Source of the DNA: an uncultured Candidatus Binatia bacterium
GTDB taxonomy: Bacteria > Desulfobacterota > Binatia > Bin18
NCBI GenBank assembly: GCA_958296235.1
Contig: OY282457.1
Location: forward strand, 1,054,501 to 1,118,500
Reading direction: 5' to 3'
Length of the DNA: 64,000 nt
Each line of letters starts with the position of its first letter. Position 1 is the stretch's first letter. The position numbers and the translations under genes are program-made. Below are positions 1 to 64,000 of the stretch, piece after piece. Under the pieces are notes generated by a model that saw only the letters and a list, made by a program, of their open reading frames with translations, made no database searches and was not told the DNA's origin.

Positions 1-60
1 TGCGATAATCCGTTCCGTTCAGGCGAGAGGGAAAGCCATATTTCAGAGGGAGGACACTGT

Positions 61-264
61 ATGGACGAGGTTAAAATTCGCGTACTCAAAAACGGGCCGT
101 ACGAGGTTAAAGGCGCTGTCACCGTCACGGATCAGAAGCGCAACCCGTACACGCTTGAGGACGACGCTATTTATCTGTGTCGTTGTGGTCAGTCGGCAAA
201 TAAGCCGTTCTGCGACGGCACCCACACCGCAGCCGGCTTTAAGGGCGAAGAAACGGCCGAATAG
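61..264 (+). CDS. CDGSH iron-sulfur domain protein
   Basis: This 67-residue protein carries the CDGSH signature, C-x-C-x8-C-D-G-T-H, with ligands Cys40, Cys42, Cys51 and His55. Proteins of this family bind a redox-active 2Fe-2S cluster through three Cys and one His. In bacteria they are small soluble proteins of poorly defined electron-transfer or sensing role. The ATG is preceded by a GA-rich ribosome site (about 49-55). The protein consists of a single domain and little else. A Rieske protein lies 0.7 kb downstream on the same strand, but a divergently oriented membrane gene separates them, so they are not one operon. The family assignment is firm; the function is unknown. Confidence 0.9.
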   Translation: MDEVKIRVLKNGPYEVKGAVTVTDQKRNPYTLEDDAIYLCRCGQSANKPFCDGTHTAAGFKGEETAE

Positions 265-289
265 CGTACTGAACAAATACAAATTGGGG

Positions 290-928
290 CTAGTCGCGCT
301 TCAGACCTGTATCAGGCTTGGGCCCTTTCGTGTTTTCCAATGGGGCCGGCGGCGCAGCCTCGCTCAGGATGTGCACCGCGCGCACGCCGGCACCGTAGCG
401 ATAGACCATTTCCCCGCCCCAATACCCCTGGACCGTCAGGCCGACTAAGCCAATCCCGGCCAGAATGATATACAGGAGCGGCAGCTGCCCGCGGATTTGC
501 AGCCGCGCCACAAGCAGGATGATAAAAAATCCGAGCAGCGCATAGCCGCCGTATTCGTGGTAGAAGAGCAATTCCGCGACTTGGGGGTCAAAAACACTAT
601 TGGGCTGGGGTAACTGTTGTTCGATCCAGCCGCTGATAACGGCCAGGCCCACCGCCCCAACACCCGCAAAGAAGCCAATCCGGCCAGCCTGCTGCCAGTC
701 CTGCCGTCCGCTCAGGCTTCCGCCGCAGTCAAGGAGCGCGCCAAAGACAATCAGGGCAATGGCAAAATGAACACACACGGGATGCAGTAAAATAATGAGA
801 CCGGCGTCAAGCGGTGGCACTGGCACGCCTTCATCAGCCCAACCGAAGCCGACAGTCAGCATGCAGCCGGAGATGAGCGCGCAGCCTACCTGCCTCCAGA
901 GTTTCTCGTTCTTCATGGCGCTGGGCAT
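290..928 (-). CDS. DUF2231-type integral membrane protein
   Basis: The 212-residue protein has an N-terminal hydrophobic segment that could be a signal anchor (about residues 13-30), then about four membrane spans. The segment HPVCVHFAIALIVFGALLD is typical of DUF2231, a family in which the conserved His residues in spans have been proposed to bind a metal or haem. A second His-containing loop (FYHEYGGYALLGF) and a hydrophilic, Pro-rich tail complete the family pattern. It is transcribed convergently with the upstream CDGSH gene and divergently from the Rieske gene. The family call is by sequence resemblance; no substrate or partner can be named. Confidence 0.7.
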   Translation of the reverse strand: MPSAMKNEKLWRQVGCALISGCMLTVGFGWADEGVPVPPLDAGLIILLHPVCVHFAIALIVFGALLDCGGSLSGRQDWQQAGRIGFFAGVGAVGLAVISGWIEQQLPQPNSVFDPQVAELLFYHEYGGYALLGFFIILLVARLQIRGQLPLLYIILAGIGLVGLTVQGYWGGEMVYRYGAGVRAVHILSEAAPPAPLENTKGPKPDTGLKRD

Positions 929-1004
929 CTGCGGGTCGATTTCCCTCCCCCGGTCTCGATGCTAGACTATGTTGAAATGTACGCTGATACTACAGGAGGT
1001 AGGA

Positions 1005-1382
1005 GTGCCACCGTCTGAGACGTCCCCTTCAGTCGCCGTCGCCCGGCTGGGCGAGATCGAGCCGGGCGAGACCAAAAAATTCATGCTGTCAGTCGAGGGA
1101 CGGGAAACCGAGTGTTTTCTGGTGCACTACGCTGGCCAGTACTTTGCGTACATCAACCGCTGTGCCCATGTGCCCATGACTATGGACTGGATCGATAACC
1201 AGTTCTTGACCGAAGACGGCCGCTATATCCTGTGCGCCACGCATGGGGCCGCTTTTGAGCCGAATACGGGCGAGTGCATTTTTGGTCCGCCGTGCGGAAA
1301 ATTCTTAGTCCGCGTTCCGCTCACTATAGACGGCGACCGGATTCTGGCTGGCCAGCCGATTGAAAACGAGGCGCGCGACTGA
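1005..1382 (+). CDS. Rieske 2Fe-2S domain protein
   Basis: This is a small soluble Rieske protein of about 125 residues. The two cluster-binding boxes are C53-A-H55 and C77-A-T-H80, in the order and spacing expected for a Rieske fold that coordinates 2Fe-2S with two Cys and two His. I chose the GTG at 1005 because AGGAGG lies at 994-999, five bases upstream. An ATG at 969 in the same frame has no such site. Stand-alone proteins of this type usually act as ferredoxin-like electron carriers or as the ferredoxin component of an oxygenase. No oxygenase subunit is adjacent, so the partner is unknown. Confidence 0.85.
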   Translation: MPPSETSPSVAVARLGEIEPGETKKFMLSVEGRETECFLVHYAGQYFAYINRCAHVPMTMDWIDNQFLTEDGRYILCATHGAAFEPNTGECIFGPPCGKFLVRVPLTIDGDRILAGQPIENEARD

Positions 1383-1450
1383 TTCGTGACCCCCGTCGAG
1401 CCGTCGGGAGTTGGATACCGGCCGTTGACACAGGCTGCCACACCCAGCCT

Positions 1451-1702
1451 TTATTCCCACTCGTCACCGAAGTGGGCGCGCAGCAGCCGTTGTTTGAGAT
1501 AGTCCAGACTGCCGAGGTCTTCGATGATATCGCCGCCGGTATCATAAAAGAAAATCTCACCGCGCTTATTGCGTCCGATCGCCACCAGCCATTCGAGCTC
1601 ATCGCGATCTTCCAGCAGGTAATTGATGGTCTGCGAGACCCCTTTGGCAGGGATCAGCGTCACTTTTGAAGAGTGTGGTTTTTCTTGTGTATTTGATGGC
1701 AT
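1451..1702 (-). CDS. conserved hypothetical small protein
   Basis: This is an 83-residue soluble protein that I do not recognise. It is acidic at the C-terminus (ends DEWE) and contains a predicted short beta-rich core (LEWLVAIGRNKRGEIFFYDTGG). A GGAGATAG ribosome site precedes the ATG. It lies 73 bases downstream of the rlmD-like gene on the same strand and may be co-transcribed. There are no Cys residues, membrane spans or signal peptide. Confidence 0.6.
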   Translation of the reverse strand: MPSNTQEKPHSSKVTLIPAKGVSQTINYLLEDRDELEWLVAIGRNKRGEIFFYDTGGDIIEDLGSLDYLKQRLLRAHFGDEWE

Positions 1703-1775
1703 GTGCTATCTCCACCGAAGCGCTTTTCCAGGGGCGGTACGGGGATGTTGCCCGAAACATAGGAGGCTGTTTTCA

Positions 1776-3083
1776 TCAAGTCAATACAGCAATCGCGATT
1801 GTTTCAATGTGGTAGGTATGGGGGAAAAGATCGACGGGCTGGAGGCGCTCAAGCCGGTATCCCAACTGGCCGAGACGGCGCATATCACGGGCGAGGGTCG
1901 CAGGGTCGCACGAGACGTAGACAATTTTTGGAATCTTGAGTCGCGGGATAGCGTCAAGGCTGTCAGCAGCCCCTGCCCGAGGCGGGTCCAATACCAGGAT
2001 ATCGGCCTCCACCTTGCGTTGGACCAATGTTTGGAGTCCGACCCGGGCCGAGGCGTGCACGAAGGTCACATTGTCCAGCCCCGTCCGGGTCACATTCTCC
2101 CGAGCGTCGGCCAGCGCATGCGGGTCCTGTTCGATGCCGATGAGCGTACTGACCCGCCCGGCGATTGGCAAGCTCAGATTGCCCGCGCCCATATGGCACT
2201 CAATCACTTTTTGTGATTTATTGAAATCAACCAGGCGGAGAAGCGCCGCGATCAGCACCCGGTTGCCCGCAGGGTTGACTTGCGTAAACCCGCCCCGCTT
2301 CACCTCCAGGACCAGATCGTCAACGCCCAGGTCCAATACAATACGGGTCTCGCCCCAGGCGCGGCGCCAGCCGCGGCCAAAGAGCATCAACCCGGCAACA
2401 GCGTCGTGTCTGGCAACAAAAGCTGCGCAGGCTTCCTCATCAACGGTCTGAAAACGACCTTCTGCATTCCCTGTCAGGACCACCCCTCCGGTCGCAGCCC
2501 GAAGAGGGTCGCTCGTGCTCAGCTCGACCCGGCGGACAGTGGTCTGTAACTGAGCCAGCCAGGCGCGGGCATGCGTCAAATGCGTGGCGCAGTCCTCCCC
2601 AGCAATGAGACAGTCCTCGAGTTCGACCAACTCGTGCGACTGAGACTGATAAAAGCCGAGTTGGGCAGGCGGTCCGGTCCGCAGGCGGATACGATGGCGA
2701 TAGCGCCACTCCTGCGGGCTGGGAAGAATCGGCAGGACGGGCGGGTCCGCCACGCCTCCAATACGCCGCAGATGCTCGCGGACGAGCGCTTCCTTGGCCC
2801 TGAGCTGTTCCGCGTAGGTCACATGCTGCCACGGGCAGCCACCGCAGCGGGGAATATAGCGACACGGCGGCATCCGCCGGGCCGGCGCGGCTTGCCGGAC
2901 AGTGACGAGCTGGCCGTGGGCGTAGCGTTTTTTTTCTTCGGTCAGGACAACGTCCACTTGATCCCCAGGAGCCGTGTGCGGGACAAAGACGACTTTTCCG
3001 CCGTCTTTGCCGCTCAGCCGTCCGACGCCTGCCGGACCGTAGGATAGCCTGTCGATTGTGAGCGAGAGTGGAATTGAGGACAT
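1776..3083 (-). CDS. rlmD: 23S rRNA (uracil-5-)-methyltransferase, RlmD/RumA type
   Basis: The 435-residue protein is an RNA m5U methyltransferase. It has an N-terminal TRAM domain (residues 1-60), a 4Fe-4S set (Cys74, Cys80 and Cys83 in the CGGC context, plus a Cys near residue 157 in LEDC), and a C-terminal SAM-dependent domain. The catalytic region includes VLDPPRAG and YVSCDPATLARD; the Cys of the latter forms the covalent adduct with uracil. In Escherichia coli, RlmD methylates U1939 of 23S rRNA. The Fe-S cysteines favour the RlmD/RlmCD group over TrmA, which lacks them. The exact target base cannot be told from sequence alone. The upstream ribosome site is weak. Confidence 0.88.
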   Translation of the reverse strand: MSSIPLSLTIDRLSYGPAGVGRLSGKDGGKVVFVPHTAPGDQVDVVLTEEKKRYAHGQLVTVRQAAPARRMPPCRYIPRCGGCPWQHVTYAEQLRAKEALVREHLRRIGGVADPPVLPILPSPQEWRYRHRIRLRTGPPAQLGFYQSQSHELVELEDCLIAGEDCATHLTHARAWLAQLQTTVRRVELSTSDPLRAATGGVVLTGNAEGRFQTVDEEACAAFVARHDAVAGLMLFGRGWRRAWGETRIVLDLGVDDLVLEVKRGGFTQVNPAGNRVLIAALLRLVDFNKSQKVIECHMGAGNLSLPIAGRVSTLIGIEQDPHALADARENVTRTGLDNVTFVHASARVGLQTLVQRKVEADILVLDPPRAGAADSLDAIPRLKIPKIVYVSCDPATLARDMRRLGQLGYRLERLQPVDLFPHTYHIETIAIAVLT

Positions 3084-3188
3084 GCGACTTTCAACCTGGG
3101 CCTGTTCGTTATCGGACGGCCACTCACCCGGCAGACGGCGAGCAGCTGGTACTCCTGGCTTATGTCAATATGTGGTAGGAGACAAGCC

Positions 3189-3623
3189 ATGCTCACCATC
3201 CGGCGCGGAAGACGAACGGACCTCAGCGCCTGCCAGACGATGCTCTTCCCGGATGCTTCCGGCGGGGAGTGGCGGAAGGCGGAAGTTCGTCACTGGCGGC
3301 GGCTCGCTCGGGACCCGGCGCTCGACTTCTATGTGGCCCAGCATGACGGCCCGCTCCAGGGTATGATCCTCGTCAGCTATATCCGTCGCCTCCAGCGTGC
3401 GGGTTGGCTGGCAATTGTCGATATCGCGGTCTTGCCTTCTGCGCCGGCGCAGGTCGGGCAAGCGCTGCTCGATTTCGCAAAGGCGCGCGCCCGGCAGCGG
3501 GCGTGTCCCAGCGTGGTCTGGCTGCCGAGTTCGGGCCAGTCAACCGCGCAGCTTACCCCCACCTTTTTGAGGGATAATGGCTTTCAACAGGTCGGAGCGT
3601 TCTGGGCGTGCCCCCTGGAATAG
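3189..3623 (+). CDS. GNAT-family N-acetyltransferase
   Basis: This is a protein of about 144 residues with the general look of a GNAT acetyltransferase. The N-terminus (MLTIRRGRRTDLSACQTML) matches the first strand and helix of that fold. The middle holds the beta-4 region (IVDIAVLPSAPAQVGQALLDFA), which should carry the pyrophosphate-binding loop, although its Q/R-x-x-G-x-G/A motif is degenerate. The C-terminus has the typical FLRDNGFQQVGAF segment. I chose the ATG at 3189 because GGAGAC lies upstream; an in-frame ATG at 3162 is less likely. The substrate is unknown. Confidence 0.7.
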   Translation: MLTIRRGRRTDLSACQTMLFPDASGGEWRKAEVRHWRRLARDPALDFYVAQHDGPLQGMILVSYIRRLQRAGWLAIVDIAVLPSAPAQVGQALLDFAKARARQRACPSVVWLPSSGQSTAQLTPTFLRDNGFQQVGAFWACPLE

Positions 3624-3718
3624 GAGCCAGGCTGGCGTCCAGCACCACGCCGGATAGATTGCCCTACTTGACCCTGGAACCCGGCCCGAGCTATTAGGAA
3701 GCGAGTAGTACAGCGTGT

Positions 3719-3795
3719 CGGGGTGTGGCTCAGCCTGGTAGAGCACACGGTTCGGGACCGTGGGGTCGCTGGTTCAAATCCAGTCACCCCGACCA
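3719..3795 (+). tRNA. tRNA-Pro (anticodon CGG)
   Basis: A complete cloverleaf can be folded by hand. The acceptor stem CGGGGTG pairs with CACCCCG, the anticodon stem is CACGG/CCGTG around loop TTCGGGA, and the T stem is GCTGG/CCAGT around TTCAAAT. The anticodon CGG reads the proline codon CCG. The 3' CCA is encoded (3793-3795). Confidence 0.95.
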
Positions 3796-3864
3796 TGACT
3801 ATCCCACTTTCCAGGAATCCGTGCCCATCCATTGGGTATGCCGATGGGTGAAGACTCATACCTC

Positions 3865-4488
3865 ATGCTGTCAGATCTCGACCTGGGCGTTCTGCTCCTC
3901 TCCAGCGTTGCTGCCTATCTGTGTGGCTCCGTTCCAACTGGCGCGCTGATCGCAAGGCGACAGGGGGTCGCTATCCAGAAGGCCGGGAGCGGCAACGTGG
4001 GGGCCACGAATGTTGCGCGCACGGCCGGGAAAAAGGCCGGCATCCTGACCCTGATAGGGGATGTCGGCAAAGGGCTCTTCCCCGTTCTCATTATCCGCTG
4101 GCTGGGATTGAGCGAGATTGTTCAGGCCAGTGCCGCGGTGATGGCGACCCTGGGCCATCTTTTTCCTGTCTTTCTGCGTTTTGCGGGTGGAAAGGGGGTG
4201 GCCACCGGGCTGGGCGTTTTTTTGGGCCTCGCGCCAACAGCTATCCTGACCGCCCTGCTCGGTTTTGCCCTGGTGTTTGCGGTGTTCCGCATTGTCTCGC
4301 TGGCCTCTCTCGTGGCCGCCGCGCTTACCCCCTGCCTCATCTTCTTTTTCGCCTATCCGCAGCCAGTGCTGCTTGCCGGCATTCTGGTCGCCGGGCTGAT
4401 CATTGTCCGGCATTGCGAGAATATCGGGCGTTTGCTGAAAGGGGAGGAGCAAAAATTTCGGTCAGGAAAATCGATCCCGCCTGCCTAA
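3865..4488 (+). CDS. plsY: glycerol-3-phosphate acyltransferase PlsY
   Basis: PlsY transfers an acyl group from acyl-phosphate to glycerol-3-phosphate at the inner membrane, the first step of phospholipid synthesis. The family motifs are present in order: GSVPTG, GSGNVGATNVART, a G-H-L-F-P segment with the glycine-rich FAGGKGVAT, and RHCENI near the C-terminus. About five membrane spans can be seen. Three nearby starts are possible in the frame (3838, 3844 and 3865). The ATG at 3865 gives a protein of about 207 residues, close to the usual length, with GGGTGAAG upstream. The gene follows tRNA-Pro directly. The acyl-phosphate donor enzyme PlsX is not in this window. Confidence 0.92.
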   Translation: MLSDLDLGVLLLSSVAAYLCGSVPTGALIARRQGVAIQKAGSGNVGATNVARTAGKKAGILTLIGDVGKGLFPVLIIRWLGLSEIVQASAAVMATLGHLFPVFLRFAGGKGVATGLGVFLGLAPTAILTALLGFALVFAVFRIVSLASLVAAALTPCLIFFFAYPQPVLLAGILVAGLIIVRHCENIGRLLKGEEQKFRSGKSIPPA

Positions 4489-4579
4489 AAAAGGAGCGCT
4501 GCCTGTGAACTAGGCAGCATGGGCCTCCGGCGTCCAGGCTGTTTCTTGAGGAATTTCCGGCTCCTGGGGTCAGTCCAGA

Positions 4580-4596
4580 CTGGCATTTGTCTTGCT
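4580..4596 (+). promoter_or_regulatory. probable sigma-54 (-24/-12) promoter of glnB-glnA
   Basis: The 17 bases CTGGCATTTGTCTTGCT fit the sigma-54 consensus, with GG at the -24 element and GC at the -12 element at the required spacing. The flanking TGGCA and TTGCT are both matched. The site is about 117 bases upstream of glnB, which is a normal leader length for nitrogen-regulated genes. The gap 4489-4712 otherwise has no convincing gene; an upstream NtrC site was not evident to me. Confidence 0.6.
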
Positions 4597-4688
4597 CATA
4601 TCTATGAGGGCGATGTAAGGTGCCGTAAGGTGGATTATGCCCTCGACAGTACGCCTGTCCGCTTTACATATCGCATATTTTATTTTAG

Positions 4689-5060
<372 letters not shown>

Positions 5061-5122
5061 TGCCGACCTCGACCCTCTGCATAGCATATCATTAGCGAAC
5101 GTTAAGGAGGAAAAGAGTCACT

Positions 5123-6535
5123 ATGACGCCACAAGAAGCCATCGCTCTGGCAAAGGAAACGGGTGCTGAGTTAGTCGATCTCAAGTTCATGGACTTGATC
5201 GGTACCTGGCAACATTTCACCATACCGGTCAGTGAGTATAACGAGGACCTCTTTGAAGACGGGTCCGGCTTTGACGGCTCCTCGATTCGTGGCTGGCAGC
5301 CGATTAACGCCTCGGACATGCTGGTCATGCCCGACTCCAGTACCGCGGTCATGGATCCGTTCTGTGAAAAGCCCACGCTGAGCTTACTCGGGAATATTGT
5401 GGACCCGATCACGCGCGAGGCGTACTCACGCGACCCACGCGGCATTGCCAAAAGAGCTGAAAACTACGTCCAGTCCGGCGGGTTCGGCGAAGTGGCGTAT
5501 TTTGGGCCTGAGCCGGAATTTTTCATTCTCGACGAAGTCCGCTTCGATCAGAATGCGTACGAAGGCTATTATCACGTCAATTCGGTTGAAGGGGTCTGGA
5601 ACTCAGGTCGGGAGGAAAGTCCGAACCTGGGCTATAAGCCCCGCCATAAGGAAGGCTATTTCCCGGTCCCCCCGCTCGACTCGTATCAGGACATCCGCAC
5701 CGAGATGGTGCAGATGATGGAGCAGGTTGGGATTCGGGTCGAGAAGCACCATCATGAGGTGGCCACCGCTGGTCAGGCAGAAATCGACCTGCGCTTCCTG
5801 CCGCTGGTTCAAATGGCCGATGCGCTGCAATGGTATAAATATATTGTCAAGAACGTGGCCAAAAAACACGGGAAAACCGCGACTTTCATGCCCAAGCCAG
5901 TCTTTGGCGACAATGGCTCGGGCATGCACACCCACCAGTCGGTCTGGAAGGACGGCAATCCGCTCTTCGCCGGCGATGGCTATGGCGGCATGAGCGAGTT
6001 TGCCATGCACTATATTGCCGGCATCCTGGCCCACGCGCCGGCCATCTGCGCCTTTGCCGCCCCAACGGCCAATTCCTATCGTCGCCTGGTGCCGGGATTT
6101 GAAGCGCCGGTCAACCTGGCCTACTCGTCCCGCAACCGTTCGGCAGCAGTGCGGATTCCCATGTATTCCATGAGCCCCAAGGCGAAGCGCATTGAGGTCC
6201 GCTTTCCAGATGCAACCAGTAATGGCTATCTTGCCTTTTCGGCAATGCTGATGGCTGGTCTCGACGGAGTAGAACGAAGGCTGAACCCAGGTGATCCGCT
6301 GGATAAAGACATCTATGCCCTGACCCCCGAAGAGCTGGCCAATGTCCCATCCGTTCCCGGCTCACTGCCCGAGGCCCTGGACGCCTTGGAAAAAGATTAT
6401 GATTTCCTGTTGAAGGGCGATGTGTTTACCCAAGATGTGGTAGAGACCTGGGTCGAATACAAACGGACACAGGAGATTGACGAACTCCGCCTGCGGCCCC
6501 ACCCCTACGAATTTGCGCTGTATTACGACGCATAA
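5123..6535 (+). CDS. glnA: glutamine synthetase, type I
   Basis: The 470-residue enzyme forms glutamine from glutamate, ammonia and ATP and is the main ammonium assimilation enzyme. Its length and motifs are those of a GSI-beta dodecamer subunit: DGSSIRGW near the N-terminus, the [12 protein letters not shown] metal and substrate segment, and the [10 protein letters not shown] region. Tyr398 in the context DIYALTPEE is equivalent to adenylylated Tyr397 of E. coli, so control by GlnE-type adenylylation is expected. A strong AAGGAGG site (5104-5110) precedes the ATG. It is co-oriented with glnB and ends at a clear terminator. Confidence 0.97.
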
Positions 6536-6558
6536 CACAGAAAATTCGGCCGTACCTC

Positions 6559-6598
6559 AAAAGCCCTGGAAGCCTCTGGCCTCCAGGGCTTTTTCTTT
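6559..6598 (+). terminator. rho-independent terminator of glnBA
   Basis: The perfect stem AGCCCTGGA (6562-6570) pairs with TCCAGGGCT (6582-6590), extended by A/T pairs, and is followed by a run of T. It lies just downstream of the glnA stop codon. The rest of the gap to 6710 shows nothing else. Confidence 0.88.
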
Positions 6599-6710
6599 TG
6601 CCGGACGCCTCAACGCCTTGACAAAGCCAGGCGTCTCAGGCAGACAAAGGTGGCGTAAACGCTCTGGTTTACTGAAAAAACTGGATCAAACCGAACAAGG
6701 AGAAGAACCT

Positions 6711-7649
6711 ATGCTGCTCGATGGAAGAGTCGCTATTGTGACAGGGGCCGGACGTGGAATCGGACGTGAAGAAGCCCTGCTCCTCGCAAAAAACGGAGCC
6801 CAGGTCGTGGTCAACGATCTGGGTGGCAGCTTCGACGGCACTGGCTCGGACGCCAGCCCGGCCCAGCAAGTGGTTGATGAAATCAAGGCCGCGGGTGGGG
6901 AAGCCGTGGCGAATTTTGAGAGCGTCACTGACTTCGCGGGGGCCAAACGTATTGTCGAATGTGCGCTCGATTCCTTTGGCAAGCTCAACATTCTCGTAAA
7001 CAACGCCGGCATCCTCCGTGACCGGATGATCTTCAATATGTCTGAAGACGAGTGGGACGCGGTCCTGAACGTCCACCTGAAAGGGTCTTTCAACTGCGCC
7101 CGCCACGCCTGCGAATACTGGCGCGAGCAGCATAAACAGGGCAATCTTTTGAATGGCCGCGTGATTAACACCTCTTCGGACGCCGGTCTGCTTGGCAGCC
7201 CTGGCCAACCCAACTACGGGCCGGCAAAAGCGGCGCTGGCCACCCTGGCTATTATCGTTGACCGCGAGATGCAGAAATACGGGGTCACCGGCAATGCCAT
7301 CGCCCCACTCGCGCGCACCCGGATGACCGTGGACGCGACGCCGCAAACCGCTGGTCTGATGGCCGGGCCGGAAGAAGAAGGCGGGCATGACTATTTTGAT
7401 CCCGGCCATATTGCGCCGTTGGTCACCTGGCTGGCGAGTGAAGATGCGGCAGATGTCCACGGCGAAGTGTTTCGGGTTGGTGGAGGCTGTGTGTGGCTGA
7501 TGCAGGGCTGGCATTCTGTCGGAACCGTCAAGAAAAAAGGCATGTGGGACGCGACCGAGCTGGGCGAGCAACTCAAGGTCGAACTGGCCAAGGGCAACAC
7601 CGCCAAAGAAGACCTGGGATCAATCTTCAAGTCCCTCAAACAGGACTGA
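6711..7649 (+). CDS. SDR-family dehydrogenase (3-hydroxyacyl-CoA dehydrogenase-like)
   Basis: The 312-residue protein is a classical short-chain dehydrogenase. The NAD(P)-binding motif TGAGRGIG is at residues 11-18, NNAG follows the central strand, the catalytic Ser is in INTSSDAG, and Tyr169-x3-Lys173 is the YxxxK pair. The insert DLGGSFDGTG and the overall length resemble the dehydrogenase domain of peroxisomal multifunctional enzyme type 2 and its bacterial relatives, which oxidise 3-hydroxyacyl-CoA. The C-terminal extension beyond the SDR fold (about residues 260-312) is also seen there. The ATG at 6711 has AAGGAGA upstream. Upstream in-frame codons are not part of the gene. The substrate is inferred. 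Confidence 0.85.
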   Translation: MLLDGRVAIVTGAGRGIGREEALLLAKNGAQVVVNDLGGSFDGTGSDASPAQQVVDEIKAAGGEAVANFESVTDFAGAKRIVECALDSFGKLNILVNNAGILRDRMIFNMSEDEWDAVLNVHLKGSFNCARHACEYWREQHKQGNLLNGRVINTSSDAGLLGSPGQPNYGPAKAALATLAIIVDREMQKYGVTGNAIAPLARTRMTVDATPQTAGLMAGPEEEGGHDYFDPGHIAPLVTWLASEDAADVHGEVFRVGGGCVWLMQGWHSVGTVKKKGMWDATELGEQLKVELAKGNTAKEDLGSIFKSLKQD

Positions 7650-7751
7650 GGCGCTGACCTCAGACAGTCGGCACCAGAAGAGGAAGGCCGTCCCTGCCCT
7701 TCTGGGCCGTCTCTCTTTGTCCTCCAGGACATTCAGAACCCGGACATTTTT

Positions 7752-8243
7752 GTGAGCCAGCCATCTGCCTATAACATTCTGATTGTGTGTCACGCGAATA
7801 CCAGCCGCAGCGTGATGGCCCATGTCCTCCTGGAAAAAATGTTGGCGGAGCGCGCTGTCCGGCATATTGACGTGCGCTCCGGTGGCATAGCCATTTACGC
7901 CAGGGACGGCATGATCGCCTCCCTGGACGCCTATTTCATCTTGCAGGAGCACGGGATTCAGATTAAACGCGACGAGTTTGTTTCAACCGACCTCAAACGG
8001 CATCGGGAGCTGATTGCCAATGCCGACCTCATCCTGACTATGACGAACGAGCAGAAATCCATGCTCGACGCCTATCCCGAGGCAGACGGAAAAGCAGCCT
8101 TTACGCTCAAGGAGTTTGCCGGTGAGCAAGGAGACATTGAGGACCCGGCCATGCAGGGTGAAGAGGCCTTTCGGGCGCGCATGGTCGAAATCAAACGTTG
8201 CCTTGAACATTCGTTTAGCGACCTCTTGCAGCGGGCCGCGTGA
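7752..8243 (+). CDS. low-molecular-weight protein phosphatase, possible arginine phosphatase
   Basis: The 163-residue protein has the LMW-PTP signature. The P-loop starts at Cys13 with His-Ala-Asn-Thr-Ser-Arg19-Ser20 (C-x5-R-S), and an Asp-Pro dipeptide (IEDP, about residue 128) can act as general acid. In most LMW-PTPs the P-loop position occupied here by Thr17 is Ile or Leu. In the bacterial phosphoarginine phosphatase YwlE it is Thr, which sets specificity. The start is a GTG with no strong ribosome site. The gene overlaps the next one (GTGA), so the two are translationally coupled. Specificity is an inference from one position. Confidence 0.78.
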   Translation: MSQPSAYNILIVCHANTSRSVMAHVLLEKMLAERAVRHIDVRSGGIAIYARDGMIASLDAYFILQEHGIQIKRDEFVSTDLKRHRELIANADLILTMTNEQKSMLDAYPEADGKAAFTLKEFAGEQGDIEDPAMQGEEAFRARMVEIKRCLEHSFSDLLQRAA

Positions 8244-8683
8244 CCAGCATGTCGCAGCCGTTGTCAGGGGCCGACTTTACCAATCCGGCCGACGCTACGA
8301 TCCGGGATATTCTGGCAACCCCACGGGCGATTGCCGTTGTCGGCTGTTCGCCTGACCCGCGTCGTGACAGCCATCAGATCGCAGCCCTGCTCAAAGCCAG
8401 GGGCCATACCATTATCCCGGTGAATCCGCACTGCCAGGAGGTGCTGGGTGAGCCGTGTTTTCCAAGTCTGCGAGAGGCGCCAGCTCACATAGAGATGGTT
8501 GACGTGTTTCGACGCTCGCAGTTTGTCGGCCAGATCGCTGAGGAGGCGATCACCATAGGCGCGTCCATACTGTGGCTGCAATTAGGCGTCATTGACCCTG
8601 TGGCGGCACAGCGGGCGCAGATGGCCGGGCTGACTGTGGTCATGGACCGCTGCCCGGCTATTGAATACCGGCGGCTGTTTTAG
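8240..8683 (+). CDS. CoA-binding domain protein (YccU-like)
   Basis: The 147-residue protein is a single Rossmann-type CoA-binding domain. It has the opening strand and loop IAVVGCSPDPRRDSHQIA, then IIPVNPHCQEVLGEPCFPSL and the central IEMVDVFRRSQFV. It closes with ILWLQLGV and VMDRCPAIEYRRL. Proteins of this family (for example E. coli YccU) bind CoA but have no settled function. It may start at the GTG at 8240, overlapping the stop codon of the phosphatase gene, or at the ATG at 8249. The overlap suggests a two-gene operon. Confidence 0.85.
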   Translation: MTSMSQPLSGADFTNPADATIRDILATPRAIAVVGCSPDPRRDSHQIAALLKARGHTIIPVNPHCQEVLGEPCFPSLREAPAHIEMVDVFRRSQFVGQIAEEAITIGASILWLQLGVIDPVAAQRAQMAGLTVVMDRCPAIEYRRLF

Positions 8684-8692
8684 CGTGGGGTT

Positions 8693-9271
8693 ATGTCCGA
8701 CTCGCCCCCAAAGAAAATACACCCTGGCAAGATCAAGCCCTGGCAGCGGCTCGACTCTGAAACCGTCTATTCGTGTCGTATCTTTTCGCTGCAAAAGAAC
8801 CGCTCCCGTTCGCCCCGGACAAACAAAGAGCATGATTTCTTTGTGCTCGACAGCGGCGACTGGGTCAATATCATCCCCGTGACAGCCGATGACCACGTTG
8901 TGCTGATCCGACAATATCGGCACGGGACGGAAGACTTTACGCTCGAAATTCCGGGCGGCATGGTTGACCAGGAAGACCCCTCAGCCCTGCACGCCGCCCG
9001 GCGGGAAATGCAGGAAGAGAGCGGCTACGACTCGGAGGATATTATTCCCTTGGGCGCGATTCATCCCAACCCGGCCATTCAGGGCAACCGCTGTCACAGC
9101 TTTCTGGCCCGTAACGTTGAGAAACGCTTTGAGCCCAGCTTTGATACCACCGAGGAAACCGAGGTCACACTAGCCCCGCTTGCTGATATTCCTGACCTCA
9201 TTCGCCAGGGACAGATTACCCACGCGCTGGTTGTGGTTGCGTTTCACTGGTACGACCTGCTGTCCAAGTAG
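8693..9271 (+). CDS. Nudix hydrolase (ADP-ribose pyrophosphatase-like)
   Basis: The 192-residue protein contains a Nudix box beginning at EIPGGMVD and ending REMQEESGY, which supplies the Glu residues that bind catalytic Mg2+. The spacing between the first Glu and the RE pair is about two residues longer than the textbook box, a variation seen in several ADP-ribose pyrophosphatases. The upstream strand VVLIRQYRHGTEDFTLEIPGG is typical of that subgroup, which hydrolyses ADP-ribose and related nucleoside diphosphates. It follows the CoA-binding gene by 9 bases and probably shares its transcript. The substrate is not proven. Confidence 0.88.
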   Translation: MSDSPPKKIHPGKIKPWQRLDSETVYSCRIFSLQKNRSRSPRTNKEHDFFVLDSGDWVNIIPVTADDHVVLIRQYRHGTEDFTLEIPGGMVDQEDPSALHAARREMQEESGYDSEDIIPLGAIHPNPAIQGNRCHSFLARNVEKRFEPSFDTTEETEVTLAPLADIPDLIRQGQITHALVVVAFHWYDLLSK

Positions 9272-9312
9272 CGCGATTCTCCTTCACCCTGTCTTGCTCT
9301 CCTAAAACTGAT

Positions 9313-9339
9313 TTGAAAGTATGAAAGACCGGATATAAA
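9313..9339 (+). promoter_or_regulatory. possible sigma-70 promoter for the tiny membrane protein pair
   Basis: TTGAAA (9313-9318) and TATAAA (9334-9339) are separated by 15 bases, slightly shorter than ideal. The element sits just upstream of the AGGAGAG ribosome site of the following small gene. It is weak evidence taken alone. Confidence 0.35.
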
Positions 9340-9365
9340 AAGAGTGTAAAGAAAGGAGAGAGGGT

Positions 9366-9605
9366 ATTTCCGTTGAGGGAACAAAAGAGCGGATTCGCTA
9401 CTATCTGGAATGGGTGCGTCTCCTGTGGGCTAGCATACTTCTCAATGCCAGCGGCCTTATTGGTCTTACCCTTGCCCTGGACAGTAGTATGAAGGTAGGC
9501 TTGCTGATTAGTGGCCTACTGCTTGAAGGAGTCTTTCTGATTCTGATTTGCCTCGCCCATAGGAGAATTGACACTCTTATTACAGAACTGGAGGGAGCAC
9601 TATGA
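9366..9605 (+). CDS. small two-span membrane protein
   Basis: This protein of about 79 residues has two hydrophobic spans (LLWASILLNASGLIGLTLAL and VGLLISGLLLEGVFLILICL), an amphipathic N-terminal part rich in Arg and Tyr, and a short C-terminal helix. No family is recognised. The strong AGGAGAGAGGG site (9354-9364) is not near any ATG. Translation from the GTG at 9414 would leave that site 50 bases away and discard the well-formed peptide VEGTKERIRYYLEW. The codon best placed after the site is ATT at 9366, so a rare ATT start is possible. The stop codon overlaps the ATG of the next gene. Confidence 0.55.
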   Translation: MSVEGTKERIRYYLEWVRLLWASILLNASGLIGLTLALDSSMKVGLLISGLLLEGVFLILICLAHRRIDTLITELEGAL

Positions 9606-9691
9606 GTTACGAGACTATTGCCCTCATTGGTGGTGTATTGGTTTTTGTGATGGTCGGTGGAACAGCTTGGTTGATTGTCAGGTCCATGTGA
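9602..9691 (+). CDS. 29-residue single-span membrane peptide
   Basis: A very short gene reads MSYETIALIGGVLVFVMV, then a Gly-Gly turn and TAWLIVRSM. It is a single hydrophobic span with a charged N-terminus (Glu4) and an Arg near the C-terminus. Its ATG overlaps the stop codon of the preceding small membrane protein (ATGA), so it should be translated by coupling. Tiny paired membrane peptides of this kind are usually subunits or regulators of larger membrane complexes, but no partner is adjacent and no function can be given. Confidence 0.5.
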   Translation: MSYETIALIGGVLVFVMVGGTAWLIVRSM

Positions 9692-9812
9692 TCGAACAGG
9701 CTCGCACCCACCCCCATGATCGGCAAATGTGACTTCTCCTTGCCGGTCTTTATCTCGCTGCTGGGCGCTTCTGAAGCCCCGGATTGTCAATTCGGCCCGA
9801 CCGCCCTCTCTT

Positions 9813-10895
9813 TCAGCTTTCCCCGTCCAGCCGTTCACGCACCAGCCGGCCCATTTCCTGGCAGCCAACCACCCGGCACTCGGGCTGGGCAATATCCGGC
9901 GTGCGGTAGCCGCTGCCCAGCACCTGATCGACCGCCTCTTCAATCGCCAGGGCGGCCTCGTCCTGGCCAAAGGAGAGGCGCAGCATGAGCGCGGTGGACA
10001 GAATCATGGCCAGCGGGTTGGCCTTGTCCTGACCCGCAATGTCCGGCGCCGTACCATGAATGGGCTCAAACAGACCGCGGCTGCCTTCGCCGAGCGACGC
10101 AGACGGCAGCAGGCCCATGGAGCCAGCGAGCATTGAGGCTTCATCGGTTAAAATATCGCCGAACATATTTTCCGCGGCAATCACGTCAAAGTCGGCGGGC
10201 CGCCGGATCAGGTGCATCGACATGGCGTCTACCAATACGTCTTCATACTCGACATCAGGGTACTCTTGGGCAACTTCATGAGCGACTTCGCGCCACATGC
10301 GTGAGGACGCCATGATATTGGCCTTATCGACCGAGGTGAGCTTTTTGCGCCGCTTCCGGGCCAGATCGAAGGAGGCCCGCATCAGTCGCTCAACCTCTCC
10401 CTCGGTATAAAAAATCGTATCGACCGCCTCCCGCCCGGACGCGCCGGTCCGACGTTCGCTCGGCCGGCCGTAATAGACGCCCCCGGTCAGCTCTCGGACG
10501 ACCATGAGATCAACGCCGGCCAAGACTTCGGGTTTCAAGGTCGAGGCGTGCAGCAGATGGCGGTTGACCTGGACCGGTCGCAAGTTGGCGAAGAGTTCCA
10601 GCTCTTTGCGTAGCCCGAGAATGGCTTGCTCAGGTCGGACCGAGGCTTTCGGGTCGTCCCATTTGGGTCCGCCTACGGCCCCGAGCAGGACGGCATCGCT
10701 TGCTTTGGCGAGCCGCAGAGCCGAATCCGTCAGGGCCACGCCGTGTTCGTCAATCGAGCAGCCGCCGGCCAGAGCCGGCTCAAAAGAAAAATCAAGGCCA
10801 AATCGCGGCCCGACAATTTTGAGGGCTTGCGTCGCCTCAGCCATCACTTCGGGACCAATGCCGTCACCGCTGAATACTGCAATTTTATGCGCCAT
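9813..10895 (-). CDS. leuB: 3-isopropylmalate dehydrogenase
   Basis: LeuB oxidises and decarboxylates 3-isopropylmalate to 2-oxoisocaproate in leucine synthesis. The 360-residue protein begins [18 protein letters not shown], has the substrate-binding loop with LRPVQV, the [12 protein letters not shown] segment, the Lys-Asn-type region SVDKANIM, and the metal-binding Asp residues in [11 protein letters not shown] and [12 protein letters not shown]. The C-terminal [21 protein letters not shown] is diagnostic. The ATG at 10895 is preceded by AAGGAGA; the reading frame continues upstream through a palindromic repeat but that part is not coding. leuC and leuD are not in this window. Confidence 0.95.
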
Positions 10896-10948
10896 TGCTT
10901 TCTCCTTTTCGTCGGTCAAGTCCATCACAAACAGGGGCACAAGCAAAT

Positions 10949-10972
10949 AGGGGCGACCGTCTGGCCGCCCCT
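10949..10972. repeat. palindromic interspersed repeat between leuA and leuB
   Basis: AGGGGCGACC (10949-10958) faces GGCCGCCCCT (10963-10972) with one mismatch and a 4-base loop. The hairpin resembles the GGGCAACC/GGTTGCCC element at 55318-55340 and may be a copy of the same short palindromic repeat family. It is not followed by a T run on either strand, so it is not a convincing terminator. Confidence 0.5.
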
Positions 10973-11003
10973 CTCTACTCACCCGTCGTCACGCAGACGA
11001 GAC

Positions 11004-12557
11004 TTAGGGCCCTTCGCGGTGGACGCCGGACCGGTCTCCATAGCGTTCCATTTGCGCGAACTTATTGAGCGCATTGGTGAAGGCCAAGGCGCTGGCCATA
11101 ATAATGTCGGTGTGGGAGCCCTGGCCGTTCACGGAGGCTCCATTTTTGCGCAGGAGACACGAAACCTCGCCCTGGGCATCGGTCCCGCCGGTGATGGATT
11201 TGACCGAGTAGCGCTCCAGCTTCACGTCCATTTCGGCAATCTGAGCAATCGCCTTGTAGCAGGCGTCAACCATGCCATCGCCAGAGGCGTTTTCAATCAA
11301 CTCCTCACCATTCACTTTCATCTTCACCGTCGCATGCGGAACCGCCATGCTGGATGAGGTGACATTCATATACAGCAACTCGTACTTCTCGGGGAGGCGG
11401 GCCGTTTCTTCCATCACAATCGCGATCAGGTCTTCATCGTAGACGCTCTTTTTCTTGTCGGCCAAGGCTTTGAAACGCACGAAGGCCTTATTCATATCGG
11501 TCCCCGTATAATCAATGCCCAGGAATTTCAGTCGCTCGATAAAGGCATGCCGGCCCGAATGTTTCCCCAGGACGAGTCTATTGCTGTCCAAGCCTATCGT
11601 CTGGGGCTGCATGATTTCATAGGTCAACTTGTATTTCAGAACGCCGTCCTGGTGAATGCCGGCCTCGTGGGCAAAGGCGTTATCACCGACAACCGGCTTA
11701 TTGATGGGGACGCTAATGCCGGTAATTTGAGACAGGAGTTGACTGGAGGGGTAAATCTGCTCAGTCACAATCTGGGTGCTGACATGGGAAAACACATCCT
11801 CTCGCGTTCTGAGCGCCATGACCACTTCTTCCATGGACGTATTCCCCGCGCGTTCGCCTATGCCGTTAATCGTGCACTCCACTTGGCGGGCGCCGTTCTC
11901 AATAGCCACCAGGGAGTTCGCTACGGCCAAACCCAGATCGTTGTGACAATGCGCACTCCACGTCACGTCTCTGCCGCCGGGCACTGTTTCCTGCAGATAC
12001 TGAAACAGTGCCCCAAACTGGTGGGGGATAGCATAGCCGGTGGTGTCCGGGACATTAACGGTCACCGCTCCGGCCTGAATGACCTCGCCGAAAATCTGGA
12101 CCAGAAAGTCACGGTCTGTACGAGAGGCGTCTTCGGCTGAAAACTCGATATAGTCGAGGTATTTTTTCGCATATTCGACCGCCCAGACTGCTGCGTCAAT
12201 GCACTCCTGACGACTCATCATGAGTTTATGTTTGAGATGGATGTCGGAGGTGGCGATAAAAATATGCACCCCGGGACGCCTGGCCTTCTCAACGGCCTGA
12301 ATGGAACGGCGAATATCGTCTTCCTTGGTGCGCGACAGACTCAGGACAATGGGAGCGGAGACGAGTTCGGCAACACGCCGGACCGACTCAAAGTCGCCCT
12401 CTGACGACGCGGCAAAGCCGGCCTCAATCACATCGACATTGAGCTTTTCGAGCTGTCCGGCGACCATCACCTTTTCTTCAATATTCATGGTCGCGCCGGG
12501 CGACTGCTCGCCGTCACGCAGCGTGGTATCAAAAATCCTGACAACTTCGCGTTCCAT
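11004..12557 (-). CDS. leuA: 2-isopropylmalate synthase
   Basis: LeuA condenses acetyl-CoA with 2-oxoisovalerate, the first committed step of leucine synthesis. The 517-residue protein starts with the catalytic barrel (FDTTLRDGEQSPG, residues 8-20), which holds the first metal-binding Asp. It also has the SAHCHNDLGLAVANS metal-binding His pair, NGIGERAGN, and HEAGIHQDGVLK. The C-terminal domain (about residues 390-500) is the LeuA allosteric regulatory domain, so feedback inhibition by leucine is expected. The ATG at 12557 has AGGAGGAC just upstream. The gene is preceded by a leucine leader peptide and attenuator. Its neighbour upstream is pssA, as in Deltaproteobacteria. Confidence 0.95.
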   Translation of the reverse strand: MEREVVRIFDTTLRDGEQSPGATMNIEEKVMVAGQLEKLNVDVIEAGFAASSEGDFESVRRVAELVSAPIVLSLSRTKEDDIRRSIQAVEKARRPGVHIFIATSDIHLKHKLMMSRQECIDAAVWAVEYAKKYLDYIEFSAEDASRTDRDFLVQIFGEVIQAGAVTVNVPDTTGYAIPHQFGALFQYLQETVPGGRDVTWSAHCHNDLGLAVANSLVAIENGARQVECTINGIGERAGNTSMEEVVMALRTREDVFSHVSTQIVTEQIYPSSQLLSQITGISVPINKPVVGDNAFAHEAGIHQDGVLKYKLTYEIMQPQTIGLDSNRLVLGKHSGRHAFIERLKFLGIDYTGTDMNKAFVRFKALADKKKSVYDEDLIAIVMEETARLPEKYELLYMNVTSSSMAVPHATVKMKVNGEELIENASGDGMVDACYKAIAQIAEMDVKLERYSVKSITGGTDAQGEVSCLLRKNGASVNGQGSHTDIIMASALAFTNALNKFAQMERYGDRSGVHREGP

Positions 12558-12583
12558 AACGTCCTCCTCAGTAGTGTCCATAT

Positions 12584-12614
12584 AAAAAAAGGGCTGCGAG
12601 TGTACCCGCAACCC
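12584..12614 (-). terminator. attenuator terminator of leuA
   Basis: Read on the minus strand, GGGTTGCG (12614 to 12607) pairs with CGCAGCCC (12598 to 12591) and is followed by seven T (12590 to 12584). It lies 27 bases upstream of the leuA start, too close to be a terminator for pssA alone. It is therefore read as a transcription attenuator acting with the leader peptide. Confidence 0.75.
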
Positions 12615-12624
12615 TCTCAAACAA

Positions 12625-12659
12625 GAGGCCACGGATCAGGTATTCCGCCCGTGGCCTCC
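12625..12659 (-). promoter_or_regulatory. alternative hairpin of the leuA attenuator
   Basis: GAGGCCACGG (12625-12634) is the exact inverse of CCGTGGCCTC (12649-12658). The GGAGGCC part of this stem, read on the minus strand at 12659-12653, is also complementary to GGCCTCC at 12723-12717, which lies inside the Leu codons of the leader peptide. The two pairings are mutually exclusive, as expected in ribosome-mediated attenuation. Confidence 0.65.
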
Positions 12660-12675
12660 AAGAGTCTGGTGTGCG

Positions 12676-12765
12676 CTATGCACCTCCCTCGGATCCCTCA
12701 GGCGGGATGCTAAGCAGGAGGCCAGGCAGGAGACCTGAAGTGTCAAGCTTCAGCATGTGAATCAT
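12676..12765 (-). CDS. leuL: leucine leader peptide
   Basis: This is a 29-residue open frame starting 10 bases after the pssA stop codon. Its sequence includes SGLLPGLLLS, five Leu codons out of seven (CTC CTG CCT GGC CTC CTG CTT), followed by a stop (TAG) 15 bases before the first hairpin. The Leu run coincides with an RNA segment that can pair with the downstream hairpin. This is the arrangement of a leu attenuator: a ribosome waiting for Leu-tRNA would change which hairpin forms. The ribosome-binding site is weak, and a second Met four codons in could also be the start. Expression is not shown, so the call rests on composition and position. Confidence 0.65.
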   Translation of the reverse strand: MIHMLKLDTSGLLPGLLLSIPPEGSEGGA

Positions 12766-12775
12766 GTGTTTTCCG

Positions 12776-13648
12776 TTATACCGAACCCTTTTTCTCATTG
12801 TCAAGGGAATGGGTTTGCTGCTCAGAAGGTTCACGGAGTTGCTCCGGTTGGACACGGGCCACGTCAGGCCCGGCTTCCTCTGCTGGCTGTCTCTTCTTCC
12901 ACAGGCGCACGACCATACCGACCGGACCGGACAACGCATACACGCCGGCAAGGGTGAACAACATGACCTGCGGCTCGGCGATGGTCAGATGTAAGAGAAT
13001 AATACCCGCAACCAGCAGGCCAAAGGGCTGCCGGTCGCGCAGATTCAAATCCTTAAAGCTCGCATAGCGAATCGTACTGATCATCAGGCCGGCCAGAGCA
13101 TACACCAGCAGGAGGAGGGTGATGTGTTTACTGGTCGTCCCTTCACCACCCAGATAGTCATACACCCAAATCGTCGTGGCGATGACGGCCGCCGCGGCCG
13201 GGATCGGCAGACCAACAAAACTCTCCTTATCCACTACTCCGATTTGGACGTTGAAGCGCGCCAGGCGAAGGGCACCACACACGACGTATAAGGCCGCCGC
13301 CAACCAGCCCCACGCGCCCCACGGCTCCAAGGCCCAGCGATAGGCCAACAAACCGGGGGCCACCCCAAAAGCCACCAGGTCGGACAGGGAATCGTATTCC
13401 GCGCCAAAACGGCTGGAGGTTTTCGTCATACGGGCAATGCGGCCGTCAAGGGAATCAAAGATCAGCGCAATCAGAACCGCGGTCGCCGCGACCCGGAATT
13501 CGCCCTGCAGAGTCATTACGCTGGAGTAAAACCCGCAAAACAGCCCGCCCGTCGTAAAAAGACTGGGCAGCAGATACACGCCCTTGCGCAGGGGGGGGCG
13601 CATTTTTTTACGGGTTGGCAGCCGTCGGACTTTTTCGCGTGTCTGCAT
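12776..13648 (-). CDS. pssA: CDP-diacylglycerol--serine O-phosphatidyltransferase
   Basis: PssA makes phosphatidylserine from CDP-diacylglycerol and serine at the membrane. The protein of about 290 residues has about seven membrane spans and the CDP-alcohol phosphotransferase motif D-G-x2-A-R-x8-G-x3-D-x3-D, seen as DSLDGRIAR followed by FGAEYDSLSD. Its start is uncertain: the Met at 13648 leaves a basic N-terminal stretch and a 20-base gap after psd, while a later Met (13603) is possible. The tail after the last span (about 45 residues) is polar and Gln/Glu-rich. It lies directly downstream of psd, which uses its product, and upstream of leuA. Confidence 0.9.
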   Translation of the reverse strand: MQTREKVRRLPTRKKMRPPLRKGVYLLPSLFTTGGLFCGFYSSVMTLQGEFRVAATAVLIALIFDSLDGRIARMTKTSSRFGAEYDSLSDLVAFGVAPGLLAYRWALEPWGAWGWLAAALYVVCGALRLARFNVQIGVVDKESFVGLPIPAAAAVIATTIWVYDYLGGEGTTSKHITLLLLVYALAGLMISTIRYASFKDLNLRDRQPFGLLVAGIILLHLTIAEPQVMLFTLAGVYALSGPVGMVVRLWKKRQPAEEAGPDVARVQPEQLREPSEQQTHSLDNEKKGSV

Positions 13649-13668
13649 AGCCACAGGCAACCTCCCAG

Positions 13669-14352
13669 TTATGTTTTCGCACGAGTGCGGTATGCGCCGA
13701 TCACCGTCTCTCCGGCCTTTACCCGTTGTCCGACTGTTATTTTCAACTGCGCCTCTGCCGGACAATACACATCCACCCGGGAACCCAGCATAATCATGCC
13801 GTACCGGTCGCCCTGTTGGACCTGTTCTCCGCCCGTCAGACGACACACAATCCGCCGGGCCAGCATACCGGCAATCTGGACAAGGACAACCCGGCGGCCG
13901 TGTGTATCCTGAATACTGACCGCGTTCTGCTCGTTGACCTCCGCTGCCTCAGCGGCGAACGCAGCTCGAAATTTTCCCGGCTGATAGTGAATCCGGGTGA
14001 CCTGTCCAGTCACCGGGACGCGATTGACATGCACATTGAGCGGAGACAGAAATATGCCAACCCGAGAAGCGGGTTGCTCTGAGGCGTATTTGCCGCGCGC
14101 CAACGGCTCAACCGTGATAACGCGTCCATCGGCAGGAGAGACAATCACGTCAGTGTCACCGGGAATCTCGCGGTCAGGGTCACGAAAAAAAAAGGCAACA
14201 AAAAGGGTCAGGCCCAGCAGCGTACAGCCAGAGGAGGGGAAGCCGAGCAGACCGAGTACGAGAGAGAGTGAGCCGAGCCCGAAGATCCAGGGATATCCCT
14301 CACGCGCAAAGTGCATAATCACAACACGGGCAGCGAAAAGAGGAGGCCCCAC
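13669..14352 (-). CDS. psd: phosphatidylserine decarboxylase (short, archaeal/delta type)
   Basis: Psd converts phosphatidylserine to phosphatidylethanolamine. The 227-residue proenzyme has an N-terminal membrane hairpin, the segment FFRDPDREIPGDTDVIVSPADGRV, the histidine-containing SPLNVHVNRVP, and near the C-terminus the self-cleavage site Gly-Ser in the context MIMLGS. Cleavage there makes the pyruvoyl cofactor from the Ser. The length and the LGS motif place it in the PSD-A group, shorter than the E. coli enzyme. A GTG at 14352 with GGGAGGGGA just upstream is the best supported start; an ATG lies 12 codons further in. It is 20 bases from pssA. Confidence 0.9.
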   Translation of the reverse strand: MGPPLFAARVVIMHFAREGYPWIFGLGSLSLVLGLLGFPSSGCTLLGLTLFVAFFFRDPDREIPGDTDVIVSPADGRVITVEPLARGKYASEQPASRVGIFLSPLNVHVNRVPVTGQVTRIHYQPGKFRAAFAAEAAEVNEQNAVSIQDTHGRRVVLVQIAGMLARRIVCRLTGGEQVQQGDRYGMIMLGSRVDVYCPAEAQLKITVGQRVKAGETVIGAYRTRAKT

Positions 14353-14388
14353 TCCCCTCCCCGCATGTCCGCCCCGTCATGGCCCGAG

Positions 14389-15411
14389 TTAATTTTTCGC
14401 CTTATCGACCAGCCTGTCCTGCTGGAGCCAGGGCATCATACCGCGCAGATTGTCGCCAACAACTTCGGCTCTATGACTCGCGCCCTCTTTGCGCAGGGCG
14501 TTGAAGCGCGGTAAGCCGGACCGATATTCATTCATCCATTCGTCGGCGAATTTTCCAGACTGAATATCAGCCAGGATATTCTTCATCGCCGCGCGGGTTT
14601 CGTCCCCAATGACCCGTTTGCCGCGGGTCATATCTCCAAACTCGGCCGTATTGCTGATGGAATAGCGCATATTCGTGATCCCCCCTTCGTAGATGAGGTC
14701 CACGATCAGCTTCATTTCGTGCAGGCACTCAAAATACGCCATCTCCGGCGCATAGCCGGCATCGACCAGGGTCTCAAAACCGGCCCGCATGAGTTCGGTC
14801 ACTCCGCCGCACAGGACGGTCTGTTCCCCAAACAGATCGGTCTCGGTCTCTTCTTTGAACGAGGTCTCTAAAATCGCGGCGCGTCCCCCGCCAATGGCCG
14901 ACGCGTAGGCCAGGGCCACCGGCTTGGTATCCCCGGACGGGTCTTGCGCCAGCGCGATCAGGCAGGGCACCCCACGGCCTTTCTCAAATTCGCTTCGGAC
15001 GAGATGGCCGGGCCCTTTGGGAGCGACCATGAAAACGTTCACCTCTTCGGGCGGAACGATTTTCTTGAAGTGGATATTAAATCCGTGCGCGCAAGCGAGG
15101 TATTTGCCGGCTGTGAGACCGGCTTTGATGTCAGATTCATACATCTCGCTGGCAACCTCGTCAGGTGTCAGGATCATGATGATATCGGCGTCAGCCGAGG
15201 CTGCTCCAACCTCCTGGACCACAAAGCCGGCCTCCTCGGCCTTTTTCCAGGAGCCGCTGTCTTTCCGCAGCCCAATGCGGACATCCATCCCGGAGTCACG
15301 CAGGTTGAGGGCGTGGGCGTGGCCCTGGCTGCCGTATCCGACGATGACAATTTTCTTGCCCGAAAGCAGGGACAGATCGGCATCGTTGTCATAATAAATA
15401 TTCATGCTCAT
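14389..15411 (-). CDS. ilvC: ketol-acid reductoisomerase (class I)
   Basis: IlvC carries out the NADPH- and Mg-dependent isomerisation and reduction that yields dihydroxy acids for valine, isoleucine and leucine. The 340-residue length is that of class I. The Rossmann motif is [17 protein letters not shown] (residues about 25-41). The metal-binding region [12 protein letters not shown], with the C-terminal repeat of Glu residues (YFECLHEMK and [12 protein letters not shown]), is intact. It follows ilvN by 78 bases on the minus strand and precedes psd by 36. Confidence 0.96.
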
Positions 15412-15489
15412 GCTATTTACTCCTTATGTCTTTTCCTCCCGAACCCTCTCGTCTCGTCTGCCGGCATGACGGAGAGCCTCTGGATGCTC

Positions 15490-16029
15490 CTAGCGCAGCC
15501 GACGCACCTTTCGCTGCTCTACTGTATTGTCCGCGGTCGTTGCTGAGAGTGTCTGAAGCCCACGCTGAACGGCGACTTTTCCGGTTCGCACGATCTCCTT
15601 GACGCCCAGCGGCTTGAGCAAATCCAAGATGGCCGTGATCTTCCCCTCATCGCCGGTCACCTCAATCACAAAGGAGCGCGGCCCGGCATCAATCACTTTG
15701 GCTCGGAATATATCGATGATATTCAGGACTTCGCCGCGGGTGCGTTCGTCTGCCGCAACCTTGATGAGCGCCATCTCACGCTCGACGTGAGGGGTGTCCT
15801 GGAAGTCACTGACCTTGATGACACAGATCAGTTTATTGAGCTGTTTCGTAATCTGCTCGACAATCTGATCGTCGCCTTCTGTGACGAGCGTAATACGAGA
15901 CAATGAGGGGTCCAGGGTCTTTGCCACGCTCAGACTGTCAATGTTAAAGCCCCGGCCACTAAAAAGGCCCGCGACCCGAGCGAGAACGCCGAATTCATTC
16001 TCAACTAAGATGGAAATGGTATGACGCAT
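15490..16029 (-). CDS. ilvN: acetolactate synthase small (regulatory) subunit
   Basis: The 179-residue protein has an N-terminal ACT domain (HTISILVENEFGVLARVAGLFSGRGFNIDSL) and the C-terminal small-subunit domain (MALIKVAADERTRGEVLNI and KITAILDLLKPLGVKEIVRTGKVA). It binds valine and activates and regulates the catalytic subunit IlvB. The catalytic subunit gene normally stands immediately upstream, but here that place is taken by a DUF465 gene, so ilvB must be elsewhere. The ilvC gene follows. Confidence 0.95.
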   Translation of the reverse strand: MRHTISILVENEFGVLARVAGLFSGRGFNIDSLSVAKTLDPSLSRITLVTEGDDQIVEQITKQLNKLICVIKVSDFQDTPHVEREMALIKVAADERTRGEVLNIIDIFRAKVIDAGPRSFVIEVTGDEGKITAILDLLKPLGVKEIVRTGKVAVQRGLQTLSATTADNTVEQRKVRRLR

Positions 16030-16151
16030 AGTTCCTGTCGGTCAATGAGCTGCTGAGCAAGGAAACGTGTAACCGGGCGGTGCCCCAGCAACACGAGCGG
16101 GGTTGAGACATTCCCAGGCGAGTCAAAACAGAGAACGCGGCGACTCTCTCG

Positions 16152-16382
16152 TTATGCTGCTTGTCGTTTATGGCGGGCGAGGATTTCCATGATGCGATCT
16201 TTGCCCGCGAGCTTTTGTTTTTGGATCGTTTTTTCTTCAATCTCTTCTTCTTCTGTCAGGAAGGGGGCTGCTCTGAGCTCTTGAAGGCGCTGTTTGAGTT
16301 GAGCGTGTTCCTCATAGTGTCGGCGCAGTTCGGGGTCAGTATCGAGCAGGGAACGGATCAACTCTTCTTCTTTGACATCCAT
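16152..16382 (-). CDS. DUF465-family small coiled-coil protein
   Basis: The 76-residue protein is highly charged and almost wholly helical. The sequence RRHYEEHAQLKQRLQELRAAPFLTEEEEIEEKTIQKQKLAGKDRI fits the YdcH/DUF465 family, in which the short helical hairpin forms a coiled coil. No biochemical role has been settled for the family. The ATG at 16382 has GGAGGG upstream. It lies in the position where ilvB would be expected in the ilv operon, 123 bases upstream of ilvN on the same strand. Confidence 0.85.
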   Translation of the reverse strand: MDVKEEELIRSLLDTDPELRRHYEEHAQLKQRLQELRAAPFLTEEEEIEEKTIQKQKLAGKDRIMEILARHKRQAA

Positions 16383-16503
16383 AAGCAACCCTCCTGAAAA
16401 TAAAAGGAAAGGAGAACTCTAGTACAGCCCGAGTGAGGTTGTCAATGTCTGCCCCCTGGGCCCGGCGGACAAGCAGAGGCCCTCTGCAGGGACGTACAGG
16501 CGC

Positions 16504-18588
16504 TTAATGATGGCCTTCTTTCGCCTGCTGACTCTCTTGAATGATTTTTTCCGTTAAATGATGCGGCACTTCTTCGTAGTGCGAAAAACCAGCCTCAAAG
16601 GTGCCGCGCCCACTTGTCATAGACCGGAGATCAGGCGCATAGGTTAATATCTCTGCCATGGGAACGGACGCCTTGATGATCTGGTTATGGCCCTTGGCGT
16701 CGACACTCACGAGTCTGCCGCGGCGTCGATTGATATCTCCGCTGATATCCCCCATATACTCCTCTGGCACGGTGATATCGAGGTGCATAATGGGCTCCAG
16801 CAACACCGGCTTGGCCTTTTCCAGCGCGTTCTGGATGCCAATAGAACCGGCAATCTGAAACGCCATGTCCGAGGAGTCTACCTCGTGGTAGGAGCCGTCA
16901 TACAGCGCCACCTGGATATCTACTATGGGATAACCGGCCAGGAACCCTTTCCCCAAAGCGTCGACGACCCCTTTTTCCACGGACGGAATGTATTGACGCG
17001 GAATCGCCCCGCCTTTTATTTCGTTGCTGAATTCAAAGCCGTCACCACGGGCCAAGGGGCCGACCCGCAGCCAGGTATCGCCAAACTGGCCTCGCCCGCC
17101 CGATTGTTTCTTCAAACGTCCTTGGGCCTCGGTTCTGGCGGTGATGGTTTCACGATACGGAACCTTGGGCGCTTTCAGCTCCACGTCAACCCCGTATTTC
17201 CGTTTCAGTTTCTCGACTACGACTTCAATATGCAGCTGGCCGGCCCCGGAAATAAGGATTTCGTTGGACTGTTGGTCGCGGTCCACTCTCAGGGCCGGGT
17301 CTTCCTCATTGAGCCGGTCCAGGGAGGCCATAATTTTTTCCTCGTCGCCACGGGACTTGAGCTCCAGGGCAAACGCGATGGCTGGATTAAATTCGACCAG
17401 TGGAGGCAGGAGCGCCGGGGTTTTTTCGTCGCACAGCGTATCGCCGGTATGCGTCTCCTTGAGCTTGGCCACCCCGATGATATCGCCCGGCAACGCCGTG
17501 GCCACGGGTTCCTGTTTTTTACCTTTCAGGTGAAACAGCTGGCCCAGCCGTTCTTTGGCGTCACGGCTCGCATTATACACGACCGAGTCGCTCTCCACTT
17601 TTCCAGAAACCACATGGAGGAGCGCCAGTTTGCCGGCCTGCGAGTCAACCGTCTTGAACACGCGGGCGGTAAACGGCGCGGTCGGGTCAGGGCTGCGCTC
17701 AACTGATTCCTGGGTTTTCGGATTGGTACAGACCACGCTCGGACGAGAGTCTGGTGACGGCAGCAGATCAACCATTGCGTTCAACACCGGCTGGATGCCC
17801 AAAGTCTGGCTCCCGGAGAGGCACAGCACCGGGAAAATATGGGCGGCGGCCACCCCCGCGCTCAATCCCCGGGTAATGGCCTCCGCGCTCAACTCCTCAC
17901 CCTCAAGATAGCGCGTCAGGAGATCATCGTCTGTTTCTGCAACCGCCTCAATCAACCTTTCACGATAGTCATCCGCTTGCTCCTGGAGATCATCGGGAAT
18001 GGCCTCGGCCGTGACTTCGCCCTGCTCGCCTTGAAACATCAGGGCCTGCATGGACAGCAGGTCAACCACGCCCCGAAAGTCAGCCTGAACGCCAATCGGA
18101 AGGTGAATCGGGGTCAGGGTGGTCTCAAACGCACTGCTCAGGGCCTCGACAGCCGCGCCAAATTCCCCTTCCTCCCGATCCATCCGGGACAGACAGACCA
18201 TACGGGGCAGCTGCATGTCCTTAGCCCAGTTCCACAGCCGTTCAGTCTCGACCTTGAGATGGCCGGCTGGGCCGGCGACGAAGAGAGCGCCACTCATCGC
18301 CTCCATGGCATAGCGTGTGTCCGGTAAAAAGTTCGCATAGCCGGGCGGGTCAACTAAACAAATGTCGTGCTTCTTCCAGTGGAGCGTATGGAAGGCCGTA
18401 GAGAGGGTGGTTTTCCGCCGTATTTCCTCAGGCTCAAAGTCGAGCACCGAGCTTTCCTCCTCCACCCGTCCCTGACGGGTAGTCTCGCCCGCGGCGTATA
18501 AGAGCGCTTCCCCCAGGGTCGTCTTCCCAGCCCCGCCTTCAGCGAGTAGTCCAATGGTTCGGATGTGATGTATATCACCAGCAGCCAT
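16504..18588 (-). CDS. fusA2: elongation factor G-like GTPase
   Basis: The 694-residue protein has the five-domain layout of EF-G. The P-loop is AEGGAGKTT (G1), the switch II motif is DPPGYANF instead of DTPGH (G3), and G4 reads SRMDRE in place of NKMD. Domain IV and V segments (VEKLKRKYGVDVELKAPKVPYRET and the C-terminal MTSGRGTFEAGFSHYEEVP) are present. This pattern is shared with EF-G paralogues of unknown role rather than canonical FusA. The start at 18588 has AAGGAGGGACAT before the ATG. The altered G3 and G4 motifs could change nucleotide use; that is an inference. Confidence 0.85.
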   Translation of the reverse strand: MAAGDIHHIRTIGLLAEGGAGKTTLGEALLYAAGETTRQGRVEEESSVLDFEPEEIRRKTTLSTAFHTLHWKKHDICLVDPPGYANFLPDTRYAMEAMSGALFVAGPAGHLKVETERLWNWAKDMQLPRMVCLSRMDREEGEFGAAVEALSSAFETTLTPIHLPIGVQADFRGVVDLLSMQALMFQGEQGEVTAEAIPDDLQEQADDYRERLIEAVAETDDDLLTRYLEGEELSAEAITRGLSAGVAAAHIFPVLCLSGSQTLGIQPVLNAMVDLLPSPDSRPSVVCTNPKTQESVERSPDPTAPFTARVFKTVDSQAGKLALLHVVSGKVESDSVVYNASRDAKERLGQLFHLKGKKQEPVATALPGDIIGVAKLKETHTGDTLCDEKTPALLPPLVEFNPAIAFALELKSRGDEEKIMASLDRLNEEDPALRVDRDQQSNEILISGAGQLHIEVVVEKLKRKYGVDVELKAPKVPYRETITARTEAQGRLKKQSGGRGQFGDTWLRVGPLARGDGFEFSNEIKGGAIPRQYIPSVEKGVVDALGKGFLAGYPIVDIQVALYDGSYHEVDSSDMAFQIAGSIGIQNALEKAKPVLLEPIMHLDITVPEEYMGDISGDINRRRGRLVSVDAKGHNQIIKASVPMAEILTYAPDLRSMTSGRGTFEAGFSHYEEVPHHLTEKIIQESQQAKEGHH

Positions 18589-18668
18589 ATGTCCCTCCTT
18601 TATGCCAGCGTCGCCCAACCCGAGTAACGACGTTGAGTCGCAGTCGTCTTCATCATTGCGCGACGCTC

Positions 18669-19433
18669 TTAATGATTGCGTTCATACAGAATCCGCAGGC
18701 CCTCCAGGGTCACGAACTCATCGACCTCCTCAATGGTTCCTGATTCTGCCGCGATCAGCTGGGCAAATCCACCCGTGGCGATCACGCGCGCCTGCGCGCC
18801 ATTTTCGTGCTGAATACGCTCCACCATGCCATCGACCAGCGCCGTGTAGCCGTAATAGATACCGGATTGGATGGCGTTGACCGTATTGCGGCCAACGATC
18901 TTGGGCGGCTTCACCAGCTCCACCCGGTAGAGTTTGGCCGTTTTGTGGAAGAGGGCATCCAGGGAAATCCCCACACCGGGGACAATCGCCCCCCCCAGGT
19001 ATTCTCCGGCTTGCGTCACATAGTCAAAGGTTGTGGCGGTCCCGAAATCAACAATAATCGTGGCGGCCCGGTAGCGTTCATAGGCCGCCACCGCATTCAC
19101 GATCCGGTCGGCCCCAACCTCTCGGGGGTTATCGTACAGGATCGGCATCCCGGTCTTGATGCCGGGGCCGACGATGAGAGGCGTAAGCTGAAAATACGTC
19201 TGGGCGAGGTCTTCGAGCGTTTTCACCATAGCCGGCACAACGCTCGACACAATAATGCCCGCCACACAAGAGAGGCTGAGTCCACGGGCGGTAAACAGGC
19301 TTTGCAGCAGCACTCCGTACTCGTCTGCCGTTCGCTCCGCCTCAGTCACAAAGCGCCAGTGATAGGCGAGGTCTTGCCTCTCGTAGAGACCGGCGACGGT
19401 ATGCGTATTCCCCACATCAACGGCGAGTATCAT
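18669..19433 (-). CDS. coaX: type III pantothenate kinase
   Basis: CoaX phosphorylates pantothenate, the first step of CoA synthesis, and needs a monovalent cation. The 254-residue protein starts [17 protein letters not shown], the first phosphate-binding motif of the ASKHA fold. It also has [29 protein letters not shown] and [16 protein letters not shown], which together define type III enzymes. It lies 15 bases downstream of birA, completing a nadC-birA-coaX cofactor operon. coaE is found 35 kb away on the other strand. Confidence 0.95.
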
Positions 19434-19448
19434 GGCTGTCCATTTCGA

Positions 19449-20315
19449 TCAGTTCACGGTGTCCGTCTTGCGATAGCCGTCAACCACCGTCACCTCTCCG
19501 GCCAGAATACGACGGACCCGGTGGGGCTGCGTCCCCTGCCCTTCCGGGATGACGGTTTCAACCAGGAGCGCGCCGTCTTGGTCAAGGCCACGGGCGGTTC
19601 CTGAGATTACCCCTTCAGGCGCTGTCACCGTAATCGACTTTCCCAGCAGCTCAGACGCATAGCCCTCCCAGGCTGCCCCTATTGCCGGAAATCCTTTTTC
19701 CAGCCATAGCCTGTATAATTTCTCAAGATGGGTCAGCAGACTGACAGTGAACACAGCCCGGTCAACCGGCTCCCCACACAGCAGGAAGAGCGAAGAGGCC
19801 CTCTCCTGTAGCTCCTCGGGGAATGCAGCCAGCGGAGCATTGATATTGACTCCGATACCGACAACAACCGACCTGAGCCGCGGGCCGGTCGCCTGCATCT
19901 CAGTCAGGATACCGCACACCTTTTTTCCTGAGACCAGGACATCGTTGGGCCATTTTATGGAGGGCGCCAACGGCGTCTGCTGGACGATGGTTTCGGCTAC
20001 GGCCACAGCGGCCAGCAGGCTTAATGGCGGTACGGCTGAGGCAGGTTTTTGGGGGCGGAGAATAACCGACAGGTAGAGGTTCACGCCGGGCGGCGAAACC
20101 CAGCTCCGCCCCAACCGGCCCTTGCCGCCGGTCTGCGCATCAGCAATCACAACCGTTCCCTCGGCTGCGTCCTTGCCGGCCAGTCCGGCAGCCGCCGCAT
20201 TGGTGGAATCGATACTGTCAAAAAAGTGCAGCGGGCGACCGAGCAGGCGCGTCACCGGTTGGGACAACTGAGTCACGAGAGCCGTTTCAAAGCCGTGGTC
20301 AGCCAGGTCGTCCAT
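19449..20315 (-). CDS. birA: biotin--[acetyl-CoA-carboxylase] ligase
   Basis: This enzyme makes biotinyl-AMP and transfers biotin to the carboxyl carrier protein. The protein of about 288 residues has the GKGRLGRSWVSPPGVNLYLSV segment of the active site and KWPNDVLVSGKKVCGILTE, both diagnostic. The C-terminal domain follows from about residue 235. There is no N-terminal helix-turn-helix domain, so it is monofunctional and not a biotin operon repressor. The start at 20315 has GGAG eight bases upstream and falls just after the end of nadC; a start 11 codons further up would overlap nadC. Confidence 0.92.
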   Translation of the reverse strand: MDDLADHGFETALVTQLSQPVTRLLGRPLHFFDSIDSTNAAAAGLAGKDAAEGTVVIADAQTGGKGRLGRSWVSPPGVNLYLSVILRPQKPASAVPPLSLLAAVAVAETIVQQTPLAPSIKWPNDVLVSGKKVCGILTEMQATGPRLRSVVVGIGVNINAPLAAFPEELQERASSLFLLCGEPVDRAVFTVSLLTHLEKLYRLWLEKGFPAIGAAWEGYASELLGKSITVTAPEGVISGTARGLDQDGALLVETVIPEGQGTQPHRVRRILAGEVTVVDGYRKTDTVN

Positions 20316-20331
20316 AAGAGCGCTCCAGACC

Positions 20332-21186
20332 CTACCGCTCCGCCTCACAGGTCACAGACATACTCAGGTCCGCGGCCGGAGTTGAATGGGTCAGGACACC
20401 GACCGAGATAAAATCCACCCCGGTTTCCGCTACTTCCCGGACTCGCGCGAGCGATATATTGCCCGAGGCTTCAACCAGGGCCCGTCGCTGTATCAGTTGC
20501 ACGGCTTCGGCCATCTGGACGGTGGTCATATTGTCGAGCAGAATGATATCGGCGTGGGCGTTGAGGGCCTCTGCGACCTCCGCCAGAGTTGCGCACTCCA
20601 CTTCTATGCGCAGCCACGTTGACGCCTGACTCCGCGCCCGGCGGACCGCAGCGCCCACCCCGCCACACACGGCAATGTGATTGTCTTTAATCAACACCCC
20701 GTCGTCCAATCCGAGCCGGTGATTTCTTCCTCCGCCTTGGACAACCGCATATTTATCCAGCAGGCGCAGGCCGGGCAGCGTTTTTCGCGTATCAATAATG
20801 GCGCAGCGGGTTCCGGCCACGGCCTCAACAAATTTTCGCGTCAGGGTTGCCACCCCGGAGAGATGTTGCAAAAAATTAAGTAAGGTCCGTTCCGCGGTAA
20901 GCAGACCGGCGGCCTGTCCCCACACCTCGGCAACAACCGTCCCGACCGGAACCTGACGCCCCTCTTGGCCGAGCAAGCGCACCCCAGCCGTTTTATCCGT
21001 CTGCGCCAAAACCAGTGCAATGATTGGCAGCCCGGCCAGCACCAGGTCGGCCTTGGCCGTGATTTTTCCACGCGCCGCCTGATTGCTGGGAATAGTCGCC
21101 CGTGTGGTCGCATCGCCCCGACCAATGTCCTCTTCCAGCGCGAGACGAATCAGCCGGTCCACAGCCGGATGGTCAAACGGATACAT
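20332..21186 (-). CDS. nadC: nicotinate-nucleotide pyrophosphorylase (quinolinate phosphoribosyltransferase)
   Basis: NadC converts quinolinate and PRPP to nicotinate mononucleotide in de novo NAD synthesis. The 284-residue sequence has the family segments LALEEDIGRGDATTRA, LLNFLQHLSGVATLTRKFV, the TRKTLPGLRLLDKYAVVQGGGRNHR PRPP and substrate site, and IEVECATLAEVAEAL. It is the first gene of a nadC-birA-coaX run on the minus strand. On its upstream side begins the defence island, separated by 73 bases that hold no gene. Confidence 0.95.
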   Translation of the reverse strand: MYPFDHPAVDRLIRLALEEDIGRGDATTRATIPSNQAARGKITAKADLVLAGLPIIALVLAQTDKTAGVRLLGQEGRQVPVGTVVAEVWGQAAGLLTAERTLLNFLQHLSGVATLTRKFVEAVAGTRCAIIDTRKTLPGLRLLDKYAVVQGGGRNHRLGLDDGVLIKDNHIAVCGGVGAAVRRARSQASTWLRIEVECATLAEVAEALNAHADIILLDNMTTVQMAEAVQLIQRRALVEASGNISLARVREVAETGVDFISVGVLTHSTPAADLSMSVTCEAER

Positions 21187-21259
21187 GGCCTAGGAATGTA
21201 TACAGCCGGGGAGGCGGAAACAAGGTGAGACGGGCTGGAGGCTACGGGAGTGTGCCTCC

Positions 21260-22591
21260 TCAGTCATTAAGAAATTTCTCTAAGAGCTTCTTCATCATAA
21301 GCCGGATCATGTCGTTAAACGTCTTTTTGAGGCGCTCAAGGTCCCGGCCCGTATATTCTTGATCGTAGAGAGAATCCCTGTTTCTTGTGAGAGAGAAGTT
21401 CCAAACGGAACCATTCGAGTCGACATTATTTTGAATGGTAAAATAAAAATCGTTTCCCTCTTGTCCCTGAAATTCAAACAAATGGAATGAGAGACTAGTG
21501 GAAATAGAAAGCGCGATTTCCGGCCAGTCACTCTTCTCTTCTCGTAACCAAAAACCAGAAACTTCATTACCAGGCGTTGTCACAGAAGAACCGCTGCCCA
21601 AGGAATCAACACTACCGAACTGTTCGGAAAACTGTTCGACTTTCCCTTCGCAATAAAGAAACAGGGGATACAGCACCTCGTCCGCATACTCCTTCGCCCG
21701 GATTGTGTCGTCCGTGCTTTTTTGCAAAGAACGTTTGAAAAGCGCGATCTCTTTGTCAATATCCTCTGCGTCCTCAATATCCTCCCCACGGGCAGCCCTG
21801 AGATGGAGATTCAGGGAGTATTTGCAACACGCGGCGATATACGTAATGAACTCGGTCAGCTCTTCGTTCTGGTCAGCCCGTTCCAGTGTGTTGATATACT
21901 CGCCTCTCTCCTCTCTGGGTATAAGAGCCACGGTGTAGCCGTGCTTTATCAAAATCATATTCATCAGCAGCCGCGCCATGCGTCCGTTCCCATCGTCAAA
22001 GGGGTGAATGCGGACAAAGCGGTAGTGAAACGTGGCGGCCATGATAATGGGATGCTCGCCCTCATCTTCTTTTTTTCTGTACCAGTCTACCAGGTCGCTC
22101 ATTGCTGACTGCACCTGCTCCGGCGGCGTAAAATGATAGGTCTCGCCGGTAGAGGTTCGCACGTTGTTTGGCTGCGTTTTATAGTCTCCGATGGCAATGC
22201 GGTGCTTCCTACGCAGCCCATCCCGCGTTTCTGCATCGGTTTCATACGGCTCCTTCAGCAGCATGGTATGGAGATTGCGGATGAAGACCTGGTTGAACGC
22301 TTCGTTACTTTTTACTGCGTCTTCTATTGCCTTGACCGCCTCATCGTGCCCTTCGATGTCCACGTGATCGCGCAGAGGCTTCCCGTGGGCAGTCAGCCCG
22401 TGGAGGATCAGGCTTCTCGTTTCTCCCAGCGTCAGACTGTTTCCCTCTATGGCGTTGGAGTGATAGTTCCACTCAATTCTGAGCTTCTGTCCTATCCGCC
22501 CCGTGACATCGGGGGGCAACGGGCGCAATGCGTCCAACTCTTTTTTCAGGCGCTCGATTTCGTCAAGAATCGTTGGGTTTTTGCTCGCCAT
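21260..22591 (-). CDS. Fic-family protein (class II, N-terminal autoinhibitory helix)
   Basis: Fic proteins transfer AMP or other phosphate groups from nucleotides to target proteins. The core motif HPFDDGNGRMAR (about residue 197) matches HxFx(D/E)GNGRxxR with the catalytic His. The N-terminal region contains SNAIEGN (about residue 45), the S/T-x3-E-G/N inhibitory motif that blocks ATP binding by its Glu in class II. The C-terminal part (about residues 300-443) has no recognised domain and is rich in Ser, Asp and Phe. Its neighbours are defence and toxin-antitoxin genes. The ATG is preceded by GAGGTAAAA. Whether it acts as a toxin or a regulator is not known. Confidence 0.88.
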   Translation of the reverse strand: MASKNPTILDEIERLKKELDALRPLPPDVTGRIGQKLRIEWNYHSNAIEGNSLTLGETRSLILHGLTAHGKPLRDHVDIEGHDEAVKAIEDAVKSNEAFNQVFIRNLHTMLLKEPYETDAETRDGLRRKHRIAIGDYKTQPNNVRTSTGETYHFTPPEQVQSAMSDLVDWYRKKEDEGEHPIIMAATFHYRFVRIHPFDDGNGRMARLLMNMILIKHGYTVALIPREERGEYINTLERADQNEELTEFITYIAACCKYSLNLHLRAARGEDIEDAEDIDKEIALFKRSLQKSTDDTIRAKEYADEVLYPLFLYCEGKVEQFSEQFGSVDSLGSGSSVTTPGNEVSGFWLREEKSDWPEIALSISTSLSFHLFEFQGQEGNDFYFTIQNNVDSNGSVWNFSLTRNRDSLYDQEYTGRDLERLKKTFNDMIRLMMKKLLEKFLND

Positions 22592-22736
22592 TTTTACCTC
22601 CTCTCACGAACAGCCGCGTTCGGGATGGTTCAACGGCAGTCACCGGGCGGTTATGATAACAATATCGGCCTTTGATTCCAGCAGGCTCGCTGCCATGCGG
22701 GATTGGGAACACAGGAATCAACGCGAATGGTCAATG

Positions 22737-23489
22737 CTATCCACAATCAACAGCGGAGAGGTCTTCAACTCGGACCGGCACCACGCCAAGTTCAACAAGG
22801 TCCGCATTATCCGGCGAATCCAGGGCAAACACCGGCTTCCCTTCAGCAAGCGCTTCCCGGCATAATGTCTCGATTTTACCATCCTTTTCAGCGTGGGCGA
22901 TAAGAAGACGGTCGGCCAGAGTGGCGACATAGGCGTTACGCCTGGCGGCTATATTTGTGGTTGGACGGCGGATGTTAGCGTCGAAAAAAGACAGGAGCAG
23001 CAAGCGCCCTTCGTCCAGCGGTTTCTTCCAACTCTTTGGAATCCGCATGTTGCCAATTCCCCGCGCCGGACAGAGAACGACACGAGCCGAACCCCGCAGC
23101 ACCAATTCAAGAAACTCCTTTTCCATTGGCGACTGGAACCCGCCGATAAGCGTTACATCCGCATCTCGGAGCGCTCGCGCGAGGTCGTAGGTCTTGAGAA
23201 TCGCGTCACCGGGGGCGCGCACCGAGCAGAAGAAGCCGAGCAACGTTTTATCGAGTAGGCCGAGGTTGCCCTGTGCTGTGACGGTAGGCGGACGCCCGAT
23301 GTCAGAACACCGCCGTAGCACCACCGGATAGTCAGAAGCGCCGGACCTGAAAAGCCTTCGATTTTCAGGTCTCATAGCGTCCGGTACAGAGGAATCGAGC
23401 ACCACTCCCGGTGAGACCTCCTCGGACTCGACTATGGCGGAATCATCAAGACGAAGACGCCGGTAGAGCGCGTCGGCTTTCTTATCCAC
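22737..23489 (-). CDS. DprA/SLOG-like nucleotide-binding protein
   Basis: The 250-residue protein resembles the Rossmann fold of DprA/SMF. Segments such as ARALRDADVTLIGGF, RVVLCPARGIGNMRIP, ARRNAYVATLADRLLIAHA and REALAEGKPVFALDSP correspond to the family core. The helix-turn-helix and SAM regions of full DprA are absent. Such short SLOG proteins are thought to bind nucleotides and are frequent in bacterial conflict loci. The start is a GTG (23487-23489) with AAGGAG upstream, 12 bases after hicA, so a shared transcript is likely. Its role as DNA-processing or signalling protein is open. Confidence 0.72.
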   Translation of the reverse strand: MDKKADALYRRLRLDDSAIVESEEVSPGVVLDSSVPDAMRPENRRLFRSGASDYPVVLRRCSDIGRPPTVTAQGNLGLLDKTLLGFFCSVRAPGDAILKTYDLARALRDADVTLIGGFQSPMEKEFLELVLRGSARVVLCPARGIGNMRIPKSWKKPLDEGRLLLLSFFDANIRRPTTNIAARRNAYVATLADRLLIAHAEKDGKIETLCREALAEGKPVFALDSPDNADLVELGVVPVRVEDLSAVDCG

Positions 23490-23500
23490 CCGTAGTCTCC

Positions 23501-23725
23501 TTATTGTGCCTTGATGATCTCGTCAATTGTTAGTCCGATGTCTTTTGCGATTTGCCGCAACAGAATCGGTGAAATATCTCTTCCTTTGTGAAATGGAACG
23601 GTCGTGGCTCTTCCGTCTGCATGACGATACTGTCTATGGGAACCTCTTTGGCGGACTTCCCGGAACTGCAATGCCTCAAGCAATCGGACCAGTTCCCGAG
23701 GTTTGAGCACCGGCGCTTTGGACAT
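23501..23725 (-). CDS. hicA: HicA-family mRNA interferase toxin
   Basis: The 74-residue protein is a double-stranded-RNA-binding-fold HicA toxin. It contains the catalytic His in RQRGSHRQYRH and the following VPFHKGRDISPILLRQIAKDIGL segment, all typical. HicA cleaves mRNA unless bound by HicB. Its ATG overlaps the stop codon of hicB (TGATG in the minus-strand reading), so it is translated by coupling. Here hicB comes first, an order seen less often than hicA-hicB. Confidence 0.92.
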   Translation of the reverse strand: MSKAPVLKPRELVRLLEALQFREVRQRGSHRQYRHADGRATTVPFHKGRDISPILLRQIAKDIGLTIDEIIKAQ

Positions 23726-23931
23726 CAGGGTGTCACTATTTCCTGAATGCCGACAAACTCGGTATCAAAATGTGGGTCGCCATCCTCAAGGAGCATGGCG
23801 ATTACTTCTTTCAGGTTCCTGTTCAGCTCATCCAAGGTCTCACCCTGGGAATGAGCGCCGGCGAAACCGGGGACATAACCCACATAGAGGCCGGTATCCT
23901 TACAACGTTCCACGATAGCCGTACATTTCAT
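23725..23931 (-). CDS. hicB: HicB-family antitoxin
   Basis: The 68-residue protein has the partly degraded RNase H-like fold of HicB: YVGYVPGFAGAHSQGETLDELNRNLKEVIAMLLEDG. It neutralises HicA and, in longer relatives, autoregulates through a C-terminal DNA-binding domain. That domain is missing here, so autoregulation would need another protein. The stop overlaps the hicA start codon. Confidence 0.88.
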   Translation of the reverse strand: MKCTAIVERCKDTGLYVGYVPGFAGAHSQGETLDELNRNLKEVIAMLLEDGDPHFDTEFVGIQEIVTP

Positions 23932-23944
23932 TTTTTCTCACACC

Positions 23945-24334
23945 TCAATCATTCTCTTGGCCATTAGCCGGCGGTCCGGTCTTTGTGGGTTTTTCGTCGG
24001 AATCTTGGGCGGGCGGTCCGGTCTTCGTGGATTTTTCGTCGGAATCTTGGACTAATTGACCGGCAATAGCTATGAGACCACCGATACCAACACCCACGAG
24101 GGAGCTTAGTACTATTTCAACCGTTTTTGTGTCTCCACTGGAATTGTCTCCCAGCAATTCAATGAGTTGGTGGCCAAACACGAGCGTCAGGATCGCGACT
24201 AGAGTGGACAACCAGAGCAAGTTGATTCTTATCATCGTAAACTTTTCCGGTCTTTTCCACATCAAGAACCCAAAAACGCCAAAGAGGATTAAAAGCGCCA
24301 GTCCTATCGGCAAAAGATTCGCCAAATCAACCAT
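23945..24334 (-). CDS. small membrane protein with tandem-repeat tail
   Basis: The 129-residue protein has three hydrophobic spans (residues about 6-26, 38-55 and 76-95) and a polar C-terminal tail. The tail contains two copies of a 14-residue unit with core DSDEK-x-TKTGPPA. At the DNA level this is a 42-base direct repeat (23971-24051). It lies 14 bases upstream of hicB and downstream of the methyltransferase gene, on the same strand, so it may belong to the same operon. No homologue is recognised. In defence loci, small multi-span proteins are often effectors, but nothing here proves that. Confidence 0.6.
   Translation of the reverse strand: MVDLANLLPIGLALLILFGVFGFLMWKRPEKFTMIRINLLWLSTLVAILTLVFGHQLIELLGDNSSGDTKTVEIVLSSLVGVGIGGLIAIAGQLVQDSDEKSTKTGPPAQDSDEKPTKTGPPANGQEND
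23971..24051. repeat. 42-base direct repeat, two copies
   Basis: Two near-identical units start at 23971 and 24013 and are 42 bases apart. They encode the repeated DSDEK-x-TKTGPPA tail of the small membrane protein, and the period is a multiple of three. Copy number is likely to vary between strains. Confidence 0.8.
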
Positions 24335-24394
24335 TGTTACCCCCTCCGTCTGCGGTGTAGGCGGGAGACATAGCCTCTGCGTAAACAGTGCCTA

Positions 24395-27300
24395 TCACCC
24401 GTCCCTCCCCATACGATACTTGATGTCGTAGTTGATGATGAAGTCCAATTCTTCGTCAGTGAAACCGTAGTGCTCGGCAAGCACCCGGTCGATTTCGTCA
24501 ATCATATATTTTGACTTACCAACCGAATAGTTTACCTCTTTTTGCTCGCTTCCATCTGCTCTTCGTCGTACTCGGACTTCGGCGTTTTTTTCAAGATCAT
24601 CAACAAGCGAGTTAGACAATCTGTGCAGTCTTTTGTCTGTTATCATTGAATCAGGAACGGTAATCATATCTATGTCGGCGCGGGTGACGTGGTAACAATC
24701 GGAAAATACAATCCAAAGCCAATAGTAGAACGAAGAAGACAGTAGACACAAAATGGAATCCTCTGCATTGTCCCGGAGAGATAATTCCTTGTATTCGTTA
24801 GACAGCTTTCTTCGAATACATTTCCGAAAGTAGCGGCCACCGCTATGATAGTAGATAGGATTTTGTGCTCCTTTTGTCCTAAGACGGGCCAACGGCTCGT
24901 CTTGCATGATCTTACCGAGAATATCTCGGTCAATCTCTAAACCAATCTTAGGAAGTGCAGCAAAGGGTTCATAAAATGGGGATTCAATATACGAAATTGT
25001 TCTAAATAGGTACTTTCTGGCAGATTCATTCCAGCGACTATATGAAGTTGTGAAGATTCGATTTTTATTTTTCTTCATGTGCGGTGCGCCAACAAAAATA
25101 GACAAATTCATGTCAACTCCAACGAACAATTTGGCCGGACGCACAGCAAAATTACTTATGTAGATTGAAGAGTTCTCAACTAATAGCCGCATGAGTGGCA
25201 ACATACGCGGCGTTGAAACAGAACTAATCGGAACGATGACTCCATACCGCTTGTTCGAGTTGAGAAGCTCGAAGAAGCGTTCAAGACAAACCGCATAGAG
25301 GTTTCCTGTTTGGATAAGCTTGTTCCCCTTTAGGGAATATTGATTGGATATTTTCGGTATTTCCACATACGGCGGGTTGCCGATAATCACATCAAACCCA
25401 CCGCCCTGCATAATCCCGTAAAACTCAACAAACCAGTGAAACGGCTGATGGCTGTCACGCCATTGTTGATACGCCCGCTTACTTTTCACCTTGATGCCGT
25501 AATCACCGGCTAAATACTGGTCTAATTCGTTGCGCAGGTCGTCCAACCGTTTCCGCAATTCCACCTTGGTGGCGGCGAACTCGCCGGCGTCCATGCCGTA
25601 CTCGGTCTGCATTGCGCGGAACTTCCGAAAGGCGCGGTTGGCGATTTCGGCGCGCTCTTCTATCTGAGGAAGAGACAACTGCTTTATCAGGTCGGCACTC
25701 AGCACCTTTTTCACTTCGTCCAGCGACGTGAAACCGACCAGCGTGTTGCCGGCGCGGACGTTAAAGTCAACGTCAGGCAAAGGCTCAATCTGCTCGTAGC
25801 GTTCCAACTGCGCGACCAGCTTCAGGAAGAGCCGGAGTTTGCAGATTTCTACGGCCTCTTCCATGATGTCCACGCCGTACAGGTTGTTGACGATAATAGA
25901 CTTGAGAATGAAATAGCTTTCGCTAGGGTGCGCGGCGACCTGTTCCAGCACAGAGCGAAAGTCGCGTAATTTCTCCGGGCGGTGTGTACGTTGCGAGCGC
26001 TCCAGATCGTCAAGAAAGCCGCGCATGACTTCCAGACAGGCTGTGTACAGCGGCTCCAGAATGTTGAGCGCGGCAAACAGAAAGGCCCCGGAACCGCAGG
26101 TCGGGTCAAGGACGGAGACCGCGGTGAGCGCTTTCCAGAAAGCGCGAATCAGCTCTGGCCCTTCGCTCTCCACAATGACGTCATGGGCGAATTTCTCGAT
26201 GTCAAGATTGTAGGTGATAAGGTCGTTGATAGACGTAACCTCGCCGGCAACGAGCTTGGCGCGGACCTCTTCGTAGCGTTGCCGGCGGGCCACATGCTCG
26301 CGCCAGGTTTCTGTTGGCAAGGCATAGTCGGCTGGGGCCGCCCTGTTCCATCCATCCCGTTTTGAGACATCGTTCAGACCCGCGGCTATGTTGGCTGGCA
26401 ATGCGCGTTTTTCCGTCAGGTCCTCTTTTGCATGAATGTCATACGTCATGCCGTGCCGGACGGCTTCGTAGAAATAGCGGTCCGGGTCGTCGGATAAGGG
26501 CCGCCACACTCCGCCGCCGGGCGTAAAAGCAATCGGACATGCTTTCTTCGCCTGGTCGAACAGAAAGGGGATGATGGTATTGCGGCTGATATAGCCGGTA
26601 ATGTCCTCCTTGGTGTAGTAGGCTCCCATCTGCTTCTGGTTGATATATTTCTCAAAAATATAGCCCAACACGTCAGGGTTGATCTCGTTGTCATTCCGCA
26701 GTAGCCGGTCGTCGAGATGCCATTGATAGGCGTCGAAGAACGCGAAAATTTGCGCAAAGGCTTCATCGGGAATGTGTATCTCCGCGTTGTCACGCTCCAA
26801 GTCCTGCACGTCGAACAATCCGCCGTTCAGATACGGCACTCTGCCAAGTAAGGCTGTCAGTTCAGGCGAGCGGTCGGCCTCGGGCTGGCCCAGCCCTTCG
26901 TGGAACAACCGCAACAGAAAGAGCCGGTAGAAGGTCTGAAAACGGTCCTTGCCGTGCGTGGTCTGCATGCTGTGCAGGCGATTGCGCAGATAGTCCGGGT
27001 CGCTGTCGAGGAACCCCCGCTTCTGGATGAAATAGATGAACATCATCCGGTTCAGCATAAGCGAGGCGTACCATTCCCGGTCGGCGATGTTCTGGATACC
27101 TGCAATGAAGTCCAGAAAGGCGCGATGTTCCTGCTTGAAGCGGTCGTAGAACTTCCTGGTGACTTTCTCGACATCAAAGGCGGCCCGCACCCGGCCCGAT
27201 ACATCAACGATAGTCAGATCGTCTTCTTCGTCCAGGGTGAAAACGATCTGCTCCAGCTTCTGGATCAGCCGTTCTCCGGCTTCTCCTCGGTGGTAGGCTT

Positions 27301-27655
27301 CCGAGCGTTGCCGGTCGGGTTTGCCGGGTTCGCGTTTGACCCATTGCCAATGCTGCGCGCTCCGGTCGGGCGAGGCGTACACGATGAGGTGTTCACGGAC
27401 GGTCCTGGCAACGGCTTTTTCGATCTTCTGGCGGGTGGGATGGTCCGGGAAGGTCTCGGCTGTATCCGCGATATGCTGGTAAACAACCAGGCCGCGTTTG
27501 TGGGCTATGGCTGCGAGAACGAAGGTCTTGTCTGCGACTGTCATCGCGGTGTTCTCACCGCCGTGGTCCCAGCCAAGTTCTTCGATGAACAGCGCGTGGA
27601 GGTCACACTCCTCCAGGTGGCGTCTGATTTTCTCTCTGTCGAGGGGCGTCGGCAT
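24395..27655 (-). CDS. Eco57I-class adenine-specific DNA methyltransferase (type IIG/DISARM-like)
   Basis: This 1086-residue protein is a large N6-adenine methyltransferase. The SAM-binding motif I is DPTCGSGAFLFAALN (about residue 515) and the catalytic motif IV is NPPY (about residue 759). The segment YINQKQMGAYYTKEDITGYI precedes motif I. The N-terminal 300 residues have no clear catalytic motif, and the C-terminal part after NPPY is the likely target-recognition domain. The C-terminal 900 bases are visibly richer in A/T than the rest, which suggests module exchange. Start at 27655 or 27685; neither has a ribosome site. The partner gene is probably the PLD-helicase upstream. A stand-alone restriction role cannot be excluded. 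Confidence 0.85.
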   Translation of the reverse strand: MPTPLDREKIRRHLEECDLHALFIEELGWDHGGENTAMTVADKTFVLAAIAHKRGLVVYQHIADTAETFPDHPTRQKIEKAVARTVREHLIVYASPDRSAQHWQWVKREPGKPDRQRSEAYHRGEAGERLIQKLEQIVFTLDEEDDLTIVDVSGRVRAAFDVEKVTRKFYDRFKQEHRAFLDFIAGIQNIADREWYASLMLNRMMFIYFIQKRGFLDSDPDYLRNRLHSMQTTHGKDRFQTFYRLFLLRLFHEGLGQPEADRSPELTALLGRVPYLNGGLFDVQDLERDNAEIHIPDEAFAQIFAFFDAYQWHLDDRLLRNDNEINPDVLGYIFEKYINQKQMGAYYTKEDITGYISRNTIIPFLFDQAKKACPIAFTPGGGVWRPLSDDPDRYFYEAVRHGMTYDIHAKEDLTEKRALPANIAAGLNDVSKRDGWNRAAPADYALPTETWREHVARRQRYEEVRAKLVAGEVTSINDLITYNLDIEKFAHDVIVESEGPELIRAFWKALTAVSVLDPTCGSGAFLFAALNILEPLYTACLEVMRGFLDDLERSQRTHRPEKLRDFRSVLEQVAAHPSESYFILKSIIVNNLYGVDIMEEAVEICKLRLFLKLVAQLERYEQIEPLPDVDFNVRAGNTLVGFTSLDEVKKVLSADLIKQLSLPQIEERAEIANRAFRKFRAMQTEYGMDAGEFAATKVELRKRLDDLRNELDQYLAGDYGIKVKSKRAYQQWRDSHQPFHWFVEFYGIMQGGGFDVIIGNPPYVEIPKISNQYSLKGNKLIQTGNLYAVCLERFFELLNSNKRYGVIVPISSVSTPRMLPLMRLLVENSSIYISNFAVRPAKLFVGVDMNLSIFVGAPHMKKNKNRIFTTSYSRWNESARKYLFRTISYIESPFYEPFAALPKIGLEIDRDILGKIMQDEPLARLRTKGAQNPIYYHSGGRYFRKCIRRKLSNEYKELSLRDNAEDSILCLLSSSFYYWLWIVFSDCYHVTRADIDMITVPDSMITDKRLHRLSNSLVDDLEKNAEVRVRRRADGSEQKEVNYSVGKSKYMIDEIDRVLAEHYGFTDEELDFIINYDIKYRMGRDG

Positions 27656-27668
27656 GTGGAAGAACGGG

Positions 27669-28067
27669 CTAGAGAAGACGCACATCGGGCAGGCTGGCCA
27701 TCTTGCGGTCCAGCGTCAGGACGTGCAGGTCAGCGCGAGAATAGTCGTTGGCAATGAGGCGGTCGAACAGGCCGGGGCCGCCGGCCGTCTCCAGGGCCTC
27801 GATAACGGCCCGCCCGTTGAGAGGGGCAACCAGACCGCTGGTCAGCGCATCCAGGAGCCCAGCGCGGGCGTCGGCGCCGGCAATGCCGTAGTGGTGCATC
27901 AAGGCGGCGTAGGCTTCACCTATGACCTGGTTGGACGCGAATATCTCGCCCCCCCGTTCCTCCATCAAGGCGACAAGACGGCGCACCCAGCGTTCGAAGT
28001 CGCCTTGCGGCTCCCGCGCGACCAGCCGAACCAGGACCGAGGTATCAATACCGTAGCGCAGGGCCAT
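27669..28067 (-). CDS. PIN-domain toxin (VapC-like)
   Basis: The 132-residue protein begins ALRYGIDTSVLVRLVAREP, containing the first metal-binding Asp of the PIN fold, and continues with SNQVIGEAYAALMHHYG (Glu of the second motif) and HVLTLDRKMASL (Asp of the third). PIN toxins cleave tRNA or rRNA. The gene starts inside the end of the AbrB-type antitoxin gene (23-base overlap) and ends 16 bases before the ATG of the methyltransferase, or overlaps its earlier possible start. The position within the helicase-methyltransferase operon is unusual. Confidence 0.85.
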   Translation of the reverse strand: MALRYGIDTSVLVRLVAREPQGDFERWVRRLVALMEERGGEIFASNQVIGEAYAALMHHYGIAGADARAGLLDALTSGLVAPLNGRAVIEALETAGGPGLFDRLIANDYSRADLHVLTLDRKMASLPDVRLL

Positions 28068-28296
28068 GTCCTTGTTCCCGTTGGTCCCGGAATTTGCGGA
28101 TGTCGAACGGCGGATGTCCGGGTGGAATCTTGTCTCTGAGCGTCCCCAATTTCGAATAGTCGATCCGCCGCGGGCGTAAAATGAAGCCGTCCGGGCCTTC
28201 TTCCAGTTCGAGTTGGTCGCCGGGACCCACCCCCAGCGCATCCAACACTCGGGCCGGGAATGTGACCTGTCGCTTTGACGTAATTTTAACAAGCAT
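28045..28296 (-). CDS. AbrB/MazE-type antitoxin (VapB-like)
   Basis: The 83-residue protein has an N-terminal swapped-hairpin domain, VKITSKRQVTFPARVLDALGVGPGDQLELEE, which binds DNA as a dimer. Its C-terminal half is the toxin-binding tail (residues about 45-83, Asp/Arg-rich). It is the antitoxin of the adjacent PIN toxin and probably represses the pair. The short gap to the helicase gene (28297-28359) is AT-rich and may carry the promoter. Confidence 0.88.
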   Translation of the reverse strand: MLVKITSKRQVTFPARVLDALGVGPGDQLELEEGPDGFILRPRRIDYSKLGTLRDKIPPGHPPFDIRKFRDQREQGHGPALRY

Positions 28297-28359
28297 GGCC
28301 TTTCTCCTTACAAAAACGGTACTTCAGTAAGGTGACAGAATCAAGTGCGGCAGAGCGCG

Positions 28360-31300
28360 TCAGCGCTCAATCAAGCCCATTGAGCAGATAATGCCTGGTT
28401 CCCGGCCTTCGCCCTCGTCACGGACAATACACAGCCGGTCTTCATCCCGAAGCGCAACAACCAGCTCGGCAAGGGTCTGGTCGGACACCCCACTGCGCAG
28501 CTGCCGGTTCAGCGTATCCACCGCAGCCTGTCGCAAGGGATAGCGATAGATGTCGTCAATTGTACGCCGGAGCGGTGCGGTATCGAACAACGTATCCCTC
28601 ACATTTTCCGCATAGCCTTTGAGCCGCTCGTAGACGCGGAACCGGGCGCCCGAGGGCCGACCGAGTTGGCCGCCGACCTGCTTTTCCTCGCGGGCGATGT
28701 GCTGCGCGGCTTTGCTGACCAGCGCATGATGCGTGTCGTGCCGGGGCAGAGCCGGCGTGTCGGGCGCGCATGCCGCGGCGCGTAGAATCTCGAACTGGCT
28801 CTCAGTCACGCTCTTGCCCTCACGGTCTATCCAGGCCAATGCGTCATACCCCTGGGCGGTGCGCATATAGACAAGCGCGCCTTCCGGCTGCTGCGGCTGC
28901 GGTCTATGGGCTTTCGATGAGTGGACAACAGCCGGCATATCTTCGATTTTCTTTCTGAGCGCCGGGTCGGCCTGGGTTGCGTTCCGCCAGATTTGATACG
29001 CGTACGAGGCCAGATCAATGTCCATCTCGTCGTCGCTGTCGAGAATGCCAGCCTTTTCGTTATACAGCTCAAGCACGGCCGGTTTATCTTCGTCCTCGAA
29101 GAACGCCTCGTCCGTTCCCACCACCTCGGCGTTCTCTCGAAGGCGTGTCCGCACCCGGGCGCGAAGCCGAATCAACCGTTCGATCCCTTCTGCCGGAAGA
29201 AAGGAGTAACACAGGATGGCGTCCGCCTGCTGGCCGATACGGTCCACACGACCGGCGCGTTGAATCAGGCGGATAATGGCCCACGGCAGGTCGTAGTTCA
29301 CCACAACAGCGCAGTCTTGCAGATTCTGCCCCTCGCTCAGCACGTCGGTCACAATCAGCACGCGCAGTTCCTTTTCGGCGGGGATGTCTCTTTCGTTGCT
29401 CCTCGGGCTGAACCGCCGGACCAGTTCCGTCAAGTTCGGCGTGTCCCCTGTCACCGCAGCCATGCCCGACACTCCACGCGCCTTCAACTCGCTTTCGAGA
29501 TAGCGCACCGTGTCGGCAAATTGCGTAAAGACCAGGACTTTGCGCTCCGGGTGTCGATTCCCAAGTACTTCTTGCAGCGCGTCCAACTTCGCATCGTCCA
29601 CCGCTCGCCACTCGCCAAACGTGACCAGGAGATTGCGAAGTATCTCAGCGTCGGCCCTGAGGGCTTTGCCCAGGTCTGCCTTAAAATGGCGAGAGGCCAG
29701 CCAGCGAAACCGCTTCCGGTATGTATCGGTAAAAAGTGCGTAGACTACGGCGGCCCGGTTGCGAAAATCCGCTTCAGTCCTCAGTGGTGTCGTTTCTCCA
29801 GGTTCACCGTTGTCTTCGTCGTCCTCTGTCTCGAAGATATCGCCAGCGGCCTGCTCTGCGTCTTCGTCAAACGACTGCGGGTCCAGCAGTCCGGCGTCCG
29901 TCGTCCCGATAGGGAGCGGTAGATCATTTTCCAGCGCGTGCAGAAAGATGAAGTTCCTGAGAATGTGGCGTTCAACCGACAGCAGAAAGGCATGGCCGCT
30001 ACTCTCCAGACGTTTGAACAGATTGGTCCGGCAGAAGCCCATCAGGCGCTTACCGGCGCGCGATAAGTCGTTCAGGATTGTGGCTTCGGCCTGGGTCGGC
30101 GGTGTACGGGGCGTATTAGAGACATAGTTGCCGAGTCCGTAGCGTGGCAGGTCCAGACGATTTATGGCCTCAACCACCTCGTCCGCGAACAACTGGCCAT
30201 ATTGGCCGTCGATATTAAACTGGACCGTCTTTGGGACCCGTGTCGGGAAACAGGATTTTCTGCCGTCTTCAAACGTCAAGTATTGACGCCCGGTGGCCGG
30301 GTCGGTGGAGGCGTAGTTGGTCTGGATGAAGCCCCGGGTCCGGCGGACAAGATAGAGACGCATGAGTTCGTGCCAGTCCTCTGCATGCTCGGATTTCTCG
30401 AACGCGGCCAGGGACCGAACGGGCGCTTGATGCTGGCGCACGAACCCGGTCTCGCCCATCTCTCTCAGCAAGCGTTCCGGGCGAATCCCCAAGTCTTCAT
30501 CCTCGGGCACAAACAGACGGAGCTGGCTGGACAGGTCCAAATACGTCTTGTTATAGGGCGTTGCCGACAGCAGGATACATTTGCTGTCGTTTTCCCGAAT
30601 GTATTCCTGAATGGCCCGGTATCGCTTGCCTGCCCGGTTTCTCAGATTATGACTCTCGTCGATCAGCACCAGGCGGTAACGGCGCATGTCGGGCAGCTCT
30701 CCGATTGCGCGCGTGACCGACAGGACACGGGCGCGCATGCGGTATTGCTCACGATAATCCTCCCACATGGGCACGAGGTTCTTGGGACAAATGATTAAGG
30801 TTTCAAGTCCGTGGTCGTCCTCGAACACGCGCGCCAGGGCGGTCGCCATAAGCGTCTTGCCCAGCCCGACCACATCGCCGATGATGACACCGCCCCGCCG
30901 GTTCAGATGATGCGCGGCGATCTTCACGGCCGCTGTCTGGAAGTCGAGCAGCTTGTTGCCGAAGTCTTTTGGGATGCGAAATTCGGTCAATCCAGCCCGT
31001 GCTTCCTGCGATAAGTGGTAGGCGATTTTGATGTAGATGTGGTGGGGTGGGATGAGTTCCTCGCGCGCCCAGCTGGCATGGATAATCTCGACAAGCTCTT
31101 TCGAGATATCAATGCACCAGCGGTCATTCCAGCGGTCGTTGAACCACTGCGCGAGCTTCTGACAGGCGTCATGATCCAGCACGTCAATATTGAGTTCACC
31201 CTGACGAGAAAGGCCGGATTGGGTGAGATTGCTGCTTCCCAGATAGCCGACGGTCGGGTTGATCGGGTCGGGCCGAAACACAAGGTAGAGCTTGGCATGC

Positions 31301-31713
31301 AGCGGATGCTTGAGGAACAGCTTGACGACAACCTGCTTTGCCTGGAGCTGCTTCGCCAACCTGCGCAGGCCAGCCTCGTCTGCATTACTCGGCGCGCCGA
31401 GTGTCAGTTGTTCTCGAAATTCTTCGGCAAGTCTTTTTCTGAGCCGAAGCGCTGTCTGATTGTCGAGTGCCGCTGGGCCGGCAGACAGACTCCTGGCCAT
31501 CCGAAATTCCTCGTGCGGCAGGCGCTGCATTCCAACCAGGACACGGCAGCACTGCCCCTCGCCCCCGTCCCATTGCTCCACACAGGAGTCAATTGACCGC
31601 CAGCCACGCAGGTTGAAATACCCGACACAGAAGTCGGCCCGGTCGGCAAGTTGCAGGGCCTCCGCTAATACGGGCTGGAGGTGCTGTTCGATGTTGTCGA
31701 AAATGCGGGGCAT
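28360..31713 (-). CDS. PLD-domain SNF2-type helicase
   Basis: The 1117-residue protein fuses a phospholipase-D-like nuclease domain to a SNF2/superfamily 2 ATPase. The PLD half has the HxK pair HAKLYLVFRPD (about residue 140) and GSSNLTQSG (about 158). The helicase half has Walker A GLGKT (about 285), a DESH box (about 353), motif III LLSATPYNKT (about 383) and motif VI QRAGRVDRIGQ (about 824). It is similar in composition to class 1 DISARM helicase DrmD, combined here with a nuclease-like domain. Together with the methyltransferase downstream it forms a candidate restriction or defence module. The HKD motif appears only once, so an active nuclease would need dimerisation. Confidence 0.82.
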   Translation of the reverse strand: MPRIFDNIEQHLQPVLAEALQLADRADFCVGYFNLRGWRSIDSCVEQWDGGEGQCCRVLVGMQRLPHEEFRMARSLSAGPAALDNQTALRLRKRLAEEFREQLTLGAPSNADEAGLRRLAKQLQAKQVVVKLFLKHPLHAKLYLVFRPDPINPTVGYLGSSNLTQSGLSRQGELNIDVLDHDACQKLAQWFNDRWNDRWCIDISKELVEIIHASWAREELIPPHHIYIKIAYHLSQEARAGLTEFRIPKDFGNKLLDFQTAAVKIAAHHLNRRGGVIIGDVVGLGKTLMATALARVFEDDHGLETLIICPKNLVPMWEDYREQYRMRARVLSVTRAIGELPDMRRYRLVLIDESHNLRNRAGKRYRAIQEYIRENDSKCILLSATPYNKTYLDLSSQLRLFVPEDEDLGIRPERLLREMGETGFVRQHQAPVRSLAAFEKSEHAEDWHELMRLYLVRRTRGFIQTNYASTDPATGRQYLTFEDGRKSCFPTRVPKTVQFNIDGQYGQLFADEVVEAINRLDLPRYGLGNYVSNTPRTPPTQAEATILNDLSRAGKRLMGFCRTNLFKRLESSGHAFLLSVERHILRNFIFLHALENDLPLPIGTTDAGLLDPQSFDEDAEQAAGDIFETEDDEDNGEPGETTPLRTEADFRNRAAVVYALFTDTYRKRFRWLASRHFKADLGKALRADAEILRNLLVTFGEWRAVDDAKLDALQEVLGNRHPERKVLVFTQFADTVRYLESELKARGVSGMAAVTGDTPNLTELVRRFSPRSNERDIPAEKELRVLIVTDVLSEGQNLQDCAVVVNYDLPWAIIRLIQRAGRVDRIGQQADAILCYSFLPAEGIERLIRLRARVRTRLRENAEVVGTDEAFFEDEDKPAVLELYNEKAGILDSDDEMDIDLASYAYQIWRNATQADPALRKKIEDMPAVVHSSKAHRPQPQQPEGALVYMRTAQGYDALAWIDREGKSVTESQFEILRAAACAPDTPALPRHDTHHALVSKAAQHIAREEKQVGGQLGRPSGARFRVYERLKGYAENVRDTLFDTAPLRRTIDDIYRYPLRQAAVDTLNRQLRSGVSDQTLAELVVALRDEDRLCIVRDEGEGREPGIICSMGLIER

Positions 31714-31802
31714 GGCTTGTCTTCATTCTTGGGAAGCGAACGCCCAGGCTGCACGAGAGTGCTGGGCTCTGTTCCGGTAGGAGTTGCCGGGCGGTCAACC
31801 CT

Positions 31803-35090
<3,288 letters not shown>

Positions 35091-35154
35091 CTCGCTCCTT
35101 GGGAAAGCAGACTCATACGCTGAAACAGGCAGTCTGTTGTATCAGAAGTCCAGT

Positions 35155-35188
35155 AAAAAGGGGCCTCCCTCTTTTTGAGAAAGGCCCC
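35155..35188 (-). terminator. rho-independent terminator after tRNA-Leu
   Basis: Read on the minus strand, GGGGCCT (35188 to 35182) pairs with AGGCCCC (35166 to 35160) and is followed by TTTTT. It lies between tRNA-Leu and valS and would end the tRNA transcript before valS. Confidence 0.8.
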
Positions 35189-35196
35189 CTGCCCTA

Positions 35197-35280
<84 letters not shown>

Positions 35281-35429
35281 GCAAAGTACGTGAAGTACTT
35301 ACCCGCCCCCTTGTTCGCCTGTCAATCCCGGAGGGGCACGGAATGCTGAAATTTCGGTCAATCCCCTCGCTTGAGCCAACTCTGCATGAAGAGTATTCTG
35401 CATACAGCGAGCCATGAGGGAAACATACT

Positions 35430-35708
35430 ATGCGAGCAGACGCTATTGCGAGCAAGGCTAAAATCGTTGTCAACGCCCAAGGCAAGCCAACCGAGGTCAT
35501 TATTCCCTATCGCCTCTATCAAGACCTTATCCGCCTGAAGATCAGCCATGAAATCTACGAACAAACCGACACCCAGGAAGAAATCAAGAGGGCGCAAAAG
35601 GACACGGCGACCGGCAAGACCAAACGGTTTACAAGTGCGGCAGAGGCCCTCGCATGGCTGGATGAAGTCATGACCTTCCTGTCAGCGAAGGTCATCAATG
35701 AGAGATAA
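35430..35708 (+). CDS. probable antitoxin, orphan
   Basis: The 92-residue protein starts with ADAIASKAKIVVNAQGKPTEVIIPYRLYQDLI, a beta-strand and helix pattern like that of Phd/YefM- or RelB-type antitoxins, and ends with a charged helical tail (EEIKRAQKDTATGKTKRFTSAAEALAWLDEV). No toxin gene follows; the next open frame is only 13 codons. It is next to a tRNA gene, a common insertion site. The family is not certain. Confidence 0.5.
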   Translation: MRADAIASKAKIVVNAQGKPTEVIIPYRLYQDLIRLKISHEIYEQTDTQEEIKRAQKDTATGKTKRFTSAAEALAWLDEVMTFLSAKVINER

Positions 35709-35809
35709 GGCGGAGTTCGCCTGGGCACCCAAGCTGTGAGGAGCAACCGAGCTACCCCCCCGCAAGGAGAGGGCTTTATTAGTCTCGATACAGGGAAGGG
35801 ACCTGGCCC

Positions 35810-35992
35810 TTACTCCGGCTCCTGATGGCCGGCGTTGGCCAGAAATGCAACAAACGTGGCCACGCTGAGGGCCCCCAGGACGCCTAACGTCACGGCCCCA
35901 GTTGACACGAACCCGTCGGCAAAACCCGCCGCAGACCAGGCACCGACAAGTATGACCGCCCCAAGGCCTATTCCTACTATTGTCCCAAGCAT
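35810..35992 (-). CDS. small two-span membrane protein
   Basis: The 60-residue protein has two hydrophobic spans, MLGTIVGIGLGAVILVGAWS and GAVTLGVLGALSVATFVAFL, joined by a short loop containing Asp, and an acidic tail (HQEPE). A ribosome site (GGAG) lies upstream of the ATG at 35992; the longer open frame upstream is not supported. No family is recognised. It is divergent from the amidohydrolase gene. Confidence 0.5.
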   Translation of the reverse strand: MLGTIVGIGLGAVILVGAWSAAGFADGFVSTGAVTLGVLGALSVATFVAFLANAGHQEPE

Positions 35993-36184
35993 GCGCAAAA
36001 CTCCTTGTCTTCCAATACAGACTGTCGCTTCCTTTACCAGTTCTCCGGCTGGAGGACTAGGGCACTCCGGGCGGTCTTCGCGCCGGGAGCGCGTGTCCCA
36101 GGCTTTTTGCCAGCTAGTATTTTTTTGGGATTCTCGGTAAGGGAAGGGGAGACGACCGAACACAGCGCCAAAAAGGAGGTTGGT

Positions 36185-37351
36185 ATGTCAACAGCAAACG
36201 GTGAAGTCAGTCTTGAGGGTTCCATCGATTGTGATGGTCATATTCTGGAGCCGCCCGATTTGTGGGAGCAATATCTTGAGCCGCAATACCGCGAGCGGGC
36301 CATTCGGATTAAAACAGACGATGAGGGCTGGGAATATTTTGAGTTTGATGGCAAACCGTCCCGCCTGTGCCAGCGCGGTTTCCCCGGCATTCTGGGCGCC
36401 ATGGGCCAGCCGGATATCGTGCCAGGGCCGGACCGCCGCTATATTGATGGCGCGCCGCTTGGCTCAATGGACGCCAAGGAGCGCGTTGAGCGGATTGATG
36501 GCGAAGGGCTGGCAAAATCGATTCTCTACCCCACCATCGGGCTATTGTGGGAGTCTGAGGTCCAGGACCCGGAAATCTCAGATGCCTATTGCCGGGCCTA
36601 TAACCGTTGGATTGTGGACTTTTGCTCCGAGTCGGGTGGACGCCTCATCCCGATCGCCCATCTGTCCGGCACCGATGCCAACGCAGCGGCAAAAGAGCTG
36701 GAGCGGGCAGTCAAGGCAGGCTGCAAAGGGGCTTTTTTCGCGCCGTTTACCTGGACGAAGAAATCGCACGGGCATCCAGACTATGATCCGGTCTGGGCAA
36801 AGGCCCAGGAGTTGGATGTGCCAATTGCCCTGCATCCGACCTTCGAGCCCATCCAATTCATGCCTCACGGGCGCTTTGCAGAACTCGTGCCAACAGAACC
36901 GATCGACTTCAACTGGTATTTTGATGTGCTGGTCGCCCAAAACATGCAGCAGGCGTTTGTATCACTCTTTCATCATGGCGTGTTCGAGCGCTTCCCCACG
37001 GTAAAGGCTGTCGTGCTCGAATCCCAGGCCGGCTGGATTGGCTATTTGCTCGACCGGATGGACGCGGTGTTTGAGGGTCCGCTCGCCCATTCGACCCAGC
37101 TCAAGGAGCGGCCCAGCTTTTATTTTCAGCGCCAGTGCTGGATCTCGGCCGACCCGGACGAAAAAGCCTTGCAGCACATCATTGAATTCGTTGGAGCCGA
37201 CAAATTCTTCTGGGCATCGGACTTCCCGCATCCAGACCACAGCGACCAGTATATGCCGGCCCTGAAACGGCTGGTCACGCCACTCTCCGAAACGGCCCGG
37301 CAGCAGGTCATCGGGGCAAACGTGGCTGAGGTCTATAAGCTGGGACAGTAG
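36185..37351 (+). CDS. metal-dependent amidohydrolase (amidohydrolase-2 family)
   Basis: The 388-residue protein is a TIM-barrel hydrolase of the Amidohydro_2 family. The first metal motif is DCDGHILEPPDLWEQY (Asp-x-His variant), a second His lies in IALHPTFEP, and the catalytic Asp is in ASDFPHPDH. Family members include decarboxylases and hydrolases of aromatic acids. Many copies occur in uncultured lineages and actinobacteria. AAAAAGGAGGTTGGT before the ATG at 36185 is a strong ribosome site; the longer frame upstream is not used. The substrate is unknown. A terminator follows directly. Confidence 0.85.
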   Translation: MSTANGEVSLEGSIDCDGHILEPPDLWEQYLEPQYRERAIRIKTDDEGWEYFEFDGKPSRLCQRGFPGILGAMGQPDIVPGPDRRYIDGAPLGSMDAKERVERIDGEGLAKSILYPTIGLLWESEVQDPEISDAYCRAYNRWIVDFCSESGGRLIPIAHLSGTDANAAAKELERAVKAGCKGAFFAPFTWTKKSHGHPDYDPVWAKAQELDVPIALHPTFEPIQFMPHGRFAELVPTEPIDFNWYFDVLVAQNMQQAFVSLFHHGVFERFPTVKAVVLESQAGWIGYLLDRMDAVFEGPLAHSTQLKERPSFYFQRQCWISADPDEKALQHIIEFVGADKFFWASDFPHPDHSDQYMPALKRLVTPLSETARQQVIGANVAEVYKLGQ

Positions 37352-37372
37352 CTTCTGGCAGACCAGACCCAG

Positions 37373-37400
37373 AGGCCCGCAGCTATTGCGGGCCTTTTTC
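37373..37400 (+). terminator. rho-independent terminator
   Basis: AGGCCCGCA (37373-37381) pairs with TGCGGGCCT (37387-37395) around the loop GCTAT and is followed by T residues. It ends the amidohydrolase transcript. Confidence 0.9.
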
Positions 37401-37449
37401 TTAGACCCGGGCCGGCCAGGCGCAGACCGCTTTCCATACACCAGACTCC

Positions 37450-38181
37450 GTGCATTACAAACTGCTGCTCGAATACGATGGCACCAACTATCATGGCTGG
37501 CAGATTCAGCCCACGGACGCCACTGTTCAGGGGACGCTCGAAGCCGTCTTAGCCCGGATTCTGAATACGCCCATTCGCCTGCGGGTAGCTGGGCGAACAG
37601 ACGCCGGCGTTCACGCCCTGGGTCAAGTGGCCACCTTTCAGGCCGCCGCCCCGCTCAATCTGGTACGGTTTCAGCACAGCCTCAACTCGGTTCTGCCTTC
37701 GGATATTGCCATCCGGGCGATCAACACGGTGTCGGACACGTTTCATCCGCGCTACGACGCGCACAGCAGAACCTATCAGTACCGCATCTGGAACCAGCCC
37801 GCCCCCTCGGCCATGCAGGCCCGCTACTCGTGGCATATCCCCTATCCTTTGGATCAGGAGGCAATGAATGCCGCCGCAACCCTGCTCATCGGGCAGCACA
37901 ATTTTTCGTCTTTTCAGGGAGCGGACTCCGTAGAACGGACGCCGTGGCGCACGGTGATGCGCAGTGCCGTCTGTGGCGAGCGCGATTTTCTCGTGTATAC
38001 TGTCGAAGCCCGCTCGTTCCTGCGCCATATGGTCAGGAATATAGTCGGCACCCTGGTAGACGTCGGTCGAGGCACCTTGAGCGTAGACGAATTTGCCACC
38101 GTCTTTGCGGTGCGCAACCGGTCTCGGGCCGGACTGAACGCGCCGCCGCACGGCTTGTTCCTGGTTGCCGTCCGCTATTAA
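37450..38181 (+). CDS. truA: tRNA pseudouridine synthase A
   Basis: TruA makes pseudouridine at positions 38-40 of tRNA. The 243-residue protein starts YKLLLEYDGTNYHGWQ and contains the catalytic segment RVAGRTDAGVHALGQV with its Asp nucleophile. The C-terminal FLRHMVRNIVGTLVDVG is also typical. It starts with a GTG at 37450 and runs 14 bases before a QueG-like gene, with which it is likely co-transcribed. Confidence 0.95.
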   Translation: MHYKLLLEYDGTNYHGWQIQPTDATVQGTLEAVLARILNTPIRLRVAGRTDAGVHALGQVATFQAAAPLNLVRFQHSLNSVLPSDIAIRAINTVSDTFHPRYDAHSRTYQYRIWNQPAPSAMQARYSWHIPYPLDQEAMNAAATLLIGQHNFSSFQGADSVERTPWRTVMRSAVCGERDFLVYTVEARSFLRHMVRNIVGTLVDVGRGTLSVDEFATVFAVRNRSRAGLNAPPHGLFLVAVRY

Positions 38182-38195
38182 AAAGGCAGACCGCT

Positions 38196-38960
38196 ATGGA
38201 ACTTCTCCAGGATATCATGGCAGCCCTCGCTCCTGTCGGACTCAACCTCATCGGGACAACGCCGAGGGCTGACTATGAAGCTCTGGTTCCGTCGCAGTAT
38301 CATATCACCCAGTGGTTTCCTGAGGCCGAGAGCGTCGTTGTTATTGGGAATGGCGGTAGAGAATTTTGGGGACACTTTCGGGAATATGCCGCAGCGCGGC
38401 CAGGCTATCTCCAGCAGCATGACCATCCGCTGGATGACTATACCGTCGCAGTGATGAGCGCGCGGCTCACACCGCTTTTAGATGCGACTCGCGCTCAGTA
38501 TCGCGTTATTTATCCGTTTCAGTTTTTCAGCGGCCTGACCGTATCCTTCATGCATTTGGCTCAGGCGGCCGGGCTGTCGCGGCCAAGCATACTCGGCGTC
38601 CAGCTTCATCCGAGGTATGGTCCCTGGATAGCCTGGCGCGCCGCGGTTTTGATTGATCGTGCCTTACCGGCGCTCCCGGCTCCGGCCCAAGACTGTGAGC
38701 CGTGTTCGACCTGCGTGGAGCGTCCCTGTATAGCCGCCTGTCCGGCCCAGGCCGTCAGCGCCGCGCACGGCTGGGACCTGCCGGCCTGTACGCAGTATCG
38801 TCTGCGCGCGCCAACCGATTGCGCTGAGCGCTGTCACGCCCGGTACACTTGCGTCTACGGCCGTGAGCATCGCTACCCCGAGGACGAACTCGCCTATCAT
38901 CAGCGCCTCAGCTTGGCCGCCGCGCGGGCATATTGCGAGAAGCCCGAGAGCGCAAACTAG
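38196..38960 (+). CDS. QueG-like iron-sulfur protein
   Basis: The 254-residue protein shares the layout of epoxyqueuosine reductase QueG and the MMACHC-like reductases. The N-terminal region is followed by a cysteine-rich section, CEPCSTCVERPCIAACPAQAV, which provides Cys ligands for a 4Fe-4S cluster, and then a second set in CAERCHARYTCVYG. QueG itself has two clusters and a cobalamin and converts epoxyqueuosine to queuosine in tRNA. This protein is shorter than QueG (about 380) and lacks the C-terminal HEAT-like part, so it may be a distant paralogue. It follows truA by 14 bases, consistent with a tRNA modification role, but that remains an inference. Confidence 0.65.
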   Translation: MELLQDIMAALAPVGLNLIGTTPRADYEALVPSQYHITQWFPEAESVVVIGNGGREFWGHFREYAAARPGYLQQHDHPLDDYTVAVMSARLTPLLDATRAQYRVIYPFQFFSGLTVSFMHLAQAAGLSRPSILGVQLHPRYGPWIAWRAAVLIDRALPALPAPAQDCEPCSTCVERPCIAACPAQAVSAAHGWDLPACTQYRLRAPTDCAERCHARYTCVYGREHRYPEDELAYHQRLSLAAARAYCEKPESAN

Positions 38961-39481
38961 TCGTTTGGCAGTAAATTCCCCTGCTCATCGAGCCGGAGAT
39001 TCGTCTGCTGTGCTTGCGCCAGCACTTTCGGAGCCCAGGCCACATGACCGGCATCGGTCCCGCCTAGAATCGCCATCAGATGCGCGTCTTCATCGCCGAC
39101 ATTTTTGAATCCACGCATCACGCCGGGCGGAACCGATACGGTATCCCAGGCATCCAGGATCACTTCCTGTTCTCCCTCGTCGCCCCAGTAGATGGACCAT
39201 TTCCCGGATAGCGGAATAAACACTTCAACCGTACTGTGACTGTGCAGCGCCGCGCCTTTGCCCGGACTCGCCCCAACATAGGTGACGTTAAAGTCCTGGA
39301 CCGCGGTAATCGCGGGGTTCAGATTTGTATCCTCGGTGACGCCGCGACCGATCACGTTATAGATGTCCCGTTCATGACCGGGGATCTTGCTGTCAACAAA
39401 TGCCTGCGCGCTGGACTTGAGTGCTTTGAAACGGGCAACGCGGTCGAGCATCGCTTCTTTTGAGACGTGGATGTTTGCCAT
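38957..39481 (-). CDS. cupin-domain protein
   Basis: The 174-residue protein has a single beta-barrel cupin. The first motif is seen as GAALHSHSTVEVFIPLSGKWSIYWG (two His and a Glu) and the second as DTVSVPPGVMRGFKNVG with few metal ligands. Small cupins of this kind are often dioxygenases or isomerases, or sensory proteins. The ATG at 39481 has AAGGAGGG upstream. It ends by overlapping the QueG-like gene by 4 bases, convergently. A perfect 17-base palindrome lies 44 bases upstream. Confidence 0.78.
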   Translation of the reverse strand: MANIHVSKEAMLDRVARFKALKSSAQAFVDSKIPGHERDIYNVIGRGVTEDTNLNPAITAVQDFNVTYVGASPGKGAALHSHSTVEVFIPLSGKWSIYWGDEGEQEVILDAWDTVSVPPGVMRGFKNVGDEDAHLMAILGGTDAGHVAWAPKVLAQAQQTNLRLDEQGNLLPND

Positions 39482-39524
39482 TGGTCCCTCCTTAGCGCTC
39501 TTCTCGCCTGATGATGCTTCCTTA

Positions 39525-39541
39525 CCCTGGTCTGACCAGGG
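39525..39541. promoter_or_regulatory. 17-base palindrome upstream of the cupin gene
   Basis: CCCTGGTC, a central T, and GACCAGGG form a perfect palindrome 44 bases upstream of the cupin start codon. Its symmetry, size and place suit a binding site for a dimeric regulator. The rest of the interval 39482-39736 shows no gene. Confidence 0.4.
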
Positions 39542-39736
39542 GACGCAAGAGTTGCCTGTGCTCATCCGCGGGAGCGCCTCTCCACCTCTCCATGAACGGA
39601 GCCGCTTGTGTGGACGGAGGGAATCCAGTAAGCGCAGGGCATAGCGACAAAGAACGGACGCACCCGGGCCCTGCGCGAAGAAGCCATACGGCGTTGTCAG
39701 ACCTGCGGCCCGCTCAGCACTCGGACGGCTGAAGGT

Positions 39737-40264
39737 CTAGCCTCCATCCCGCACGGGAATCGGCGAATTACACCAGCGACCACTGGCTTCGTCATAATGC
39801 GCCCACCAACGCCGGCCGTTTTTGCGAAAGAGCTTGAACAAACAGCCATGATCGTCACACCACGGCGGGCTGGGCTCTGTCTGGGGTGGAGGGGGAACAG
39901 GCTGCTGTTGGGGAACAGGCTGCTGCTGGGGAACAGGCTGCTGGCGCTGAGGGCGTGGAGCGGACTTTATTTTTGGTTGACGAGGGGTAAAACCCATCGC
40001 TTCGAGCTCAACGATCACAGCGGCCATACCGCCGGCGCCATCAACCGGCATTTCCAGACGGCATTCATAGCCCTCGGGACTGATGCACCAGACCTCGCAC
40101 GTCCCCATTGTCACCTGAGGGCTGGGTGCCGGCAGAGGGGACTCTTCCGGCAGGACCCCTTCAGGCTGTTCGCCGGGCCACTCCTCATCCCAACCAGGCG
40201 AAGCGGGGATGGAGGGGACAAATCGTTTGGATGATTTACGCTCCACTGACCTCTCGTCGGACAA
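39737..40264 (-). CDS. hypothetical protein with Gln-Pro repeats
   Basis: The 175-residue protein has an unusual composition. The middle (about residues 100-130) is a run of QQPVP units, with a C-terminal part containing CDDHGCLFKLFRKNGRRWWAHYDEASGRWCN, which may form a small structured domain with Cys and aromatic residues. The N-terminal half contains a Cys-containing segment (TCEVWCISPEGYECRLEMP). No family is recognised. Its start overlaps the 3' end of the MetE-like gene by 29 bases, which suggests co-transcription. Confidence 0.55.
   Translation of the reverse strand: MSDERSVERKSSKRFVPSIPASPGWDEEWPGEQPEGVLPEESPLPAPSPQVTMGTCEVWCISPEGYECRLEMPVDGAGGMAAVIVELEAMGFTPRQPKIKSAPRPQRQQPVPQQQPVPQQQPVPPPPQTEPSPPWCDDHGCLFKLFRKNGRRWWAHYDEASGRWCNSPIPVRDGG
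39893..39946. repeat. 18-base tandem repeat, three copies
   Basis: Three consecutive 18-base units starting at 39893, 39911 and 39929 (consensus GGGAACAGGCTGCTG plus three variable bases) encode the QQPVP repeats of the minus-strand hypothetical protein. The period keeps the frame. Confidence 0.85.
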
Positions 40265-41288
40265 GCCGGGCTCCTGCCACCAGGGCTCCCAGCTTGGCGC
40301 GGGCTAAATTCCGGGACGACGCGGAAAAACCACAATCACAGGTCAGGTAGAGCTTTTCCGGCTTCACATGTTCAAGAGTCAGGCGAATACGCTCGGCCAC
40401 GTCTTCCGCCGTCTCCAGGTACATGGACTTCACATCAATGACCCCAGCCGCAAACTCACGCTCATCGCCGTATTGGCTCCAGAGCGCTAACTCGGCCATT
40501 TCTCGATTCGCAAATTCCAGGGCAAATTGATCGACCTGAACGTCAAGGATGCCGGGGAACAGCGGTTTATACGTCCGCTTCATGGCCGGCCGGCCCTGAT
40601 TATTGCCAAAGCAGACGTGCAGGGCGATTTTGGCCTCCACACCCTCCAGGGTGGTATTGAACAGCTTCACTGTTTCTTCGATGGACAGGGCTGGCTCCCG
40701 CCCCACGGCGGAGGGTTCGTCAAGCTGAATAAAGGTTGCGCCAGCCGCAACAACACCGCGGAGTTCCTTATTCACGAGTTCCGCCAAGTCATACAGGAGG
40801 GGCAGATAGTCACCCTGCGGATAGCCGGCCTTGAGCCGGATGGGCATGGCGATCGTGAGCGGACCGGGGCAGCAGACTTTGAGCGGTTTATCGGTTTGGG
40901 CTTGGACAAAGGTCAATTCATCAACTAACCCGAACCCGTCAGGGGCACTGACCCGTTCGGTGGTCTCAAAACGCGGCGCACTATCATAGCTCATGATACC
41001 GAGCTTGCGTTGCGCCCGGACCATATTGAGGCCAGATAATTTTTCGACCACATTCCACAGAAAGCGCTGCCGACGAATCTCACCATCAGTCAGAATGTCC
41101 AGCCCGGCTTCTTCCTGGTCCCACACTGCCATTTTTACCGCGTCTTGGATGGCTTCTTCGACATCTGCCGGTCCAGCAGTTCCGGCGCGGAGGGCTCTTC
41201 TGGTCGCAATCAACCACGAGGGTGAGGCGTAGGAGCCGACGCCCATTGTGGGGAAAAGCCCGAGATCTGTTCCATTGAGTGTCGGCAT
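40236..41288 (-). CDS. methionine synthase-like protein (MetE C-terminal/UROD-like fold)
   Basis: This protein of about 351 residues resembles the C-terminal catalytic half of cobalamin-independent methionine synthase. Zinc ligands can be placed at ALHVCFGNNQGRP (His and Cys) and LTCDCGFS (Cys). The N-terminus has FPTMGVGSYASPSWLI, similar to the methylcobalamin:CoM and archaeal MetE types, which lack the N-terminal domain of E. coli MetE. The activity may be methyl transfer to a thiol, but the methyl donor is uncertain. The ATG at 41288 has GAGGAAGC upstream, and the frame before it is not coding. It lies 19 bases downstream of the GNAT gene. Confidence 0.8.
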   Translation of the reverse strand: MPTLNGTDLGLFPTMGVGSYASPSWLIATRRALRAGTAGPADVEEAIQDAVKMAVWDQEEAGLDILTDGEIRRQRFLWNVVEKLSGLNMVRAQRKLGIMSYDSAPRFETTERVSAPDGFGLVDELTFVQAQTDKPLKVCCPGPLTIAMPIRLKAGYPQGDYLPLLYDLAELVNKELRGVVAAGATFIQLDEPSAVGREPALSIEETVKLFNTTLEGVEAKIALHVCFGNNQGRPAMKRTYKPLFPGILDVQVDQFALEFANREMAELALWSQYGDEREFAAGVIDVKSMYLETAEDVAERIRLTLEHVKPEKLYLTCDCGFSASSRNLARAKLGALVAGARLVRREVSGA

Positions 41289-41307
41289 ACCCGCTTCCTC
41301 ATTCTCT

Positions 41308-42195
41308 CTACAGCGCCTCTGGAAAGAGCGCCAACAACTCCACTCCGTCCGGGGTCTGCCACGCCCCACGCACCATATAGGTTTGCAGGGTTTCCACCCG
41401 AAAGCCCACGGCGAGCAGCTCTCGCAATAATGGGGCGTGGCGGGCAGGAAAACGCAGACGCAGGGCCTTTCCTTGTTCACGCTCGGCCGCAGACAGAATC
41501 AATGCGCGCAAGACCGAGGGTTGCGTTGCTGCGGCAGGACCGAAAAACGTCCCGGCCTCTGTGCGCAGGAAACACAGGTAGCCCGCAAGCTGCCCCTGAA
41601 CGAGGGCGGCAATATGCGGCGGCTGGGCATGGAAAAATCGCAGGTCTTGTTCACGCTCGATGCCGGTTAAGCGCGTATCCAGTGCCGCCATGTGTTCGAT
41701 ATCCTCCGCTCGCCACTCCCGAATTTCGACATCTTCTGAAACGTCTCCCCGAATATTATGCCCAACCAGTGAAGCGATCGTGCCCCGCACCGCAAAACCT
41801 AGCGCGCTATACAGCGGAAAGGACACCACATTAAAGGCGTCTTGGACCAGCCGGAGCGAAGGACACCCTCCTCCGGCCTCCATTACGGCCTGCATCAGGG
41901 CCCGGCCGGCCCCTCTGGCTTGGGCCCGCGGATCAACAGTAATCGGGCCAATACCGGCCGTATCGCCCCGCAGATGGATGAACCCGGACCCGACGATCTG
42001 TCCATCCTGGAGCGCGGTGAAACACTCGTTGGGCTCAAGCCGCGCATACCCTCGTGCGATAGATGTCCCGGCAACCGACGACGGAAACGGCTCAGGGTAG
42101 CCGTGGCGATGAAAGACGTCGTTGAAGGCGGCAACCATGACTGCCCCAACGCGAGGGATGTCCTCGGTTAGCATGTGGCGAATCGTCACGGTCAT
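41308..42195 (-). CDS. tandem-domain GNAT acetyltransferase
   Basis: The 295-residue protein has one clear GNAT domain. The acetyl-CoA binding segment is GPITVDPRAQARGAGRALMQAVME (about residues 83-105), with Q/R-x-x-G-x-G/A as QARGAG. A second region (about residues 150-290) resembles another GNAT-like fold without a clear motif. Such duplicated proteins occur in soil bacteria. The substrate is unknown. The start at 42195 is an ATG and the gene is divergent from the aminotransferase. Confidence 0.78.
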   Translation of the reverse strand: MTVTIRHMLTEDIPRVGAVMVAAFNDVFHRHGYPEPFPSSVAGTSIARGYARLEPNECFTALQDGQIVGSGFIHLRGDTAGIGPITVDPRAQARGAGRALMQAVMEAGGGCPSLRLVQDAFNVVSFPLYSALGFAVRGTIASLVGHNIRGDVSEDVEIREWRAEDIEHMAALDTRLTGIEREQDLRFFHAQPPHIAALVQGQLAGYLCFLRTEAGTFFGPAAATQPSVLRALILSAAEREQGKALRLRFPARHAPLLRELLAVGFRVETLQTYMVRGAWQTPDGVELLALFPEAL

Positions 42196-42419
42196 TACGC
42201 CCCCTCTTCCCTCCCCCTGCGTGCCGATACCAGTAAGGAACGGTGTGTCTCAGCCTTGTAACAAAAAACTTTCCTGCTGTCTGCCCACGAGCGTATATTT
42301 TCTGGATGCCTGGCCCATAATGGCCGGCTGGGCCACCCTGACTTTTCCCACCTGTCCGAGCGTGGTACCGTAGCCGGGATTTTTTCAGCGCCGGTAAAAA
42401 CAGCCAAGAGAGGAAGTGT

Positions 42420-43613
42420 ATGGAAGCCTGTGGTGAGTTATCCCCGCCGCCTAGAATCCTGTTAGGTCCCGGCCCGAGCAACGTCCACCCGCGGGTCCTG
42501 CGCGCCCTGTCCACCCCGCTTGTCGGGCACCTTGACCCAGCGTTTATTCGGCTGATGGAAGAGACCAAGGCGCTCCTCCGGTTTGTCTTTCAAACCTCGA
42601 ATCCGCTCACGCTCCCGATTTCAGGGACCGGCAGCGCCGGCATGGAAACCTGCTTTGTGAATATGGTCGAACCTGGAGACGAGGTTGTTATCGGCGTCAA
42701 CGGCGTATTCGGGACCCGCATGGTCGATGTGGTACAACGCTGTGGCGGAACGCCCGTTCTCATGGAAGCTCCCTGGGGAGCCGTCTTTAGCCCGGACGAT
42801 ATCCGCGCCGCCCTCAAGCGCTGCACACGGCCAAAGCTGGTAGCGATCGTCAATGCCGAAACGTCAACCGGAGCCTGGCAGCCTCTGGAAGACCTCGCTC
42901 CGCTCGTCCATGAGGCTGGGGCGCTGCTGCTTGTTGATGCGGTGACGTCGCTCGGCGGCTGTCCCCTCAAAATAGATGCCTGGCAGATTGATGTCTGTTA
43001 TAGCGGCACCCAGAAGTGCCTGAGCTGTCCGCCCGGCCTCTCGCCCGTCACCTTTAGTCCGGCCGCCCAAGAGGTGTTGCGAAACCGCACGCACAAGGTG
43101 CAGAGTTGGTATCTGGACCTGAGCCTGCTTGCGCAATATTGGGGCGAGGAACGCGTATACCATCACACCGCCCCTATCTCCATGAACTACGCCCTGCGGG
43201 AAGCCCTACGGCTGATTTCCGAAGAAGGCTTAGCCGCGCGTTTTCGTCGCCACGAGCACAACCACCTCGCCCTGGCTGCCGGCCTCAATGCGCTGGGGAT
43301 GCGGCTGGTCGCCCAGGAAGGAGCCCGTCTCTGGATGCTCAACAGCGTCGCCATTCCTGAGGGCATTGACGACGCGACCGTTCGCGCCCACCTGCTCGCG
43401 GAGTACAATATCGAGATTGGCGCCGGCTTGGGAGTGTTCGCCGGAAAAGTCTGGCGCATTGGCCTGATGGGGGAATCCAGCACCCGCAGTAATGTGCTGC
43501 TCGTGTTAAGCGCACTGGAGGCCGTCTTACAGCAAAATGGTCATGACTGCGCAGCCGGGGCTGGCGTCAGCGCGGCCCAAGAAGTCTACGCGACACGGGC
43601 ATCCGGGTCGTGA
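42420..43613 (+). CDS. class V aminotransferase (alanine/serine-glyoxylate type)
   Basis: The 397-residue protein is a PLP-dependent class V aminotransferase. It has GPGPSNVHPRVLRAL, the glycine-rich PISGTGSAGME, the conserved Asp in LLLVDAVTSLGG, and SGTQKCLSCPPG, with the PLP Lys in TQK. This pattern is that of alanine-glyoxylate and serine-glyoxylate aminotransferases and of the purine-catabolic PucG. The exact amino donor is not proven. The ATG at 42420 follows GAGGAAGT. No close partner gene is adjacent. Confidence 0.88.
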   Translation: MEACGELSPPPRILLGPGPSNVHPRVLRALSTPLVGHLDPAFIRLMEETKALLRFVFQTSNPLTLPISGTGSAGMETCFVNMVEPGDEVVIGVNGVFGTRMVDVVQRCGGTPVLMEAPWGAVFSPDDIRAALKRCTRPKLVAIVNAETSTGAWQPLEDLAPLVHEAGALLLVDAVTSLGGCPLKIDAWQIDVCYSGTQKCLSCPPGLSPVTFSPAAQEVLRNRTHKVQSWYLDLSLLAQYWGEERVYHHTAPISMNYALREALRLISEEGLAARFRRHEHNHLALAAGLNALGMRLVAQEGARLWMLNSVAIPEGIDDATVRAHLLAEYNIEIGAGLGVFAGKVWRIGLMGESSTRSNVLLVLSALEAVLQQNGHDCAAGAGVSAAQEVYATRASGS

Positions 43614-43703
43614 CTCAATCAACATGAGGTTGGGTAAAAGAGTGCACCACAGCAGCCGTCCGCCGGCCTGTTGTGAGAGCGGCAAGAGAAGTGCCGAGGA
43701 ATA

Positions 43704-44852
43704 ATGCGAGTGTCCGCCAGTCCCCTTTTCCTGCTGTGTTTTTTTGCTCTCCTGCTGCCTCTGACAGACAGCCGGGCTGAGCCGACACTCACCCTTCTGT
43801 CCGTCGATCAGATTCCCCCCTTAGTGGACGATCTTGACCGCAGCTCTCTCAAAACCGTACTCCAGCAGAGCCTCGCAGCTCTGGGGCAGAAGCCAGGCTC
43901 CCAGGCATTTTCCTTTGGCCGGAAACAGGTCAGTGTCGGTCGGGTCCGGAATAGTCTCAGCGCATTTCTGGCGCTGCTCGACCGACCCGGAGACCTCGCT
44001 CTGGAGGTTCGGCGAGAATTTGACCTCTATCGGGCAACCACGCCAGTGCTTTTCACTGCCTACCACGAACCCGAACTGCAAGGCAGCTTTATCCGAACCG
44101 AGCGCTATCGTTATCCCTTGTATCGGCGTCCTACTGATCTGGTGAAGGTTGACGGCTCTCAATTTACGACCCAGCGGTTCCCGCAAGACGTATACGGGCG
44201 CGTCGCAAACGGGGGACTCGTGCCCTATTTCTCTCGGGCTCAGATTGATGGACAGCGGATGCTCGCGCCTCAGCACAAAGAACTTGTCTGGCTTGATGAT
44301 CCCGTTGAGCGTTTTTTTCTCCATATTCAAGGCTCCGGGAAAATTCGGTTGCCGGACGGCGCCTGGTTTCGGGTCGGCTATGCGGCTTCAAACGGCTGGC
44401 CGTACCGGAGTGTCGGCAAGATGCTCCTCAGTCAGGGCAAACTCCAGCCCGGAGAAGCCTCGGCCCAGGGTATCCGTCGCTATCTGAGGCAGCATCCAGC
44501 CGAACAGGATCGGATATTGTTCCATAACAGGCGGTATATTTTCTTTCGTGTCGTCTCTGCCGGACCGCTGGGCAGCCTGGGCGTCCCGCTCACACCGGGC
44601 CGCTCAATTGCGGTCGATCCCAACTGGTATCCGCCGGGAGCGGTCGGCTTTATCCGTGCCACCAGGCCGCGCCTGCAGGAAAACGGGCAGGTCTCGTGGC
44701 AACCTTTTTCGCGTTTCGTGGCCCTGCAAGACCGCGGCGCCGCCATTACCGGTCCTGGACGCGCGGATATCTATTGGGGGAGTGGGCCACAACCCGAGGC
44801 CGGCCTGATGGCCCAACGCGGCGAACTGTATATTTTTCTTAAAAAATCATAG
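43704..44852 (+). CDS. mltA: membrane-bound lytic murein transglycosylase A
   Basis: MltA cleaves peptidoglycan to give 1,6-anhydromuropeptides. The 382-residue protein has a signal peptide (residues 1-25, PLFLLCFFALLLPLTDSRA). The MltA domain includes VLFTAYHEPELQGSFIRT, FFLHIQGSGKIRLPDG, and the C-terminal 3D domain with its conserved Asp residues in SIAVDPNWYPPG and GPGRADIYWGSGPQPE. A lipoprotein Cys is not evident, so it may be a soluble periplasmic form. This implies a Gram-negative envelope. Confidence 0.93.
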   Translation: MRVSASPLFLLCFFALLLPLTDSRAEPTLTLLSVDQIPPLVDDLDRSSLKTVLQQSLAALGQKPGSQAFSFGRKQVSVGRVRNSLSAFLALLDRPGDLALEVRREFDLYRATTPVLFTAYHEPELQGSFIRTERYRYPLYRRPTDLVKVDGSQFTTQRFPQDVYGRVANGGLVPYFSRAQIDGQRMLAPQHKELVWLDDPVERFFLHIQGSGKIRLPDGAWFRVGYAASNGWPYRSVGKMLLSQGKLQPGEASAQGIRRYLRQHPAEQDRILFHNRRYIFFRVVSAGPLGSLGVPLTPGRSIAVDPNWYPPGAVGFIRATRPRLQENGQVSWQPFSRFVALQDRGAAITGPGRADIYWGSGPQPEAGLMAQRGELYIFLKKS

Positions 44853-44916
44853 TCACTCTACTCAACGCGAACCAGATTTGTCACAATACGCGCACGCTGC
44901 GAGAGGACGGGCATCC

Positions 44917-45327
44917 ATGACGGCTGAGGCAAAAATTTCCCATTCTGGCCTGCGACATATCGCCCTGAATGTGGCGGATGTTGCCGTTTCAGTCGAGTTT
45001 TACACCACCCTGTTTGGGATGCAGGTCGTCTGGCAGCCTGACCCGGACAACGCCTACCTCTCCTCGGGTTGTGACAATCTGGCCCTGCATCAGGCAACGC
45101 CCCAACGCGACCAGGCGGGGCAAATCCTCGACCACATCGGGTTTATCGTTCCTCAGAGCGCCGATGTCGATCGAGCCGCCGAAATACTGGAGACGCATGG
45201 AGTCCCCATCGTCAAACCAGTCCGGACCCATCGGGATGGCAGCCGCTCCCTGTACTGTGCTGACCCGGATGGCACGATCATCCAGATTCTCTATGAGCCG
45301 ACCCTCAGCCGCCAGCGTATCACATGA
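44917..45327 (+). CDS. VOC-superfamily (glyoxalase-like) protein
   Basis: The 136-residue protein is a vicinal-oxygen-chelate fold: LRHIALNVADVAVSVEFYTTLFGM at the N-terminus and ILDHIGFIVPQSADVDRAAEIL in the second half, with metal ligands His (about residue 12), Glu and a second His. Such proteins include extradiol dioxygenases, glyoxalase I and antibiotic resistance proteins; the activity here is open. The start at 44917 has GAGAGGACGG upstream. It sits immediately upstream of the Pcs gene on the same strand. Confidence 0.82.
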   Translation: MTAEAKISHSGLRHIALNVADVAVSVEFYTTLFGMQVVWQPDPDNAYLSSGCDNLALHQATPQRDQAGQILDHIGFIVPQSADVDRAAEILETHGVPIVKPVRTHRDGSRSLYCADPDGTIIQILYEPTLSRQRIT

Positions 45328-45340
45328 AGTGAAAGAGCGT

Positions 45341-46036
45341 ATGCGTCTTTTTGCCGCCTGGGCAGTCCACGCCTACACGGCCTCCGGTGTCATTGCCGGA
45401 TTTCTCTCACTCCAGGCTATTTTCCTGAGCAAGCCCCGGCAGGCTTTTGTCTGGATGTTAGTCGCAGTACTCATTGATGCGACCGATGGCGTTCTGGCGA
45501 GAGCTGTTCAGGTGAAGCGGATTATACCCTGGTTTGACGGCGCAAAGTTGGACGACATTGTTGATTATTTTACCTACGTCATTGTTCCAGTTGTTTTTCT
45601 CTACCAGTTTCAGCTGCTTCCGGCTTCCGGCACCCTGCTCTTCGTGGCCGCGGCGCTCCTTGCCAGCGCGTATGGTTTTTGTCAGGCAGAGGCCAAAACG
45701 CAAAATTTCTTTTTTACCGGCTTTCCCTCCTACTGGAATATTGTGGCGTTCTATCTCTACGCCGGCGGTACACCCATTTGGCTGAATGGGAGCCTGGTGC
45801 TCCTCTTTGCCATCTGCGTCTTTATCCCTGTTCGCTATATTTACCCGACACGCACCGTTCGCCTGCGCCTCCTGACGAATGTGCTCGGCGCTATTTGGGT
45901 TGGCGTTCTTCTCCTCCTGCTCTCCCAGCTGCCCCAGACCCCCCTCTGGCTCGTCGTTGCCTCCCTCTACTATCCCCTCTACTACACCGCCCTCTCCTTC
46001 TACTTCCACTTCACCACGCTGCCTTCTCCTTCATAA
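45341..46036 (+). CDS. pcs: phosphatidylcholine synthase (Pcs-like CDP-alcohol phosphatidyltransferase)
   Basis: Pcs condenses choline with CDP-diacylglycerol to make phosphatidylcholine. The protein of about 231 residues is highly hydrophobic with several spans. The CDP-alcohol motif is present as DATDGVLAR and GAKLDDIVDY. Characteristic segments WAVHAYTASG, FFFTGFPSYWN and FIPVRYIYP match bacterial Pcs proteins such as that of Sinorhizobium. A GTG four codons earlier (45329), overlapping the end of the VOC gene region, is an alternative start. With psd and pssA in the same window it suggests a membrane with both phosphatidylethanolamine and phosphatidylcholine. Choline would have to be taken up. 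Confidence 0.82.
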   Translation: MRLFAAWAVHAYTASGVIAGFLSLQAIFLSKPRQAFVWMLVAVLIDATDGVLARAVQVKRIIPWFDGAKLDDIVDYFTYVIVPVVFLYQFQLLPASGTLLFVAAALLASAYGFCQAEAKTQNFFFTGFPSYWNIVAFYLYAGGTPIWLNGSLVLLFAICVFIPVRYIYPTRTVRLRLLTNVLGAIWVGVLLLLLSQLPQTPLWLVVASLYYPLYYTALSFYFHFTTLPSPS

Positions 46037-46109
46037 CCTCCCGCTTGGACTTGACAGCCGGAAAATCGTACACATTTTTCTGGTAACGCTCACCACAGGA
46101 GCAGCATGT

Positions 46110-46598
46110 ATGGATACAACAAAAAACCGCGAAGAACAGGCCTCGGCTCTCTTATACAAGGGCGACCAGGCCCAGAGACAGGGCGACCTGGGAGAAGCAA
46201 TGCGTTTCTATCAGGAATCCATCCAACTGCATCCGACCGCAGAAGCGCACACTTCGCTCGGTTGGACGTATAGTTTTCTCCAGCGTTACGAAGACGCCAT
46301 TGAAGAATGCCGCACCGCAATTGCCCTCAACCCTGAGTTTGGCAATCCGTACAACGACATCGGTCTCTATCTCATGAAGATGGGCAAGCTGGACGCCGCC
46401 GTCCCCTGGTTAGAGCACGCGACAGAGGCCGCCCATTATGATACGCCTCATTATCCCTATCTGAACCTGGGCCGGATTGCTCTCGCAAAAGGGGACCTCC
46501 TCCAGGCGGCGCGAGAATTTGGACAGGCGCTCACAGTTGAGCCCCGTTCACTGACGGCTCGCCGAACCCTTGCCGCCCTTTCCGCTCAATTAAACTAA
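46110..46598 (+). CDS. TPR-repeat protein
   Basis: The 162-residue protein has three to four tetratricopeptide repeats, for example LLYKGDQAQRQGDLGEAMRFYQESIQLHP, SFLQRYEDAIEECRTAIALNP, and NLGRIALAKGDLLQAAREFGQAL. It contains no enzymatic domain or signal peptide and probably serves as a protein interaction module. The ATG at 46110 has CAGGAGCAGC upstream. No partner is apparent. Confidence 0.85.
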   Translation: MDTTKNREEQASALLYKGDQAQRQGDLGEAMRFYQESIQLHPTAEAHTSLGWTYSFLQRYEDAIEECRTAIALNPEFGNPYNDIGLYLMKMGKLDAAVPWLEHATEAAHYDTPHYPYLNLGRIALAKGDLLQAAREFGQALTVEPRSLTARRTLAALSAQLN

Positions 46599-46640
46599 AC
46601 GCAGCCATCATTCTCGCCTGACCAAGCTCGCCTGACCGGG

Positions 46641-46662
46641 AGAGTGGTAAAGGGGCCACTCT
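46641..46662. terminator. possible bidirectional hairpin
   Basis: AGAGTGG and CCACTCT form a short stem between the convergent TPR and rhomboid genes. There is no long T run on either side, so termination is uncertain. Confidence 0.35.
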
Positions 46663-46699
46663 TCCGCGTCAAGAGAGCAATGCTTCCCCTCTCGTTCCG

Positions 46700-47446
46700 C
46701 TAACGGAGCAGAGACTTGGGTCGATGCAACATAAATGGCACGATATCGGCAGCGGGTCTGCGACGACGGCTTTCCGGAGAAGACAACAGGAGCGGACCGA
46801 GGATTAGACCCCCAAGAAAGCCACCAATATGGGCTCCCCAGGCAATATGGGTCGATGGGAATAAAGCTGTTTCTCCAAGAGTGTATACCGTGATACCGCC
46901 GACCAGATGAAAGAATATCCAGCCGCCCAGGAAGAGAATCGTCGGAGTTCCCTCAAGCGGCCGGGGAGAGGGATGCCTGGTGGTATCGGGCTCTTGGGCT
47001 GAGAAAAAAAACAGACAATAGACACCGGCGACCGCGGCAATCGCCCCACTCGCGCCGATCATTGGGGTCGAGAAAAATGGAGTCAGCGCCGTCTGGGTTA
47101 AGAGGGCGATAACGTTTCCGCACAGATACAGCGCCACGTACCGAACCGCCCCTAACCGCGCCTCTACTGCGTTCCCGAGAAAGAACAGGCAGAGAAGATT
47201 GCCGACCAGATGAAGCCCATTCCCATGCAGGAAGAGACAGACGAAAAGCGAAGAAGAGGCGGGGAATTGGCCCTGCGTTAGCGCCAGGGAAAATTGCGCG
47301 GGAATCCAGCCATAGGTCGTGAGGAAAGATTGGAATGCCGGGCCGAGGGTGAGCTCGTAGGCAAAACAACACAGCATCGCTCCCATGAGGATATGATTCG
47401 CCCACGGGAAGCATGAGCCTTGACGCTCTTCTTCGAGGTGGTACAT
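46700..47446 (-). CDS. rhomboid-family intramembrane serine protease
   Basis: The 248-residue protein has about six hydrophobic spans. The motif HGNGLHLVGNLLCLFFLGNAVEARLG is the second span and loop region typical of rhomboids. The catalytic Ser lies in GASGAIAAV and the catalytic His in AWGAHIGGFLGGL. Rhomboids cleave substrates within the membrane. The start at 47446 is an ATG. It is convergent with the TPR gene. Confidence 0.93.
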   Translation of the reverse strand: MYHLEEERQGSCFPWANHILMGAMLCCFAYELTLGPAFQSFLTTYGWIPAQFSLALTQGQFPASSSLFVCLFLHGNGLHLVGNLLCLFFLGNAVEARLGAVRYVALYLCGNVIALLTQTALTPFFSTPMIGASGAIAAVAGVYCLFFFSAQEPDTTRHPSPRPLEGTPTILFLGGWIFFHLVGGITVYTLGETALFPSTHIAWGAHIGGFLGGLILGPLLLSSPESRRRRPAADIVPFMLHRPKSLLR

Positions 47447-47588
47447 GCTCCTGATCCTGGCTCAGGTTTTCTCTCACCAGCGTATTCCACCACATCCTCC
47501 AACACTTCCATCCCCTCGTCCAAACACGGTGAAGTCGGCTTGCTCTATAGCACCTTCAACACAGCTATGATAGGGGGAGAAAAATACC

Positions 47589-47924
47589 ATGCCGATCTAC
47601 GAGTACTACTGTCGGGCGTGCGGCAGGCAGCAAAGTCTCCTTTTTATGAAGATGGGAGATGTCCAGAAATCTCCTCAGTGTCAATACTGCAAGCGCCGCC
47701 GCCTCACCCGAATCCTCTCTCGTTTTGCCTATCATCAGGGTGAAGAAGCTCGACTCAAGAATCTGGACACCAATGCCCCGAGAGACGAGACATTCTACCG
47801 CGACAACCGCAACGTTGGCCTGTGGGCAAAGAAGCGAGCGAGAGAGATGGGCGTTGAGCTCGGCTCCCAGTTCGATGAGACGGTAGAAAAGGCCCGAAGT
47901 GGTAAAATTCTCGATGATGGCTAG
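47589..47924 (+). CDS. FmdB-family zinc ribbon protein
   Basis: The 111-residue protein has an N-terminal zinc ribbon, IYEYYCRACGRQQS followed by PQCQYCKRRRLTRI, giving two C-x2-C pairs. This is the FmdB family, which regulates or assists metabolic genes by an unknown mechanism. The C-terminal half (about residues 50-111) is helical and charged, without a known fold. The gene probably begins an operon with the PGPGW and GST genes. Confidence 0.85.
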   Translation: MPIYEYYCRACGRQQSLLFMKMGDVQKSPQCQYCKRRRLTRILSRFAYHQGEEARLKNLDTNAPRDETFYRDNRNVGLWAKKRAREMGVELGSQFDETVEKARSGKILDDG

Positions 47925-47961
47925 CCCGTCTCGACCTTCTTGATTGTGAGGCTGACCAAAC

Positions 47962-48237
47962 ATGCTTCGTGCGGCGCGCGATCAGTTCTGGCGGATTTGC
48001 CGGATCGTTGGGGGGGTTATTCTCCTGCTTGTGGGCCTCTTCCTCAGCCTGCCCGGTATTCCTGGTCCGGGCATTGTCTTGATCTTTGTCAGCTTTGGGA
48101 TTCTGAGTCGAGATTTCAAGTGGGCGAAACGCTGGCATCTGCGCCTTAAAGACACGGCCCACAGGATCATCAACCGTCGAAAAACGGCCACACACCGAAA
48201 GCAAACAGCAGCCGGACAAGAGAGCAGCCATGATTAA
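47962..48237 (+). CDS. PGPGW-type small transmembrane protein
   Basis: The 91-residue protein has two spans around GGVILLLVGLFLSLPGIPGPGIVLIFVSFGIL, which matches the PGPGW family (here Ile replaces the Trp). A positively charged tail of about 40 residues follows. Family function is unknown. Its stop codon overlaps the following GST gene by 8 bases, so the two are coupled. Confidence 0.75.
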   Translation: MLRAARDQFWRICRIVGGVILLLVGLFLSLPGIPGPGIVLIFVSFGILSRDFKWAKRWHLRLKDTAHRIINRRKTATHRKQTAAGQESSHD

Positions 48238-48838
48238 ACTCTACGACTTTTCCCTGTCTCCCCGTGCGCGCAAGGTGCGGATCACCCTTGCAGCAAAGGG
48301 GCTGGCGTATGAAAAGGTGCCGATTGACATCACCAAAGGCGAGCAGAAAACGCCTGAATATCTGGCAATTAATCCCTATGGGAAAGTCCCGGCACTCCAG
48401 GACGATGGGACAACAGTCTATGAGTCCACCATTATTATGGAGTATTTGAACGAGGCGTATCCAACCCCGCCGTTGCTCCCGGACGATAAAGGCCAACGCG
48501 CCCGGGCCCGCGTCCTCATGCATTATGCCGATAATCCGTATGAGCGCGCCGTCGCAACCCTTGCCGCGGAGCTGCTGCTCAAGCCCATGCAGGGCGGGGC
48601 GACTGACCATAAGGTTGTCTCGCAAGCGACTACGGCTCTGAACCTGTGCTTCGATCACCTCACCAACGAGCTGGGCGACAATGACTTTCTGGTCGACTCG
48701 ACGTTGACCCTGGCAGATATTCCGTATGTGTCGTGGGCACTCCTGTTTCCCAGGCTGAATGTCGATATTCCGCATCCCAGGCTTGAGGCGTGGATTAACC
48801 GACTCAAGGAGCAGCCGAGCGTACAGGCAGCGGGCTAG
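48230..48838 (+). CDS. glutathione S-transferase family protein
   Basis: The 202-residue protein has an N-terminal thioredoxin-like domain (residues 1-78: MIKLYDFSLSPRARKVRITLAAKG, PYGKVPALQDDG with the cis-Pro, and YESTIIMEYLNE with the Glu-Ser that binds the glutathione gamma-glutamyl part) and a helical C-terminal domain. The catalytic residue may be Ser10 (SPRARK). The substrate is unknown. It overlaps the PGPGW gene and precedes ribE. Confidence 0.9.
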   Translation: MIKLYDFSLSPRARKVRITLAAKGLAYEKVPIDITKGEQKTPEYLAINPYGKVPALQDDGTTVYESTIIMEYLNEAYPTPPLLPDDKGQRARARVLMHYADNPYERAVATLAAELLLKPMQGGATDHKVVSQATTALNLCFDHLTNELGDNDFLVDSTLTLADIPYVSWALLFPRLNVDIPHPRLEAWINRLKEQPSVQAAG

Positions 48839-48893
48839 GACCGGGGTAGGGCCAGACGCAACGCTTCGGCATTCCCACTCTCTCCGAGGTATT

Positions 48894-49568
48894 ATGTTTA
48901 GCGGTATTATTGAAACAACCGGGACGATTACGAAAATCGACACTCTTGCCGAAGGGGCGCGCCTCAGGCTGCGAACCAGTATTCCCATACAGGAAATCAG
49001 TCTGGGTGAGAGTATTTGTACAAATGGGGCCTGCCTGACAGTGACCGCCATTGAGGCAGATCAACTCGACTTTGACGTTTCAGCCGAGTCTCTGCGACGC
49101 ACGACTCTAGGAGAGCTCCAAGTTGGCGCGAGTGTGAATCTGGAACGCTCGCTCCGACTTGAGGACCGGCTGTCCGGCCATCTCGTCTGGGGTCATGTTG
49201 ACGGAATTGGACACGTCACAGCCATTCGGCCGGAAGGCGATTCGTTTCTGTACACCTTTGCCATCCCAGCCGAACTCAGTCGCTACCTGGTTGAGAAAGG
49301 TTCGGTCGCAGTTGACGGTATTAGTCTGACGGTCTTCGATTGTCAGGCCACGGCATTTACCTGTGCCATTATTCCCCACACCCACGCCGTTACCACGCTG
49401 CATCAGCGTCAGCCCGGCGACCGGGTCAATATCGAAGGTGATATGCAGGGGAAATATATTGAGAAGTTCGTACAAGACGTGGTCGAGGGAATGCTGGCCT
49501 CACCACTCCAAGCGCTTCGGGACGAGGTGGCCGCCCTGCGCAAGCAGATCGAGCAAAAAGACGGCTGA
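48894..49568 (+). CDS. ribE: riboflavin synthase alpha chain
   Basis: Riboflavin synthase converts two molecules of dimethyl-ribityllumazine into riboflavin. The 224-residue protein starts MFSGIIETTGTI and has two lumazine-binding barrels. Matching segments are VNLERSLRLEDRLSGHLVWGHVDGIG in the first half and YLVEKGSVAVDGISLTV, GDRVNIEGD in the second. The ATG at 48894 has GAGGTATT upstream. The other rib genes are not nearby. Confidence 0.95.
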   Translation: MFSGIIETTGTITKIDTLAEGARLRLRTSIPIQEISLGESICTNGACLTVTAIEADQLDFDVSAESLRRTTLGELQVGASVNLERSLRLEDRLSGHLVWGHVDGIGHVTAIRPEGDSFLYTFAIPAELSRYLVEKGSVAVDGISLTVFDCQATAFTCAIIPHTHAVTTLHQRQPGDRVNIEGDMQGKYIEKFVQDVVEGMLASPLQALRDEVAALRKQIEQKDG

Positions 49569-49699
49569 GGATACTGTCTTTTCTTCGACGGCATTTTCGC
49601 CTCCCCCGCTCTGCCTGAGCCAGGGAGAGATTCCCATTCAGATTGCCCACGCCCTCCGCCTCGGATAAGAAGACCGCTCAGGCATCAGAGGGGGAATCT

Positions 49700-51865
49700 A
49701 TGGCCGATACCACTGTCCGCGCCGTTATCCAGCAGGCAAAAGAGCAACAGCGCTTGGTACTGACCGAAAGAGAGGCAAAGGCGCTGGTCCAATCGGCCGG
49801 CATCGCTACCGTCCGAACGGAACTGGCCCGAACCGCCGAGGAGGCCATAACGCTCGCTCAGGGTATGGATTTCCCGGTTGCGCTCAAGATCAGTTCAGCC
49901 GACATCGCGCATAAGAGCGACATCGGAGGCGTACACCTCAATCTCGCCACGGAAGCCGCGGTTCGCCGCGCGTTTGATGACATCATGACCGCCGGCCGCA
50001 CGACACAGCCGGCCGCAGGCATCGAGGGCGTCTCGGTTCAACCTATGGCCCGACCAGGGGTTGAAGTCATTATCGGCCTGACATCCGATCCGCAGTTCGG
50101 CCCGCTCATCATGTTTGGCTTGGGTGGGGTGCATGTCGAGGCGCTTAAAGATGTGACGTTCGGTGTGGCTCCGCTCCGCCCGCAGGACGCCGCGCGCATG
50201 ATCCGGGAAATCAGCGGATTTCCATTGCTCACCGGCCATCGCGGTCAAGCCGCGGTTGACCTGTCCGCTCTGGAAGAGGCCCTCCTCTCGCTGTCGGCCT
50301 TAGCCGAGGCTCAACCGGATATCCAGGAAATCGACCTCAACCCTGTTTTTGCCTACGCAGACGGCTGTCTTGCCGTTGATGCCCACATCGTCCTCCACGC
50401 TGAGGGACCCCGCCCCCTCTCCCGCCCGCTGTCGGACAAGACCCGGGCAGCCTTGGCGCGCACATTTCATCCGCGGACGGTTGCCGTGGTCGGCGATAAA
50501 CGCGCGATGAATTATCTGTGGTTGCGGAGCCAGAGTACCTTCGAGGGTCAGGTCTATTCCGTCCAGATTGATGAGCAAGAAATCCAGGGCATTACGGATT
50601 TGGGGGTTCCCAACTACCCAAGCCTGGAGGCGATTCCAGAAGACATAGACTATGTTATCACCGCGGTGCCCCGCCAGGTTGCGCCCTCTATTGTTGCGGC
50701 GTGTGTCACGAAAAAGGTCGCTGGGGTGATGCTCTTCACCTCAGGCTTCTCCGAAGTCCACGACGAAGAGGGCCAGGACTTGGAACAGCGACTGACCCAA
50801 ACCGCCCAAGAGGCCGGACTCGCCCTTATCGGTCCGAACTGTATGGGCATCTACCATCCTAAAATCGGCCTCCGCAATTACCCCGACCTGCCGGCTGGAG
50901 AACCGGGATCAATCGGTTTTATCGGCCAGAGCGGGACCCATACGATCACCTTTAGTATGGCCGCCGCCAGTCATGGACTGCGTATAAGTAAAGCGGTCAG
51001 CTTTGGGAATGCGGCGGTCCTTGATGCCAGTGACTATCTCGACTATCTCGCTCACGACGACGAAACGGAAATTATCGGTCTCTACCTTGAGGGAGTCCGA
51101 GAAGGGCGACGCTTCTTTGCCTTGCTGCGCGAGGTCACGCCTCACAAACCGGTTGTTATCTGGAAGGGCGGGCAGACCGAGGCCGGCCAGCGGGCCACCT
51201 CGTCACACACCGGCTCACTCGCCGTTCCAGCTGCCGTATGGGCGTCTCTGGTCCGTCAGGCCGGCGCCGTCTCCGTGAGCAGTTTTGATGAGCTACTTGA
51301 TGTCATCAAGCTATTGCGGTTCACCAGGCCGGCAACCGGAGACGGAGTGGGGCTGATTGCCATGACGGGAGGCCCATCGGTCAGTATGACCGATGCCTTT
51401 GCCGCTGCCGGTCTGCGGGTTCCCCCGCTCAGTGCGACCTCTTACGAAGAACTGTCTTCGTTCTTTAACGTCATTGGCGGCAGCTTTCGCAATCCGCTCG
51501 ATTCCGGTCATACGATTGGGATGGGCCAGATGACGGATACCCTGGACCGCCTGCTCTCCATCCTTGACCGTGACCCGCATATTGATGCGATTGTCATGGA
51601 TACGGGGGCCGGCCTGGTGGCCGGGCAGTGGGAAGCCCGACCGCAAACCCTGACAGCCCTGCTCGATACCCTGAGTCGCTTTGCCGCCCGTTCAGCCAAG
51701 CCCTTTTTTGTTGTGCTGCAACCGTTTGCCCATGAGGCGAGCCTGCTCCACGCCCGGGCCCAGTTTCATCAACGCGGCCTCGCAACCGTGGCCACCCATG
51801 AGCGGGCGGCGGCGGCCCTCCGTCTTGTGACGGACTATCATCGCAGCCACTCCGCTTCCCCGTGA
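49700..51865 (+). CDS. NDP-forming acyl-CoA synthetase (permuted ACD)
   Basis: The 721-residue protein is an ADP-forming acyl-CoA synthetase. An ATP-grasp-type domain comes first (about residues 18-230: KALVQSAGIATVRTELARTAEEA, FPVALKISSADIAHKSDIGGVHL, and EIDLNPVFAYADG). Then come the CoA-binding domain (TVAVVGDKRAMNYLW, IGPNCMGIYHP) and the ligase part. The phosphohistidine is expected at the His of TSSHTGSLAVP. This beta-then-alpha order is the reverse of the more usual fused form. Such enzymes make acyl-CoA from organic acids or run in the ATP-forming direction. GAGGGGG precedes the ATG at 49700. The substrate is unknown. Confidence 0.88.
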   Translation: MADTTVRAVIQQAKEQQRLVLTEREAKALVQSAGIATVRTELARTAEEAITLAQGMDFPVALKISSADIAHKSDIGGVHLNLATEAAVRRAFDDIMTAGRTTQPAAGIEGVSVQPMARPGVEVIIGLTSDPQFGPLIMFGLGGVHVEALKDVTFGVAPLRPQDAARMIREISGFPLLTGHRGQAAVDLSALEEALLSLSALAEAQPDIQEIDLNPVFAYADGCLAVDAHIVLHAEGPRPLSRPLSDKTRAALARTFHPRTVAVVGDKRAMNYLWLRSQSTFEGQVYSVQIDEQEIQGITDLGVPNYPSLEAIPEDIDYVITAVPRQVAPSIVAACVTKKVAGVMLFTSGFSEVHDEEGQDLEQRLTQTAQEAGLALIGPNCMGIYHPKIGLRNYPDLPAGEPGSIGFIGQSGTHTITFSMAAASHGLRISKAVSFGNAAVLDASDYLDYLAHDDETEIIGLYLEGVREGRRFFALLREVTPHKPVVIWKGGQTEAGQRATSSHTGSLAVPAAVWASLVRQAGAVSVSSFDELLDVIKLLRFTRPATGDGVGLIAMTGGPSVSMTDAFAAAGLRVPPLSATSYEELSSFFNVIGGSFRNPLDSGHTIGMGQMTDTLDRLLSILDRDPHIDAIVMDTGAGLVAGQWEARPQTLTALLDTLSRFAARSAKPFFVVLQPFAHEASLLHARAQFHQRGLATVATHERAAAALRLVTDYHRSHSASP

Positions 51866-52076
51866 GAGCGTCTTCCTCTCTCGCCCCGGACCGCTCGTTC
51901 CGGGTCAGATGGCGGCTCCGCCCAATGCTCCGCACTGACTGCCGGACAGGGGCGCGGCCTCACCCGTGTCTGTAATTGACCTGCCTGAAATGATGCGATA
52001 GCACTGTGGGGCTCGCGGGGCGGGTCTGTTCTTGCCGGCTGCCCGTCCGTGTTGGCTATGATGCAAGGAGGAGACG

Positions 52077-52430
52077 ATGACATACATCATCACGAGACTA
52101 TGCCGAGACTGCGTCGACACAGGCTGCGTGGCCGTTTGTCCGGTTGACTGTATCTATAAATACACCGGCGATGATGCCGAAAAATACCCGAACCAGCTCT
52201 ATATCCATCCAGACGAATGTATTGACTGTGGGGCGTGTGAGCCCGAATGTCCCTGGCAGGCCATTTTTGAGGAGGTCGCCGTACCCGACGTGTTTGAATC
52301 CGATACTCCGCTCAACTACGCGATGGTTGACGACGAAGCCGATTTTGAGGTCGCCGGGCATGAGAAGATAGACCATCCCAGCGCGGATGAGATTGCAGCG
52401 AACAAGCAGAAGTGGGGCTGGGACGGCTGA
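52077..52430 (+). CDS. seven-iron-type ferredoxin
   Basis: The 117-residue protein has two cluster-binding sites. The N-terminal one is [17 protein letters not shown], with the C-x7-C spacing of a [3Fe-4S] site, and the second is [16 protein letters not shown], a classic [4Fe-4S] motif. A C-terminal extension of about 50 residues ends in [14 protein letters not shown]. It is a soluble low-potential electron carrier for reductases or oxygenases. GGAGGAGAC precedes the ATG. A bidirectional terminator follows. Confidence 0.93.
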
Positions 52431-52460
52431 CCCCCGAGAAGACATCGACGAGAAAAAACA

Positions 52461-52493
52461 CGAGAGGGCAGCTTCCAGAGCTGCCCTCTTTTA
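52461..52493. terminator. bidirectional rho-independent terminator
   Basis: AGAGGGCAGCT and AGCTGCCCTCT form a strong stem, flanked by T residues on the right and by A residues on the left. It can terminate both the ferredoxin gene (plus) and the convergent isomerase gene (minus). Confidence 0.88.
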
Positions 52494-52516
52494 CATATCC
52501 TTTTCGCCCAGCTCGG

Positions 52517-53128
52517 CTACGCCCTGCGTTTTAATTCTTCCTCAACCAGGACCAGCCGGTCATTCCCGAAAAACATGGAGTCGCCGTTGACATAGATCGT
52601 CGGCGTCCCAAAGCCGCCACGTTCGATTACCGCGTCCGTGTTGGCTCGAATCCGATCTTTATAATCCTGACGTGCGATCTTGTCGAAGTATTCCTCTCCA
52701 TCAAGGCCAACTGTCTCAACGATTTTTCGCAACACCTCATCCTGACTGATGTCTTGATCCTCGCCCCAGTAGGTTTCAAACACCCGATAGCTATAGGGCA
52801 GAAACGTGCCGGGATGTTCGAGCGCGACGAGTGCGCCACGCAGCGCTTTGACCGAATTCACCGGAAAAACGGAGGGGGGCATGATAATTTTCAGGCCATA
52901 GTAGCGCGCCCAGTCACTCATGTCTTTTGCCGTATAGCGCTGCTTGGCTGGCACCCCCTTTTCTCGGAATTCATACACCGAAGGATTGACCGTATTGAAC
53001 ACCCCACCCACCAGAAACGGACGCCACTGAAGATCCGCGTTGTATTTGCGGCACAGTCCCTCAATCTTCGTGAACGCCAGATAGGTCCACGGGCTGGAGT
53101 AATCGTAAAAAAATTCTACTGTAGCCAT
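52517..53128 (-). CDS. DsbA-like/2-hydroxychromene-2-carboxylate isomerase family protein
   Basis: The 203-residue protein has the thioredoxin-like fold with an inserted helical domain. The start VEFFYDYSSPWTYLAF has Ser in the position of the DsbA nucleophile Cys, as in the HCCA isomerases, which use glutathione. The C-terminal RGGFGTPTIYVNGD contains the cis-Pro. Members isomerise aromatic ring-fission products or act as glutathione transferases. The ATG at 53128 has AGGGAGGG upstream. A role in aromatic compound degradation is plausible but not shown. Confidence 0.85.
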   Translation of the reverse strand: MATVEFFYDYSSPWTYLAFTKIEGLCRKYNADLQWRPFLVGGVFNTVNPSVYEFREKGVPAKQRYTAKDMSDWARYYGLKIIMPPSVFPVNSVKALRGALVALEHPGTFLPYSYRVFETYWGEDQDISQDEVLRKIVETVGLDGEEYFDKIARQDYKDRIRANTDAVIERGGFGTPTIYVNGDSMFFGNDRLVLVEEELKRRA

Positions 53129-53151
53129 AGCACCCTCCCTGGGTCGCAACG

Positions 53152-53901
53152 TTAAGACAACAGAAATTCGGCGAGCAACTCGTTAAACGCATCAGCATAA
53201 AAGAGATGAATATTATGTCTGCCATCTGGAAACACGTGTAAGCGTGCTCCGGCTATCCCCTGCTGTAAGAAATACGCATGAAAGGGCGGCACCAAGGGAT
53301 CTTTGCCCCCATGTATCAGAAATGTAGGGCAGGTAATCTGCGCCAAGCGCTCCCGACATAAATCGCCGCCCGCTTTCAACAGCCTCTGCTGGGCGTCACA
53401 CCAGCGTGTCCACAGCTCTTGAAATTCATCGCCATACATCGCCTGCATCGGCGCGGCCGTGCGTGGGGACCAATCCGCCACGCGGCGCGTTTTCTCGTAG
53501 GCATCAATATCCTCCGGGGAAACATAGGCATTCCCGCCCCAGAGCGCCAGCTTGGTTATCCGCTGCGGATGGGCCAGGGTCAGCAATAAACTTGTAATCG
53601 CGCCGTCGCTCCAGCCACCGACAGCATAGGTCGAGCAGCCGAGCGTCTCCATCAGCGCCACGAAATCGTGCGCGTCTTGTTGATAAAAGTCCGACGGAAA
53701 CTCGCGCGCGGGCGGACGGGATTTGCCATAGCCGCGCGGGTCAGGCGCAATCACTCGGATTCCGCGCTGGGGGAGCGCTTCCAGTTGTGGAGCGAAATCC
53801 GACTGTCCGGTTCCCAACGCGCCGGGCAATAAGAGGAAAGGCAACCCGTTCCCAAGGTCTTCATAATGGAGTCTGACTCCGCGTATGTCTGCGTATGGCA
53901 T
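53152..53901 (-). CDS. alpha/beta hydrolase (BPHL/valacyclovir hydrolase-like)
   Basis: The 249-residue protein has the alpha/beta hydrolase fold: VRLHYEDLGNGLPFLLLPGAL with the oxyanion loop, GGWSDGAITSLLL with the nucleophile Ser, LIHGGKDPLVP with the catalytic Asp, and FPDGRHNIHLFYADAF with the catalytic His. The WSDGA motif is that of biphenyl hydrolase-like proteins. They hydrolyse esters of amino acids or similar small compounds. The ATG at 53901 has GGAGGACGC upstream. It is 23 bases upstream of the isomerase gene on the same strand. Confidence 0.88.
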   Translation of the reverse strand: MPYADIRGVRLHYEDLGNGLPFLLLPGALGTGQSDFAPQLEALPQRGIRVIAPDPRGYGKSRPPAREFPSDFYQQDAHDFVALMETLGCSTYAVGGWSDGAITSLLLTLAHPQRITKLALWGGNAYVSPEDIDAYEKTRRVADWSPRTAAPMQAMYGDEFQELWTRWCDAQQRLLKAGGDLCRERLAQITCPTFLIHGGKDPLVPPFHAYFLQQGIAGARLHVFPDGRHNIHLFYADAFNELLAEFLLS

Positions 53902-54035
53902 GCGTCCTCCGCACAGTGACGTTGCCCGCTGTGATACCACGCCCGCCAGCAAGAGAGAAGCTGGCCTTACCCTTGCAGCCGCCCCCTATCTCTGACAAAA
54001 CAACGCAGTGATATTCTCCGCAAGACAGGGGACGT

Positions 54036-54632
54036 ATGAAAACCATTGGACTCACCGGCGGGATCGGCTCGGGCAAAAGTACGGTTTCCAATATCCTGGC
54101 CACGCTTGGCGCCTCTATTATTGACGCAGACCGAGTCGGACACGAAATCTATCTGCCCGGCAAGGCCGCCTGGAAACAGGTCACCGACACCTTCGGACGG
54201 AAAATCGTCGCGGCAGACCAAACCATAGATCGTAAAAAACTGGGGGCCATTGTCTTTGGTAGTCCAGACGCACTCGCCCGGCTCAATGCCATCGTCCACC
54301 CGATTATGTTCGAGGAAATCCGGCAGCGTATCCAGGCCAGGCGCGCCGAAGGATTTACCCTGCCCGTTGTCGTTGAGGCGGCTATCCTGATTGAAGCCAA
54401 CTGGCTGCCCCTGGCCGACACGGTCTGGGTGGTAGAGACCGACAAAGACGCAGCCATTCGTCGTGTGGCCGAGCAACGCGGCATGTCCGCCGCGGACGCG
54501 GAAGCCCGAATTGCGAACCAGCTTTCAAACGCAGAGCGCCGCAAACACGCCCAGGTAGTTATCCGCAATAACGGCTCACTCCAAGCCCTTGAGCAGCAAA
54601 TCCAACAGGCCTGGGATCAGCTCGGAGAATGA
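54036..54632 (+). CDS. coaE: dephospho-CoA kinase
   Basis: CoaE phosphorylates dephospho-CoA to CoA, the last step of synthesis. The 198-residue protein has the P-loop GGIGSGKST (residues 8-16), SIIDADRVGHEIY and VVEAAILIEANWLPLADTVWVVETD. The gene overlaps the HAD gene by 4 bases (ATGA). Confidence 0.95.
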   Translation: MKTIGLTGGIGSGKSTVSNILATLGASIIDADRVGHEIYLPGKAAWKQVTDTFGRKIVAADQTIDRKKLGAIVFGSPDALARLNAIVHPIMFEEIRQRIQARRAEGFTLPVVVEAAILIEANWLPLADTVWVVETDKDAAIRRVAEQRGMSAADAEARIANQLSNAERRKHAQVVIRNNGSLQALEQQIQQAWDQLGE

Positions 54633-55291
54633 GTCGTATACACGCGACGGGCCTTATCTTCGATGTTGATGGGACGCTCGCCCAGTCGGTCGAATTTTTC
54701 TATGAGATCGCCTTGGAAGTCCTGGCCCTCGCCGGTATTCCTCCAGCGCCACGCGACCGGGTGTATGAGTTGATGCGCCGCGGGGTGGAGAATCCGCTCG
54801 TCCAGCTTTTTCCTCCCGACTATCCCGATCCTGCGGACCGTCTCAAACGCATCACCGACAGTCGCATGGACGAATGGCTGCGGCGCTATCATGAAGAGAC
54901 GCAGGCCGTTCCAGGGAGTCTCGAACTCTTGCATCGCCTGCATCAACACGGCTTTCAACTCGGGATCGCCACCTCATCCGGCCGCGCCCTGCCCTTTCTT
55001 GATACCTGGGGCGTGCGCCACCTCTTTAGCGGCATTGTTGGCCGGGAAGACGTCACCCACCGGAAACCCCATCCGGAACCCGTTCTGAAGTGCCTGGCAC
55101 ATCTCCGGCTTGAACCACCCGACGCGGTGTATATTGGCGACTCGCCCATTGATATCCAGGCCGGCAAAGCCGCCGGGGTCGCCACCGTTGGAGTCCTCAC
55201 TGGGACCAGTACCGACGCGGTCATGCGGCAGGAGCAGGCGGATTATATCCTGCCGAGTATTGTCGAACTCCCCCGGCTGCTCGCGGTCTAG
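54629..55291 (+). CDS. HAD-superfamily hydrolase (phosphoglycolate phosphatase-like)
   Basis: The 220-residue protein is a HAD phosphatase with a small cap. The nucleophile Asp is in IFDVDGTLA (residues about 10-18), the second motif is GIATSSGRA, the Lys is in RKPHPEPVL, and the Mg-binding Asp pair is in YIGDSPIDIQAGKAAG. The cap sits between motifs I and II (residues about 20-85). Members are phosphoglycolate, beta-phosphoglucomutase or nucleotide phosphatases. Its start overlaps the coaE stop. Confidence 0.9.
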   Translation: MSRIHATGLIFDVDGTLAQSVEFFYEIALEVLALAGIPPAPRDRVYELMRRGVENPLVQLFPPDYPDPADRLKRITDSRMDEWLRRYHEETQAVPGSLELLHRLHQHGFQLGIATSSGRALPFLDTWGVRHLFSGIVGREDVTHRKPHPEPVLKCLAHLRLEPPDAVYIGDSPIDIQAGKAAGVATVGVLTGTSTDAVMRQEQADYILPSIVELPRLLAV

Positions 55292-55317
55292 GCGTGTGGT
55301 GCAACCTGCCACGCAAC

Positions 55318-55410
55318 GGGCAACCACAGGGGGTTGCCCCTACCCTTTTATTCCCTCTCCCCTGGAGGGAGAGGGTGGCCCTGAGCCTGTCGAAGGGCCG
55401 GGTGAGGGGG
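55318..55410. repeat. cluster of interspersed palindromic repeats
   Basis: Three inverted repeats stand in a row: GGGCAACC facing GGTTGCCC (55318-55340), CCCTCTCCC facing GGGAGAGGG (55353-55375), and a GGCCCTGAGCCTGTCGAAGGGCC-like palindrome (55377-55399). The last contains the CCTTCGACAGGCTCAGG motif that is widespread as an interspersed repeat in many uncultured bacteria. The gap 55292-55605 has no other gene-like feature. Confidence 0.7.
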
Positions 55411-55605
55411 CCAACGGACGCCTGGGAGGCCGGCGACACAATGTGCATCACACGTCTGGAGGGAGAGGTCTAGGGGAAGGATACCGAGCAGGATACGCGC
55501 TACCGGGAGCGTGCCACCCGCATATGGTGAGCGGGAAACTCCTCCGGCAAAGGCGCTCTGACCTCTTGTACAAATTCCTTTTTTATTGCTCCGTATTGGG
55601 AAAAA

Positions 55606-55857
55606 TTGGCTTTTGCCTCGTTCAGGCTCATCCCGTTTGCTCCGCCTTCATACGTGGGGAAGGGTGTCTTTGAGTATCGCCTGGACTATGGCCCTGGCTA
55701 TCGGCTCTATTTCGGCAAGGATGGAGACAGCCTTGTCATCCTGCTCGGCGGCGGGACCAAAAAGCGGCAGCGGCGGGATATCGAGGCTGCCCAGGAACTC
55801 TGGTGGGAGTACAAACAGTTCAGGAGAAAAGATAACGAGAGCTATTCCCTGACATAG
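55606..55857 (+). pseudogene. RelE/HigB-like toxin fragment
   Basis: The C-terminal half of the [43 protein letters not shown], matches the core of the RelE/ParE/HigB family of killer proteins. The family proteins begin about 35 residues earlier with a helical part that is missing; the upstream 26 residues do not resemble it. No antitoxin gene follows. It is most likely a truncated remnant inside a repeat-rich gap, but a frameshifted intact gene cannot be excluded without an alignment. Confidence 0.5.
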
Positions 55858-55920
55858 AACTTCAAGGTCAACAGACTGGAAAGAAAGGAGACGACACACC
55901 GCCTAGGTCGCCACCGCCCC

Positions 55921-56724
55921 TCAGGCATCCTCATACCGCGGCTCGCGTTTCTCCAGAAAAGCGGCAATCCCTTCGCGCACGTCATTGGTCCGCGTGGTCA
56001 GAATCTGATTCCGATCTTCCATCGCAATAGCCGCCTCCAGCGTTGGCGCGTCAACCGAATAGCGCAGGCATTCTTTCGTCAATCTTACCCCCAGGGGCGA
56101 GTTGCGCAGAATATGGCGGGCCATCGCTTCGGCGGCCTGATCCAACTCGGCGTCCGGCACCAGGCGAGAGGCCAGCCCTGTTGCCAGGGCGCGTTGCGCA
56201 TCAATGAAATCCCCGGTCAGCAAGAGCTCGGAAGCGACCGAAGACCCGACCAGCCGGGGCAGAAAATAACTCACACCCACATCACAGGCCGACAGCCCAA
56301 TGCGGATAAAAGCCGCGTTCATACGGGCGGATTCCCCCACAAGGCGGATATCACTCGCCAAAGCCAGGGCAAAACCGCCCCCGGCGGCCGGGCCGTGAAC
56401 AGCCGCAATAAACGGTTGTGGGGCGCGGTGAATTTTAATCGCCAGCTCGGCAATCCGGCGCTGGTCCCGCAGGCCCTGAGCCACAGAATAGGCGCCGGTG
56501 GCGGCGCTGGACTGTTTGAGGTCCAGCCCGGCACAAAAGCCACGGCCCGCGCCCCGCAGGATGACTACCCGGACGGCCTGCTCCTGGTGCAATTCGTCGA
56601 GCACGCTATGCAGCTCGTTGACCAATAGACTATTCATGGCGTTCAACGCCGCCGGACGGTTCAAGACGAGCCACAAGAGGTCTGTGTCCCGTCGCAGTTC
56701 CAGGGTTTCGTAGCGCTCATTCAT
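55921..56724 (-). CDS. enoyl-CoA hydratase/isomerase family protein
   Basis: The 267-residue protein has the crotonase fold. GRGFCAGLDLKQSS forms the first oxyanion hole, and HGPAAGGGFALALASDIRLVGESARMNAAFIRIGL the second. The usual catalytic Glu pair is not certain in this sequence; in the second motif the residue downstream of the oxyanion hole is not Glu. Crotonases hydrate enoyl-CoA, isomerise double bonds or hydrolyse. The ATG at 56724 has GGAGAGCAGC upstream. It shares the strand with the MazEF-like and SDR genes. Confidence 0.85.
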   Translation of the reverse strand: MNERYETLELRRDTDLLWLVLNRPAALNAMNSLLVNELHSVLDELHQEQAVRVVILRGAGRGFCAGLDLKQSSAATGAYSVAQGLRDQRRIAELAIKIHRAPQPFIAAVHGPAAGGGFALALASDIRLVGESARMNAAFIRIGLSACDVGVSYFLPRLVGSSVASELLLTGDFIDAQRALATGLASRLVPDAELDQAAEAMARHILRNSPLGVRLTKECLRYSVDAPTLEAAIAMEDRNQILTTRTNDVREGIAAFLEKREPRYEDA

Positions 56725-56764
56725 GCTGCTCTCCAAATTTCCTCTCCTAGCTCTCGGCAACCTG

Positions 56765-57109
56765 TTAGAGACTCAAAATAATACGCACCCGGCTTTCCAG
56801 TTCCCGCATGGCAACACTCGGCAACACCCCAATCTCTTGCCGAAAAGAGGCGTTGGCTACTGCAATCATTTGGCCCACAAGAAAATCGCTGTCCTGCTCA
56901 AGACCAGCTTGACCTTTCTCCAGATGCAGGCGGAGGATGCCGGGCTCCTCAACCAGACGGGTTGTTGTTGGAATGACGATGGTCGAAGGATAGCCGGCTT
57001 CGTTCATCAAGTCCGACTGCAAGACTACCGCAGGACGCAGCTTGCCCGGTTTGGTCCTGACCCGAGGATTAAAATCAACAATATACACATGCCCGCGTTT
57101 GATCTCCAT
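56765..57109 (-). CDS. mazF: MazF/PemK-family endoribonuclease toxin
   Basis: The 114-residue protein has the PemK/MazF fold: RGHVYIVDFNPRVRTKPGKLRPAVVLQSDLMNE, with Arg and the SH3-like strands, and TIVIPTTTRLVE followed by LVGQMIAVANASFRQEIG. MazF cleaves mRNA at short motifs. The start at 57109 follows the antitoxin gene by 7 bases. The coding frame upstream of 57109 is not part of the toxin. Confidence 0.9.
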   Translation of the reverse strand: MEIKRGHVYIVDFNPRVRTKPGKLRPAVVLQSDLMNEAGYPSTIVIPTTTRLVEEPGILRLHLEKGQAGLEQDSDFLVGQMIAVANASFRQEIGVLPSVAMRELESRVRIILSL

Positions 57110-57116
57110 CGGGCCT

Positions 57117-57359
57117 CTACTCCTCGGGGAGAGTGTGAGCAGTGCTCGCAGGAAATAAGGCGCGATTTTCTTCCTGGTCGGCGACCGCACACTGGCGGAC
57201 AGATTCCCGAATTTCCGCCCGGAGCCGCTCTTTTTCCGTTTTCTCCTCCAGGGTTTGCAGGGCCACCCGCAGAATCCCAGCCTTACTGGGAATCCCTAAG
57301 GCTTTTCGGAGTCGTTCAATCTGTTGTTCCGTCTCCTTTGATACGGCGATTGCTCCCAT
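57117..57359 (-). CDS. ribbon-helix-helix antitoxin (MazE partner)
   Basis: The 80-residue protein begins AIAVSKETEQQIERLRKALG, a ribbon-helix-helix-like DNA-binding start, and continues with a helical, Glu/Arg-rich region ending in PEE. It has no close similarity to the AbrB-type MazE, so it is a non-canonical partner. An AAGGA ribosome site precedes the ATG at 57359. The AT-rich stretch 57360-57420 is a likely promoter and operator region of the pair. Its place before the toxin gene fits an antitoxin. Confidence 0.75.
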   Translation of the reverse strand: MGAIAVSKETEQQIERLRKALGIPSKAGILRVALQTLEEKTEKERLRAEIRESVRQCAVADQEENRALFPASTAHTLPEE

Positions 57360-57434
57360 TATATTTTTCCTTATAAATTTTATAACTGAAGGAATAATAT
57401 AATATACAAGGATAAGCAAGGCTCTCTTGTCAGA

Positions 57435-58205
57435 TCAAATCAACGAGCGTGACTGACAGCCGTCAACAGTGATACACGCCCCGGAGACCCACTGGGCGCG
57501 CTCCGAAGCCAGAAAAACGACTACATCCGCTACTTCTTCCGGCTTTCCGAAACGACCGGCCGGCAGCTCGGCTTTGACAAAAGCGGCAATGCCGGCGGGG
57601 TTTTCTTTTTGGCGCTGCTCCCACGCTCCTCCAGGGAAGAGAATCGACCCCGGCGCAACGCTGTTGACCCGAATCCCCTTGGGCGCAAGCGCGCGGGCCA
57701 TTTCTTTGGATAAGCTAATCATGGCTGCCTTTGCGGCGTTATAGGTCATCGGTCCGCCCCACTCGCGGCCGTAAATCGAAGCAATGTTAATCACACAACC
57801 CGCTTTGCGTTCTTCCATGACCGGGACGACCAGCTGGCACAGGTCCAGCGCGGAAAAGAAATTGAGCGCAAAGCCGGCCTGCCAGTCCTGCCGGGAGGCG
57901 TTGAGATTGCCGCCCGGACGCGACCCACCGACATTGTTGACGAGAATATCGATCCCGCCAAAACGTTGCTGCGTGGCTTCGACCCAGCGTCGGGCCTCGG
58001 CTTCCTGGCTCACATCCAGGGCCGTGGCCAGCACCTCAACGCCGGCTCCCCGGGATTCTTGCGCAGTGGCCTCAAGCCGCTCCCGACCCCGCGCGCACAG
58101 GCTCAAGCGACACCCTTCCGCGGCCAGTCCCAGGGCAATGGCGCGTCCAATGCCGCGACTCGCTCCGCTAATCATGGCGACGTTGTTTGAGAGTCCAAGG
58201 TCCAT
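57435..58205 (-). CDS. SDR-family oxidoreductase
   Basis: The 256-residue protein is a classical SDR: AMISGASRGIGRAIALG holds the GxxxGxG cofactor loop, ILVNNVGGS is the central NNxG region, and the catalytic residues are Ser in INIASIYG, Tyr in TYNAAKAAM (YxxxK) and Asn. The C-terminus ends VSGACITVDGCQSRSLI. The substrate is unknown; the neighbouring acyl-CoA genes make a 3-hydroxyacyl substrate possible. Confidence 0.9.
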   Translation of the reverse strand: MDLGLSNNVAMISGASRGIGRAIALGLAAEGCRLSLCARGRERLEATAQESRGAGVEVLATALDVSQEAEARRWVEATQQRFGGIDILVNNVGGSRPGGNLNASRQDWQAGFALNFFSALDLCQLVVPVMEERKAGCVINIASIYGREWGGPMTYNAAKAAMISLSKEMARALAPKGIRVNSVAPGSILFPGGAWEQRQKENPAGIAAFVKAELPAGRFGKPEEVADVVVFLASERAQWVSGACITVDGCQSRSLI

Positions 58206-58332
58206 ACCGTCCTCCTTTATCTGCTCGACTCGGACTAAGCATAGCCCATTTCCAGGAAAAAGGCCGCGCCGGCCTCTCTTGCCAGACGGCAGGGCGTCCG
58301 CTTAGATGAGGCCGCAGCCAAGGGGGTCTATC

Positions 58333-59055
58333 GTGCCAGAGCATTTTCTTTTGGAAAAAGACGGGAGCATTGCCACGCTCACGTTTAACCGGCCAGAGAA
58401 ACGCAATCCACTCAATGAAGACATTGCCCTGGAACTGGAGCGCCTGCAATACCAGATACGCGACGATGCTGACATTCGCGTGGTTGTTTTTACCGGCACG
58501 GGCAATACGTTTTCCGCCGGCGCCGACCTCTCGCCCATCAGAGGCATCAGCGACCGTCAGGAGCGGCGTAGAATTTTCGCTCCGCTCGGCAAGCGGTGGA
58601 CGCGCGCTATTGCCCGCACGCTCGAGCTGTTTGCCAGCATGGAGCCGGTCGTGATTGCCGCCATCAACGGCTATGCGATTGGCGGCGGCTGGTCGCTGGC
58701 CCTGGCGTGTGATTTTCGGATAGCGGTTGAGGAGGCGGAGTTCTGGTTTCCCGAAGTAGACCTCGGCGTGCCGCTGAGCCCACCCTCAACCGCCCTGCTG
58801 GTCGCCAATGTGGGGCCGAATCGAGCCAAGGACATCATTCTCAACTGTCGGCGCCTGAAAGCGGATGAAGCGCTCCAGCTTGGTTTGGTTAATCGGGTAG
58901 TCACCCAGGCGGAACTGCTGCCGACCGCCTACGCCCTGGCCCGTAGCCTGGCCGATAAAAACCCGACCGCGGTCATGGTCTCCAAGGCGACTGTGAACAG
59001 CCTGGCCCGCGGCGCCCCCGTCCTGCGTCCCGACCTGATGTTTACGCGAGAGTAA
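58333..59055 (+). CDS. enoyl-CoA hydratase/isomerase family protein
   Basis: The protein of about 241 residues has a crotonase fold. The oxyanion loops are GNTFSAGADLSPIRG and INGYAIGGGWSLALACDFRIAVEEAEFWFPEVDLGV; the Glu in PEVDLGV is in the position of the catalytic Glu of many hydratases. A GTG at 58333 with AGGGGG upstream is a better start than the ATG at 58306. It is divergent from the SDR gene and the first gene of the acyl-CoA catabolic row that continues to 63095. Confidence 0.85.
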   Translation: MPEHFLLEKDGSIATLTFNRPEKRNPLNEDIALELERLQYQIRDDADIRVVVFTGTGNTFSAGADLSPIRGISDRQERRRIFAPLGKRWTRAIARTLELFASMEPVVIAAINGYAIGGGWSLALACDFRIAVEEAEFWFPEVDLGVPLSPPSTALLVANVGPNRAKDIILNCRRLKADEALQLGLVNRVVTQAELLPTAYALARSLADKNPTAVMVSKATVNSLARGAPVLRPDLMFTRE

Positions 59056-59113
59056 AACCGGGACGCGAGCAATAATGCAGCAGCCAGTCTTGTATTGAGA
59101 GGGAGGAAACCCA

Positions 59114-60268
59114 ATGTCAGAACAAGAACGCTGTCCGGAAATTCGGAATGAGATTCGCAAATTCTGTAGCCAGTATGGCGATGAATACTGGCGCAAGCTC
59201 GACAAGGAAAATCGCTATCCTGAGCAATTTGTTGAGGAACTGACGCACGCCGGCTGGTTGGCGGCCTTAATCCCCGAACAATACGGTGGCTCAGGACTGA
59301 CGGTGACTGAAGCCAGCGTGATTTTAGAAGAGATCAACCGCTCGGGCGGCAATGCTGCCGCCTGTCATGCCCAGATGTACATCATGGGCGCTCTGCTCCG
59401 GCACGGCAGCGCTGAACAGAAACAGCGCTACTTGCCCCGGATTGCGAGCGGGGAGATTCGACTCCAGGCCTTTGGTGTCACCGAGCCGGACGCCGGCTCT
59501 GATACGACGCATATTCGCACCACGGCCAAAAGAGACGGCGATTACTATATCGTGAACGGCGGTAAAATTTTTACCTCCCGGGTGCAGCACTCCGATATGC
59601 TCCTCCTCTTGGCCCGGACCACTCCGTACGACCAGAGCCCCAAAAGAACGCTGGGCATGAGTATCTTTCTTGTGGATTTGCGTGAGGCCGGAGACGCCGT
59701 TGAGGTGCGCCCGATTGACGCGATGATTAACCATGAAACCAACCAGCTCTTTTTCCACGAGCTCAAAGTCCCGGTCGAAAACCTGATTGGCGAAGAGGGC
59801 TCCGGCTTCTACTATATTCTCGACGGGATGAATGCCGAGCGTATCCTGGTTGCCTCCGAGGCCATTGGTGACGCCCGCTGGTTTATCAAGCGCGCCGTCC
59901 AGTACGGCAATGAACGCGAGATTTTTGGGCGGCCCATCACCAAGAATCAGGGCATCCAGTTTCCACTCGCCCAGGCCTATGCCCAGACTGAGGCCGCGGA
60001 CCTCATGCGCTTCCGCGCCGCGGACTTGTTTGACGCGGGCGCCGCCTGTGGCGCGGAGGCCAATATGGCAAAGCTCTTGTGCTCGCAGGCCTCCTGGGCC
60101 GCGGCCAATGCGGCCATCGATACCCACGGCGGGTATGGTTTTGCCGCAGAGTACGATGTGGAGCGCAAGTTCCGTGAGAGTCGCTTATTCTCAATCGCGC
60201 CGATCTCCAACAATATGGTGCTCAATTTTATTGCCGAGCATGTGTTGGGCATGCCGAGATCGTATTAG
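59114..60268 (+). CDS. acyl-CoA dehydrogenase
   Basis: The 384-residue flavoprotein has the three-domain ACAD layout. LQAFGVTEPDAGSDTTHIRTTA is the N-terminal FAD/substrate region, DGDYYIVNGGKIFTSR the middle barrel, and QASWAAANAAIDTHGGYGFAAEYDVERKFRESRLFSIAP the C-terminal domain. At the position of the usual catalytic Glu, the YDVERKFRESRL segment is seen, which should be tested by alignment. ACADs introduce an alpha,beta double bond in acyl-CoA. It follows the hydratase by 58 bases with GGAGG upstream. Confidence 0.92.
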   Translation: MSEQERCPEIRNEIRKFCSQYGDEYWRKLDKENRYPEQFVEELTHAGWLAALIPEQYGGSGLTVTEASVILEEINRSGGNAAACHAQMYIMGALLRHGSAEQKQRYLPRIASGEIRLQAFGVTEPDAGSDTTHIRTTAKRDGDYYIVNGGKIFTSRVQHSDMLLLLARTTPYDQSPKRTLGMSIFLVDLREAGDAVEVRPIDAMINHETNQLFFHELKVPVENLIGEEGSGFYYILDGMNAERILVASEAIGDARWFIKRAVQYGNEREIFGRPITKNQGIQFPLAQAYAQTEAADLMRFRAADLFDAGAACGAEANMAKLLCSQASWAAANAAIDTHGGYGFAAEYDVERKFRESRLFSIAPISNNMVLNFIAEHVLGMPRSY

Positions 60269-60277
60269 GAGCCGATA

Positions 60278-61306
60278 ATGAAAATCGATACCGCCCTGAT
60301 GCCCTCGACCTTTGAGGCCGCGGCCACGGCTGCTCGCCAGGCTGAAGAGCTGGGTCTGGATGGGTTATGGACTGCGGAGACCAGCCACGATCCGTTTTTT
60401 CCACTCGTGGTCGCCGCCAGGGAAACGGAGCGTATCCAGCTTGGCACTGGTGTCGCCATTGTCTTTCCGCGCAGTCCCATGGTGCTGGCGAATATCTGCT
60501 GGGATTTGCAGGCCAACTCCGGCGGGCGCTTCATGCTCGGGCTGGGTACCCAGGTCAAGGGCCACAACCAGCGGCGCTTTAGCGTCAAATGGGAAGCTCC
60601 GGTGAAACGCTTGCGCGAAGTCGTCCTGTCGCTCCGGTCCATTTGGGACTGCTGGCAGAATGGCAGCGCGCTCAATTTTGAGGGTGAGTTTTATCAATTC
60701 TCGCTGATGACGCCTTTCTTTAATCCCGGCCCGATCGAGCAGCCCCATATTCCCATTATACTCTCCGGCCTGAATCCCCTGATCAGCCAGCTTGCCGGCG
60801 AGGTCGGCGACGGATTCTTTGTCCATAATTTTCACACCCCGACCTATCTCAAGGAAACGGTGCTGCCCAATATTGAAAAGGGCCTCGCCAAAGCCGGCCG
60901 GCGGCGCGAGGACTTCACGCTCCAAACCGGGACATTCATTGCCAGCGGAGCGACGCCGGACGAAGTCCGGCAAGCCGTCGACGCGGTGCGGCAACAGGTC
61001 GCTTTTTATGCGTCAACGCGGACCTATAAAGGCGTCCTCGACGCGCATGGCTGGGGAGAGACCTGCTTTCGGCTGAACGAAAAGGCCGCCAAGGGCGACT
61101 GGGACGGCATGGCCGCGGAAATTACCGACGAGATGTTGGATGAAATTGCCGTCATCGGCACCTATGACACCATCGCCACAAAACTGGCCACTCGGTATAG
61201 CCGGCTCCTGGACCGCCTCATCGTTGGCTTTGGCGCCTCAGAGCGTCAGGACCCAGGGCGCACCCGCGAATTCGTTCAGGAAGTCCGGCGACAGATGCAG
61301 ACGTAA
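60278..61306 (+). CDS. LLM-class flavin/F420-dependent oxidoreductase
   Basis: The 342-residue protein belongs to the luciferase-like monooxygenase family. It starts IDTALMPSTFEAAATAARQAEELGLDGLWTAETSHDP and contains LQANSGGRFMLGLGTQVKGHN and PIILSGLNPLISQLAGEVGDG. The overall pattern resembles the mycobacterial F420-dependent group known as MSMEG_2256 (TIGR03617). F420 use implies synthesis elsewhere in the genome. It follows the acyl-CoA dehydrogenase gene by 9 bases and probably acts on a similar CoA ester or its product. Confidence 0.85.
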   Translation: MKIDTALMPSTFEAAATAARQAEELGLDGLWTAETSHDPFFPLVVAARETERIQLGTGVAIVFPRSPMVLANICWDLQANSGGRFMLGLGTQVKGHNQRRFSVKWEAPVKRLREVVLSLRSIWDCWQNGSALNFEGEFYQFSLMTPFFNPGPIEQPHIPIILSGLNPLISQLAGEVGDGFFVHNFHTPTYLKETVLPNIEKGLAKAGRRREDFTLQTGTFIASGATPDEVRQAVDAVRQQVAFYASTRTYKGVLDAHGWGETCFRLNEKAAKGDWDGMAAEITDEMLDEIAVIGTYDTIATKLATRYSRLLDRLIVGFGASERQDPGRTREFVQEVRRQMQT

Positions 61307-61381
61307 CCGAGAAAGACTGGCACACGTCAAGCCTTCAGGACTGACGTGTCGTTTGACGCGCAGAATAAAAAGGAGGGAAGT

Positions 61382-62611
61382 ATGGGGGCACTGACTGACA
61401 AATACTGCATTGTCGGCGTGGGAGAGACGCCGCATATGCGTCCATCCAATCGCACGACCTTGTCCATGGCGTGTGAGGCGGTCAAAAAGGCAATGGCCGA
61501 TGCTGGCCTGGAGCCGCGCGATATTGACGGCATGACCAGCTATCAGGCCGGGGACTCAACGACCTCAAATCATATCGCCACGTCGCTCGGTATGCGACTC
61601 AACTATTCGGTGGATATTCTCGGCGGAGGGTCAAGTACCGAAGCCCTGATTGGCAACACGATTGGTCTGCTGGAAGCTGGCTATTGCAAAACCATGCTGA
61701 TCTTCCGGTCCATGAACGGTCGCTCCGGGCGACGCATGGGCGGGCAAGCGCCGAGCGGTCCGGTGCCACCAACCCGGGCGGCTGAGGATAATCAGTTCAT
61801 GATGCCCTGGGGCTGGACCTCGCCGGCCCAACGCTTCGGCATGTCTGCCATGCGCTATTTACGCGACACCGGCACGACGACCAGGTCGCTGGCTGAAATT
61901 GCGGTGGCCCATCGCTATCACGCCAGCCTGAACCCCAAGGCGGTCATGCGCCACCCCATCACGATTGAAGATCACCAGAATTCACGCTGGGTGGTCAAAC
62001 CATTGCGCCTGCTCGACTGCTGCCTCGAAACCGATGTCTCGGCCTGTCTCATTGTCACTTCCCGTGAACGCGCCTATGACCTGCGTCAGCCGCCAGTCTT
62101 CATTATGGGCGGGACGGGGCGGACCATGGCCCCCAACGCGGCCTGGAACTATTCACGCCCGGAGATTCACTACGTCGCCGGAAATTACGGTCGTAAGCGT
62201 TTATTCGGCATGGCCGGAATCAGTCAAAAAGATGTCAACCTGATCTCGTGCTACGACGCGTTCACCTTTACCACCCTCATCCAGCTTGAAGCCTACGGTT
62301 TCTGCGGCAAAGGCGAGGCGGGTGAGTTTGTGAAAGGCGGCCGTTTGCAGATAGACCACGAACTGCCGTCCAACCTCTCCGGGGGGCATCTGTCCGAAGG
62401 CTATACTCACGGGGTGAGCATGGTGATTGAGAACGTGCGCCAACTCCGCCACCGCGCTGATGACGCCTGTCCGGGCTGGGCGGAGGGGAAACACAGCTAC
62501 GACCGTCAGGCCGGCTGTCGTCAGGTGAAAGATGCGCGTATTGCGGCCTGTCTCGGTTGGGGAACGGAAACCATGTCGAGTTCCGCCATTCTGCGCGGGA
62601 TTGCGGCCTAA
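61382..62611 (+). CDS. SCP2/thiolase-like protein without the usual nucleophile
   Basis: The 409-residue protein has the thiolase fold of the SCP2 type. GGGSSTEALIGNTIGLLEAGYCKTMLI is where thiolases have the nucleophilic Cys (C-x-S-G); here there is no Cys in the motif. The C-terminal half holds NLISCYDAFTFTTLIQLEAYGFCGKGEAGEFV and NLSGGHLSEGYTHGVSM, characteristic of the lipid-transfer-protein-type thiolases. Such proteins paired with DUF35 can act as retro-aldolases in steroid side-chain degradation (Ltp2-like). AAGGAGGGA lies before the ATG at 61382. It is followed after 13 bases by a DUF35 protein. Confidence 0.85.
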   Translation: MGALTDKYCIVGVGETPHMRPSNRTTLSMACEAVKKAMADAGLEPRDIDGMTSYQAGDSTTSNHIATSLGMRLNYSVDILGGGSSTEALIGNTIGLLEAGYCKTMLIFRSMNGRSGRRMGGQAPSGPVPPTRAAEDNQFMMPWGWTSPAQRFGMSAMRYLRDTGTTTRSLAEIAVAHRYHASLNPKAVMRHPITIEDHQNSRWVVKPLRLLDCCLETDVSACLIVTSRERAYDLRQPPVFIMGGTGRTMAPNAAWNYSRPEIHYVAGNYGRKRLFGMAGISQKDVNLISCYDAFTFTTLIQLEAYGFCGKGEAGEFVKGGRLQIDHELPSNLSGGHLSEGYTHGVSMVIENVRQLRHRADDACPGWAEGKHSYDRQAGCRQVKDARIAACLGWGTETMSSSAILRGIAA

Positions 62612-62624
62612 AGGAGCGGTGACT

Positions 62625-63095
62625 ATGCCTGGTCCCATTGATTACAGCAAAATCACAATCACGCCCGACTTCGATACCGTCGAATGGTGGATGGCCACCA
62701 AAGAACACAAATATCTCGTGCGCCAGTGCAAAGACTGCGGGCACAAATGGTTTCCGCCCTTCCCCGCCTGCAATAAATGCAACGCTATGGATCTCGGCTG
62801 GTTTGAGACCGCGGGAACCGGCGTGCTCCACAGCTATATCGTCGTGACCCAGCCCATCCTGGGCGCCTTTGTCGAAGCGGTCCCCTATGTTGTCGGCCTG
62901 ATTGAGTTAGACGACTGCCATGAAGCCGATGGCTCGCTCGTCCGCGTCGGCGGGGTCATGCTGGACGATGAAGAAGACGTGGCCATCGGTCTTCCAGTTA
63001 AGGTCGAATTTGAGCAGACCAACGAGGCCAACATCGTTGTGCCGCGCTGGAAGATCAGCGGCACGGCAGAGAACACCTGGAAGTTTAATGAATAA
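62625..63095 (+). CDS. DUF35 OB-fold/zinc-ribbon acyl-CoA-associated protein
   Basis: The 157-residue protein has a zinc ribbon, CKDCGHKWFPPFPACNKC, followed by an OB fold beginning WFETAGTGVLHSYIVVTQP. Such proteins (DUF35) stand next to thiolase-like partners and form complexes in which the OB-fold domain binds the acyl-CoA. The combination with a thiolase-like protein is the one seen in steroid side-chain aldolases. The ATG at 62625 has AAGGAGCG upstream. It follows the thiolase gene by 13 bases, so the two are translated together. Confidence 0.9.
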   Translation: MPGPIDYSKITITPDFDTVEWWMATKEHKYLVRQCKDCGHKWFPPFPACNKCNAMDLGWFETAGTGVLHSYIVVTQPILGAFVEAVPYVVGLIELDDCHEADGSLVRVGGVMLDDEEDVAIGLPVKVEFEQTNEANIVVPRWKISGTAENTWKFNE

Positions 63096-63121
63096 TTTTC
63101 GATCAAGACAGTTGCGCCGAC

Positions 63122-63152
63122 CCCAGCCCTCTCCTTGAGGAAGAGGGCTGGG
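63122..63152. terminator. stem-loop after the DUF35 gene
   Basis: CCCAGCCCTCT (63122-63132) pairs with AGAGGGCTGGG (63142-63152). The stem is strong but has no T run, so it may be either a terminator or another copy of the dispersed palindromic repeats. Confidence 0.45.
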
Positions 63153-63177
63153 ATGCGGGTTCTGGGGGTGAACCCCA

Positions 63178-63441
63178 ATGAAACTCCTCGTCTTCATCGG
63201 TCTCTGGTTTCTGTGCGCGGTCCTGTCGGCCTGTATTGCGGCCAGCAAGGGCCGGGAGAGGCAAGGCCGGTTGATTGGAGGCGTATTGATCGGCCCGTTC
63301 GGACTGCTGATCGGGCTTCTCCCCGCCTGCTGGTGTAGGCGCTCTCAAAATAGACCCATATCCCGCTCAGTGATTTTCCTGTGCGAGAATTGTAGCGGCC
63401 TCCGCCTCGTCACCTTGACCTCCCCGAGAGAAATCGTTTAG
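63178..63441 (+). CDS. small membrane protein, hypothetical
   Basis: The 87-residue protein has two hydrophobic spans (LLVFIGLWFLCAVLSACIAA and RLIGGVLIGPFGLLIGLLPA) joined by a short basic loop, then a basic C-terminal part with a few Cys. No family is recognised. The start is an ATG at 63178 inside the region after the stem-loop and has only a weak upstream purine run. It may or may not be translated. Confidence 0.4.
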   Translation: MKLLVFIGLWFLCAVLSACIAASKGRERQGRLIGGVLIGPFGLLIGLLPACWCRRSQNRPISRSVIFLCENCSGLRLVTLTSPREIV

Positions 63442-63479
63442 CTAGGCGGTACGTTTGTGTCCACTCTAAGGAGGCGCGT

Positions 63480-64000
63480 GTGGCTGAAGAAATTCTGTGC
63501 GCAATCAACGAAGGCATTGCAACCATTACCCTGAACCGGCCGGAAAAGCGGAACGCCATGAACACCGCGGTGCTGGAGGGACTGGAGCATTATTTTGGCG
63601 AACTGGAGACCAACAACGCTGTCCGCGCGATTATCGTCCGCGGCGCAGGCCGAGCCTTTTGTGCCGGCCTGGACTTACGCGAGTTAAACGCCCGTCAGCA
63701 GAGCGACGAAGACGCGGAAAGCGGCATTATTGAGCTGCTCGGAAAAATCGAAACGTCCCGCCATCCGACCATTGCCATGGTCCAGGGCGATGCCATGGCC
63801 GGCGGCTGTGAACTCGCCCTGCACTGTGATCTGCGCGTGGTCTCAGAAGTCGCCCGGTTTGGCATGCCTCTGGCCCGGCTGGGGCTGATTGTTCCATTTC
63901 GGTTGGGCCAGAAACTCGTCGAGATTGTTGGCCCGGCCTTCACCAAACAGATTCTGCTCACCGGCCAGCCGGTAAACGCCCAGCGCGCGTATGAAATCGG
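63480..64000 (+). CDS. enoyl-CoA hydratase/isomerase family protein (partial, runs off the window)
   Basis: The visible part of 173 residues begins with a GTG at 63480, with AAGGAGG upstream, and reads AEEILCAINEGIATITLNRPEKRNAM, the crotonase N-terminus. It continues GAGRAFCAGLDLRELN (oxyanion loop one) and GDAMAGGCELALHCDLRVVSEVARFGMPLARLGL (loop two). The C-terminal third lies outside the window. It is the third crotonase-like protein in this region and may use the products of the acyl-CoA dehydrogenase. Confidence 0.88.
   Translation, partial: MAEEILCAINEGIATITLNRPEKRNAMNTAVLEGLEHYFGELETNNAVRAIIVRGAGRAFCAGLDLRELNARQQSDEDAESGIIELLGKIETSRHPTIAMVQGDAMAGGCELALHCDLRVVSEVARFGMPLARLGLIVPFRLGQKLVEIVGPAFTKQILLTGQPVNAQRAYEI

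Follow-up and report, generated by a model that had tools for sequence, protein, structure and literature searches.

Our analysis indicates that, in this genome, the leucine biosynthesis gene leuA is very probably preceded by a transcription attenuator that works through a leucine leader peptide, a reading drawn from sequence comparison and RNA folding. The window, i.e. the whole 64,000-nt stretch of DNA that was analysed, comes from an uncultured Candidatus Binatia bacterium, and positions within it are given for the minus strand. The genes concerned lie in the order ilvN-ilvC-psd-pssA-leuA-leuB. The initial annotation had called this cluster one of Deltaproteobacterial type; the group is in fact Binatota, although Binatota genomes are often labelled Deltaproteobacteria in sequence records. 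leuA, the putatively regulated gene, is predicted to encode 2-isopropylmalate synthase (12557-11004, ATG at 12557) and has LeuA orthologues in Binatia that are 60-98% identical. Its Shine-Dalgarno sequence, GAGGAGG, is found at 12569-12563.

Between pssA and leuA we found the Leu-rich 29-codon frame and, after it, the two terminator-like hairpins that had been described there, the second with its T run. The pssA stop codon occupies 12778-12776, and the leader ORF starts 11 nt downstream, encoding the 29-residue peptide MIHMLKLDTSGLLPGLLLSIPPEGSEGGA (12765-12676, assigned from sequence and conservation). Five of seven consecutive residues are Leu (LLPGLLL), and the run GGT CTC CTG CCT GGC CTC CTG CTT (12735-12712), referred to as segment 1, would supply the control codons. 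On both strands of the window this is the sole short ORF with at least five Leu in eight residues and a strong terminator downstream, and such a combination was found 0 times in Markov-shuffled sequence (6 x 64 kb, 384 kb). Most genus-mates read LLLGLLL at the position of LLPGLLL; the window genome carries the Pro codon CCT at 12726-12724 where most of them have Leu (CTT/CTC), and its run thus has one control codon fewer. Elsewhere in the window, a small ORF at 16382-16150 (MDVKEEELIRSLLDTDPELRRHYEEH...) lies just upstream of ilvN and appears to resemble YdcH/DUF465-type proteins. No ilvB was seen between it and an elongation-factor-like ORF at 18618-16504.

A promoter was recognised upstream of the leader purely by its match to the consensus (TTGACA-18-TATAAC). 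The -35 box TTGACA (12804-12799) lies inside the 3' end of pssA, and after an 18-nt spacer the -10 box TATAAC (12780-12775) overlaps the pssA stop codon, leaving about 9 nt between the end of the -10 box and the leader ATG. Similar signals accompany leaders throughout the class: TTGAC occurs at most 75 nt upstream in 83 of 84 Binatia leaders, and among the 81 promoter-matched leaders the distance from the end of the best -10 box to the start codon is 5-11 nt in 68, with a mode of 9 nt. A Shine-Dalgarno-like motif is missing from 76/84 leaders. Because of this spacing and the lack of a Shine-Dalgarno motif in most leaders, we consider a leaderless, or almost leaderless, leader mRNA probable, both in the window and class-wide.

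In order to compare the region across the class, leuA upstream regions were collected from 130 Binatia genomes and searched for ORFs carrying four or more Leu within eight residues. Such a leader was present before leuA in 84/130 regions, a count that is partly by construction given that leaders were picked by Leu content and position; these leaders fall into 11 families, and some families are without one. Within the window's family the leader was kept in frame in 13/13 members examined. Alignment gaps in this family were multiples of three inside the leader ORF and of other lengths in the part after the stop codon. In the family leaders, a stretch containing Pro comes after the Leu run; it reads SIPPEGSEGGA within the genus and STPP, TTPP or the like elsewhere. 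Class-wide, there are two main leader forms, LLLxxPP/PS (e.g. families f8, f15, f4 and f10) and LLLSLALTxAHA (family f9). Codon choice within the leaders was distinctive as well: in 59/74 leaders the last LLL ends on CTT, a rare codon that makes up 5.5% of the Leu codons of leuA, and CTA accounts for 8.4% of Leu codons in leaders vs 2.0% in leuA. We also observed a Binatia-like leuA with a leader of the same kind on contigs L038 and L107, titled Klebsiella pneumoniae (MAG) and Candidatus Uhrbacteria; these contigs are probably mislabelled or misbinned.

Hairpin 1 (12658-12625), the putative first terminator, has a predicted energy of -24 kcal/mol and a T-rich tail, TTGTTT, and is formed by segments 3 and 4. 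Hairpin 2 (12614-12591; -16.7 kcal/mol) is followed by T7 at 12590-12584, and together they make up the predicted main intrinsic terminator (12614-12584). The full leader RNA folded better than 200 of 200 dinucleotide shuffles (z -4.6). An intrinsic terminator lies between leader and leuA in 81/84 Binatia leaders, and hairpin 1 has a full T-run in some relatives and is terminator-like in several. Covariation in the terminators comprised 5 pairs with double changes, and 0/500 shuffles were as good.

We then found a candidate antiterminator past the Leu codons. Segment 2, the 3' half of the leader ORF (CCGCCTG..GGTG, 12705-12681), can pair with segment 3, which comprises the sequence after the stop codon and the 5' arm of hairpin 1 (12671-12645). 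In the alignment of the window's family, 95% of cells were paired in this 2:3 duplex vs 26-58% when the partner was slid, and covariation was limited to 1 double change, not above shuffles. In f9 the corresponding values were 78% vs 28-45%, a measure that is somewhat favourable to f9 since its structure was set from a single sequence, and 13 double-change cells were counted there vs 5.9 +/- 2.1 in shuffles; f9 is the only family where double changes exceeded shuffles. Across 72 leaders, 2:3 was stronger than when the peptide was recoded with synonymous codons (mean z -2.1, with 39 leaders below -2), and for the window itself the effect was modest (z -1.36). As leaders pair better than their recodings, the residues conserved after the Leu codons (PP, AHA) seem to be a side effect of RNA pairing. 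Automatic consensus duplexes drawn from broader alignments failed to show most of the antiterminator, the spacer after the stop codon being misaligned there, and segment swaps between families made a weak covariation test because GC-rich motifs are common to the families. Segments 1 and 2 can also form a duplex in 13/13 family members, at -9.9 to -31.8 kcal/mol.

The initial annotation had placed the switch elsewhere, in a pairing of the Leu-codon sequence GGCCTCC (12723-12717) with GGAGGCC (12659-12653) of hairpin 1. The two are exact complements in the window. However, 7/7 pairing is confined to the genus (one member has 6/7) and drops to 4-6/7 elsewhere in the family, and the pairing has the wrong sign for an antiterminator because a ribosome stalled there would cover it. 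It was therefore rejected as the antiterminator of the starvation state, while the broader proposal of ribosome-controlled attenuation holds up in that the leader peptide and the terminator are conserved class-wide.

Full-length equilibrium folding with a masked ribosome returned the terminator nearly always, almost whatever the position of the ribosome, and was thus uninformative. Since the terminator wins at equilibrium, the decision of the switch would have to be kinetic and fall during transcription. We accordingly folded the RNA as it would stand at the moment when the 5' arm of hairpin 1 emerges. When the ribosome was placed on the final Leu codon, the probability P that the leader held this arm was 0.59-0.98 among family members, the mean being 0.84 for the family and 0.79 for f9. 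With the ribosome at the stop codon P was 0, a value that results largely from masking of the leader.

The predominance of the terminator at equilibrium is also what would be seen if pssA were simply followed by tandem constitutive terminators, the Leu-rich ORF being a by-product and leuA being reached by partial readthrough or from another promoter; the likeness of the hairpin arms, in turn, could stem from duplication of a terminator. Yet the Leu run, the frame and the promoter are conserved class-wide while the peptide ends vary, the gap of only 26 nt from the T-run to leuA leaves no space for a further promoter there, and the antiterminator is maintained. Taken together, these findings make constitutive termination very unlikely.

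Even with 2:3 formed, hairpin 2 with its T7 would on its own block leuA in either state. A pairing that would disarm it can be drawn between segment 4, the 3' arm of hairpin 1 (12635-12623), and segment 5, the 5' arm of hairpin 2 (12618-12604). It can form in 13/13 family members at -17 to -22 kcal/mol, with 98% of alignment cells paired vs 37-57% when slid, and two pairs show double changes (4/500 shuffles were as good). The similar arms of the two hairpins account for part of this pairing. In silico, 4:5 would pre-empt the final terminator in the way of a his-type relay, and similar pairings were found in f15, f13, f4 and part of f8. A simpler reading is that attenuation works by the first switch only (2:3 vs 3:4), with hairpin 2 as a leaky or backup terminator and 4:5 without a role; f9, which has a single terminator and yet keeps the 2:3 switch, speaks for it, as does f10, where no good 4:5 pairing was found. 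Weighed against this are the complete conservation of 4:5 in the window's family with its two double-change pairs and the expected block by hairpin 2. We consider the single-switch reading possible but the less probable one, and somewhat favour a second, his-like relay switch in which 4:5 disarms hairpin 2.

The 2:3 and 4:5 pairings are thus supported computationally; leader translation, ribosome stalling and the response to leucine we infer. In the proposed mechanism, transcription would start from the promoter at the end of pssA, at the leader AUG or a few bases off. With little charged tRNA-Leu available, the first ribosome would stall on segment 1, allowing segment 2 to pair with segment 3; segment 4 would then be free to pair with segment 5, so that neither terminator would form and leuA would be transcribed. 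When leucine is plentiful, the ribosome would reach the stop codon and break 2:3, and hairpins 3:4 and 5:6 would terminate transcription.

Known RNA elements offer two further explanations. leu genes are under T-box control in some bacteria, and a T-box covariance match over the region had been named in advance as one of the observations that would overturn the attenuator. None was found: the T-box model RF00230 matched 0/58 Binatia genomes, while the same search was positive in 5/14 control genomes. Rfam gave no relevant match at the window locus or at the loci of 13 relatives, its matches within the window being two tRNAs only; the sub-threshold matches to mir-9201 and WT1-AS were dismissed as chance. 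In the literature searched, we found no paper joining T-box, leuA and Deltaproteobacteria. At the sensitivity of the models a T-box is refuted, and we regard it or another known riboswitch as extremely improbable. The actinobacterial LEU element, in which a leucine leader ORF likewise lies upstream of leuA, forms a pseudoknot whose stem connects the Leu run with the Shine-Dalgarno sequence of leuA (PMC1262725). Translational control of this kind, in place of termination, could be imagined for the window alone, where CTCC in the Leu codons could base-pair with the leuA Shine-Dalgarno sequence GAGGAGG. In f9, however, the Leu codons CTGCTGCTT are unable to pair with AGGAGG, and the Binatia leaders, unlike the LEU element, are followed by intrinsic terminators with T-runs in nearly every case. 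A LEU-type mechanism is accordingly even less likely than constitutive termination.

Three families, f2, f12 and f17, lack a separate leader ORF before leuA. In these genomes the distance from the end of pssA to a terminator (CTCCCG...CGGGAG followed by a T-run) is 26-34 nt, and leuA begins 27-72 nt beyond the terminator. Our analysis revealed that TTA and CTA make up 49% of the 205 Leu codons in the PssA tails, vs 5% of 688 in the pssA bodies of the same genomes and 3% (4/126) in the pssA tails of other families (35 genes); the difference between tails gives a Fisher p of 1e-21 with relatedness ignored. From body to tail, third-position GC goes from 0.86 to 0.48 for Leu and from 0.72 to 0.64 for other residues. 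Two tail positions are TTA in 19/21 and 18/21 f2/f17 genomes, with CTA replacing TTA in f12. Example loci are L024:3082-3262 and the other 20 f2/f17 loci (alignment A4) and, for f12, L136. The last codons of the tail, ACGGGAG, can pair with CTCCCGT, the 5' arm of the terminator (97% of cells paired vs 42-63% slid, with one pair double-changed), and compared with synonymous recoding the signal was weak in f2 (mean z -1.4) and absent in f12. Translation near a terminator represses termination (PMC4824070), and ribosome stalling in the tail would accordingly raise termination if these loci had no active antiterminator. We see about an even chance that the recoded PssA C-terminal tail (FLLYTLSGPLLW...RRRE) serves as the leader peptide in these families and that the ACGGGAG:CTCCCGT pairing switches on leuA. 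Otherwise, the TTA/CTA codons may be rare codons used for membrane-helix insertion, or may derive from a common ancestor of f2, f12 and f17. A promoter within the tail was rejected as an explanation for the TTA codons, because f12 retains TTA/CTA without a TATACT-like box. If the tail does act as a leader, the class would have arrived at a shared control in two alternative ways, by a separate leader and by the PssA tail. In f6 (L013, L015, L016, L020, L023), a terminator CTCCCGCTGGC...CGCGGGAG, beginning TTCCCG in L016, lies between pssA and leuA; neither a leader ORF nor TTA enrichment was found at these loci.

In summary, leucine attenuation by a leader peptide is known elsewhere in bacteria and, as far as the literature searched shows, is new for the Binatota lineage, our search having found no paper on attenuation in Binatota. 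These results would extend leader-peptide control of leucine synthesis to a class of mostly uncultured bacteria, by means of a conserved RNA that lies outside every Rfam family and whose translation probably initiates in a leaderless manner. The class would also provide a natural comparison of switches with one terminator, with two terminators and, should the PssA tail prove to be a leader, with the leader inside an enzyme, and such a comparison would open the origin of leader peptides to study by sequence.

The leuL attenuator of Escherichia coli and Salmonella has a leader peptide with Leu codons, uses less common Leu codons for control and has a terminator before leuA. The Binatia system shares these three traits. 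We found no sequence relation between the two (no Rfam match), and the Binatia system differs in a promoter that abuts the ORF with a probably leaderless start, in the two terminators of the window's family, and in its gene context. In the enterobacterial his attenuator, six segments pair as A:B, C:D and E:F for termination and as B:C and D:E for readthrough, a layout matched here by 1:2, 3:4 and 5:6 vs 2:3 and 4:5. In contrast to his, leucine would be sensed here, and hairpin 1, the counterpart of C:D, itself resembles a terminator in several relatives. peTrpL of Sinorhizobium meliloti has a leaderless start, and its leader ORF likewise lies at or next to the 5' end of the transcript. This attenuator leader peptide is reported to concern tryptophan instead of leucine (PMC7298713). 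The branched-chain amino-acid operon of Staphylococcus aureus is likewise reported to be controlled by a leucine-rich attenuator peptide (PMC5794164); this lineage is unrelated, and the likeness noted is that of the leader peptide.
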